Source: Bacteroidales bacterium (GTDB taxonomy: Bacteria; Bacteroidota; Bacteroidia; Bacteroidales; P3). Taken from it: a DNA stretch of 34,410 bases. The notes beneath the pieces are model-generated. The model did no database searches. It had not been told where the DNA came from and saw nothing but the letters and a program-made list of their open reading frames with translations. The stretch lies in assembly GCA_017454015.1 (NCBI GenBank), contig JAFTDW010000045.1, positions 1 to 34,410 on the forward strand, given 5' to 3'. Below are positions 1-34,410 of this stretch, in pieces. The position numbers and the translations under genes are program-made. How positions within the stretch are numbered: the stretch's first letter is position 1; every line of letters starts with the position of its first letter.

Positions 1-118
1 CGGCAGTGTAAGCAAGCTTCCACTGCTCTTGCTGAACGAAAACGTTCCATTTCATGAGTCGTTTTCTGGCTGCGGCAGTGTAAGCAAGCTTCCACTGCTC
101 TTGCTGAACGAAAACGTT
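1..118 (+). repeat. R1 interspersed element, tandem pair (B subtype), entering the window edge
   Basis: Two nearly identical units lie 72 bp apart, with their common word beginning at 1 and 73. Each unit holds the dyad CAGTG..AGCaaGCT..CACTG and is bounded by GTTTTC and GAAAAC words; the link between units reads CCATTTCATGAG. The 72-bp period is 24 codons, so the reading frame of the following NfeD-like gene stays open through both units. The same B unit recurs inverted at about 13772-13850. The first unit is cut by the window edge. Confidence 0.85.
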
Positions 119-1429
119 GCGCGCGCCGCAGGTGTTGCCGACACGTTGCGCAAAGTGGACGACTGCAAGGTGTACACCTTTAAGATTGAAGAGGAGATTG
201 CGCCACCTGCATCCCTTCGCGTTGAGAAGGCAATGGAAGAGGCAGAGACGCTGAAGGCAGATATCATAGTTGTGAAAATCAACACATTTGGCGGTACCCT
301 CGACGATGCCGACAAAATCCGCACAGCCTTTCTCGACAGCAAGATACCTATCTATGCCTTTATCGACAACAACGCCGCCTCGGCAGGAGCCCTCATAAGC
401 ATAGCTTGCGACAGCATCTATATGCACAGTGGGTCGAGCATCGGCGCCGCCACGGTTGTCGACCAGATGGGCACCGTGCAGCCCGACAAATACCAGAGCT
501 ATATGCGCTCGCTGATGCGTACCACTGCCGAGGCAAGAGGACGCCGATCCGACATCGCCGAGGCAATGGTCGACCCCGATATATTCGTGGCTGGCATATC
601 CGACACTGGCAAAGTGCTCACATTCACCACGACAGAGGCTATAAAGTACGGCTACTGCGAGGCCCAGTGCGAGGATATTGCCGAGGTGCTTGCCCATGCC
701 GGCATCAAGAAGTACACCATAGGCGAACAACGTTACAGCTTTATCGACAAGCTGATAGGCTTCCTCGTGAAACCCATAGTGAGCGGTTTGCTTATCATGC
801 TTATAATAGGCGGCATATACTTTGAGCTCCAGTCGCCAGGCATAGGATTTCCTTTGGCAATGGCTGTGGTTGGTGCTGCACTCTATTTCGCTCCGCTCTA
901 CCTCGAAGGGCTTGCCGCCAACTGGGAGATTCTGGTCTTTGTCGTTGGCGTAATACTGCTTGCGTTGGAGATTTTTGTGGTGCCCGGCTTTGGCGTTTGT
1001 GGCATCTCGGGTTTGGTGTGTATTGTAGGAGGCCTCACCCTCAGCCTTTTGGGTAACGACGGGTTCGATTTCAGCCATATACCTACCATTCACATAGGCG
1101 AGAGTGTTGCCCTTGTGGTGGTGGCCCATACCATAGCGTTGCCGCTCGTTATATGGCTCGGCAAGCTGCTCTTCGAGAGTCAGCTTTTCGGTGGCTTGGC
1201 CCTCAACACCGAGCAGTTGGCCACAGAGGGCTACACCGTGGCCGATGCAGGCACGGCATCGCTGATAGGTGCCGAAGGGGTGGCTGTCACCATACTGCGT
1301 CCGGCCGGCAAAGTTGAGGTAGGAGGGAAGTATTACGACGCTGTGGCTTCGCTTAGTTACATTGATAAGGGCGCGCGCATACGCGTGACGGGCTACGAGA
1401 ACGGCAGCCTGAAAGTAAATCTTATTTAG
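2..1429 (+). CDS. NfeD-family membrane serine protease (ClpP-class), 5' end outside the window
   Basis: Membrane-anchored protease of the long NfeD (NfeD1b) type: an N-terminal ClpP/crotonase-fold domain, membrane helices and a C-terminal OB-fold. Counting from the TTG at 29, the protease domain spans about residues 45-230. A nucleophile serine lies in AASAGA (S118), and the probable catalytic lysine is K154 in QPDK, matching the Ser/Lys dyad known from archaeal homologues. Hydrophobic helices fill about 250-350, and the OB-fold runs from about 405 to the end. No signal peptide or in-frame ATG precedes the protease domain. The frame is open to the window edge through two R1 units that encode a 24-residue tandem repeat ([15 protein letters not shown]..), so the true start is probably upstream. 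These proteins act in membrane-protein quality control, often beside stomatins, but no stomatin gene is visible here. Confidence 0.85.
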   Translation, partial: GSVSKLPLLLLNENVPFHESFSGCGSVSKLPLLLLNENVARAAGVADTLRKVDDCKVYTFKIEEEIAPPASLRVEKAMEEAETLKADIIVVKINTFGGTLDDADKIRTAFLDSKIPIYAFIDNNAASAGALISIACDSIYMHSGSSIGAATVVDQMGTVQPDKYQSYMRSLMRTTAEARGRRSDIAEAMVDPDIFVAGISDTGKVLTFTTTEAIKYGYCEAQCEDIAEVLAHAGIKKYTIGEQRYSFIDKLIGFLVKPIVSGLLIMLIIGGIYFELQSPGIGFPLAMAVVGAALYFAPLYLEGLAANWEILVFVVGVILLALEIFVVPGFGVCGISGLVCIVGGLTLSLLGNDGFDFSHIPTIHIGESVALVVVAHTIALPLVIWLGKLLFESQLFGGLALNTEQLATEGYTVADAGTASLIGAEGVAVTILRPAGKVEVGGKYYDAVASLSYIDKGARIRVTGYENGSLKVNLI

Positions 1430-1493
1430 TGAACGTATGAGACAGGGTATCGCGAATGAACCGCCCCACCGAATGACTCATCATAATGCGAGC

Positions 1494-1539
1494 ACCCTAA
1501 AACCTTATAACCTTTTAACCTTAAAACCCTAAAACCTTT
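1494..1539. repeat. AACCTTAT-like short tandem array
   Basis: Degenerate 7-9 bp units of the form AACCTTAT, AACCTTTT and AACCCTAA are strung together. Similar arrays lie at 1646-1674, 16593-16631 and 17101-17138. This copy sits between the NfeD-like gene and the R3 pair. Confidence 0.75.
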
Positions 1540-1560
1540 CTGCCGCAGGCTGCGAACTGA

Positions 1561-1652
1561 GGTCATGAGCACCCGTAAAAATAAAAACATGGACAGCGAA
1601 TAACCAAAGGTCATGAGCACCTATGAAATAAAAACATGGACAGCGAATAACC
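1561..1652 (+). repeat. R3 interspersed element, two tandem copies
   Basis: Copies at 1561-1605 and 1609-1652 are about 44 bp each. They begin GGTCATGAGCACC, have the centre AATAAAAACATGGACAGCG and end AATAACC. The outer ends are imperfectly inverted (GGTCAT versus ATAACC). The same element appears inverted at 3348-3485 and 18079-18122. There is no open frame of its own. Confidence 0.8.
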
Positions 1653-1674
1653 CTTTAACCCTCCAACCTTATAA
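1646..1674. repeat. AACCTTAT-like array abutting the ABC exporter start
   Basis: Four degenerate units (ATAACCCTTT, AACCCTCC, AACCTTATA) run directly into the GTG start at 1675, occupying the position of a ribosome-binding region. Equivalent arrays precede pyrI and the 17149 membrane gene. Confidence 0.65.
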
Positions 1675-3336
1675 GTGAACCACCTCGCCAAAACCCTTGC
1701 CTTGATGTGGCGTTGCGACAGCCGCTCGCTGCTGTTCAGGGTGTTCTACACACTCTTGAGCAGTGTGTTGCCTTTGGCAAGCCTGTACCTGCTCAAGCTG
1801 CTTGTCGACGAGGTGACACGGCTTATAGACACCCACGAGGCGGTGGGTCACGGCAGTGTGGTATGGATAGCCGTTGCCTTCTGCGCCATCTTCCTGCTCA
1901 ACAGGATTGTAATAGCCCTGTCGAGCTACAACAACGATGTGATGCAGCAGCGTCTTATAGACTACATCAGCAATATCATACACACCCAATCGTCGCGCCT
2001 CGACCTGTCATACTACGACAACGCCGAGTTCCACGACACCTTTCACCGTGCGCAGCAGGAGGCCTCGATGAGGCCGGTGCAGGTTGTCAACAACCTGATG
2101 AATGGGGGAGGGGCTGTGGTTTCTATTGTCGGTGTTGTGGTGTTGCTTGTAGCCGGTGGCTCGTGGATGGTGCCACTGCTGATGATTGTGGCAGTGCTGC
2201 CCTCGTTTTTTGTGCGCCTCGGCAAGTCGCGTTCCATCTACCGTTTCCGCAGGGAGACCACACAGCTGTCGCGGCGAAGCAACTACTACTCCACATTGCT
2301 CACCTCCTACGTCTCGGCCAAAGAGGTGCGGGCTTTCGGCCTTGCCCCGCTGTTCATAGAACGCTTTGTGGATGTGCGTAGGCGTATGGTGAAAGAGATA
2401 ATGCGCATATCGCGCTGGATTTCGGCGCGCGACATCTTGTGTGGGGTCATCGAGACGGTGGCGCTGTTGGCTGTCATAGCCCTGCTGGCTTTCCAAGCCA
2501 CCTCTGGAGCCATCACCATCGGCTCGTTTGTGATGATGTTTGAGGCATTCCGCCGCGGCCAGGGCTCCATGACAACACTCGTGGCAAGTATCAGCGGGTT
2601 GTACGACAACAAGCTTTTCCTGCAGAACCTCTTTGAGTTCCTCGACCTCAAACCCGCAGTGGTGTCGCCAGCAAAACCCACGCCATTCCCCGAGAAAATA
2701 GAACGTGTTGATTTCGAGAATATAACCTTTGCCTATCCGCCCAACAGCGATGGGCAGACCCACAATGTGTTTGAAGGCTACAGCCTGACGGCCCGCAGGG
2801 GCGAGATAACGCAGATAAAAGGCCAAAATGGATTTGGCAAGACCACGCTTCTCAAACTGCTGCTGAGGCTCTACGACCCCACGCAGGGGCGCATAACAAT
2901 CAACGGCATAGATATTCGCGAGTTCGACCTTACGACGCTACGGCGGCGCGTGTCGGCTGTCTTCCAGGATTATGTGCGTTTTTTCATGACTGCGTCGGAC
3001 AATGTGCGGATGGGCGATGTGGAGGCGATGCTTAGCGGTGTCGACGACACACAGAGGGTGCAGTCGGCACTGCGACTCAGTTCCGCCGACGAGGTGGTCG
3101 ACAGGCTTTCCAAGGGGCTCGACACGCCGCTGGGCAGGCTGTTTGACGGCGGAGAGGAGCTCAGCATGGGACAGTGGCAGCGCATAGCACTTGCACGCGG
3201 ACTGTACGCCGAGGCGCCTATTGTGGTGCTCGACGAGCCTATGGCATGGATGGATGTCACTACCCGCGAGAAGTTTTGGGCTCACCTCGACGAACTGAAA
3301 AAAGAGCGCATAGTGATACTTATCTCGCACCTGTGA
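1675..3336 (+). CDS. ABC exporter half-transporter (TMD-NBD fusion), truncated at the C-terminus
   Basis: Homodimer-type ABC exporter: an N-terminal membrane domain with hydrophobic stretches near residues 20-45, 62-84, 143-185 and 255-293, then a nucleotide-binding domain. Walker A is GQNGFGKTT (383-391), the signature is LSMGQ (from 496), Walker B is VVLDEP (around 519) and the H-loop is ISH. The protein ends one residue after the H-loop histidine (ISHL-stop), where relatives normally continue for about 25-40 residues. The other two frames show no exporter sequence beyond the stop, so a simple frameshift does not explain it. An R3 element starts 11 bp after the stop, suggesting that repeat insertion or deletion removed the tail. 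The start is GTG with no upstream ATG in frame, directly after an AACCTTAT array. All catalytic motifs remain, so it may still work. The substrate is unknown. Confidence 0.85.
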   Translation: MNHLAKTLALMWRCDSRSLLFRVFYTLLSSVLPLASLYLLKLLVDEVTRLIDTHEAVGHGSVVWIAVAFCAIFLLNRIVIALSSYNNDVMQQRLIDYISNIIHTQSSRLDLSYYDNAEFHDTFHRAQQEASMRPVQVVNNLMNGGGAVVSIVGVVVLLVAGGSWMVPLLMIVAVLPSFFVRLGKSRSIYRFRRETTQLSRRSNYYSTLLTSYVSAKEVRAFGLAPLFIERFVDVRRRMVKEIMRISRWISARDILCGVIETVALLAVIALLAFQATSGAITIGSFVMMFEAFRRGQGSMTTLVASISGLYDNKLFLQNLFEFLDLKPAVVSPAKPTPFPEKIERVDFENITFAYPPNSDGQTHNVFEGYSLTARRGEITQIKGQNGFGKTTLLKLLLRLYDPTQGRITINGIDIREFDLTTLRRRVSAVFQDYVRFFMTASDNVRMGDVEAMLSGVDDTQRVQSALRLSSADEVVDRLSKGLDTPLGRLFDGGEELSMGQWQRIALARGLYAEAPIVVLDEPMAWMDVTTREKFWAHLDELKKERIVILISHL

Positions 3337-3347
3337 TGAATATTATA

Positions 3348-3485
3348 GTTGCTCGCTGTCCGTGTTTTTATTTCATAGGTGCTCATGACCTCAGTTGCTC
3401 GCTATCCATGTTTTTATTTCTATTTGTGCTCGCAGCCTTCGGCAGCTCACTGTCCATATTTTTAATTTCATAGGTGTTCGCTGTC
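3348..3485 (-). repeat. R3 element, three tandem inverted copies
   Basis: Copies at about 3348-3390, 3394-3437 and 3441-3485 read, on the plus strand, CGCTGTCC..TTTTTATTTCATAGGTGCTCATGACC with drift. They are the reverse complement of the pair at 1561-1652. The array begins 11 bp past the ABC exporter stop. Confidence 0.75.
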
Positions 3486-3497
3486 TCCGACACATTT

Positions 3498-3524
3498 GGG
3501 TAAAGAATTTAGTATTCATATTAG
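3498..3524 (+). repeat. R5 terminal-repeat-like sequence
   Basis: GGTAAAGAATTTAGTATTCAT followed by ATTAG matches almost exactly the inverted left end of the MITE-like element at 10341-10372, and more loosely 17614-17634 and 18183-18202. Confidence 0.65.
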
Positions 3525-3599
3525 TTTTTTTTGTGGGGGCGGAAGAGGCTGTCAGCTTCTCGAAATTCACAACAAATCCTCTTTCTGTTTATATTTTTT

Positions 3600-3631
3600 T
3601 TTGCTATTTTCATAAAAAAATAGTTACTTTG
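3600..3631 (+). promoter_or_regulatory. Probable Bacteroidota promoter of topA
   Basis: TTTG at 3600-3603 is followed after 20 bp by TTACTTTG at 3624-3631. This is one mismatch from the TAnnTTTG -7 consensus and has the usual 19-21 bp spacing. Transcription would start around 3638, leaving an untranslated leader of about 90 nt before the ATG at 3728. Confidence 0.5.
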
Positions 3632-3727
3632 CATTTTATGCGAAATGTGTGCAACAATTGCAATTGTGTGAACTATACATTGTTGTCGCAATTTGTTATT
3701 ATATATAGGTACAATTAAAAGCGCTAT

Positions 3728-6076
3728 ATGACAAAAAATTTAGTGATAGTTGAGTCACCGGCCAAGGCCAAGACCATCGAAAAATTCCTCGGCAAGGACT
3801 ATTCCGTCATGTCCAGTTACGGACATATCCGCGACCTTGCCAAGAAAGAAATGAGTATCAACGTAGACAACAACTACGAACCCGAGTACCAAATTTCGGA
3901 TGACAAGCGCAAACTTGTTGCCGACTTGCAGAAAGCTGTGAAAGGCAGCGATGTCGTATGGCTCGCCTCCGATGAAGACCGCGAAGGAGAAGCCATAGCA
4001 TGGCACCTTCAGGAAACTCTTAACCTCAAAGGCAAAGAGGTTCACCGCATCGTGTTCAATGAAATTACCAAGACGGCCATACTCCATGCCATCGAAAACC
4101 CGCGCGACGTCGACATGCACCTTGTCGACGCCCAGCAGGCTCGTCGCGTACTCGACCGTCTGGTCGGCTACGAGATAAGCCCCATCCTTTGGTCCAAAAT
4201 CAAACCCGCCTTGAGTGCCGGCCGTGTCCAGAGCGTGGCAGTCCGCCTCATCGTGGAGCGCGAAGAGGAGGTCCAGAATTTTGAGCGCCAGAGCTACTTC
4301 CGCCTTACCGCCAGCTTCGCGGTACCGTCGGAAAATGCCGAGAAATCCCTCGTCACCGAACTCTCGCGCCGCTTCGACACCAAGGACGAGGCCGAGCAGT
4401 TCCTGCGCAAGCTCACCGGCAAGAAGTTCACCGTAAACAAGGTCGACACCAAGCCGGTGCACCGCACGCCGGCCCCGCCATTCACCACCTCCACACTCCA
4501 GCAGGACGCAGGACGCAAACTCGGCTTCAGTGTGGCTCGCACCATGCAGATAGCACAGCAACTCTACGAGAGCGGATATATCACCTACATGCGTACCGAC
4601 TCGGTCAACCTGAGTGACTATGCCCTCGGCATGACCGCCGACACGGTCAAGAGCCTCTATGGCGAGCGCTTCCTCAAACAGCGCCGTTACACCACCAAGA
4701 CCAAAGGCGCGCAAGAGGCACACGAGGCCATCCGCCCCACCAACATGGCCAACACCACCATCAATGCCGACACTTCGCAAAAACGCCTCTACGACCTTAT
4801 CTGGAAACGCACACTCGCCTCGCAGATGAGTGACGCTGAACTCGAAAAGACCACCATAGAAATCGCCATAGAGGGCGAACAGGAACACTTCGCCTGCACC
4901 GGTGAGCAGATGCTCTTCGAAGGCTTCTTGAAGGTCTACATGGAATCGGTCGACGACGAAGAGCCGTCGCCCGAGTCGCCAGAGAATATACTGCCAGCCA
5001 TCGACGAAGGCGCAACGCTAACGCTGCAAACCGCCGAGGCCGCCCAGCATTACACCCAGCACCAGCCGCGCTACTCCGAGGCAAGCCTCGTGAAAAAACT
5101 CGAAGACCTCGGCATTGGCCGTCCCTCAACCTACGCGCCCACTATCAGCACCATACTCAAACGCGAATATGTCATCAAAGAAGACCACGAGCCGGAAACA
5201 GTGGAATGCATAGTGCTTACCCTCGACAAAAGCCTCGGCGTCAAAGTCTCCACGCGCAACGAGAAATACGGAGCCGAGAAAGGCAAGCTGGTGCCTACAG
5301 ACATCGGCACCGTGGTCAACAAGTTCCTTCTGGAACATTTTGACGAAATACTCGACTATAACTTCACCGCCACCGTTGAAAAAGACTTCGACGAGATAGC
5401 CACCGGCAAGAAAGAATGGCGCAAAGTTATCGACGGCTTCTACCAACCCTTCCACCGCAACATCCTCTCCACCCAGCAGAACAGCCGCCGCACCAGCGGC
5501 CAGCGTCTGCTCGGCACCGACCCCAAAAGCGGCAAGAACGTCTACGCCAAGATAGGCCGTTACGGCACCCTTGTCCAGGTGGGCGACACCAACAGCGACG
5601 AGAAGCCCCGCTTCGCAAGCATGAAGAAAGGTCAAAGCATTGACTCTATAACACTCGAAGAAGCTATGAACCTCTTTGAACTGCCTCGCACCGTGGGCAA
5701 GTTCGAAGACAAAGACGTGGTGGTCTCCGTCGGTCGCTTCGGACCCTATGTGCGCCACGGCGACAAGTTCTACTCCCTCAGCAAAGCCGACGACCCCTAC
5801 GAGATAACCCTCGACCGCTGCATCGCCATCATCAAGGTGAAACGCGTATCCGAAGCCGAGAAAGCCAAACTCAAAGACCTCTATCCTCACACCATAGGCG
5901 AATACGATGCAGGCACCATCACCAGCAACATAGGTCGCTACGGTCCATACATCACCTATAACGGCGAAAACTTCCGTCTGCCCAAAAACTTCGACCCCCT
6001 CAAGATAACCCTCGACCAAGCAATCGATGTGGTCAAGTCGTCACTGGAGAAAAAATCCAAGAGCAAGAAAAAATAA
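3728..6076 (+). CDS. topA: DNA topoisomerase I (type IA)
   Basis: Relaxes negatively supercoiled DNA by transient single-strand breakage through a 5'-phosphotyrosine link. The Toprim domain opens with LVIVESPAKAKTIEKFLG (invariant Glu at residue 9) and carries the acidic motif SDEDREGE near residue 81. The catalytic tyrosine is Y287 in ITYMRTDS. The SAGRVQS and PFTTSTLQQ motifs of the family are present. The C-terminal region has no zinc-finger cysteines; instead it has repeated GRYG/GRFGPYV modules (around 598, 675 and 735) and a lysine-rich end. At 782 residues it is the normal size for Bacteroidota. The ATG start follows an AT-rich leader with a recognisable promoter and looks secure. Monocistronic; an R1 repeat pair follows the stop. 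Confidence 0.97.
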   Translation: MTKNLVIVESPAKAKTIEKFLGKDYSVMSSYGHIRDLAKKEMSINVDNNYEPEYQISDDKRKLVADLQKAVKGSDVVWLASDEDREGEAIAWHLQETLNLKGKEVHRIVFNEITKTAILHAIENPRDVDMHLVDAQQARRVLDRLVGYEISPILWSKIKPALSAGRVQSVAVRLIVEREEEVQNFERQSYFRLTASFAVPSENAEKSLVTELSRRFDTKDEAEQFLRKLTGKKFTVNKVDTKPVHRTPAPPFTTSTLQQDAGRKLGFSVARTMQIAQQLYESGYITYMRTDSVNLSDYALGMTADTVKSLYGERFLKQRRYTTKTKGAQEAHEAIRPTNMANTTINADTSQKRLYDLIWKRTLASQMSDAELEKTTIEIAIEGEQEHFACTGEQMLFEGFLKVYMESVDDEEPSPESPENILPAIDEGATLTLQTAEAAQHYTQHQPRYSEASLVKKLEDLGIGRPSTYAPTISTILKREYVIKEDHEPETVECIVLTLDKSLGVKVSTRNEKYGAEKGKLVPTDIGTVVNKFLLEHFDEILDYNFTATVEKDFDEIATGKKEWRKVIDGFYQPFHRNILSTQQNSRRTSGQRLLGTDPKSGKNVYAKIGRYGTLVQVGDTNSDEKPRFASMKKGQSIDSITLEEAMNLFELPRTVGKFEDKDVVVSVGRFGPYVRHGDKFYSLSKADDPYEITLDRCIAIIKVKRVSEAEKAKLKDLYPHTIGEYDAGTITSNIGRYGPYITYNGENFRLPKNFDPLKITLDQAIDVVKSSLEKKSKSKKK

Positions 6077-6079
6077 CAT

Positions 6080-6247
6080 GTTCCATTTCATGAGTCGTTT
6101 TCTCGCCTCGGCATAGTGCAAACACTGCGTGATTCGCCCTCTGCGCTCGGCTTATCGAAAACGTTCCATTTCATGAGTCGTTTTCTGGCCGCGGCATAGT
6201 GCAAGCACTGCGTGATTCGCCCTCTGCGCTCGGCTTATCGAAAACGT
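6080..6247 (+). repeat. R1 interspersed element, tandem pair (A subtype)
   Basis: Two units lie 83 bp apart, with their TCGTTTTCT words at 6095 and 6178. Each carries the dyad word GCAAACAC..GTG and ends CGAAAACGT, with the link GTTCCATTTCATGAG as at 1-118. The pair starts 3 bp after the topA stop and runs into the upstream part of the TPR gene. Confidence 0.85.
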
Positions 6248-6303
6248 GCCTGATCCCTCAGCCCATCCCACCTCAAACACCTCACTCTCCATCCAGCCAC
6301 ACC

Positions 6304-7473
6304 TTGAAACTACAACCACTCGCCATATTGCTACTCTGCCTCCTGGCAGGCGCCGCCATGGCCCAGCAGCCCGACGGCACCTCGCCCATCAACGACCTTG
6401 TCGCAAAAGGTGCCAACGCCGAGTCGCTCGACCTGCCCGACCTCGCTGAAAAATACTACACCGAGGCCCTCTCCATCGACCCCTCCAGCGTGCCCTCACT
6501 GGTAAGCCTCGCCCTGCTGCACGAAAAACGCTACCACACAGAGCAGGCTATCTACTACCTGCAGCAGGCTCTTATGGCCGACACCTCGTCGCAACCCCCC
6601 TCGCCGAGCCCCTTCACCCCAACCATCTACGAACACCTCTCCCTTAATCTTGTCGACGCAGGCCGCTTCGAAGAGGCCCGCCACTACACCGACAAAGCCA
6701 TCGAACTCAACCCCAAGTCGGCTTCGGCATACGCCTCCATGGCGCTGATAGTCAACGCCGACCAAAACCACACGGCCGCTATGACATGGGCCAACAAAGC
6801 TTTGCAGTGCGACGCCAACTATGCCCGCGCCTACAACGTACAGGGCATCATCAACTACAACAAAGGCCGCGACAACGACGCCATAATCTGCTTCCGCAAA
6901 GCCCTCTCCGCCGACCCAAACAACATCGACGCCTATTACAACCTCGGCGTAATGTACACTCAGCGCAACAACTTCGAGACAGCCATCCAGACCATCAAGA
7001 AAGGACTCAGGCTGTCTCCCAAGAACACCAAACTCTACTACTACCTGGGAGTCGCCTACATGCAGAAAAACGACCCCGCAAAGGCTATCCAATGCTATGA
7101 GGCTATATTGCAGTACGACAGCCTCAACGTCAGGGCCTTCAACCAGTTGGGACGTGTATACCGTAGCCGTGGCGACTACGACAAAAGCATAGCGATGCAC
7201 CAGCGCGCCTCACACATCGACCCTCACGACCCAGCAGCCTACAAACTCATGGGGGAGACCTATGTCGAACGCGGCATGCTCGACAAAGCCCTGCGCAGCT
7301 ACCAAAAAGCAGTGCTCATCAACGACCACGACCACGAGACCTACTGCCTCATAGCCAAACTCTACAACAAACAAGGCAACTCCGCCCGCGAAAAATCGTC
7401 TTACAAAAAAGCAGCCAAACTCGGCAACAAGGAAGCCCAGGCCTGGATGGTCAGGCATGGCATGGGATGGTAA
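6304..7473 (+). CDS. Secreted tetratricopeptide-repeat protein
   Basis: Exported TPR scaffold of about 389 residues from the chosen start. A hydrophobic signal segment (LAILLLCLLAGAAMAQ) follows shortly after the TTG at 6304. Roughly nine to ten TPR units fill the rest, recognisable by the A-x-x-x-Y/F spacing and closing AL..DP or AI.LNP phrases; an insert rich in Ser and Pro lies after the second unit. The frame stays open upstream to a GTG at 6199, but that codon and the residues after it come from an R1 repeat and a proline-rich linker, so I prefer TTG 6304. The repeat may have displaced the original start. The stop overlaps the next gene by 7 bp (ATGGTAA), suggesting translational coupling. 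The binding partner is unknown. Confidence 0.85.
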   Translation: MKLQPLAILLLCLLAGAAMAQQPDGTSPINDLVAKGANAESLDLPDLAEKYYTEALSIDPSSVPSLVSLALLHEKRYHTEQAIYYLQQALMADTSSQPPSPSPFTPTIYEHLSLNLVDAGRFEEARHYTDKAIELNPKSASAYASMALIVNADQNHTAAMTWANKALQCDANYARAYNVQGIINYNKGRDNDAIICFRKALSADPNNIDAYYNLGVMYTQRNNFETAIQTIKKGLRLSPKNTKLYYYLGVAYMQKNDPAKAIQCYEAILQYDSLNVRAFNQLGRVYRSRGDYDKSIAMHQRASHIDPHDPAAYKLMGETYVERGMLDKALRSYQKAVLINDHDHETYCLIAKLYNKQGNSAREKSSYKKAAKLGNKEAQAWMVRHGMGW

Positions 7474-10343
7474 AGACTATACTCCATAACACCCTCCTCG
7501 GTACCACCTTATGCGATATTGTGGTGGACGACGGAGTCATTGTCGACATCCATAAGACCGCACAAAGAGCATCTCTGCAACCCTCTGGGGCCGAGCTCTA
7601 CGACTGCACAGGCTACGCCGCTTTCCCCACCTTTGCCAACGCTCACACGCATGCCGCCATGACGCTCTTTCGCGGATATGCCGGCAATGTGCCGCTCAAT
7701 GTGTGGCTTAACAAGTATATATGGCCCGCAGAAGAAAGACTCACACCCGAGATGGTCTACTGGGGCACACGCCTCGCCTGCGTGGAAATGATAAAGAGCG
7801 GCACCACGGCCTTCGCCAATATGTACTTCTTCCAGGACGCAGAGGCCGACGCGGTGCGCGACAGCGGTATCCGCGCACTTCTGGGCTACAACCTGCCGGA
7901 CAGGGGAGGGAAGGGCTCCCTCGCAGAACGCGTTGAGGAGTTCGTGGGATGCCACGACATCAACAGCGACAACATGGTGCGGTTTGCACTCGCTCCGCAT
8001 TCAGTATATGCAGTGAGCGAGGCCGACCTTGTAATGTGCGCCAACATCGCGTCAAACCGTAACTTGCGGTATCTCATACACATGAGCGAGACTCAGAACG
8101 AAGTGGACAACTGCTTGCAACAGCACGGCTGCCGCCCATACGAGTATCTCGACAAACTTGGCATACTCCAACAAATAGGCCCCAACCTTATAGGCGCTCA
8201 CAGCCTCTACCTCTCCGATTCCGAGATAGCCCTCGTGGGCCGCCACCACTGCACCGTGGCCCACAACCCCAATTCCAACCTCAAGCTTGCCTCCGGCTTT
8301 AAATTCATGCTCAGGGAGTTGGAACAGGCCGGTGCCAATATCGCCATCGGAACCGACGGCTGCTCGTCGAGCGACAGCCTCGACATGCTGGAAGCCGCCA
8401 AACTCACGGCACTGCTCCAAAGGGGCTGGCGCGGCAACGCCCAAGCCATGTCGGCAAACCAGGCTCTGCGCCACGCTTCACTGGGAGGATTCAAGGCTAT
8501 GGGTGTCAACGCAGGCAAAATCGACATAGGCATGCAAGCCGACCTCATGCTTGTCGACCTCGACAACGTCGCTATGATACCCAACCACGATGTGGAATCC
8601 AACCTTTTGTTCGCAGCTCACCCCGACGCCATCGACTCAGTGATGTGCGCCGGCAAGTTCGTGATGCGCCACCGCGAAGTGCCCGGCGAAACCCTCGTCA
8701 AGTCCAAAGTGCGCACCCTCGCCAAGCAGCTGATGGCCGCGGCCGCCGTCGTGCTGCTTTTGCTAACCTCTGCGTGCCGCCGCCACAATCCCGCCGACGG
8801 CAAGATGATTTTCCGCTACAACGAAAGCGCCGGAATCACCTCTCTCGACCCCGCCTATGCCAAAGACCAAGCCCTTATATGGGCCTGCTCCCAGTTGTAC
8901 AACGGTCTCGTGCAGCTCGACACCAACCTCGCCGTCCAGCCGGCCATAGCAAAAAGCTGGCACATAAGCCCCGACGGCCTCTCTTACACCTTCCTCCTCC
9001 GCAACGATGTCTGTTTCCACAAAAACACCCTCTTCAACACCTCCGACTCCACACGACCTGTCAACGCATACGACTTCGAGTACAGCTTCAATCGCATACT
9101 CGACCCCAAAGTGGCATCGCCAGGGCTCTGGATATTCAACAACATAAAAAGCTTCAGCGCCACGTCCGACTCCACCTTTGTCGTCCGGCTACACCACCCC
9201 TTCGCTCCGCAACTCAGCCTGCTCGCCATGCCCTACTGCAGTGCGGTGCCTCGCGAGGTAGTGGAACATTATGGCGCCGACTTCCGCAAACACCCCTGCG
9301 GCACAGGCCCTTTCGCTTTCCAATACTGGAAAGAGGGCGTAAAACTTGTGCTGCGGCGCAACCCACTTTATTTTGAACGCGACACCGCAGGCACCAGACT
9401 CCCTTACCTCGATGCGGTCGCCATCACCTTTATCGTCGACAAACAAACGGCATTCCTAGAGTTTGTGAAACATAACCTCGACTTCATGAACTCCATAGCA
9501 CCATCCTACAAGGACGAACTGCTCACACGCACCGGCCAGCTCAAACCCAAATACGCCGACAAACTCAACATGGTCTCCACCCCGTTCCTCAACACCGAAT
9601 ACCTCGGCTTCCTGATGGACGACCCAACCTCACCACTGCGCGACAAACGCGTGCGCCAAGCCATCAACTACGCCTTCGACCGCCGCAAAATGCTGCTCTA
9701 CATGCGCAACGACATAGGCTCCGCCGGTTGCTACGGCATGATACCCTGCGGCATAGCTGGCTACGACACCAATACGCCACAAGCCTATGACTACAACCCC
9801 GTGCGTGCACGTCAACTCCTGGCCGAAGCCGGCTTCCCCGGCGGCAAAGGCTTGCCGTCACTCACTCTCTCCACTACAGCCACCTACCTCGACCTCTGCA
9901 AATACATACAGCAACAACTCGGCCTGGTAGGCATCAACGTACAGGTCGACGTCAACCCACCAGGCGCACTGCGCGAGAACATCGCCCAGTCTAAATCACA
10001 GTGGTTCCGTGGCTCGTGGATCGCCGACTACCCCGATGCCGAGAACTACTTGTCGCTGTTCACCTCCAACAACTTCTGCCCCTCCGGCCCCAACTACACC
10101 CACTACTCCAACCCTCGCTACGACGAACTCTACGACCGCGCCTGCCGCTACCCAAACGACTCCCTGCGCACCGAACTCTATAAACGCATGAATGCCATGA
10201 TAATGGACGACGCTCCCGTCGTGGTGCTCTACTACGACCAAATACTGCATTTCACCCACAAAAACCTCTCCGGACTCGCCTCCAACGCCATGAACGCACT
10301 CGACCTGAGAAAAGTGAAAATAAACCAATACCATCGCAAATAA
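7467..10343 (+). CDS. Continuous ORF: amidohydrolase (SAH/MTA-deaminase type) joined to a solute-binding lipoprotein
   Basis: Residues 1 to about 420 are a complete metal-dependent amidohydrolase of the TRZ/ATZ, SAH/MTA/5'-deoxyadenosine deaminase group. The metal ligands are AHTH near residue 59, the His in IHMSET, the His in GAHSLY and the Asp in IGTDGCSSSDSLDML. These enzymes deaminate adenine- or guanine-type nucleosides in the cytoplasm. From residue 423 (ATG at 8733) the same frame encodes a signal peptide with lipobox LTSAC and an SBP_bac_5 peptide-binding lipoprotein. A cytosolic enzyme and an exported lipoprotein should not share one chain. The junction reads CTGATGG: an out-of-frame TGA overlaps the lipoprotein ATG, as in ordinary coupled genes, so a small indel or a lost stop may have fused them. 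Two proteins are probably made, the second from the internal ATG. The enzyme's exact substrate cannot be read from sequence. Confidence 0.85.
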   Translation: MVKTILHNTLLGTTLCDIVVDDGVIVDIHKTAQRASLQPSGAELYDCTGYAAFPTFANAHTHAAMTLFRGYAGNVPLNVWLNKYIWPAEERLTPEMVYWGTRLACVEMIKSGTTAFANMYFFQDAEADAVRDSGIRALLGYNLPDRGGKGSLAERVEEFVGCHDINSDNMVRFALAPHSVYAVSEADLVMCANIASNRNLRYLIHMSETQNEVDNCLQQHGCRPYEYLDKLGILQQIGPNLIGAHSLYLSDSEIALVGRHHCTVAHNPNSNLKLASGFKFMLRELEQAGANIAIGTDGCSSSDSLDMLEAAKLTALLQRGWRGNAQAMSANQALRHASLGGFKAMGVNAGKIDIGMQADLMLVDLDNVAMIPNHDVESNLLFAAHPDAIDSVMCAGKFVMRHREVPGETLVKSKVRTLAKQLMAAAAVVLLLLTSACRRHNPADGKMIFRYNESAGITSLDPAYAKDQALIWACSQLYNGLVQLDTNLAVQPAIAKSWHISPDGLSYTFLLRNDVCFHKNTLFNTSDSTRPVNAYDFEYSFNRILDPKVASPGLWIFNNIKSFSATSDSTFVVRLHHPFAPQLSLLAMPYCSAVPREVVEHYGADFRKHPCGTGPFAFQYWKEGVKLVLRRNPLYFERDTAGTRLPYLDAVAITFIVDKQTAFLEFVKHNLDFMNSIAPSYKDELLTRTGQLKPKYADKLNMVSTPFLNTEYLGFLMDDPTSPLRDKRVRQAINYAFDRRKMLLYMRNDIGSAGCYGMIPCGIAGYDTNTPQAYDYNPVRARQLLAEAGFPGGKGLPSLTLSTTATYLDLCKYIQQQLGLVGINVQVDVNPPGALRENIAQSKSQWFRGSWIADYPDAENYLSLFTSNNFCPSGPNYTHYSNPRYDELYDRACRYPNDSLRTELYKRMNAMIMDDAPVVVLYYDQILHFTHKNLSGLASNAMNALDLRKVKINQYHRK
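8733..10343 (+). CDS. Oligopeptide-binding (SBP_bac_5) lipoprotein, likely internal start within the joined ORF
   Basis: Starting at ATG 8733 gives a 536-residue protein with a short hydrophobic signal, lipobox LTSAC and acylated Cys at residue 15. The mature part follows the family pattern: ITSLDPA, then AIAKSW.ISPDGLSYTF near residue 80, the CGTGPF motif, the LRDKRVRQAINYAFDR motif in the second lobe, and a C-terminal segment with W.ADYPDAENYL. Such proteins capture peptides or similar ligands for an ABC importer, but no permease or importer ATPase gene is nearby, so this is an orphan binding protein. Listed separately because the internal start makes better cell-biological sense than a single fused chain. 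The next gene begins 197 bp downstream, behind a MITE-like element. Confidence 0.7.
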   Translation: MAAAAVVLLLLTSACRRHNPADGKMIFRYNESAGITSLDPAYAKDQALIWACSQLYNGLVQLDTNLAVQPAIAKSWHISPDGLSYTFLLRNDVCFHKNTLFNTSDSTRPVNAYDFEYSFNRILDPKVASPGLWIFNNIKSFSATSDSTFVVRLHHPFAPQLSLLAMPYCSAVPREVVEHYGADFRKHPCGTGPFAFQYWKEGVKLVLRRNPLYFERDTAGTRLPYLDAVAITFIVDKQTAFLEFVKHNLDFMNSIAPSYKDELLTRTGQLKPKYADKLNMVSTPFLNTEYLGFLMDDPTSPLRDKRVRQAINYAFDRRKMLLYMRNDIGSAGCYGMIPCGIAGYDTNTPQAYDYNPVRARQLLAEAGFPGGKGLPSLTLSTTATYLDLCKYIQQQLGLVGINVQVDVNPPGALRENIAQSKSQWFRGSWIADYPDAENYLSLFTSNNFCPSGPNYTHYSNPRYDELYDRACRYPNDSLRTELYKRMNAMIMDDAPVVVLYYDQILHFTHKNLSGLASNAMNALDLRKVKINQYHRK

Positions 10344-10507
10344 TATTATGAATACTAAATTCTTTACCTAATTTTTCTGGAATGCCCTGAAAGGGCATAA
10401 ATCCAACAGCCCAGGGCACCGCCCTGGGTATAAACGGCATAAAAGTATATGCGCCCTGTAAAGGCAAAATCAATTTTAGGTATAACATTTAGCAATCATA
10501 TAATATC
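10341..10507. mobile_element. MITE-like palindromic element with R5 terminal inverted repeats
   Basis: The left end (10341-10372, inverted) and right end (10475-10507) are imperfect inverted copies of TTAGGTA..A..ATTTAG.A.TCAT. Between them lie GC-rich palindromes: GCCCtgaaaGGGC, CAGGGCaccGCCCTG, and GCGCCCTGTAAAGGC. The left end begins at the stop codon of the upstream gene. There is no coding capacity. The GCCCTG palindrome type is, from memory, common between Bacteroidota genes; the flanking terminal repeats are what I see here. Confidence 0.6.
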
Positions 10508-10539
10508 ATTGCTGTCACCATAAAAAACATCCAGCGACA

Positions 10540-11850
10540 ATGAAACAAAGAATACTCATCATCGCAGTCGTGTCAGCGTTGCTGTCGACCTCTTGCCTAA
10601 AGGAAGGCGACCTCGACCGTTTCCGCCACGACATGCTCATTGAAGTCGACCTCAACCCGCAGGTGGGACTCCCGCTTGGCACCGCCGAGGTCTCGATAGC
10701 CGAATTGCTGGGTATGTTCAAAAACTCCACAGCCAAAGTGCTTGTCGACAACAACGGGCTGGTAACCATATACTACGACACCCTGATAACCACCACGGTG
10801 AACTTCGAGAACGATGCCAAGTCCTCCAAAGGTAGAACCTCAGCCAAAGGTCTCTACACCAAATATCAGGAAGACATGACAGGAACTCTCGACATAGACC
10901 TCTTCAAGAACCTCAGCCACATGCCGGGAGGCGACAGTCTGGTCATAAACCGCACCTACGCCACCCTGCTCTCCACCATAGTGGCAGTGGCCGACTCGCG
11001 TACCGATGAATTTATCATAAAACATGGCGCCAAACTGTATTTCAATTCAGTAAAGATCTATGCAGAGTGCGGCGACGGCTCTGTCGTAGAGATTCCCGTG
11101 GACAATGTCGACAGCATACCCATCCGCAACCTCTCCCATCAGGCCGACACCTCCGACATCTACCACATGATGGACAGCACCGACTTGGCTTTCATCATTA
11201 ATAAACGCCCACAAAAGCTGTCCTACTCCATGAAACTCAACATCGACGTCCCAACCTCCGAGCTCGCCGCAAACCCATCCATGGCGGTTTTCATGCGCGA
11301 CTCACTCGGACTCAGCCGTATGGATGTCAATGCCAAATTCAGCATGTATGTACCCTGTATCCTCTATGTCAACGGCTTGGAGTATACCACCGACATTGAG
11401 TTCAACGCTTCCAAAGAACTCAAGGAATTGGAGCTCGACTCTTCCTATATATATATTAATGTAGACAACAAACTCCCCTTCGAGTTCCGCCTTAGCTGCG
11501 GCATCCTCAACGCCGACAGCGTCAACCTCGGCTACCTCTTTTCCGGCGACGACGCCATAGTGTCGAGCGCCAACATACGACGGGCCGACAACTCAAGCTA
11601 TGAAGTGAGCAGCTCTATGCAGTCGGTAATAACCATACCCCTCGACAGCCTCAAAATGCAAGCCCTGAAAAATGCCGTGACGCTGCAGCTGCACTCCGCC
11701 ATACGCACAGCACCCTCCTCCTCGGGTCAACCCATGGTGGCCATACATAGCCGCGACGCAATGGCTTTTCGCCTTACGGGAATATTTAAACCTCACTTCC
11801 ATCAGGAAATAGAACTTGGCGGACGTTCCAAGAAAGGAGGTGCGCAATGA
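10540..11850 (+). CDS. Uncharacterised lipoprotein, partner of a DUF5723-like protein
   Basis: 436 residues. The signal peptide ends in the lipobox LLSTSC (Cys about 19), so the protein should be lipid-anchored in the envelope. The mature part is rich in beta-type alternation and Asp/Ser, with phrases such as VGLPLGTAEVSIAELL, INRTYATLLSTIV and repeated D-S-L/V pairs; I recognise no enzymatic motif. It resembles large uncharacterised Bacteroidales surface lipoproteins rather than a named family. Its stop overlaps the next start by ATGA (11847-11850), so the two are translationally coupled and probably work together at the outer membrane. The start is ATG 10540, the only one placed correctly for the signal peptide. 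Confidence 0.85.
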   Translation: MKQRILIIAVVSALLSTSCLKEGDLDRFRHDMLIEVDLNPQVGLPLGTAEVSIAELLGMFKNSTAKVLVDNNGLVTIYYDTLITTTVNFENDAKSSKGRTSAKGLYTKYQEDMTGTLDIDLFKNLSHMPGGDSLVINRTYATLLSTIVAVADSRTDEFIIKHGAKLYFNSVKIYAECGDGSVVEIPVDNVDSIPIRNLSHQADTSDIYHMMDSTDLAFIINKRPQKLSYSMKLNIDVPTSELAANPSMAVFMRDSLGLSRMDVNAKFSMYVPCILYVNGLEYTTDIEFNASKELKELELDSSYIYINVDNKLPFEFRLSCGILNADSVNLGYLFSGDDAIVSSANIRRADNSSYEVSSSMQSVITIPLDSLKMQALKNAVTLQLHSAIRTAPSSSGQPMVAIHSRDAMAFRLTGIFKPHFHQEIELGGRSKKGGAQ

Positions 11851-13274
11851 GACATCTGTCATTGGCCTTGGCCGCCCTTTTCCTCCTTGCCGCCGGCCGC
11901 CTGTCGGCGCAGGAAAGCACTATACTCACCACAAGCACCCAGCTGCCGCAAATCAACTACTTCAACCCTGCCTGCTTCCCGACAAGCGGCATGTTTTACC
12001 TCTCGCTGCCCAACATAAACGTCAACTTTGTCAGCCCCGTAAGCATGAACAACATCATGCAGTACGACCCTGAGCGCGACAAGACCGTCATCAATATCAA
12101 CAACATACTCGACACCCTCGCTCTCGGCGACTTCTCGCGTCTGCGCTCCTCGTTCCATCTCATTGGCTTCGGGTTCCGCCTCAAAAACTGCATCGTCACC
12201 TTCTCCAGCCAGCTGCGCCTGGATGGTACTGTGGGCATACCCTACGGCATCTTCAATGCCATGCGCACCGGCAACATGAGCAACCGAGGCACGGGCAAAG
12301 AACTCAAGCTTGTCGACGGCAGCCTCTTCAGCATGTGCGCCTATGCCGAGTATGGCCTGGGCTTTGGCTATTCGCTCGACAAGTACCGTATCCCCGGCCA
12401 CCTGACGGTGGCCGTCAAGCCCAAACTCCTTGTAGGCTACCACAACATCAACACTGTCAACACCGACATGAGCCTCTACACCTCCGAGGACCTTAGCACC
12501 CTGCGCCTCAATGTGGCATACCAGCTCATGACGTCGTCGGTCTTGTCGTTCAATAACGGACGCTTTGGCGTCAGCGACTTCATGCCCGACAACCGCGGCT
12601 TCGCCCTCGACCTTGGCGCCAGCTACACGTGGCGCCACTTTGAGTTTGGCGCCTCAATCCTCGACATCGGCGGCATCCACTGGCGCGACAACGTCAAGAT
12701 ACTCACCCCCGAAGGCGGCGAAGGCCAGTTCACCTTCACGGGGCTCGACGTTACAGGACTCATCACCGGCGGCCAAATCGACTCCAACTACATCCCCGCA
12801 CTCTACGACACCGTCATGATGCGCGTGCGCCCTGTCTCGTCCGAAGGCGAGCCCTATTACCAGAGCATCCCCACCAAGTTCAACCTCAGCGCCGCCTATA
12901 GATACAAAAAACTCCTCAAAGCCGGACTAACCTTCCACGGCGAGCTTTACAACGGCAACTTCTGCCACACCACCGTGCTCTCCGGCGACGTGAACCTGCT
13001 CGACAGACTTGAGCTGACGGCTGGCTTCTCGGTTATACACAACGGCACATACACCGACTGGTTCAACCCAGGCATAGGACTCAACATAACACTAATCAAG
13101 GCATTGCAGCTCTTTGCCATGATCGACTACACGTCAAGCCTCTACATGTTCGACGCAAAAGCCGTCAACGTCTACGGCGGCATCAACCTGCTGTTGGTCC
13201 CAGGTGGCCTTTTCAAAAGTATTGAAGAAACCCAACCAAAGACACAAAAACCTGGCGAACTAGAGATAAGATAA
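11847..13274 (+). CDS. DUF5723-like outer-membrane beta-barrel protein
   Basis: 475 residues with a signal peptide (ALAALFLLAAGRLSAQ). The body alternates polar and aromatic residues as in beta-barrels: NPACFP near the N-terminus, SFHLIGFGFRLK, GLGFGYSLDKYRI, GASYTWRHFEFGASILDIGG and LFAMIDYTSSLYMFD. The order, with an early NPA motif and a closing barrel, matches the DUF5723 group, which is related in layout to PorP/SprF-type proteins. The family name is from memory of that layout. It is coupled by a 4-bp overlap to the lipoprotein before it, suggesting an outer-membrane complex. No catalytic motif is seen. Confidence 0.85.
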   Translation: MRHLSLALAALFLLAAGRLSAQESTILTTSTQLPQINYFNPACFPTSGMFYLSLPNINVNFVSPVSMNNIMQYDPERDKTVININNILDTLALGDFSRLRSSFHLIGFGFRLKNCIVTFSSQLRLDGTVGIPYGIFNAMRTGNMSNRGTGKELKLVDGSLFSMCAYAEYGLGFGYSLDKYRIPGHLTVAVKPKLLVGYHNINTVNTDMSLYTSEDLSTLRLNVAYQLMTSSVLSFNNGRFGVSDFMPDNRGFALDLGASYTWRHFEFGASILDIGGIHWRDNVKILTPEGGEGQFTFTGLDVTGLITGGQIDSNYIPALYDTVMMRVRPVSSEGEPYYQSIPTKFNLSAAYRYKKLLKAGLTFHGELYNGNFCHTTVLSGDVNLLDRLELTAGFSVIHNGTYTDWFNPGIGLNITLIKALQLFAMIDYTSSLYMFDAKAVNVYGGINLLLVPGGLFKSIEETQPKTQKPGELEIR

Positions 13275-13310
13275 CCCACTGAAGTCGTAATACATACCAT
13301 CGAAAAGCCA

Positions 13311-13868
13311 ATGACTCAAGCCATTAAAATAACAACCACGGTGCTCACGATGCTCGCGCTGATAACGCTCTCCACCGCATGCAAACGCGACTACGAGGAG
13401 TTCTACTTCGTCGGGCGTGTGGTAGGCGCCGAACTATGCTCGGCAAGAACCATGGGCTATATGATTGAGGTGGAGAAACCTGCTGGCATTGGCGACACCA
13501 TTACCGTGCCCGCCGGAGTTATGCGCAACGCTGTCATGGCTTACCGTTCACCACGCAAACTTGTCAAAGACCAACGCATCTATGGCGTGGGCTACCTCAC
13601 CGAGGACTTCGCCGCACTCAACTGTTTGGGAATGTATTACTACACACTCCCCGAAATGATACTCCTCTCCGTCGACGAAGACTCCAACGTTTTCGTTAAG
13701 CCGAGTGCAGAGGGCAAATCACGCAGTGTTTGCGCTATGCCGAGGCGAGAAAACGAGGTTGCGAAGAAACCAACGTTTTCGTTAAGCAAGAGCAGTGGAA
13801 GCTTGCTTACACTGCCGCGGCCAGAAAACGAGGGTTCGAAGAAACCAACAATAGTGCTCGCCAATTAA
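13311..13868 (+). CDS. Small lipoprotein with a repeat-encoded C-terminal tail
   Basis: 185 residues with a lipobox LSTAC (Cys about 24). Residues 1-125 look native ([23 protein letters not shown] and related phrases) and are unrecognised. From N126 onward the sequence is translated R1 repeat: an A unit, then a B unit, both inverted relative to the copies at 1-118 and 6080-6247. The repeat adds about 60 residues, including [18 protein letters not shown], before a stop at 13866-13868. The native gene probably ended near 13690, and the insertion replaced its stop. It may form a cluster with the preceding lipoprotein/barrel pair, 36 bp upstream. The function of the tail, if any, is unknown. Confidence 0.75.
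13686..13850 (-). repeat. R1 interspersed element pair (A then B subtype), inverted
   Basis: AACGTTTTCG words lie at 13686 and 13772, a spacing of 86 bp. The first unit is A-type (GCAAAtCACgcaGTGTTTGC dyad) and the second is B-type; both match the reverse complement of the copies at 6080-6247 and 1-118. The linker differs from the other copies (GGTTGCGAAGAAACC). Both the lipoprotein frame and the frame leading into der are open through it. Confidence 0.85.
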
Positions 13869-13894
13869 TTAACATCGTAAAAAACACCACTCCA

Positions 13895-15202
13895 ATGTCA
13901 AACATAGTAGCAATAGTAGGACGTCCCAATGTCGGCAAGTCGACCCTTTTCAACCGTCTAATAGAGGAGCGTCGCGCCATTGTCGACGAGACCAGCGGCG
14001 TCACCCGCGACCGCCAATATGGCCATTGCGACTGGAGCGGTAAGCACTTCTCCGTCATCGACACCGGCGGCTACGTCATGGGTGGCGACGATGAGTTTGA
14101 AATAGAGATACGCAAGCAGGTGCAACTCGCCATCGACGAGGCCGACGTGATACTCTTCCTCGTCGATGCACGCGAAGGTCTCACACCCATGGATCTCGAT
14201 GTGGCTGCCATGCTGCGCCGCTGCAGCAAGAAAGTGCTCCTTGTGGCCAACAAGGTCGACAACGCCAAACAGATGGAGGGTATTGCCGACTTCTATCAGC
14301 TCGGACTGGGCGACATCTATCCCATTGCAGGCATAACGGGCAGCGGCACCGGCGAACTCCTCGACGCAGTGGTGGCCGACTTCGCCGTTGGAGAGCCAGA
14401 CCCCACCGACAATCTGCCACGCATCGCCGTGGTAGGCCGCCCCAATGTCGGCAAAAGCTCGTTTATCAACATGATAACCGGCCAGCAACGCAACATCGTG
14501 ACACCTATTGCAGGCACCACACGCGACTCCATATACACCCGCTACAACCTCTTCGGGTTTGACTTCAACCTTGTTGACACCGCAGGTATCCGCAAAAAAC
14601 AGAAAGTGAGCGAAGACCTTGAGTTCTATTCCGTCATGCGCTCCGTTCGCGCCATAGAGAACAGCGACGTCTGTATCCTCATCCTCGACGCCACACAAGG
14701 ACTGGAGCAGCAGGATCTCAACATCTTCGGCCTCATCCAGCGCAACCACAAAGGGGTGGTCATAATGGTCAACAAGTGGGACCTCGTAGAGAAAGCCACC
14801 AACACCCACAAGAGGTTTGAGGAGCTGATAAGTGAGCGCATAGCACCGTTCAACGATGTGCCTATAGTCTTCACCTCGGTACTCACCAAACAGCGCATAC
14901 ACAAGGTGCTGGAAACCGCCAAGCAAGTCTACGACAATCGCAGCCGCCGCATCTCCACCGCCGAACTCAACGAGCAGCTGCTGCCCATCGTCAAAGACCA
15001 AAACCCGCCACCCTCTGTCAAAGGCAAGTGGGTCAAAATAAAATACATAACCCAGCTGCCTACGGCATACCCCCAGTTTGTATTCTTCTGCAACCTGCCG
15101 CAGTACGTTCGCGACCCCTATCGTCGTTTCGTCGAAAACCGTATGCGTGAGATGTGGGATTTTTCCGGCGTACCTTTAACCATCTATTTCAGAAATAAAT
15201 GA
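13895..15202 (+). CDS. der: Ribosome-assembly GTPase Der (EngA)
   Basis: Double-GTPase needed for 50S subunit maturation. Domain 1 has GRPNVGKST (residues 9-17), DTGG and NKVD. Domain 2 has [13 protein letters not shown] and NKWD. A KH-like domain closes the protein with VKIKYITQ and the aromatic VFFCNLP segment. From ATG 13895 it has 435 residues, the usual length. The frame is open back to 13730, but those 55 codons read the R1 repeat and are not family sequence. It overlaps hslR by ATGA, indicating coupling of two ribosome-related genes. Confidence 0.96.
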
Positions 15203-15597
15203 GCAATAACAATACAACAGACGGCGAGCAAGTCAGGATTGACAAGTGGCTATGGTCGGTGCGCCTCTTCAAGACGCGGTCGCAAGCTGCCGAGGCCTGT
15301 CAGTCAGGCCGTGTCAAGATGGGTGGCGTATGCCTCAAGCCGTCTCACGCCGTGAGAGTGGGAGAGAGGTACGACATATCAATAGAGCAGCTCCACAAAC
15401 AGGTGGAAGTCAAGCAGCTGCTCCACACCCGTGTGGGTGCCAAGCTCGTCGACAACTACCTCGTCGACCTCACCCCTGAAGAGGAATACGAGCGCATACG
15501 CATAGCCCGCGAGTTCGGCTTTGAGCGCCGCGACCGCGGCATAGGACGCCCAACCAAGCGCGACCGCCGCGAAATAGAAGACTTCAAATACAAATAA
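15199..15597 (+). CDS. hslR: S4-domain RNA-binding protein, Hsp15 family
   Basis: 132 residues. An S4 RNA-binding domain at about 13-75 opens with [19 protein letters not shown] and is followed by the GRVKMGG turn. The C-terminal half is basic ([16 protein letters not shown]). Hsp15 proteins bind stalled 50S subunits carrying nascent chains and help recycle them. The ATG overlaps the der stop by ATGA, so it is translated with der. Length and layout are ordinary. Confidence 0.92.
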
Positions 15598-15640
15598 TTA
15601 TATCGAATCTATCAAAAATAACAAAATAATACCAACAATC

Positions 15641-16558
15641 ATGAGTAATCTAAAAGGCCGTAATCTAATCTCCATCACCGACTTCTCCAAAGAGGAATAC
15701 ATACAGGTGCTGGACATCGCCGAAGGGTTCGAGAAAAACCCCAAGCAACCCATCCTCTCCGACAAGATCATTGCATCGCTCTTCTTTGAGCCCTCCACAC
15801 GTACAAGGCTCAGCTTTGAGAGCGCAGCCAACCAGCTCGGAGCCCGCATCATAGGCTTCAGCGACCCGGGTGGCACCAGCGTGCAGAAAGGCGAGTCGCT
15901 CCACGACACCATAGTCATGGTTTCCAGCTACAGTGACCTCATAGTCATGCGCAACCCCATTGAGGGCTCCTCCCGCTATGCCAGCGAGGTTGCCTCGGTG
16001 CCCGTCATCAATGCAGGCGACGGCGCCAACCAGCACCCAACCCAGTGCATGCTCGACCTCTACTCCATACGCAAGACACAAGGCACCCTCGAGAACCTCA
16101 ACATAGCTTGTGTCGGCGACCTCAAATACGGCCGTACCGTCCACTCGCTTGTCCAAGCCATGTGCAACTTCAACGCCACCTTCCACCTCGTCTCCCCCGA
16201 AGAGCTCAAGCTCCCCAGTTCTGTTAAAATGAGTGTCAAAAACGCCGGCCTCAAATACTACCAGTACACCGACATCAAGGACATAGTCCCAATAGCCGAC
16301 ATCATCTATATGACCCGTGTGCAGCGTGAGCGCTTCCCCGACCCCATGGAGTATGAGCGTGTCAAAGACAGCTGCATCCTCACAGCCTCCATGCTCAAGG
16401 GCTGCAAACCCAACATGCGAGTGCTCCACCCACTGCCACGCGTCAATGAGATAACCGTCGACGTCGACAGCACCCCCTACGCCTACTACTTCCAGCAGGC
16501 ACAGAACGGCGTGTACGTCCGCCAGGCACTCATGTCAGCCATCCTCGGCGTCCGCTAA
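15641..16558 (+). CDS. pyrB: Aspartate carbamoyltransferase catalytic chain
   Basis: Catalyses carbamoyl phosphate + aspartate to N-carbamoylaspartate, the committed step of pyrimidine synthesis. The carbamoyl-phosphate site FFEPSTRTRLSFESA is present, as are the HPTQ..LD motif (HPTQCMLDLYSI), the MTRVQ.ER loop and the HPLPRVNEI motif near the end. 305 residues is standard. The ATG follows a 43-bp AT-rich gap after hslR. pyrI follows 82 bp later, behind an AACCTTAT array, giving the two-gene catalytic/regulatory layout of a class B-type ATCase. Confidence 0.97.
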   Translation: MSNLKGRNLISITDFSKEEYIQVLDIAEGFEKNPKQPILSDKIIASLFFEPSTRTRLSFESAANQLGARIIGFSDPGGTSVQKGESLHDTIVMVSSYSDLIVMRNPIEGSSRYASEVASVPVINAGDGANQHPTQCMLDLYSIRKTQGTLENLNIACVGDLKYGRTVHSLVQAMCNFNATFHLVSPEELKLPSSVKMSVKNAGLKYYQYTDIKDIVPIADIIYMTRVQRERFPDPMEYERVKDSCILTASMLKGCKPNMRVLHPLPRVNEITVDVDSTPYAYYFQQAQNGVYVRQALMSAILGVR

Positions 16559-16592
16559 CCTATACAGCAGTGTACTAATAATATAATCCCCC

Positions 16593-16631
16593 ATAACCTT
16601 TCAACCTTATAACCTTATAACCCTTTCAACC
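16593..16631. repeat. AACCTTAT-like array before pyrI
   Basis: Tandem degenerate units (ATAACCTTTC, AACCTTAT twice, AACCCTTTC) end about 10 bp before the pyrI ATG. This is the same kind of array as before the ABC exporter and the 17149 gene. Confidence 0.75.
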
Positions 16632-16640
16632 ATTCATCCC

Positions 16641-17102
16641 ATGGAAACAAAGAAAGAACTCACAGTCTCCGCCATCGAGAATGGCACCGTCATAGACCAT
16701 ATCCCCACCCAAGCCCTTTTCCAGGTCATACATATTCTGGGGCTCGAAGAATATAAAGAAGAGGTACTCATTGGCAACAACCTCGACAGCAAGAAACTCG
16801 AACACAAAGGCATAATCAAAATCAAAAACAAACACTTCACCAAGGACGAGATAAGCCGCATAGCCCTTGTGGCACCCTATGCCACCATCATCAACATCAA
16901 GGACTATACCGTCGTGGAGAAATTCCAGACCGAGGTGCCGAGCCACATAGAGCGTTTTGTTAAATGCGCCAACCCCAAGTGCATAACCAACGCCGAGAAA
17001 GTGCCAACCTCATTCGACGTGGTCGACAAAGTCAACCTCAAACTAAAATGCCATTACTGCGAGAAATTCACCACCCAGGAAACCCTTGCCTTCATCAAAT
17101 AA
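16641..17102 (+). CDS. pyrI: Aspartate carbamoyltransferase regulatory chain
   Basis: 153-residue allosteric subunit that binds nucleotides and bridges catalytic trimers. The N-terminal allosteric domain has IENGTVIDHIPTQALF, and the C-terminal zinc domain carries four cysteines in the expected pattern (KCANPKC, then KCHYC). It pairs with pyrB immediately upstream. The array at 16593-16631 sits where initiation would be controlled, so it might set the pyrB:pyrI ratio; that is inference. Confidence 0.96.
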   Translation: METKKELTVSAIENGTVIDHIPTQALFQVIHILGLEEYKEEVLIGNNLDSKKLEHKGIIKIKNKHFTKDEISRIALVAPYATIINIKDYTVVEKFQTEVPSHIERFVKCANPKCITNAEKVPTSFDVVDKVNLKLKCHYCEKFTTQETLAFIK

Positions 17103-17138
17103 CCACAAAACCTTATAACCCTATAACCTTGTAAACTT
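17101..17138. repeat. AACCTTAT-like array before the 17149 membrane gene
   Basis: Units AAAACCTTATAACCCTATAACC and close variants lie between the pyrI stop and the ATG at 17149. This is the third array of its kind adjacent to a start codon in the window. Confidence 0.7.
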
Positions 17139-17148
17139 ATTGACACAA

Positions 17149-17598
17149 ATGAAGCGACACTTAGTACGGTACTTCATCACCATGTTCATAGTCACGGCCA
17201 TATTGATGGTTGTAGCCATGTTTTTCTACAATAAGATGCTTTCAATAGATGGCCGCCACTACAACTTCCTGCCCATATCGGTCGGCTATTTTGCTGTCAT
17301 CACCTCATTGGTGCATCTGGTGTTGGTGCGCAGTATCTACAAAGAACCACGGCTCTTTGTGCGTAACTTTCTCTTCATCACCGTAGCATACCTGCTCGTC
17401 AACCTCTTCGCCATACTGCTCTTTGTATTCACCCACATGGACGACATCACGGCGGCCAAGTACTTCATCCTCACCTTCCTTGTCCTGTACCTCTGTTACT
17501 TGATACTCGAAGCGGTAACACTGAGCATCTTTGTCCTACACCAGCGCCGCGAAGAAAAACGCAAGCTCGAACAAGCCGACCAAGCCTCCGAAGTGTAG
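17149..17598 (+). CDS. Small four-helix inner-membrane protein, unknown function
   Basis: 149 residues from ATG 17149; a TTG three codons upstream is also in frame but less likely. Four hydrophobic segments lie near residues 9-28, 43-62, 72-96 and 104-130, followed by a charged cytoplasmic tail (HQRREEKRKLEQ). No motif is recognised. It lies 46 bp after pyrI, probably at the end of the pyrBI transcript, since a perfect hairpin follows its stop by 43 bp. A role linked to pyrimidine metabolism is not shown by the sequence. Confidence 0.8.
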   Translation: MKRHLVRYFITMFIVTAILMVVAMFFYNKMLSIDGRHYNFLPISVGYFAVITSLVHLVLVRSIYKEPRLFVRNFLFITVAYLLVNLFAILLFVFTHMDDITAAKYFILTFLVLYLCYLILEAVTLSIFVLHQRREEKRKLEQADQASEV

Positions 17599-17641
17599 CG
17601 TGTCTCCAGAATAATTAGGTGAAGAATTCGAGTGACCTCTA

Positions 17642-17666
17642 AAATGCGTCTCTCCGAGACGCATTT
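17642..17666 (+). terminator. Perfect stem-loop, probable terminator of the pyrBI cluster
   Basis: AAATGCGTCTC, loop TCC, then GAGACGCATTT: an 11-bp perfect stem, 43 bp after the last stop. Its inner word CTCTCCGAG recurs in the hairpin at 18138. Confidence 0.6.
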
Positions 17667-17722
17667 GTCTATTGTCATGAGACCTCACACCAACGTGTGG
17701 AGTCTCGCTCAACAAGTTCGTG

Positions 17723-17763
17723 GGCCTCAGCAATTGAGAGATTGCCCCTTGGGGCAATTTTCT
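17723..17763 (+). repeat. R4 unit: conserved 18-mer plus hairpin
   Basis: GGCCTCAGCAATTGAGAG (17723-17740) is followed at once by the perfect stem ATTGCCCC/GGGGCAAT (17741-17758) and a T-run. The 18-mer recurs with one change at 18119, where it is followed by a different but equally well-paired stem. Confidence 0.65.
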
Positions 17764-18078
17764 AAACCATGTTATAGGTATCACATTTAGGAGGGTTCTA
17801 TTTTTTCATTGAGAGCGCCTGTTCTCCGCTGCGCTATCGAAATGCCACTGGCATTTCTTCACTCCGAGACGCATGTCATTTTTTATCCCAAATTGGTCAT
17901 TAGGGTGTGTATTCAACCAAAATAATGCAATTTCACCAATCTCTAATGACCTTTATTAGAAAAGTCGTGCTGTAACTTATATGTTTTCTTTAAGTTGCAC
18001 CATTTGTTAAAAAATGGCTAATTCTAACGACCGATTTGGGTTTATCTTGTTGCCCCACACTGCGCTACGCTTGTGCGG

Positions 18079-18122
18079 GGTTATTCGCTATCCGTGTTTT
18101 TATTTCATAGGTGCTCATGGCC
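18079..18122 (-). repeat. R3 element, single inverted copy
   Basis: GGTTATTCGCTATCC, then TTTTTATTTCATAGGTGC and TCATGGCC: nearly the full 44-bp element, in the same orientation as at 3348. Its right end overlaps the start of an R4 unit. Confidence 0.75.
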
Positions 18123-18160
18123 TAAGCAATTGAGAGTTAGCCTCTCCGAGGCTATTTTTT
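18119..18160 (+). repeat. R4 unit with terminator-like hairpin
   Basis: GGCCTAAGCAATTGAGAG (18119-18136) is followed by stem TAGCCTC, loop TCC, GAGGCTA (18138-18154) and six T residues. The stem differs from that at 17741 but pairs fully. Confidence 0.65.
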
Positions 18161-18216
18161 AGAGGTCACCTTTAGTAATCATATTAGGAAAAGAATTGAG
18201 TGTTCATTTATTTTTT

Positions 18217-18247
18217 TCTGCAATTCCGCCTAAAAATCGTATCTTTG
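18217..18247 (+). promoter_or_regulatory. Bacteroidota promoter of the flavin reductase-rubredoxin gene
   Basis: A perfect -7 element TATCTTTG (TAnnTTTG) at 18240-18247 lies 19 bp after TCTG (18217-18220), a weak -33. The leader to ATG 18333 would be about 80 nt. Confidence 0.55.
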
Positions 18248-18332
18248 CAAGTTATGCCGCATCAGGCCAATTATGTGCTATGGGTGCCGTAATGGCTTGA
18301 TGTACAATGTTAAAAGTATATTTATTATATAT

Positions 18333-18950
18333 ATGATAGACAACAATGCTTTATTCAAAATAGGCTACGGCCTCTATGTGCTCGCCGTGCGCGAGGGTGA
18401 AAAGGACAATGCGTGCATCGTCAATGTGGCGCAACAAATCACCAGCGACCCTCTGCAACTGATGCTCTGTGTCAACAAGATGAACCTTACCCACGACATG
18501 CTGCTGCGCACCGCCCGCTTCAATCTCTGCGCGCTGAGCGAGGAGGCTACCATGAAGCCATTCCAGCATTTCGGATTCCAAAGCGGCCGCAACGTGAACA
18601 AGTTCGCTGAGTGCGAGAACCCGCCACGCGCGGAGAACGGCATCATATACCTGCCTAAGTTTATCAACAGCTTCATCTCGGGACAGGTTAACCGCGCCAT
18701 CGACATGAAGACACACACCATGTTCATCGCCAACGTCATGGAGAGCCGCGTGCTGACCGACGTGCCAAGCATAACCTACGCCTACTATCAGGAGCATATA
18801 AAACCCAAGAACGCGGCACCTGCCAAGACCGGAAAGCGTAAATGGGTGTGCGAGGTGTGCGGCTATGAATATGAAGGCGAAAGCCTGCCCGACGACTTCA
18901 TCTGCCCACTATGCAAGCACGGCAAGAGCGACTTCCGCGAAGTGGTGTGA
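18333..18950 (+). CDS. Flavin reductase with C-terminal rubredoxin domain
   Basis: 205 residues. Residues 1-155 form an FMN-binding split-barrel flavin reductase domain (FKIGYGLYVLAV, then CIVNVAQQITSDPLQLMLCVNK, the usual substrate/FMN loop). Residues 170-200 are a short rubredoxin with Cys 173, 176, 191 and 194 (WVCEVCGYEYEG, then CPLC). Electron transfer from reduced flavin to iron is the expected activity, as in the high-molecular-weight rubredoxins used in oxygen or NO defence by anaerobes. I chose ATG 18333 because the split-barrel fold begins there; the upstream extension to 18273 overlaps the leader. It follows pyrB-pyrI, an order that from memory is kept in Bacteroides. The gene has its own promoter. 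Confidence 0.9.
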   Translation: MIDNNALFKIGYGLYVLAVREGEKDNACIVNVAQQITSDPLQLMLCVNKMNLTHDMLLRTARFNLCALSEEATMKPFQHFGFQSGRNVNKFAECENPPRAENGIIYLPKFINSFISGQVNRAIDMKTHTMFIANVMESRVLTDVPSITYAYYQEHIKPKNAAPAKTGKRKWVCEVCGYEYEGESLPDDFICPLCKHGKSDFREVV

Positions 18951-19035
18951 GAAACCAGCGCCGCTGCATCAACTCGCAATAAAGCAATAGAATAAGTATT
19001 TGCGTAAACTAAAACAAAGAAATTAAATAAGTTCT

Positions 19036-21882
19036 ATGGAAACTGCCTCGAAATACGATCCCAAGCTGGTGGAGGAAAAATGGTATTCCTACTGGCTGGA
19101 GAAGAAAATATTCCACTCGGAACCCGACAACCGCAAGCCCTACACTGTGGTGATACCGCCTCCCAACGTCACCGGTGTGCTGCACATGGGTCACATGCTC
19201 AACAACACCATACAAGACGTGCTGGTGCGTCGCGCACGCATGATGGGACGCAACGCCTGCTGGGTGCCGGGCACCGACCATGCAAGCATAGCCACCGAGG
19301 CCAAGGTCGTCAACATGCTCAAAGAGAAAGGTATCGACAAGCGCGACATTGGACGCGACGAGTTTATGAAACATGCGTGGCAGTGGAAAGAGGAGCATGG
19401 CGGCATGATACTTAAACAGCTGCGCAAGCTCGGCGCCAGCTGTGACTGGGACCGCACGGCTTTCACCATGGACGATGTACGCTACGAGAGCGTCATAAAA
19501 GTGTTCTGCGACCTCTATCGTAAAGGTCTCATATACCGCGGAGTGCGTATGGTTAACTGGGACCCCAAGGCACTTACCGCCGTGAGCGACGAGGAGGTGA
19601 TATACAAAGAGAGCCATTCCAAACTTTTTTACCTGCGCTACTATGTAGAGGGTATGACAGCCGCCGACATCCCCGTGGTAGAGGATGTGGTGAGCGGCCT
19701 TAAGGTCGACGAGGCTGGTAAGGTGTATATCGTTGTGGCAACAACCCGTCCCGAGACCATACTCGGCGACACCGCCGTGTGCGTCAACCCTAACGACCTG
19801 CGCTACAAAGGCCTCGCCGGTCACCGCGTAGTGGTCCCCGGCGTGGGACGCGCCGTGAGAATCATCGAGGACGAGTATGTAGAGATGGATTTCGGTACCG
19901 GTGCGCTCAAGGTCACTCCGGCACACGACATCAACGACTACAACCTCGGCATGAAGTACGGTCTTGAGAGCATCGACATCTTCAACGACAACGGCACCCT
20001 CAACGCCGAGGGCGGCAAATACGAAGGTCTGGACCGTTTTGTGTGCCGCAAGCAGATAATGAAAGACCTCGAGGAAGCCGCCCTTGTGGAGAAGGTGGAG
20101 GACTACACCAACAAGGTGGGCCATAGTGAGCGCACTGACGCCGTCATAGAGCCCAAGCTCAGCGCTCAGTGGTTCCTCAAGATGGAGCAGATAGCCAAGA
20201 AGGCCCTCGAAGTGGTGGAGGACGGACAGATACAGTTCCACCCCGACAAGTTCAGGAACACCTACCGCCATTGGCTTGAGAACATCAAGGACTGGTGCAT
20301 CAGCCGCCAGCTGTGGTGGGGTCAGCGCATACCGGCCTATTATGTTGAGATAGAGGGCAGGAGAGAGGTCGTAGTGGCCGAGAACCTCAACCTCGCCTAT
20401 CAAGAGGCAACAAAACGTTGGCCCAACGCTGCCCTTAAGCCGGAAGACCTCATTCAGGACGAGGATGTCCTCGACACATGGTTCAGCTCCTGGCTCTGGC
20501 CTATAAGCCTCTTCGACGGCATACGCAACCCCGACAACGACGAGATAAAGTACTACTATCCAACCGACGACCTTGTCACAGCTCCCGACATCATCTTCTT
20601 CTGGGTGGCACGCATGATTATGGCCGGCGAGGAGTACCGCGGCGAGGTGCCGTTCCGTCATGTCTATTTCACCGGCATTGTGCGCGACAAGCTGGGCCGC
20701 AAAATGAGCAAGAGCCTTGGCAACAGCCCCGACCCCATAGAACTCATGGAACGCTACGGCACCGACGGTGTGCGTATGGGCATGCTCCTCACAGCTCCCG
20801 CAGGCAACGACCTGCCTTTCGACGAGAGTATCTGCGAGCAAGGCCGCAATTTCGCCAACAAGATATGGAACGCCATGCGTCTTGTAAAGGGGTGGACAGT
20901 CTCTGACGAGGACAACCAAACCTTCGACAACGGCGTGAGCGTCGAGTGGATGGAGCAACGTATGGCTTGCCAACTCGAAGAGATAGAACGCTGCTTTGCC
21001 GACTACCGACTCAGCGAAGCCCTCATGGCTACCTACAAACTGGTGTGGGACGACTTCTGCTCCTGGTATCTTGAGATGGTCAAACCCGCCTTTGGCAAAC
21101 CTATCGACCGCGAGACCTACGAGGCTACCATTCATATCTTTGAACGTCTGATGTGCATGCTGCACCCTTTCATGCCGTTTGTCACAGAGGAAATATGGCA
21201 CCAGCTGCGCCAACGCCCCGAAGGCGCCACCATAATGCTGCAACACATGCCGCACAGCGTCTTCTACGACGAGCGCGCCTTGCTCGGCATGACGCTGGCC
21301 CAAGAGGTGATTGCCGGTGTGCGCAACATACGCAAGACCTCGGGCTTGGGACCCAAAGAGGTGCTCGACGTGTATATGCACAACGTTTCGCATAGTGAGA
21401 GCAATGTGGGCTCGAACACATTGCCGAACCAAAGAAACGTCATGAGCGAAGCGAACAACGTTTCGCATAGTGAGAGCAATGTGGGCTCGAACACAGGAAA
21501 CGTCATGAACGAAGCGAGTAAAGGTGGCGATGAGGTTACGGCAATCAACCGCTACGCCGGCATTGTCAAGAAGTTGGGCTTTGTAGAGAAGTTCGAGTAC
21601 GCGGAGCAGAAGCCCGAAGGCGCCAAGACCTTCATGGTCGGCACCATGGAATGCTGCGTGCCTGTCACGTTGAACATCGACAAGGATGCCGAGCTGCAGA
21701 AACTGGAAGCCGATCTCAAACACCAGGAAGGATTCCTTGCCGGTGTGCTCAAGAAACTTGGCAACGAGAAGTTTGTCAGCAGCGCCCCTGCACAGGTGGT
21801 GGAGCTTGAGCGTAAGAAGAAAAGCGACGCCGAGGCAAAGATAGCGGCCATCAAAGCACAAATTAGCGCACTGCAAGCCTGA
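19036..21882 (+). CDS. valS: Valyl-tRNA synthetase with an in-frame repeat insertion
   Basis: Class I aminoacyl-tRNA synthetase charging tRNA-Val. The HIGH motif is HMGH (50-53) within [13 protein letters not shown], and KMSKS lies at 556-560. The editing domain carries TTRPET, and the anticodon-binding domain and C-terminal coiled coil ([15 protein letters not shown] to the end) are present. Of 948 residues, 783-828 are two tandem R2 units ([13 protein letters not shown]..), 25 and 21 residues long, inserted between the strand ending LDVYM and the segment [14 protein letters not shown]. The second unit lacks four codons, keeping frame. Removing the insert leaves about 900 residues, near the usual size. 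The insertion lies after the catalytic core, so function is probably kept. It overlaps folC by one base. Confidence 0.96.
21382..21519 (+). repeat. R2 interspersed element, two tandem units inside valS
   Basis: Units start with AACGTTTCGCATAGTGAGAG at 21382 and 21457, a spacing of 75 bp (25 codons). The second unit is 63 bp, 12 bp shorter. Each contains the hairpin GAGCaatgtggGCTC, and a GAAACG/CGTTTC inverted pair joins the units. The words AACGTTT and CATGAG are shared with R1, suggesting a related element. Confidence 0.85.
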
Positions 21883-23237
21883 TGACCTACACAGAGGCTA
21901 CCGAGCTGCTTTTCAACAGCCTGCCTATGTACCAGCGAGTCGGGGCGGCGGCCTACAAAGCCAACCTCGACAATACCGAGGCTCTCATGCAGTGGCTCGG
22001 CCATCCAGAGCGGCAGCTCCGCTGCATCCATGTGGCAGGCACCAACGGCAAAGGGTCTGTGTCGCACATGCTGGCTTCCATACTCATGAAAGCGGGCTGC
22101 AAGGTGGGACTCTACACCTCGCCGCACCTCGTCGACTTCCGCGAGCGTATCCGTGTCGACGGCGTGATGATTGAACCCGACGAGGTGGTCCGTTTCGTGG
22201 AGCAATGGTGGCAGCCCATGCGCGAACGCGGACTCTCCTTCTTTGAGATGACCGTAGGCCTGGCTTTCGACTATTTCGTGCGTCAGCATGTAGACATTGC
22301 TGTCATTGAGGTTGGTATGGGCGGACGGCTCGACTCCACCAATGTCGTCGCCCCCGACCTGAGTGTCATTACCAATATTGGGCTGGACCACACACAGTTC
22401 CTCGGCAAGACCCTCCCCGCCATTGCCGGTGAGAAAGCCGGCATCATCAAGCAGGGGGTACCCGTGGTAATAGGCGAGACTCATCCCGAGACGTGCGCCG
22501 TCTTCGCAGCCAAGGCTGCGGAGTGCCACTCCGACATACTCTTTGCCGACCAGCATTACAGCGTTTCATGCAAGTTGCCCGAAGGCGGTCTTGTCGACCC
22601 GGCAGAATCGACAGTGCTGAGGTTCGACGCCGAGCATGATGGCATGCCAGTCATGCGCAACTGCACCTGCAGCCTTGCCGGAGCCTACCAAAAGAAAAAC
22701 ATCGCCACGGTGCTTGCCGCCATCGATGTTTTACGTTCTTGCTCATCCGACAAATTCTACCAGTGCGTTGGGCAGAGCGAAGTGGAAGAGGGTATCCGCG
22801 ACGTGGTACAGTCTACCGGACTGCATGGCCGTTGGCAGCTGCTGCGCACCAACCCCACAGTGATATGCGAGACAGCTCACAATGTTGACGGCATAACGGT
22901 GATGCTCCAGAAACTGGGCACGTTGCGCTATGACCGTCTACACCTTGTCTATGGCTGTGTCAACGACAAAGACTACACCTCCATACTTAGGCTACTGCCA
23001 CACAAGAGCGCAGACTTTCCTCACGAAGTGCTCTACTACTACACCCGCCCGTCGGTGCCAAGAGGTCTCGACCAAGACCAGCTTGCGGAGACCGCACACA
23101 CCCTCGGAATGAGAGGCGACGCCTTCCCGACAGTTGACGCAGCCCTGCAAGCCGCCATACCCAACGCGCAAAAAAACGACCTGATACTGGTCACCGGCAG
23201 CATATTCCTCATCGCCGATGCCCTTGGTATTAACTAA
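21882..23237 (+). CDS. folC: Folylpolyglutamate synthase / dihydrofolate synthase
   Basis: Mur-ligase-fold enzyme adding glutamates to folates (and to dihydropteroate in bifunctional members). The ATP loop is AGTNGKGSVSHML (from residue 52), followed by YTSPHLVDFRERI, the metal/ATP segment EVGMGGRLDSTNVV, then TNIGLDHTQFLG and GEKAGIIK. The C-terminal domain has the CETAHNVDG motif. 451 residues is normal. The ATG at 21882 shares one base with the valS stop, so the two are cotranscribed. A weak GTGCA/TGCAC stem follows the stop. It converges with the minus-strand gene ending at 23264. Confidence 0.95.
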   Translation: MTYTEATELLFNSLPMYQRVGAAAYKANLDNTEALMQWLGHPERQLRCIHVAGTNGKGSVSHMLASILMKAGCKVGLYTSPHLVDFRERIRVDGVMIEPDEVVRFVEQWWQPMRERGLSFFEMTVGLAFDYFVRQHVDIAVIEVGMGGRLDSTNVVAPDLSVITNIGLDHTQFLGKTLPAIAGEKAGIIKQGVPVVIGETHPETCAVFAAKAAECHSDILFADQHYSVSCKLPEGGLVDPAESTVLRFDAEHDGMPVMRNCTCSLAGAYQKKNIATVLAAIDVLRSCSSDKFYQCVGQSEVEEGIRDVVQSTGLHGRWQLLRTNPTVICETAHNVDGITVMLQKLGTLRYDRLHLVYGCVNDKDYTSILRLLPHKSADFPHEVLYYYTRPSVPRGLDQDQLAETAHTLGMRGDAFPTVDAALQAAIPNAQKNDLILVTGSIFLIADALGIN

Positions 23238-23263
23238 CGTGCATAACGGTGCACCTGTATACG

Positions 23264-23755
23264 CTATTTTCTTGTTGTAGAGGAGCCTTTGTAGTGACCG
23301 TTTGCGTCGTAATACTTAGTTGTTGTTGTGTTGCCGATGGTGGTAGTCTTTTCGGAGCCTTGCTTGTGGCCGTCGGTGCCGTAGTAGGTGGTGCTGCTGG
23401 TATTGCCGCTAGTGGTGGTTTTTGCGGTGCCTTGCTTATGGCCGTCGGTGCCGTAGTAGGTGGTATTGCTTGTGTTGCCCGAAGTGGTGGTGGTTGAACG
23501 GCCAGCCTGCTGGCTGTTGGTGCCGTAGCAGGTTGTACTGCTTGTGTTGCCCGAGGTGGTGGTGGTCGAGCGGCCAGTCTGCTGGCTGTTGGTGCCGTAG
23601 TAGGTGGTGTTGCTACGGTTGCCCGAGGTGGTGGTGGTCGAGCGGCCTGTCTGTTGGCTGTTGCTGCCGCGGTAGGTGGAATTGACCTGTGCCATCAAAG
23701 CGGTGGAAAAGGCCATCGCTGCCAAAAGAACGAGTGTTTTCTTTGTTTTCATCAT
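23264..23755 (-). CDS. Small secreted protein of 24-residue tandem repeats
   Basis: 163 residues: signal peptide (LVLLAAMAFSTALMAQ), then about five and a half tandem 24-residue units. An early unit reads YYGTNSQQTGRSTTTTSGN; later units change to YYGTDGHKQG; the last is truncated at YYDANGHYKGSS. Each unit combines an aromatic-Gly-Thr turn with a run of threonines and a Ser-Gly-Asn turn, so a secreted, low-complexity, repetitive beta structure is likely. The DNA period is 72 bp. Units 1-3 and 4-5 form two subtypes, pointing to recent duplications. It has its own promoter and stands at the end of a minus-strand group. No function is assigned; a surface or matrix role is speculation. Confidence 0.8.
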   Translation of the reverse strand: MMKTKKTLVLLAAMAFSTALMAQVNSTYRGSNSQQTGRSTTTTSGNRSNTTYYGTNSQQTGRSTTTTSGNTSSTTCYGTNSQQAGRSTTTTSGNTSNTTYYGTDGHKQGTAKTTTSGNTSSTTYYGTDGHKQGSEKTTTIGNTTTTKYYDANGHYKGSSTTRK

Positions 23756-23814
23756 AGTGTGTCGCCTGTTATAAACCGTCGGCCCGTCGGCTTAAAATGT
23801 TTTGAATTCATTTG

Positions 23815-23846
23815 CAAAGTTACAAAAAATCCGCGACATAAGCAAC
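23815..23846 (-). promoter_or_regulatory. Bacteroidota promoter of the repeat-protein gene
   Basis: On the minus strand a perfect -7 element TAACTTTG (23822-23815) lies 20 bp after GTTG (23846-23843). The leader to the ATG at 23755 would be about 55 nt. Confidence 0.55.
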
Positions 23847-23877
23847 AGCCATTGAAAAAATAATGATAGGTTGTCGC

Positions 23878-24501
23878 TTAATAGCCTTTGGCTTTTTTGA
23901 TTTCTTTCGACCAGATATACAGGTCTATATCGCGGTATTTGTATTTGTCGGCTATGTCGTGTGCCTGCATGAAGCGGTTGTACATCTTTATATACTCGGC
24001 GGGGTTTCTCAATACCTTGTCGTCGAATGCCTCAATGCCGCCATACTGGTGCTCGTCGTATTCGGGTGCAAGGTCGCCTTTTTTATAGAGATCCTTGAAG
24101 TACATGGCCACATATCTGTCGTAAATGGGGAAAGCTTGGGGGTTGTGCATGGCGCAGTATTTGGTGGCGAAGCTGTACTGCTTGTTGCCGGTTACAGGCT
24201 GTATGGCCTCTACTATAAGGTCAACGGCTTCGGGGTCGCCTGACGCGATGAGTTTGTCGAGGCTCTTTATTGTGCGTACCTGCTTGGCTACTTTGGCATT
24301 AGGATAAGCGTGGGTTTTGTAGTGTGTGTTGAGCAGACGCACTTTCTCTGTTACCACATCTTCTTTGTTGTTGCCGGGGTTTTGCTCGAAGTACTTCCAT
24401 ACCGTGGGCTCGTCGTACTGTTTGTACCAGCATTCTTTTGGTAATGCTTTCAAAACCTTGTCAATGTCGTTGACTTTTGATTTCATGTTGTTGTTTTTCA
24501 T
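23878..24501 (-). CDS. Uncharacterised 207-residue cytosolic protein
   Basis: No signal peptide or membrane helix. It begins with a charged, helical N-terminus (VNDIDKVLKALPKECWYKQYDE) and has a conserved-looking core SFATKYCAMHNPQAFPIYDRYV near residues 113-134, where K..P..D spacing faintly recalls the helix-hairpin-helix/Gly-Pro-Asp region of DNA glycosylases. I cannot confirm that family. The C-terminus is Tyr/Lys rich (DLYIWSKEIKKAKGY). Stop to the next minus-strand promoter is short. The start is at 24501 (another ATG lies five codons later), 65 bp after the fimbrillin-like gene on the same strand, so they may share a transcript. Hypothetical. Confidence 0.8.
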   Translation of the reverse strand: MKNNNMKSKVNDIDKVLKALPKECWYKQYDEPTVWKYFEQNPGNNKEDVVTEKVRLLNTHYKTHAYPNAKVAKQVRTIKSLDKLIASGDPEAVDLIVEAIQPVTGNKQYSFATKYCAMHNPQAFPIYDRYVAMYFKDLYKKGDLAPEYDEHQYGGIEAFDDKVLRNPAEYIKMYNRFMQAHDIADKYKYRDIDLYIWSKEIKKAKGY

Positions 24502-24566
24502 GACTGTTTGATTTTTGATTGTTGTTATTAATGGTTTGTTTGAATTATTCCAACGGAGTGTTTATG

Positions 24567-26075
24567 CTATGCCGGGTTCAATCGCCTTATTCCACGAATA
24601 AAAGACGGCTTGTGATTATAATAATAGTAACTACCAGGGCGACACCACCCAAACCCATAAGCATAATAAGGAGCTTCAAAATCGTAGTAATAAGTTGTTC
24701 CACTGGATCCGGTTGCTGGTGTCCAATAATAGCCTGAGGGTAGAAAAGTACATCCTGCAGACTCCATTAAAAACCAGTCGTATGCCGTGTATATATTGTC
24801 TGAGTATCCCTCCCTGTTGTCGTATTGTGGATAGCCTTGGCCTTGTATGAATGTTGGACTCGTTACGTTGTTCGGATGGGTATAACCGATAGGAAAGAAA
24901 ATTATGCCGGATACACCATCCACAGTTGCCCAAATCCAACTATTATCATTCTTAATCATATCTAATTCAGTATTTGTCGGTAAATACCATGGGTGTTGAT
25001 AAGAGGGTAATACCCAAAATTTTTCTAATCTATAATTAGTAGTATTAATAGGATAAGTTTCATAATGACAAAATCTGTCAAACCACCCACTATAAGTAGT
25101 ATACGAGGCATATGTAAAATGGCAGTTTCCATTATAGTCGTCTAAAGGAATCTTGTCATATTGGCGGGCTGCATATCGTGTGGTACCTGTTGATGGCTGG
25201 AGTTGATAGTTTCCTGGGGCAAAAATACAAGTTAAATCATTAGGGTATTGTCTATATTTTTGTCTATATGCTATGAATGATAGGTCGTTTAAGGTTATGG
25301 TAGTTATTTTGCTGCGTTCTATGATGATGTTGCTGGTTGCGCTTTTCAAACAACGGGTGCCATCCGATGTAGTAATTAGTATTCGAAACTCACTATAATT
25401 ACCCGCAGGAAGGTACATGTAGAAATCATTCGAGATGTCAATACCATCGGTATTACAACAGGCCAATGTAGTTACATTATTTCCTGTCGGGGTAGATATT
25501 CTAACCGATTTTTCGCGACCCGATATTGAGGTAGATCCGTTTGTGTTGCAGTTGGTGGCCACGGCAATACGGATGACTTTTACCGACGACGTGGCCGACA
25601 GCCTGAACCGCACCACGCCGCATAGGTGATAGAACTTCAGGTTCATGTCGTCGCTCACGGCATACATGGGCAACCCATGCAGCGAGCCGTCGGGGGTATA
25701 CTGCACAGCGGGTAGTGTTACTTGGTTGGCGCTTGTGCGAATGTCGGCAGGATAAACCACGGTATATGGCCCTGACGCCAGGTCTGCGCCAGAACTCTTG
25801 ATATACTCTCCGTTGGCAGTGCCTACACACGATGACGCAATTTCGTATACCGCTGTATTGGATGAGGCGTCGCGTACGCTTATCTGGTCGTTGGCCGACC
25901 ACAGCAATCTACCACCGCTGTATACAACCTTGCCGTTCTCAGTGGTGGGCTCCACTGTGGCCTTGAAAACCGAGGTGTCGACCTCCTTGCCGCAACCCGC
26001 CAAAAGTGCTGCTGCCGCCGCAAAAACTATCATAGATTTGCTCATGACGGCGTGAAATGTTGCTTTTTGTTTCAT
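24567..26075 (-). CDS. Fimbrillin-like lipoprotein with a FISUMP-type C-terminal domain
   Basis: 502 residues from ATG 26075. Signal and lipobox AALLAGC precede an acceptor Cys near residue 28. The N-terminal half follows the Bacteroidales fimbrillin-like pattern: VFKATVE, LLWSANDQISV, then ASGPYTVVYPADI and VVRFRLS. The C-terminal ~200 residues are aromatic, with WYLPTNTELDMI, GYYWTPATGSSGTTYYYDF and a closing IRGIRRL, the order seen in Fibrobacter-type major paralogous (FISUMP) domains. A surface fimbrial or adhesive role is likely. Base composition changes within the gene: the 5' ~500 bp are GC-rich like the neighbours, the 3' ~1 kb is distinctly AT-rich, suggesting a domain acquired by recombination. 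An alternative start at 26045 gives an 18-residue signal. Confidence 0.8.
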   Translation of the reverse strand: MKQKATFHAVMSKSMIVFAAAAALLAGCGKEVDTSVFKATVEPTTENGKVVYSGGRLLWSANDQISVRDASSNTAVYEIASSCVGTANGEYIKSSGADLASGPYTVVYPADIRTSANQVTLPAVQYTPDGSLHGLPMYAVSDDMNLKFYHLCGVVRFRLSATSSVKVIRIAVATNCNTNGSTSISGREKSVRISTPTGNNVTTLACCNTDGIDISNDFYMYLPAGNYSEFRILITTSDGTRCLKSATSNIIIERSKITTITLNDLSFIAYRQKYRQYPNDLTCIFAPGNYQLQPSTGTTRYAARQYDKIPLDDYNGNCHFTYASYTTYSGWFDRFCHYETYPINTTNYRLEKFWVLPSYQHPWYLPTNTELDMIKNDNSWIWATVDGVSGIIFFPIGYTHPNNVTSPTFIQGQGYPQYDNREGYSDNIYTAYDWFLMESAGCTFLPSGYYWTPATGSSGTTYYYDFEAPYYAYGFGWCRPGSYYYYNHKPSFIRGIRRLNPA

Positions 26076-26149
26076 TTGTGTGTTTATTAAATGTATGTAA
26101 ATTATATGTTTGTACAAAAATCCCAAGAATTTCCGTTTGCGCGAAACTA

Positions 26150-26190
26150 CAAATATTATTGCATAATATTTGGTTCAAATTTGGTTCAAA
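26150..26190 (-). promoter_or_regulatory. Possible promoter of the fimbrillin-like gene with a tandem 11-bp repeat
   Basis: On the minus strand AATATTTG (26157-26150, one mismatch to the -7 element) lies 18 bp after TTTG (26179-26176). The -33 region sits in a perfect tandem repeat, TTTGGTTCAAA twice on the plus strand (26169-26190). Each unit is a TTTG/CAAA dyad, which could be an operator. Confidence 0.4.
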
Positions 26191-26323
26191 TGCATTGTGT
26201 ACAATTCTCTGCATCTCGATAATTGAAAAACATCGGCGTCCTGCCGTTGGGCTGGAGCCGATGTCCTCGGTTTTTCGGATACAAGAAAGGCGCAAATTCC
26301 TCTCGTTAGTTTACCGCTTATTT

Positions 26324-26446
26324 CTGGAAGGGTGGTCTGGTATACCTCGAAGCAAATAAGGGTGAAAGCAATCTACGCCCAAAGCGTAAACTTTCGCATT
26401 CCTTATTCTCGCTTCTTGATAAGAGTTTACCAGACCGTTTATCCAG
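26324..26446. ncRNA. Candidate structured RNA or long hairpin element (rod-shaped fold)
   Basis: Six nested pairings fold the segment into one rod: CTGGA/TCCAG (26324, 26442), GGTCTGGTA/TACCAGACC (26334, 26428), GAAGC/GCTTC (26349, 26411), AATAAGG/CCTTATT (26355, 26401), GAAAG/CTTTC (26364, 26391) and ACGC/GCGT (26375, 26384) with a CCAAA loop. The order is fully nested with small internal loops. Strand and transcription are unknown; a hairpin with a T-run on the plus strand lies 100 bp downstream. It could be a small RNA or a remnant mobile hairpin. Confidence 0.45.
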
Positions 26447-26549
26447 GAGAACAAGAGCGTCAGCTCAGTATGTTATCTGTATGTCTATTGTATCAATATT
26501 CTACATGATACCACGGTAATCATTAATAATTTCTGTCGGCAGTTAGCAA

Positions 26550-26599
26550 ATAGTGATTGGCGATGCGACATCATGTCGTTATCAATCGCCAATCACTAT
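26550..26599. terminator. Long stem-loop, probably bidirectional terminator
   Basis: ATAGTGATTGGCGAT pairs perfectly with ATCGCCAATCACTAT (26585-26599). Inside is a second stem CGACAT/ATGTCG. A T-run (CTTGTTTTTT) follows on the plus strand; on the minus strand the hairpin lies just past the stop of the acyl-CoA synthetase gene. Confidence 0.6.
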
Positions 26600-26615
26600 C
26601 TTGTTTTTTAGGGTA

Positions 26616-28688
26616 TTACTTTTCGAGGCGGATGCGGGCGTCGACGGCTGTGACGTAGCGCGGGTTGCCAAGCAGCGGGTTGAGGTCCATCTCGGCAATC
26701 TCCGGCGCGGCCTGCACGAGGGCGCTGACGCGGGCTATCTGGTCGGCGTAGAGGTCGAGGTTGACGGCTTCCTGTCCGCGAACACCTTGCAGTATCTTGT
26801 AGCCGCGGAGCTGTTTGAGCATCTCTTTGGCCTCGGCGGCGGTGATGGGGGCAAGGGCGCTCTGCACGTCTTTCAGAACCTCGATGAAGATGCCGCCCAG
26901 TCCGAAGAATATCTGATGGCCGAACTTGGCATCCTTGATGGCGCCGATGTACACGTCGGTACCGTCGAGCATGGGGTACATCTCAACAGCGTAGGTCTCG
27001 GGAATGACAATGAGGCGGTCGAACTCGCGAGCCACAGTGTCGAGGTCTTTCACGCCGAGGGTCACGCCGCCCACATCGCTTTTGTGCAGCGGGCCGACGA
27101 CTTTCATCACCAGCGGCACATCCTTGGAGCAGCCCACCTCTTTGGCGAAGGCCAGGGCGTCCTCTTTCTTCGACACTTCGACGCTCTTCTTGCGGCTGAT
27201 GCCTGCTGCGTCGAGCAACTCGTTGTAGTCGGCTATCTCCATGTAGCCGTCTTTGCAGCGATCCACGGTGGCGCGGATGCGTGCCACATCAATGGCGGGC
27301 TGCTCCACCTGCTCGGGCTGCGGCTTGGGTGTGTTGTACACCTTGCAGAGAGCATTGCCAAGCACACACTCTTCGGGGAAGTTGATACGCCCTTTGGCGA
27401 TGAACTCCTGTATCTCGTCTTTGACGTTGATGATGGAGGGCAGCACGGGGAAGATGGGTTTCTTGCAGGTCTTCATCTTCTGGTCGAGAAGGTCGTAAAC
27501 CTCGCGGTTGGAGAAGAGTCCCGGCGAGCCGAAGATAACGACGCTGAAGTCGATGTCGGTGTACTCGTTCTCTACGGCGTCGATGATGTAGCCCAGCTGC
27601 TCTGCCGTGCCTGTGGCGAGGAAGTCGATGGGGTTGCCCACCGACGAGCCTGCGAAGAGCTTGGAGAGCAGTGCGGGGCTTGCTGGGTGCTCCTTGAGGC
27701 TGGGCACCTCCATGCCGCCGTTGCTGAGCACGTCGGTAAGCATCACAGCAGGACCGCCGGCGTGGGTGATGACGGCGCAGCGGTTGCCCTTGATTTCGGG
27801 GTGCATGAATACGGCGCAGACCGTGGTGAGCTCCTGACGGTTGCTGCAGCGCACTATGCCGGCCTTGCGGAACAGGGCGTCGACGGCGGCGTCATTGGTG
27901 GCGAGGGCTCCCGTGTGGCTCGATGCGGCACGGCTGCCGGCGGCGCTGCCGCCGCTCTTGATGGCTGCTATATGGCAGCCTTTGTTGATAAGGCTGCGGC
28001 TGTGCTTGAGCAGACGCTGCGGGTCGCCTATCTTCTCCATGTAAAGCATGATGACGCGGCTCGAACGTTCGGGGTCGAAGGTGGTGTCGAGGTGCTCCAG
28101 CACATCTTCTATACCCAACTGGGCACTGTTGCCTACAGCCCACACGCTGTTGAAGGTGAGGCCGTTGCTGATGCCGTATTCCTTGATGAACACTGCGGTG
28201 GCGCCGCTGCCGGTGATGAAGTCCACACCGTGCGGGTCGAGCTTGGGTATCGGGGTGTCGAAGCATCCGCTGGAGTTGGTGTTGAGGAATCCCGTGCAGT
28301 TGGGACCTATCAGCGAGCCGCCCACAGCGTTGATGCTGTCAACGATGTGTCTCTCAATGGCGGCGCCCTCCTCGTTCTCCTCGGAGAAGCCAGCGCTGAT
28401 GATGATAAAGCCCTTGGTGCCTTTCTGCTGCGTGAGCACGTCGACAGTGGCGGGGCAGAACTTGGCGGCGATGCAGAGTATGGCGCAGTCCACCTGCGGC
28501 AGGTCTTCGGCCTTGGCGTAGCATTTCACGCCCTGCACCTCGGTCTCCTTGGGGTTGACGGCGTAGACCTCGCCTTTGAAGTTGCTCTCAAGCAGGTTCT
28601 TGAGAGCTTTGCCGCCAGGTTTGTGTATGTCGCTTGATGCACCGCATATAACTATGCTGCGCGGGTTGAGCAGTTCTTTTGCTATCAT
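26616..28688 (-). CDS. ADP-forming acetyl/acyl-CoA synthetase, fused alpha-beta subunits
   Basis: Converts acyl-CoA + ADP + phosphate to acid + CoA + ATP, giving substrate-level ATP in fermenters. 690 residues: CoA-binding Rossmann domain (PRSIVICGASSD..GGKALKNLL) at 1-130, two succinyl-CoA-synthetase-like domains at about 145-460, and an ATP-grasp domain from about 480. The phosphorylated catalytic histidine is H258 in SSHTGALA; the ATP-grasp part shows PLVMKVVGPLHKSDVGGV and a C-terminal EMDLNPLL motif. The start at 28688 places the Rossmann motif normally. It lies 81 bp after pepD on the same strand, separated by a strong hairpin; peptide breakdown and acid release fit together, but that link is inference. 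Confidence 0.93.
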   Translation of the reverse strand: MIAKELLNPRSIVICGASSDIHKPGGKALKNLLESNFKGEVYAVNPKETEVQGVKCYAKAEDLPQVDCAILCIAAKFCPATVDVLTQQKGTKGFIIISAGFSEENEEGAAIERHIVDSINAVGGSLIGPNCTGFLNTNSSGCFDTPIPKLDPHGVDFITGSGATAVFIKEYGISNGLTFNSVWAVGNSAQLGIEDVLEHLDTTFDPERSSRVIMLYMEKIGDPQRLLKHSRSLINKGCHIAAIKSGGSAAGSRAASSHTGALATNDAAVDALFRKAGIVRCSNRQELTTVCAVFMHPEIKGNRCAVITHAGGPAVMLTDVLSNGGMEVPSLKEHPASPALLSKLFAGSSVGNPIDFLATGTAEQLGYIIDAVENEYTDIDFSVVIFGSPGLFSNREVYDLLDQKMKTCKKPIFPVLPSIINVKDEIQEFIAKGRINFPEECVLGNALCKVYNTPKPQPEQVEQPAIDVARIRATVDRCKDGYMEIADYNELLDAAGISRKKSVEVSKKEDALAFAKEVGCSKDVPLVMKVVGPLHKSDVGGVTLGVKDLDTVAREFDRLIVIPETYAVEMYPMLDGTDVYIGAIKDAKFGHQIFFGLGGIFIEVLKDVQSALAPITAAEAKEMLKQLRGYKILQGVRGQEAVNLDLYADQIARVSALVQAAPEIAEMDLNPLLGNPRYVTAVDARIRLEK

Positions 28689-28716
28689 TTATCTATGGTG
28701 GTTTAGTTATTGGAAC

Positions 28717-28748
28717 TCAGAGTACTCGGAATAATCCGAGTACTCTGA
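28717..28748. terminator. Perfect 14-bp stem-loop between pepD and the acyl-CoA synthetase gene
   Basis: TCAGAGTACTCGGA, loop ATAA, then TCCGAGTACTCTGA. No T-run follows on the minus strand, so it may attenuate transcription or protect mRNA ends rather than terminate fully. Confidence 0.55.
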
Positions 28749-28769
28749 ATACTCTGTATTACAGTCTGG

Positions 28770-30224
28770 TTATTTCTTCACAGGCATTGCTTCGAGGGTG
28801 GCCACAAGATAATCGAAGAACTTCTTGGTGCTTGGGATGTTGGCGCGCTCGTCGGGGCTGTGGGGGCTGTTGAGGGTGGGGCCGAAGGAGATCATCTCCA
28901 TGTCGGGGTATTTGCCGCCAAGCAGTCCGCATTCCAGACCGGCGTGGATAGCCATCACCTTGGGCTCTTTCTTGTAGAGCTTCTTGTAGGTCTGTTTCAT
29001 GGTCTTGAGCAGCGAGCTCTCCATGTTGGGTTTCCATCCCGGATAGGCACCGGTGAGGGCGCACTTGCCACCGGCCAGCTCGGCCAGGCACACCAGACGC
29101 TCGGCCAGAGCCTCTTTGGCACTGTCGACACTGCTGCGCAACAGAGCCTTGATGGTGAACTTCTTGCCGGCGGTGTTCATGATGGCGAGGTTCAAGGAGG
29201 TCTCGACGAGGCCTTCCATGTCCTTGCTCATGCGGATGACTCCGTTGGGGGCAATCATTACGGTGTTGATAATCTTCTGCGTGTCGGCCTCGCTGATGAC
29301 ATTGGCGCTCATGCGCACATCTTCGAGTTTGATGAAGAAGTCGGGCTCCACTTTGCCGAGCTCTTTCTTCACCCACTCAGCCACTTTGTTCAGCTCCTTC
29401 ACGATGCAGTCCTTGTGAGCCTTGGGCATGGCAAAGGTGATGCTGGCGTCGCGCGGTATGGCGTTGCGCATGTTGCCGCCGTCGACTTCTATGAGGCGTA
29501 TGTCGCAGTCGGCAACCCAACGGATATGGCGGAATATGAGTTTGTTGGCATTGGCACGGCCGGTGTTGATTTCCATGCCGCTATGGCCGCCCTTGAGGCC
29601 GCCGAGCGTGAGTTTCATGGCGCAGTAGCCCTTGGGGGCTTTCTCGGTGGAGTAGGGGATGGTGAGGGTGGCGTCGATACCGCCGGCGCAGCCCACATAG
29701 AGCTCGCCCTCGGTCTCGCTGTCGAGGTTGAGGAGATATTTGCCTTTCAGCTCGCCTTTCTTGAGGCCGAAAGCGCCGGTCATGCCGGTCTCTTCGTCGG
29801 TGGTGATGAGGGCTTCGATGGGACCGTGTTTGATGGTCTTGCTCTCAAGCACCGCCATGGCGGCAGCCACGCCGAGGCCGTCGTCGGCGCCAAGGGTGGT
29901 GTCGCAGGCATACACCCAGTCGCCTACAATTTTGGTCTCGATGGGGTCTTTCTCGAAGTTGTGGACCTTGCCGGCACGGGCTTGTGGCACCATATCCATG
30001 TGAGCCTGAAGCACTACGGGCTCGCGGTTCTCCATGCCTTTGGTGGCGGGCTTGCTCATTATCACGTTGCCGACTTTGTCAACCCGGCAGTCAATTTTGT
30101 TCTTCTTGGCCCATTTCACCAAGTAGTCGCGGACGGCTTCTTCGTGTTTCGACGGACGAGGGCAACGGGTAAGGTTGTAGAAATTGCCCCACAGAGCTTT
30201 CGGTTCAAGGTCTTTGATTGTCAT
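28770..30224 (-). CDS. pepD: Aminoacyl-histidine dipeptidase (peptidase D, M20 family)
   Basis: Dinuclear zinc dipeptidase cleaving X-His and other dipeptides in the cytoplasm. 484 residues. Metal and catalytic residues: H75 and D77 in LQAHMDMVPQ, D114 in GADDGLG, and E144/E145 in TTDEETG. The dimerisation lid domain lies at about 190-380, and a late His is in NSPHSPDER. Length and order match PepD. It is the first gene of a minus-strand pair with the ADP-forming synthetase. Upstream is a divergent region shared with the ABC operon; a weak -7-like word TAACTTCG (30279-30272) may serve it. Confidence 0.95.
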   Translation of the reverse strand: MTIKDLEPKALWGNFYNLTRCPRPSKHEEAVRDYLVKWAKKNKIDCRVDKVGNVIMSKPATKGMENREPVVLQAHMDMVPQARAGKVHNFEKDPIETKIVGDWVYACDTTLGADDGLGVAAAMAVLESKTIKHGPIEALITTDEETGMTGAFGLKKGELKGKYLLNLDSETEGELYVGCAGGIDATLTIPYSTEKAPKGYCAMKLTLGGLKGGHSGMEINTGRANANKLIFRHIRWVADCDIRLIEVDGGNMRNAIPRDASITFAMPKAHKDCIVKELNKVAEWVKKELGKVEPDFFIKLEDVRMSANVISEADTQKIINTVMIAPNGVIRMSKDMEGLVETSLNLAIMNTAGKKFTIKALLRSSVDSAKEALAERLVCLAELAGGKCALTGAYPGWKPNMESSLLKTMKQTYKKLYKKEPKVMAIHAGLECGLLGGKYPDMEMISFGPTLNSPHSPDERANIPSTKKFFDYLVATLEAMPVKK

Positions 30225-30537
30225 AATTTTATGTGTATTTTGGTTAATTATTGATATTCGATTTTACTATGCGAAGTTACGAAATATATTTGATATATAT
30301 ATAAAAATCGCTGATATACTTATCAAAAACATATTCACACAGCACTTTTTTTTCAAAAAAAATTGAAGAAAAAATTTGCAGAATGAAAAAATAGTCGTAC
30401 CTTTGCAGTGTACTAATAAACTAACACACTCAAACAACATTTGCGCAATGCATTGCAAATCATAGAAATAAATCGAAAAAACCATTACAACGAAAGACAA
30501 GAAAAACAATAATAAACAACAAAAACACTAAAAAGTT
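30225..30537. other. Divergent AT-rich regulatory region between pepD and the ABC operon
   Basis: 313 bp, no gene. The left half has a weak minus-strand -7-like word (TAACTTCG) and a TATATATATA tract; the right half carries the plus-strand ABC promoter and an A-rich leader of about 130 nt before ATG 30538. Confidence 0.6.
30375..30405 (+). promoter_or_regulatory. Consensus Bacteroidota promoter of the ABC/GntR operon
   Basis: TTTG (30375-30378), 19 bp, then TACCTTTG (30398-30405): both elements fit the consensus exactly. This is the best promoter in the window. Confidence 0.7.
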
Positions 30538-31365
30538 ATGATTGAAATCAAAGATTTATTGTTTGCCTATGGCAAAAAAAGTGTTTTCGACAACATAAGC
30601 CTGCGGCTTGAGAGCGGAGCCGTCTATGGGTTGCTTGGCGAGAACGGGGTGGGGAAGACCACGCTGCTCAAGATTGTCAGTGGGCTGCTGCGCCCCACGT
30701 TGGGTTGCTGCCGCGTCGACGGCGAAGAGTGTTTCGACCGTGCCCCCTCTTTCTTGCAGTCGGTGTTTCTTTTGCCCGACGAGGTGCCGCTGCCCGACAA
30801 CGCCACGCCCGATGCCTTTTTCAACGACCTGGCCCCGTTTTATCCCAAGCAGAGCGGCGAAATGCTCCGCAATATGGCCAAAGAGCTGCAGGTGGACACC
30901 TCGGTAAAGTTCAACGTGATGAGCTTCGGCCAGCAGAAGAAGGCATTGTTGGCTTGTGCCATGGCACTGAACACCGACTATCTGCTGCTCGACGAGCCCA
31001 CCAACGGGCTGGACATCCCCTCCAAGGCCGATTTCCGTCGCCTGCTTAGCGACCGTATAGGACAGGGGCAGACTATAGTCATATCCACCCATCAGGTGAA
31101 GGATGTGGAGAACCTTATCGACCCCATCATCATCATCTCCAACAACAGCGTGCTGCTCAACGCCAGTGTGGAGCGCATCACCGAGAAGCTCTATTTTGAG
31201 TATGGCGGCGAGCAACACCCCGAGGCACTCTACAGCGAGATGATGCCCGGCGGATACCTCAACGTGCTGGTCAACAACGGCATGGGCGAGAGCCAGATAA
31301 GTATTGAGGGCCTCTTCAACGCCGTGCTTCGCAACGCCGCGACCATTAAGAACATTTTCGATTAA
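30538..31365 (+). CDS. ABC transporter ATP-binding protein (YtrB-like)
   Basis: 275-residue ATPase. Walker A GENGVGKTT (34-42), Q-loop region around SVFLLPDEV, signature MSFGQQKK (a divergent LSGGQ), Walker B YLLLDEPTNGLD and switch ISTHQ. The divergent signature and short C-terminal domain resemble GntR-linked exporters of the YtrB/bacitracin-sensor type. It is followed by a membrane protein and a GntR regulator, a known arrangement for cell-envelope-stress or antibiotic-responsive ABC systems. The start at 30538 follows an A-rich leader. An R1 element separates it from the membrane gene. Confidence 0.9.
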   Translation: MIEIKDLLFAYGKKSVFDNISLRLESGAVYGLLGENGVGKTTLLKIVSGLLRPTLGCCRVDGEECFDRAPSFLQSVFLLPDEVPLPDNATPDAFFNDLAPFYPKQSGEMLRNMAKELQVDTSVKFNVMSFGQQKKALLACAMALNTDYLLLDEPTNGLDIPSKADFRRLLSDRIGQGQTIVISTHQVKDVENLIDPIIIISNNSVLLNASVERITEKLYFEYGGEQHPEALYSEMMPGGYLNVLVNNGMGESQISIEGLFNAVLRNAATIKNIFD

Positions 31366-31367
31366 CT

Positions 31368-31448
31368 GAGCCCGGAGTGCAAATCACAAAGTGTTTGCAC
31401 TCCGACGAGGCAAGAAAACGATGGTTTCGAAGAAAACAACCTGTTTTG
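31368..31448 (-). repeat. R1 interspersed element, single A-type unit in an operon gap
   Basis: A strong dyad GGAGTGCAAA/TTTGCACTCC (31374-31383 with 31394-31403), with CAC/GTG inside, is followed by AAGAAAACGATGGTTTCGAAG. It matches the A-type unit at 13686. It lies between the ATPase and membrane genes and is the least degraded dyad of the family. Confidence 0.75.
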
Positions 31449-31473
31449 AATAACCATAAAAAACCGTAATAAA

Positions 31474-32280
31474 ATGAACAAATTCAGTTTCAATAGATTT
31501 CAGAAGGTTGTGGTGCGCGATTTCCACAACACCCTTTCGCTCTATGGCATGAGTATGCTCGTCATGATGCTGGTGCCGTCGGCTATATGGCTGATAGGCC
31601 TTGTCTTTGGTTTGAACTATGCCGACGCAGACGGCACGGACTTAGTGATGCGCCACATGGTTGTTATTATTATGGCATATCTGGCGGCAGCCATAGCGCC
31701 ACTTAAGATATACAATAGCTGCAACCTGCGCGGAAAAGGCAACTATTTTGCCATGCTCCCCGCCACGTTGGGCGAGAAGTTCTGCAGTATGTTGCTCTAT
31801 TGTTTCATTGTCAGCCCCTTGGCTGTGTTCTGCGGTGCCTATCTCGTCGACACCCTGCTCACCCTGCTGCCCTTTGGTCATAACAAAGATTTCCTCTGGA
31901 ACGAGCCCCAATGGTTGAACAGCCTTGGTGAAGAAATCAACTTTGGACTCCCCCAGATAGTCTTGATTTTTGCGACACAGATATTCTCCTATTCGGCGGT
32001 GTTCATGTTTGCCAACACGATATTCAAGAAACACAAATTCATCTTCACAGTCCTGTGGCTCATGCTGATAGGCTATGTCGTATCTATCATTTCTATCCCC
32101 ATTTTGATGCATGTCGACTGGAGTGGCAGCTTTATGGCAACCATTGCCAAGTGGGTCGAGAACACAAGCCCCGACAAAGTGTTGTCGATTATTACCTGGA
32201 TTGGTATGTTGCTGAATGTTCTGATAGCAGCGGTGTTCTCGTTCTTTACCTACCGTCGTCTGAAGAAAATGCAATACTAA
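31474..32280 (+). CDS. Six-helix membrane protein, ABC permease partner
   Basis: 268 residues with hydrophobic segments near 25-48, 60-78, 100-125, 150-175, 185-210 and 235-258 and a basic C-terminus (RRLKKMQY). There is no sequence motif, as is common for this kind of permease. It stands between the ATPase and the GntR regulator and ends 13 bp before the regulator, so it is almost certainly the permease of the system. Substrate unknown. Confidence 0.85.
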   Translation: MNKFSFNRFQKVVVRDFHNTLSLYGMSMLVMMLVPSAIWLIGLVFGLNYADADGTDLVMRHMVVIIMAYLAAAIAPLKIYNSCNLRGKGNYFAMLPATLGEKFCSMLLYCFIVSPLAVFCGAYLVDTLLTLLPFGHNKDFLWNEPQWLNSLGEEINFGLPQIVLIFATQIFSYSAVFMFANTIFKKHKFIFTVLWLMLIGYVVSIISIPILMHVDWSGSFMATIAKWVENTSPDKVLSIITWIGMLLNVLIAAVFSFFTYRRLKKMQY

Positions 32281-32293
32281 AACAGCAATAATT

Positions 32294-32635
32294 ATGGACT
32301 TCAAGAAGCAAAAACCTATATATCAGCAGATAGCCGACACGCTGTGTGAGCGTATTGTCGGCGGCGAGTTGGCGGCAGAAGAGCGAGTGCCGAGTGTGCG
32401 CGACGTTGCCATGCAGCTGGGCGTGAACCCCAACACGGTGATGCGTACCTTCGATTATCTCCAGTCCGCCGAGATTATCTACAACAAGCGTGGCGTGGGC
32501 TACTTTGTGTCGTCCGACGCCACCGACAGGATACTGGCACTCCGCCGCAAAGAGTTCATGGAAGAGGACCTGCCAGCCTTTGTCCAGAAGATGAATATGT
32601 TAGGTCTTACATTCGACGACATCTCCAAGATGTAA
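32294..32635 (+). CDS. GntR-family regulator, YtrA subgroup
   Basis: 113 residues: a GntR winged helix (KPIYQQIADTLCERIVGGEL, then VPSVRDVAMQLGVNPNTVMRTFDYL and the wing RGVGYFV) plus a short C-terminal helical tail, the size of YtrA-type members that lack a large effector domain. As the last gene of the ABC operon it probably represses that operon. No clear operator was found by eye near 30375-30537. A strong terminator follows. Confidence 0.92.
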   Translation: MDFKKQKPIYQQIADTLCERIVGGELAAEERVPSVRDVAMQLGVNPNTVMRTFDYLQSAEIIYNKRGVGYFVSSDATDRILALRRKEFMEEDLPAFVQKMNMLGLTFDDISKM

Positions 32636-32656
32636 AACAATCACAAAGCGCGTATC

Positions 32657-32697
32657 AGCGTCCGGCTGCGGATTTTTTAAATCCGCAGCCGGACGCT
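32657..32697 (+). terminator. Strong rho-independent terminator of the ABC/GntR operon
   Basis: AGCGTCCGGCTGCGGATTT pairs perfectly over 19 bp with its complement at 32679-32697, with loop TTT and a TTTTCTTG tail. Confidence 0.9.
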
Positions 32698-32887
32698 TTT
32701 CTTGTGTGTGACACAATAATGTAAAAACTTATGCATTATAGTAAAAACATTGATGTTCAACGGTGTCTCAATAGCTTGATAACACATTATCGCCCATTCA
32801 TCTCATAAAAAAGCCACCGTGCCCGGGGCGTCAGCCCCGTGTCCTGCCGAGTATAGAGAATTATATTGCTTCCCCAAGGCAATAAAA

Positions 32888-33709
32888 ATGCTACTTTTCC
32901 GTTGTATTAGCGTGGAACTTGACGAACGAAATATCATCATCTCCGACGACCTGCTTTCGGCGCTCAACCCGGCGCTCGAGGGGCATCTGCTGCATGCATG
33001 GTGCCCGCAGGGCAGTTGCCGCTTTGTGTTCAACGAGCGGGAGTACACGCTGCGGGGCGGCGACTGCATGATTATCCCGCTGCGGGGCGGCATGATGCGC
33101 GACATCGTGCCGAGCGCCGATTTCCGCGTGGAAATCATATATGTCAGAGAGGAGTTCGTCGGCATCTGCACGCCACAAAGCAACTACGGCATGCGCGGCG
33201 GGCTGGCGCTCTTCAACAACCCCATCATGAGCCTCGACGAGGAGCAGCAGCGCGTCTGCGCCCTCAACTTCGACTACATCCGCCGGCGGCTTGCGGTGGA
33301 GAAGCACCACTTCCACCGCGACGCGATGATCAACGCCGTGCAGTGCAGGATAATCGACTTCTTCGACTTCCATGCCGAGAACTACGGCAGCATCCCGTGG
33401 CAGAACGGCGACATCAGCTCCCAGCAGGCGCAGCTGATGGACCGGTTTCAGGAGATGCTCGAGCGCGGCGACTGCCGCGAGCACCGCGAGGTGAAGCACT
33501 ACGCCGACGCCCTCTGCGTCACGCCCAAGTACCTCAGCGAGGTCTCCCGTCTGGTGAGCGGCTACGGCGCCAGCCACTGGATAGCGCGCTACACCGCCCT
33601 CGACATCAGCCGCCAGCTGCGCGACCGCAGCCGGCGAAAATCGAGCTCCAGTACCAGCAGAGCCGCAAGAAGGGCGGCAAGGACGAGGAGCCGGAAGAAG
33701 AAACAATAA
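32888..33709 (+). CDS. AraC-family regulator lacking its second helix-turn-helix
   Basis: 273 residues from ATG 32888. The N-terminal effector half (LHAWCPQGSCRFVFNEREYTLRGGDC and related) and the first DNA-binding helix-turn-helix (HYADALCVTPKYLSEVSRLVSGYG) follow the Bacteroides AraC pattern. Homology stops at TALDISRQLRD (about residue 248), where the second helix-turn-helix of about 50 residues should begin. The remaining 25 residues (RRKSSSSTSRAARR..) are low-complexity and out of frame with what appears to be a real tail in the next frame. A deletion is likely, and DNA binding is probably impaired. The earlier GTG at 32819 lies in a GC-rich palindrome and is less likely. Probably a decaying gene. 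Confidence 0.6.
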   Translation: MLLFRCISVELDERNIIISDDLLSALNPALEGHLLHAWCPQGSCRFVFNEREYTLRGGDCMIIPLRGGMMRDIVPSADFRVEIIYVREEFVGICTPQSNYGMRGGLALFNNPIMSLDEEQQRVCALNFDYIRRRLAVEKHHFHRDAMINAVQCRIIDFFDFHAENYGSIPWQNGDISSQQAQLMDRFQEMLERGDCREHREVKHYADALCVTPKYLSEVSRLVSGYGASHWIARYTALDISRQLRDRSRRKSSSSTSRAARRAARTRSRKKKQ

Positions 33710-33726
33710 ACACGGAGGGACAATGA
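33631..33726 (+). pseudogene. Out-of-frame gene tail fused to the AraC gene
   Basis: In the frame two bases on from AraC, 33631-33726 reads PAKIELQYQQSRKKGGKDEE.. and stops at TGA 33724-33726, overlapping the next ATG (33723) as ATGA. This is the typical end of a coupled gene, whereas the AraC stop at 33709 is not. It looks like the last 31 codons of another, mostly deleted, gene. Its identity is unknown. Confidence 0.45.
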
Positions 33727-34247
33727 AGAAAGTTTTTTTAGTATGCGCCGCCCTGCTCGCCGTAGCCGCCACGACTGGCTGCAAGAATCAACAAACGTAT
33801 GAGCTATTACCTCCTCTATGTGGATGCGACTTTTATACGGGCAATATCCTCTTTGTATTGGACACTAATAGTCTTAAGGGTTATTGCCATGTTGCCATCA
33901 CCGAGTGCGACGACACCACGCTGTATGTTTATGAGACCAACACAGAGTCAAAGGTCGTGAAGCGCCCATTTGAGGAATGGGCAATAGAGTGGTATCTTAA
34001 ATTTGACACTACATATGGCTTCCCTGGCTATGTTCATTTTTATGCAATGGAGGAACCATACGACACAACTGCATTACTGAAACGTTTGTCGCAGCTGACA
34101 AACTCAGTTCCGGATAGCATCAACGATGAGTCGTTGCTTCGCCAATGTTTTTTCTACACAGATGGCACACCAGTATTTGATGCCAGATACACAAGTCTTA
34201 CACAGATGGCTGATACTTCAAAGATGTTTCATTTTAGAATAGAATAG
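33723..34247 (+). CDS. Uncharacterised lipoprotein
   Basis: 174 residues with signal peptide and lipobox ATTGC (Cys about 20). The mature part contains GNILFVLDTNS and CHVAITECDD, then VYETN and VKRPFEEW, an order that faintly recalls permuted papain-fold (YiiX/NlpC-P60-like) envelope proteins, where a His in such a strand is catalytic; a matching late Cys motif is not convincing. The first 60 bp are GC-rich and the rest clearly AT-richer, so the signal region and the mature domain may have different origins. It is coupled by ATGA to the fragment upstream. Confidence 0.75.
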   Translation: MKKVFLVCAALLAVAATTGCKNQQTYELLPPLCGCDFYTGNILFVLDTNSLKGYCHVAITECDDTTLYVYETNTESKVVKRPFEEWAIEWYLKFDTTYGFPGYVHFYAMEEPYDTTALLKRLSQLTNSVPDSINDESLLRQCFFYTDGTPVFDARYTSLTQMADTSKMFHFRIE

Positions 34248-34299
34248 AGCATGAACATCTCCAACTTCTCATAGATTGACAACAAACAACAGACACGAT

Positions 34300-34410
34300 A
34301 TGAAAGTACACTTTATAGCCATCGGGGGCTCGGCGATGCACAACCTCGCCATCGCCCTCCGCTCACGAGCGCGCCCGATTTTCAGCCCGAAAGTGTGCCC
34401 GCATATATGC
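34300..34410 (+). CDS. mpl: Start of an Mpl/MurC-like UDP-MurNAc-peptide ligase, possibly disrupted; runs off the window
   Basis: The first 21 residues (MKVHFIAIGGSAMHNLAIAL) match the nucleotide-binding start of Mpl, which recycles murein tripeptide onto UDP-MurNAc. Relatives then continue with a short K/R-G-Y segment and GSDDEI; here the frame continues RSRARPIFSPKVCPHIC, and neither other frame shows GSDDEI in the 45 bp left. So the gene may be broken or joined to other sequence soon after residue 22. Only 37 codons are visible. Confidence 0.5.
   Translation, partial: MKVHFIAIGGSAMHNLAIALRSRARPIFSPKVCPHIC

Follow-up and report, generated by a model that had tools for sequence, protein, structure and literature searches.

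The stretch of DNA analyzed here (34,410 nucleotides, nt; hereafter, the window) belongs to a Bacteroidales bacterium genome that is 94% complete (hereafter, the focal genome); all genomes compared in this study are draft assemblies. An open reading frame (ORF) at 19036-21882 on the forward strand encodes a full-length valine--tRNA ligase (ValS; 948 amino acids, aa; NCBIfam NF004349, 1093.6 bits), which was the single ValS of the focal genome among the matches listed. Within valS, two repeat units lie head-to-tail and are read in frame as residues 783-828 (46 residues). More specifically, unit 1 (21382-21456, forward strand; 75 nt, 25 codons) has an intact hairpin and matched the covariance model of the element in the window search (91.2 bits, 1.1e-25), and unit 2 (21457-21519, forward strand; 63 nt, 21 codons) scored 39.6 bits in the genome-wide model search and was not among the matches of the window search. 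A first-pass annotation, made from the DNA letters, had placed the pair at 21382-21519, and its unit sizes and reading frame proved exact to the base. An exact 41-nt sequence recurs within the pair at a spacing of 75 nt, and 12 nt of unit 1 (about TTGCCGAACCAA), or four codons, are missing from unit 2, so that the frame is kept, just as that annotation had read it; the deletion takes out the 3' arm of the inner hairpin. The insert is preceded by a CAC codon (21379-21381) and followed by an AAA codon (21520-21522, forward strand), giving an inferred empty site of CAC-AAA-GGT (H-K-G) with insertion at AA. This site agrees with some homologues, which read ..YI-KG.. where the focal ValS reads ..YMH[46 residues]KGG... 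The alignment of the focal ValS to ValRS chain 1gax stops at residue 783.

As the first-pass annotation had suggested, ValS proteins of relatives were aligned and the genome was searched for the 75-bp unit. The MAFFT alignment contained 30 rows, namely the focal ValS, 28 relatives spanning the site, and one relative (L034) that ends before it. Residues 783-828 were missing in all 28 site-spanning relatives, and likewise in 6 of 6 further congeners reaching the site (a seventh stretch, from G041, stops short). Combined, 34/34 aligned relatives, four of which (L037-L040) belong to other families of the order, lacked these residues; the segment is thus not ordinary ValS sequence. The repeat, in turn, was common elsewhere in the focal genome. 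The 75-nt unit was found again at C10, C53, and C9 with 95-96% identity, and three base differences from these copies are common to both ValS units. Because both units differ alike from the other copies, they more likely stem from a single insertion and a later tandem duplication in valS than from two insertion events. As sister copies, the units thus probably became a pair by duplication, as would also be expected of ordinary lineage-specific ValS sequence or of a purely local tandem duplication with no mobility involved. That explanation is nevertheless scarcely credible in view of the copies elsewhere in the genome, which contradict it: unrelated lipoprotein genes contain the unit at 95-96% identity, and the family to which it belongs numbers about a hundred copies. 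Two paralogues of the filled lipoproteins (C10, C53, and C9) lack exactly the 25 residues, and one of these lies in the window (24567-26126, reverse strand), where it reads ..TENG-KVV.. without an element.

Further repeats in the window, at 1-121, 6079-6249, 13685-13846, and 31350-31427, are members of the family that includes the ValS units. The first comprises a partial copy at the contig end (1-28) and a copy of the R1 subtype (45-121, reverse strand), which matched the model and overlaps the beginning of ORF 29-1429, an ORF in the opposite orientation. The second consists of two copies of the long inner-stem subtype (6079-6249, reverse strand; period 83 nt) just after ORF 3728-6076. Both were detected by repeat finding, and 6079-6168 was also a model match in the window search; neither is in the genome-wide model list. 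In the C-terminal part of ORF 13311-13868, a copy of the long subtype (13685-13764, forward strand) was found as a repeat, with no model match at E ≤ 1, and is followed by an R1-subtype copy (13769-13846, forward strand) found both as a repeat and by the model; together, the two copies code for roughly the last 60 residues of this ORF. A diverged copy (31350-31427, forward strand), likewise found as a repeat with no model match at E ≤ 1, overlaps the stop codon of ORF 30538-31365 (ABC-type by reading) and supplies its last residues and stop codon, so that the protein ends NIFD. Outside the window, a rubredoxin-like ORF (by reading) in L122, near C43:2061, also takes its last residues and stop codon from the element, ending FNVA.

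The ValS repeat represents one subtype within a structured repeat family. In the element, an outer stem of 7 bp begins near the second base and is followed by a conserved internal loop (approximately gcAAAG-YGAG against CGAGCCAAAG) and an inner stem (GCA...TGC) of variable sequence; the 3' tail measures some 10-16 nt and frequently contains GCGAAGC or ATGAAATGG. Among aligned copies, the stem sequences co-vary around the constant internal loop. In a 22-row MAFFT alignment, for which the structure was hand-written from those same sequences, 15 of 19 stem pairs had changed on both sides and 91.1% of cells were paired; on each of the five measures, all 500 shuffles fell short, and pairing dropped to 30-46% when partners were slid. 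The ValS deletion copy, L006 (diverged), L068 (truncated), L065 (a duplicate), and the window copies of R1 type were left out of this alignment. An 88-row alignment, which was itself fitted to the covariance model (88 matches, 78 of them distinct, from 69 loci), showed compensatory changes in 17/19 pairs, with 93.3% paired, 0/500 shuffles reaching these values, and slid partners pairing in 27-39%. Folds of single copies were uneven. Unit 1 as RNA in the valS sense was more stable than all 200 dinucleotide shuffles (z -3.63), and its opposite strand gave z -2.70; the z values of three congener copies (-1.70, -2.37, and -0.41) indicate that a copy does not always fold better than its shuffles. 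G-T exceeded A-C in the stems (21 versus 6 in the MAFFT alignment; 44 versus 9 in the model-fitted alignment), a wobble asymmetry that would favor one strand as the folded molecule, with the model fit leaning the 44-versus-9 count the same way.

Covariation of both stems, and an excess of G-T as expected if one strand folds, would equally be seen if the element were a conserved structured RNA or regulatory hairpin (e.g., a REP-like 3'-end stabilizer or an attenuator) that is kept for its function, the genic copies being accidental. We consider such a role unlikely. In the window, no Rfam family scored above threshold, the sole match at E ≤ 1 being an IRES (17.3 bits versus a gathering score of 40). 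Moreover, copies of the family occur in both orientations with respect to genes, as tandem arrays, and within enzymes.

The distribution of the element bears on the same question. Similarity searches (BLAST-type) with the repeat units revealed further copies in the focal genome, and the 75-nt unit matched 15 of 120 genomes of the genus, the focal one included. The covariance model gave 114 matches in the focal genome at E ≤ 1 and 93 at E ≤ 1e-4; the 114 are a lower bound, as 150 of 999 candidates were scored and the window search added 6079-6168. Across the genus, 108 of 119 genomes (the focal one included) matched at E ≤ 0.001 with 39 candidates scored per genome, and the remaining 11 had no model match at this threshold. 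With 16 candidates scored and E ≤ 1e-4, matches were obtained in 39/295 genomes of a sample of the order, again including the focal one, and in 0/3 genomes from a different genus within the family. Copy numbers differed widely among congeners, from none in some to about 90 to 120 (E ≤ 1e-4) in two, with 119 matches in G085. Such unevenness, with 11 of 119 genomes lacking a match at E ≤ 0.001, argues against a functional RNA. In G087, ten identical copies lie on different contigs, but within a larger common repeat. A core-pattern search of a named genome collection returned 53 stretches, 52 of which are Bacteroidales, Bacteroidaceae, or Bacteroidetes records; the remaining one, a Phycisphaeraceae record, is perhaps a chance match. 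A ruminant (deer, sheep, yak, or buffalo) is named in 25 of the 53 record titles, and 19 more carry RUG codes, which we take to denote rumen genomes. Contigs begin or end inside element copies (window 1-28; C9:59763-59830; C18:9217-9244), so the repeats probably break the assembly and the copy numbers are underestimates; on the practical side, they probably interrupt metagenome assemblies of this group.

We then placed 107 of the 114 focal matches in fetched stretches or in the window, dropping seven partial or opposite-strand duplicates, and assessed their surroundings by a hexamer-based coding score, for which long ORFs of the focal-genome stretches served as the training set. Coding flanks were present on both sides in an open frame for 23 copies, upstream only for 35, and on neither side for 49. 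The 35 copies lying 3' of coding sequence are a point in favor of 3'-end regulatory hairpins. On reading, 6 of the 23 were dropped as tandem arrays or doubtful ORFs (C39:8189, C39:8270, C18:2813, C18:8972, C18:9044, and C48:41648), leaving 17/107 copies as genic (by reading), in 16 ORFs. Their hosts are valS (2 copies), two lipoproteins, IleS, UDP-glucose dehydrogenase (UGDH), a RecB-like helicase, a CcsB/ResB-like protein, an acyltransferase, MurC/Mpl-like and RluA/RluD-like proteins, an RND transporter, GH92, one unknown protein, and three proteins that we take to be SprT-like, RluB-like, and DedA-like. Ten host proteins were family-scanned; two of these had no NCBIfam match at 1e-10, and the SprT-like one had no Pfam match either. 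Twelve of the 17 genic copies are read in the AAC-GTT frame, three in other same-strand frames, and two on the opposite strand. For the two lipoproteins, the coding scorer picked the opposite strand, the true frame being on the element strand; the C53 lipoprotein ORF encodes 595 aa, whereas that at C10 encodes only 113 aa and is perhaps a gene remnant.

Four of the host proteins were compared with solved structures, all of which lack the added residues. At the insertion site, UGDH has 29 unaligned residues against none in the chain, and the RluD-like protein has 26 against 1; both fit closely with the about 25-27 residues that the element encodes. IleS (43 against 5) and GH92 (48 against 19) hold further differences. 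Genes take up most of a bacterial genome, yet only 17/107 copies are genic, which points to avoidance or loss of genic copies. Genic insertion is not general, being rarer in other congeners than in the focal genome: none of the 28 top-scoring copies checked in G085 (of 119 matches) was internal to an ORF, and 2 of 21 copies were so in other congeners (21 of 40 stretches). Both counts used the coding score trained on the focal genome, and G087 contributed 8 near-identical copies to the 21. Element-bearing sequences in G087 and G139 that we presumed to be pyruvate:ferredoxin oxidoreductase-like were not counted as intact genes, their reading frames being short or broken; the G139 copy is one of the two flagged as internal in congeners and also one of the six site pairs described below.

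Element length was 66-76 nt in most measured copies, 83-87 nt in the long-stem subtype, and 122 nt once, in a copy carrying a second repeat. It was divisible by three in 49 of 58 focal copies with measurable ends (8/8 of those flagged as internal and 41/50 of the others), a count in which the copies are mutually non-independent and lengths of 76, 86, and 122 nt also occur. The AAC frame was open in 86% of 104 focal copies versus 42% in shuffles, and in 84% of the 81 not flagged as internal versus 41%; among 51 non-redundant copies of congeners, the values were 65% and 40%, bearing in mind that the focal copies are mostly near-identical and that shuffling destroys the stems. In the congener copies, four other frames were also more open than in shuffles, and one was less open. 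Selection for coding on the non-genic copies was considered and dropped, the open-frame excess being suggestive only.

An all-against-all BLAST of the loci yielded six pairs of filled and empty sites, with flank identities of 73 to 100%. The inserts measured 69 nt in GCGAA[...GTTAA]GACG (empty, GCGAAGACG; pair 1), GCCGAA[...CATAA]AGAAA (empty, GCCGAAAGAAA; pair 2), GCAA[...GGTAA]GGAG (empty, GCAAGGAG; pair 3), GCAA[...GCTAA]TGGGG (empty, GCAATGGGG; pair 4), and GCCAA[...GGTAA]CATTGC (empty, GCCAACATAGC or GCTAACATTGC; pair 6), and 72 nt in AATCGAA[...GCTAA]AAGCG (empty, AATCTAAAAGCG; pair 5). The sixth insertion lies in frame in a G139 ORF labelled transposase-like and is absent in two close congeners. 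In all six pairs, insertion was at AA with AA flanking both sides, and the adjacent base had changed in one pair; the flanking AA would fit a duplication of 2 bp as well as bases that are simply shared. In tandem arrays, the units have AAC in common; such arrays could reflect either entry of a copy at the AA of one already present or duplication. As pairs 1, 2, 4, and 5 lie within larger dispersed repeats, their filled and empty sites may be paralogous, and for most pairs a gain would look the same as a loss. The filled and empty sites nevertheless suggest that the element moves, which is a further argument against a hairpin kept in place for regulation. At L267 (G139:C3, about 215-300), the insertion is accompanied by a direct repeat of 8 nt (AACATTGC), which agrees with the outer stem of the element as well, by chance or by target matching. 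The idea that the outer stem is copied from the target, raised by this match (AACATTGC on both sides), was dropped, as the other five pairs showed no such match.

Short length, high copy number, and AA at both ends would also suit a miniature inverted-repeat transposable element (MITE), i.e., a deletion derivative of a transposon that is moved in trans by a DDE transposase, with the arms of the outer stem as terminal inverted repeats. Larger composite repeats carrying the element, present in G087 and in the G021/G122 group, are consistent with such an origin and imply that part of its spread was as a passenger. We regard a MITE as rather unlikely, however, because some 10-16 nt separate the 3' arm of the outer stem from the 3' end, so that this arm is not terminal, and because this stem varies with compensation among copies, unlike the fixed repeats to which a transposase binds; moreover, no autonomous parent was noticed in a non-systematic look through the sequences. 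REP/RAYT or IS200/IS605-type movement, in which a single-stranded hairpin is mobilized by a Y1 transposase, would in turn be expected to act on a folded unit whose stems vary around a conserved internal loop, as seen here. A Y1 match (PF01797) was present in 6 of 9 element-rich genomes (the focal genome among the nine), but also in 2 of 4 genomes without element matches, and Y1 did not correlate with element abundance in these 13 genomes; no Y1 match was found in the focal genome, G014, or G073, all of which are element-rich. Mobilization by Y1 is accordingly very improbable. Likewise, the serine resolvase (PF00239), which had no match in the focal genome, did not track element abundance in the 13 genomes, with matches in 3/9 element-rich genomes and 2/4 genomes without element matches.

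The family is, in our judgment, very probably a non-autonomous mobile hairpin element of Bacteroidales that behaves like the Rickettsia palindromic elements (RPEs), and is shorter and differently built. An element of usually 66-76 nt would fold into a hairpin and insert at AA, leaving AA on either side. It would be moved in trans by an enzyme, as RNA or single-stranded DNA (ssDNA). Given a length that is a multiple of three in most measured copies and an open AAC-GTT frame, a genic copy in suitable phase would add a polar loop of 23-25 residues; frame-keeping addition was seen in several genes, and the added loop is presumably harmless. In valS, a copy would have entered CAC-AAA-GGT near the C-terminus and been duplicated in tandem, after which the second unit would have lost 12 nt. 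Selection may remove most genic insertions, the rest persisting as tolerated loops. The phenomenon is thus more general than the single valS case, the repeats forming a single structured family that is apparently mobile and for the most part frame-neutral. That it constitutes a new class of mobile element is a possibility we take seriously without favoring it. Such a class would be distributed patchily over Bacteroidales and move as a folded single strand (RNA or ssDNA), keeping its internal loop and two stems while the stems drift with compensation; its frame-neutral insertion at AA would give loops of 23-25 residues even in essential enzymes.

RPEs are palindromic repeats of 105-146 or about 150 bp that lie in frame within protein genes, with 19 or 44 such cases depending on the source and target duplication marked as unknown, according to the available portions of PMC2229807, PMC10969869, and PMC3767692. 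In the same portions (including Table 1 of PMC3767692), their hosts include tRNA synthetases and a recB-family gene, and the text available from PMC2229807 reports that a gmk product bearing an RPE is translated and active. The first-pass annotation had likened the ValS insert to RPEs. The likeness in behavior holds, insofar as those excerpts describe RPEs: both are small hairpin repeats that occur between genes and in frame in unrelated conserved genes, tRNA synthetases included. The likeness stops short of membership among the RPEs: the Bacteroidales element is mostly 66-76 nt rather than about 100-150 bp, sits in another phylum (the host is not one of the Rickettsiales, and the named element-carrying records are Bacteroidales), and has a structure of its own. 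That structure is a hairpin interrupted by an internal loop, in which both stems covary and the 3' tail is unpaired, and it forms less than a full palindrome. In addition, the element forms tandem arrays and inserts at AA, and 5 of its 17 genic copies are read in other frames or on the opposite strand.

The element resembles MITEs, including BrickBuilt of Porphyromonas gingivalis, in being short, many-copy, and non-autonomous; P. gingivalis is in the same order as the focal genome. In contrast to BrickBuilt, which is strictly intergenic according to the available text of a MITE review (PMC10969869), the Bacteroidales element also occurs in genes and lacks a 3' terminal inverted repeat. REP/RAYT systems share with it folded repeat units that are often near gene ends, but REPs are 20-40 bp in length (PMC3733652, as far as its available text goes), and the focal genome has no Y1 match. 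The coding palindromes of nematomorph mitochondria are similar in that inverted repeats are translated inside protein genes; as the accessible part of PMC6649704 has it, these are perfect inverted repeats with arms as long as 142 bp, located in a mitochondrial genome and distinct from the Rickettsia elements. The first-pass annotation knew of no described counterpart in Bacteroidota. For Bacteroidales, an open-access literature search, whose coverage mostly excludes subscription journals, returned no genic palindromic element of this order, nor did the available portion of PMC12306157 contain anything on one. Selfish palindromes spreading in frame through protein genes are known above all from Rickettsia and Wolbachia, and uncultured gut Bacteroidales would be a second case, in which covarying stems, filled and empty sites, and uneven congeners would make movement, tolerance in essential enzymes, and new protein loops testable.

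Other repeats were also evident. A second repeat of about 47 nt (AGGTCATGAGCACC...GCGAATAACC) occurs in the window at 1560-1652, 3347-3480, and 18079-18126, and in the focal genome it also lies within element copies at C18:4003 and C58:36555; because it sits inside such copies, it is probably mobile as well. Arrays with a period of eight bases (AACCTTAT type) are located, for the most part between ORFs, at 1486-1555, 16580-16641, and 17094-17147 of the window. Finally, a small protein of 24-residue repeats is encoded by a 72-nt tandem repeat at 23264-23755 on the reverse strand.
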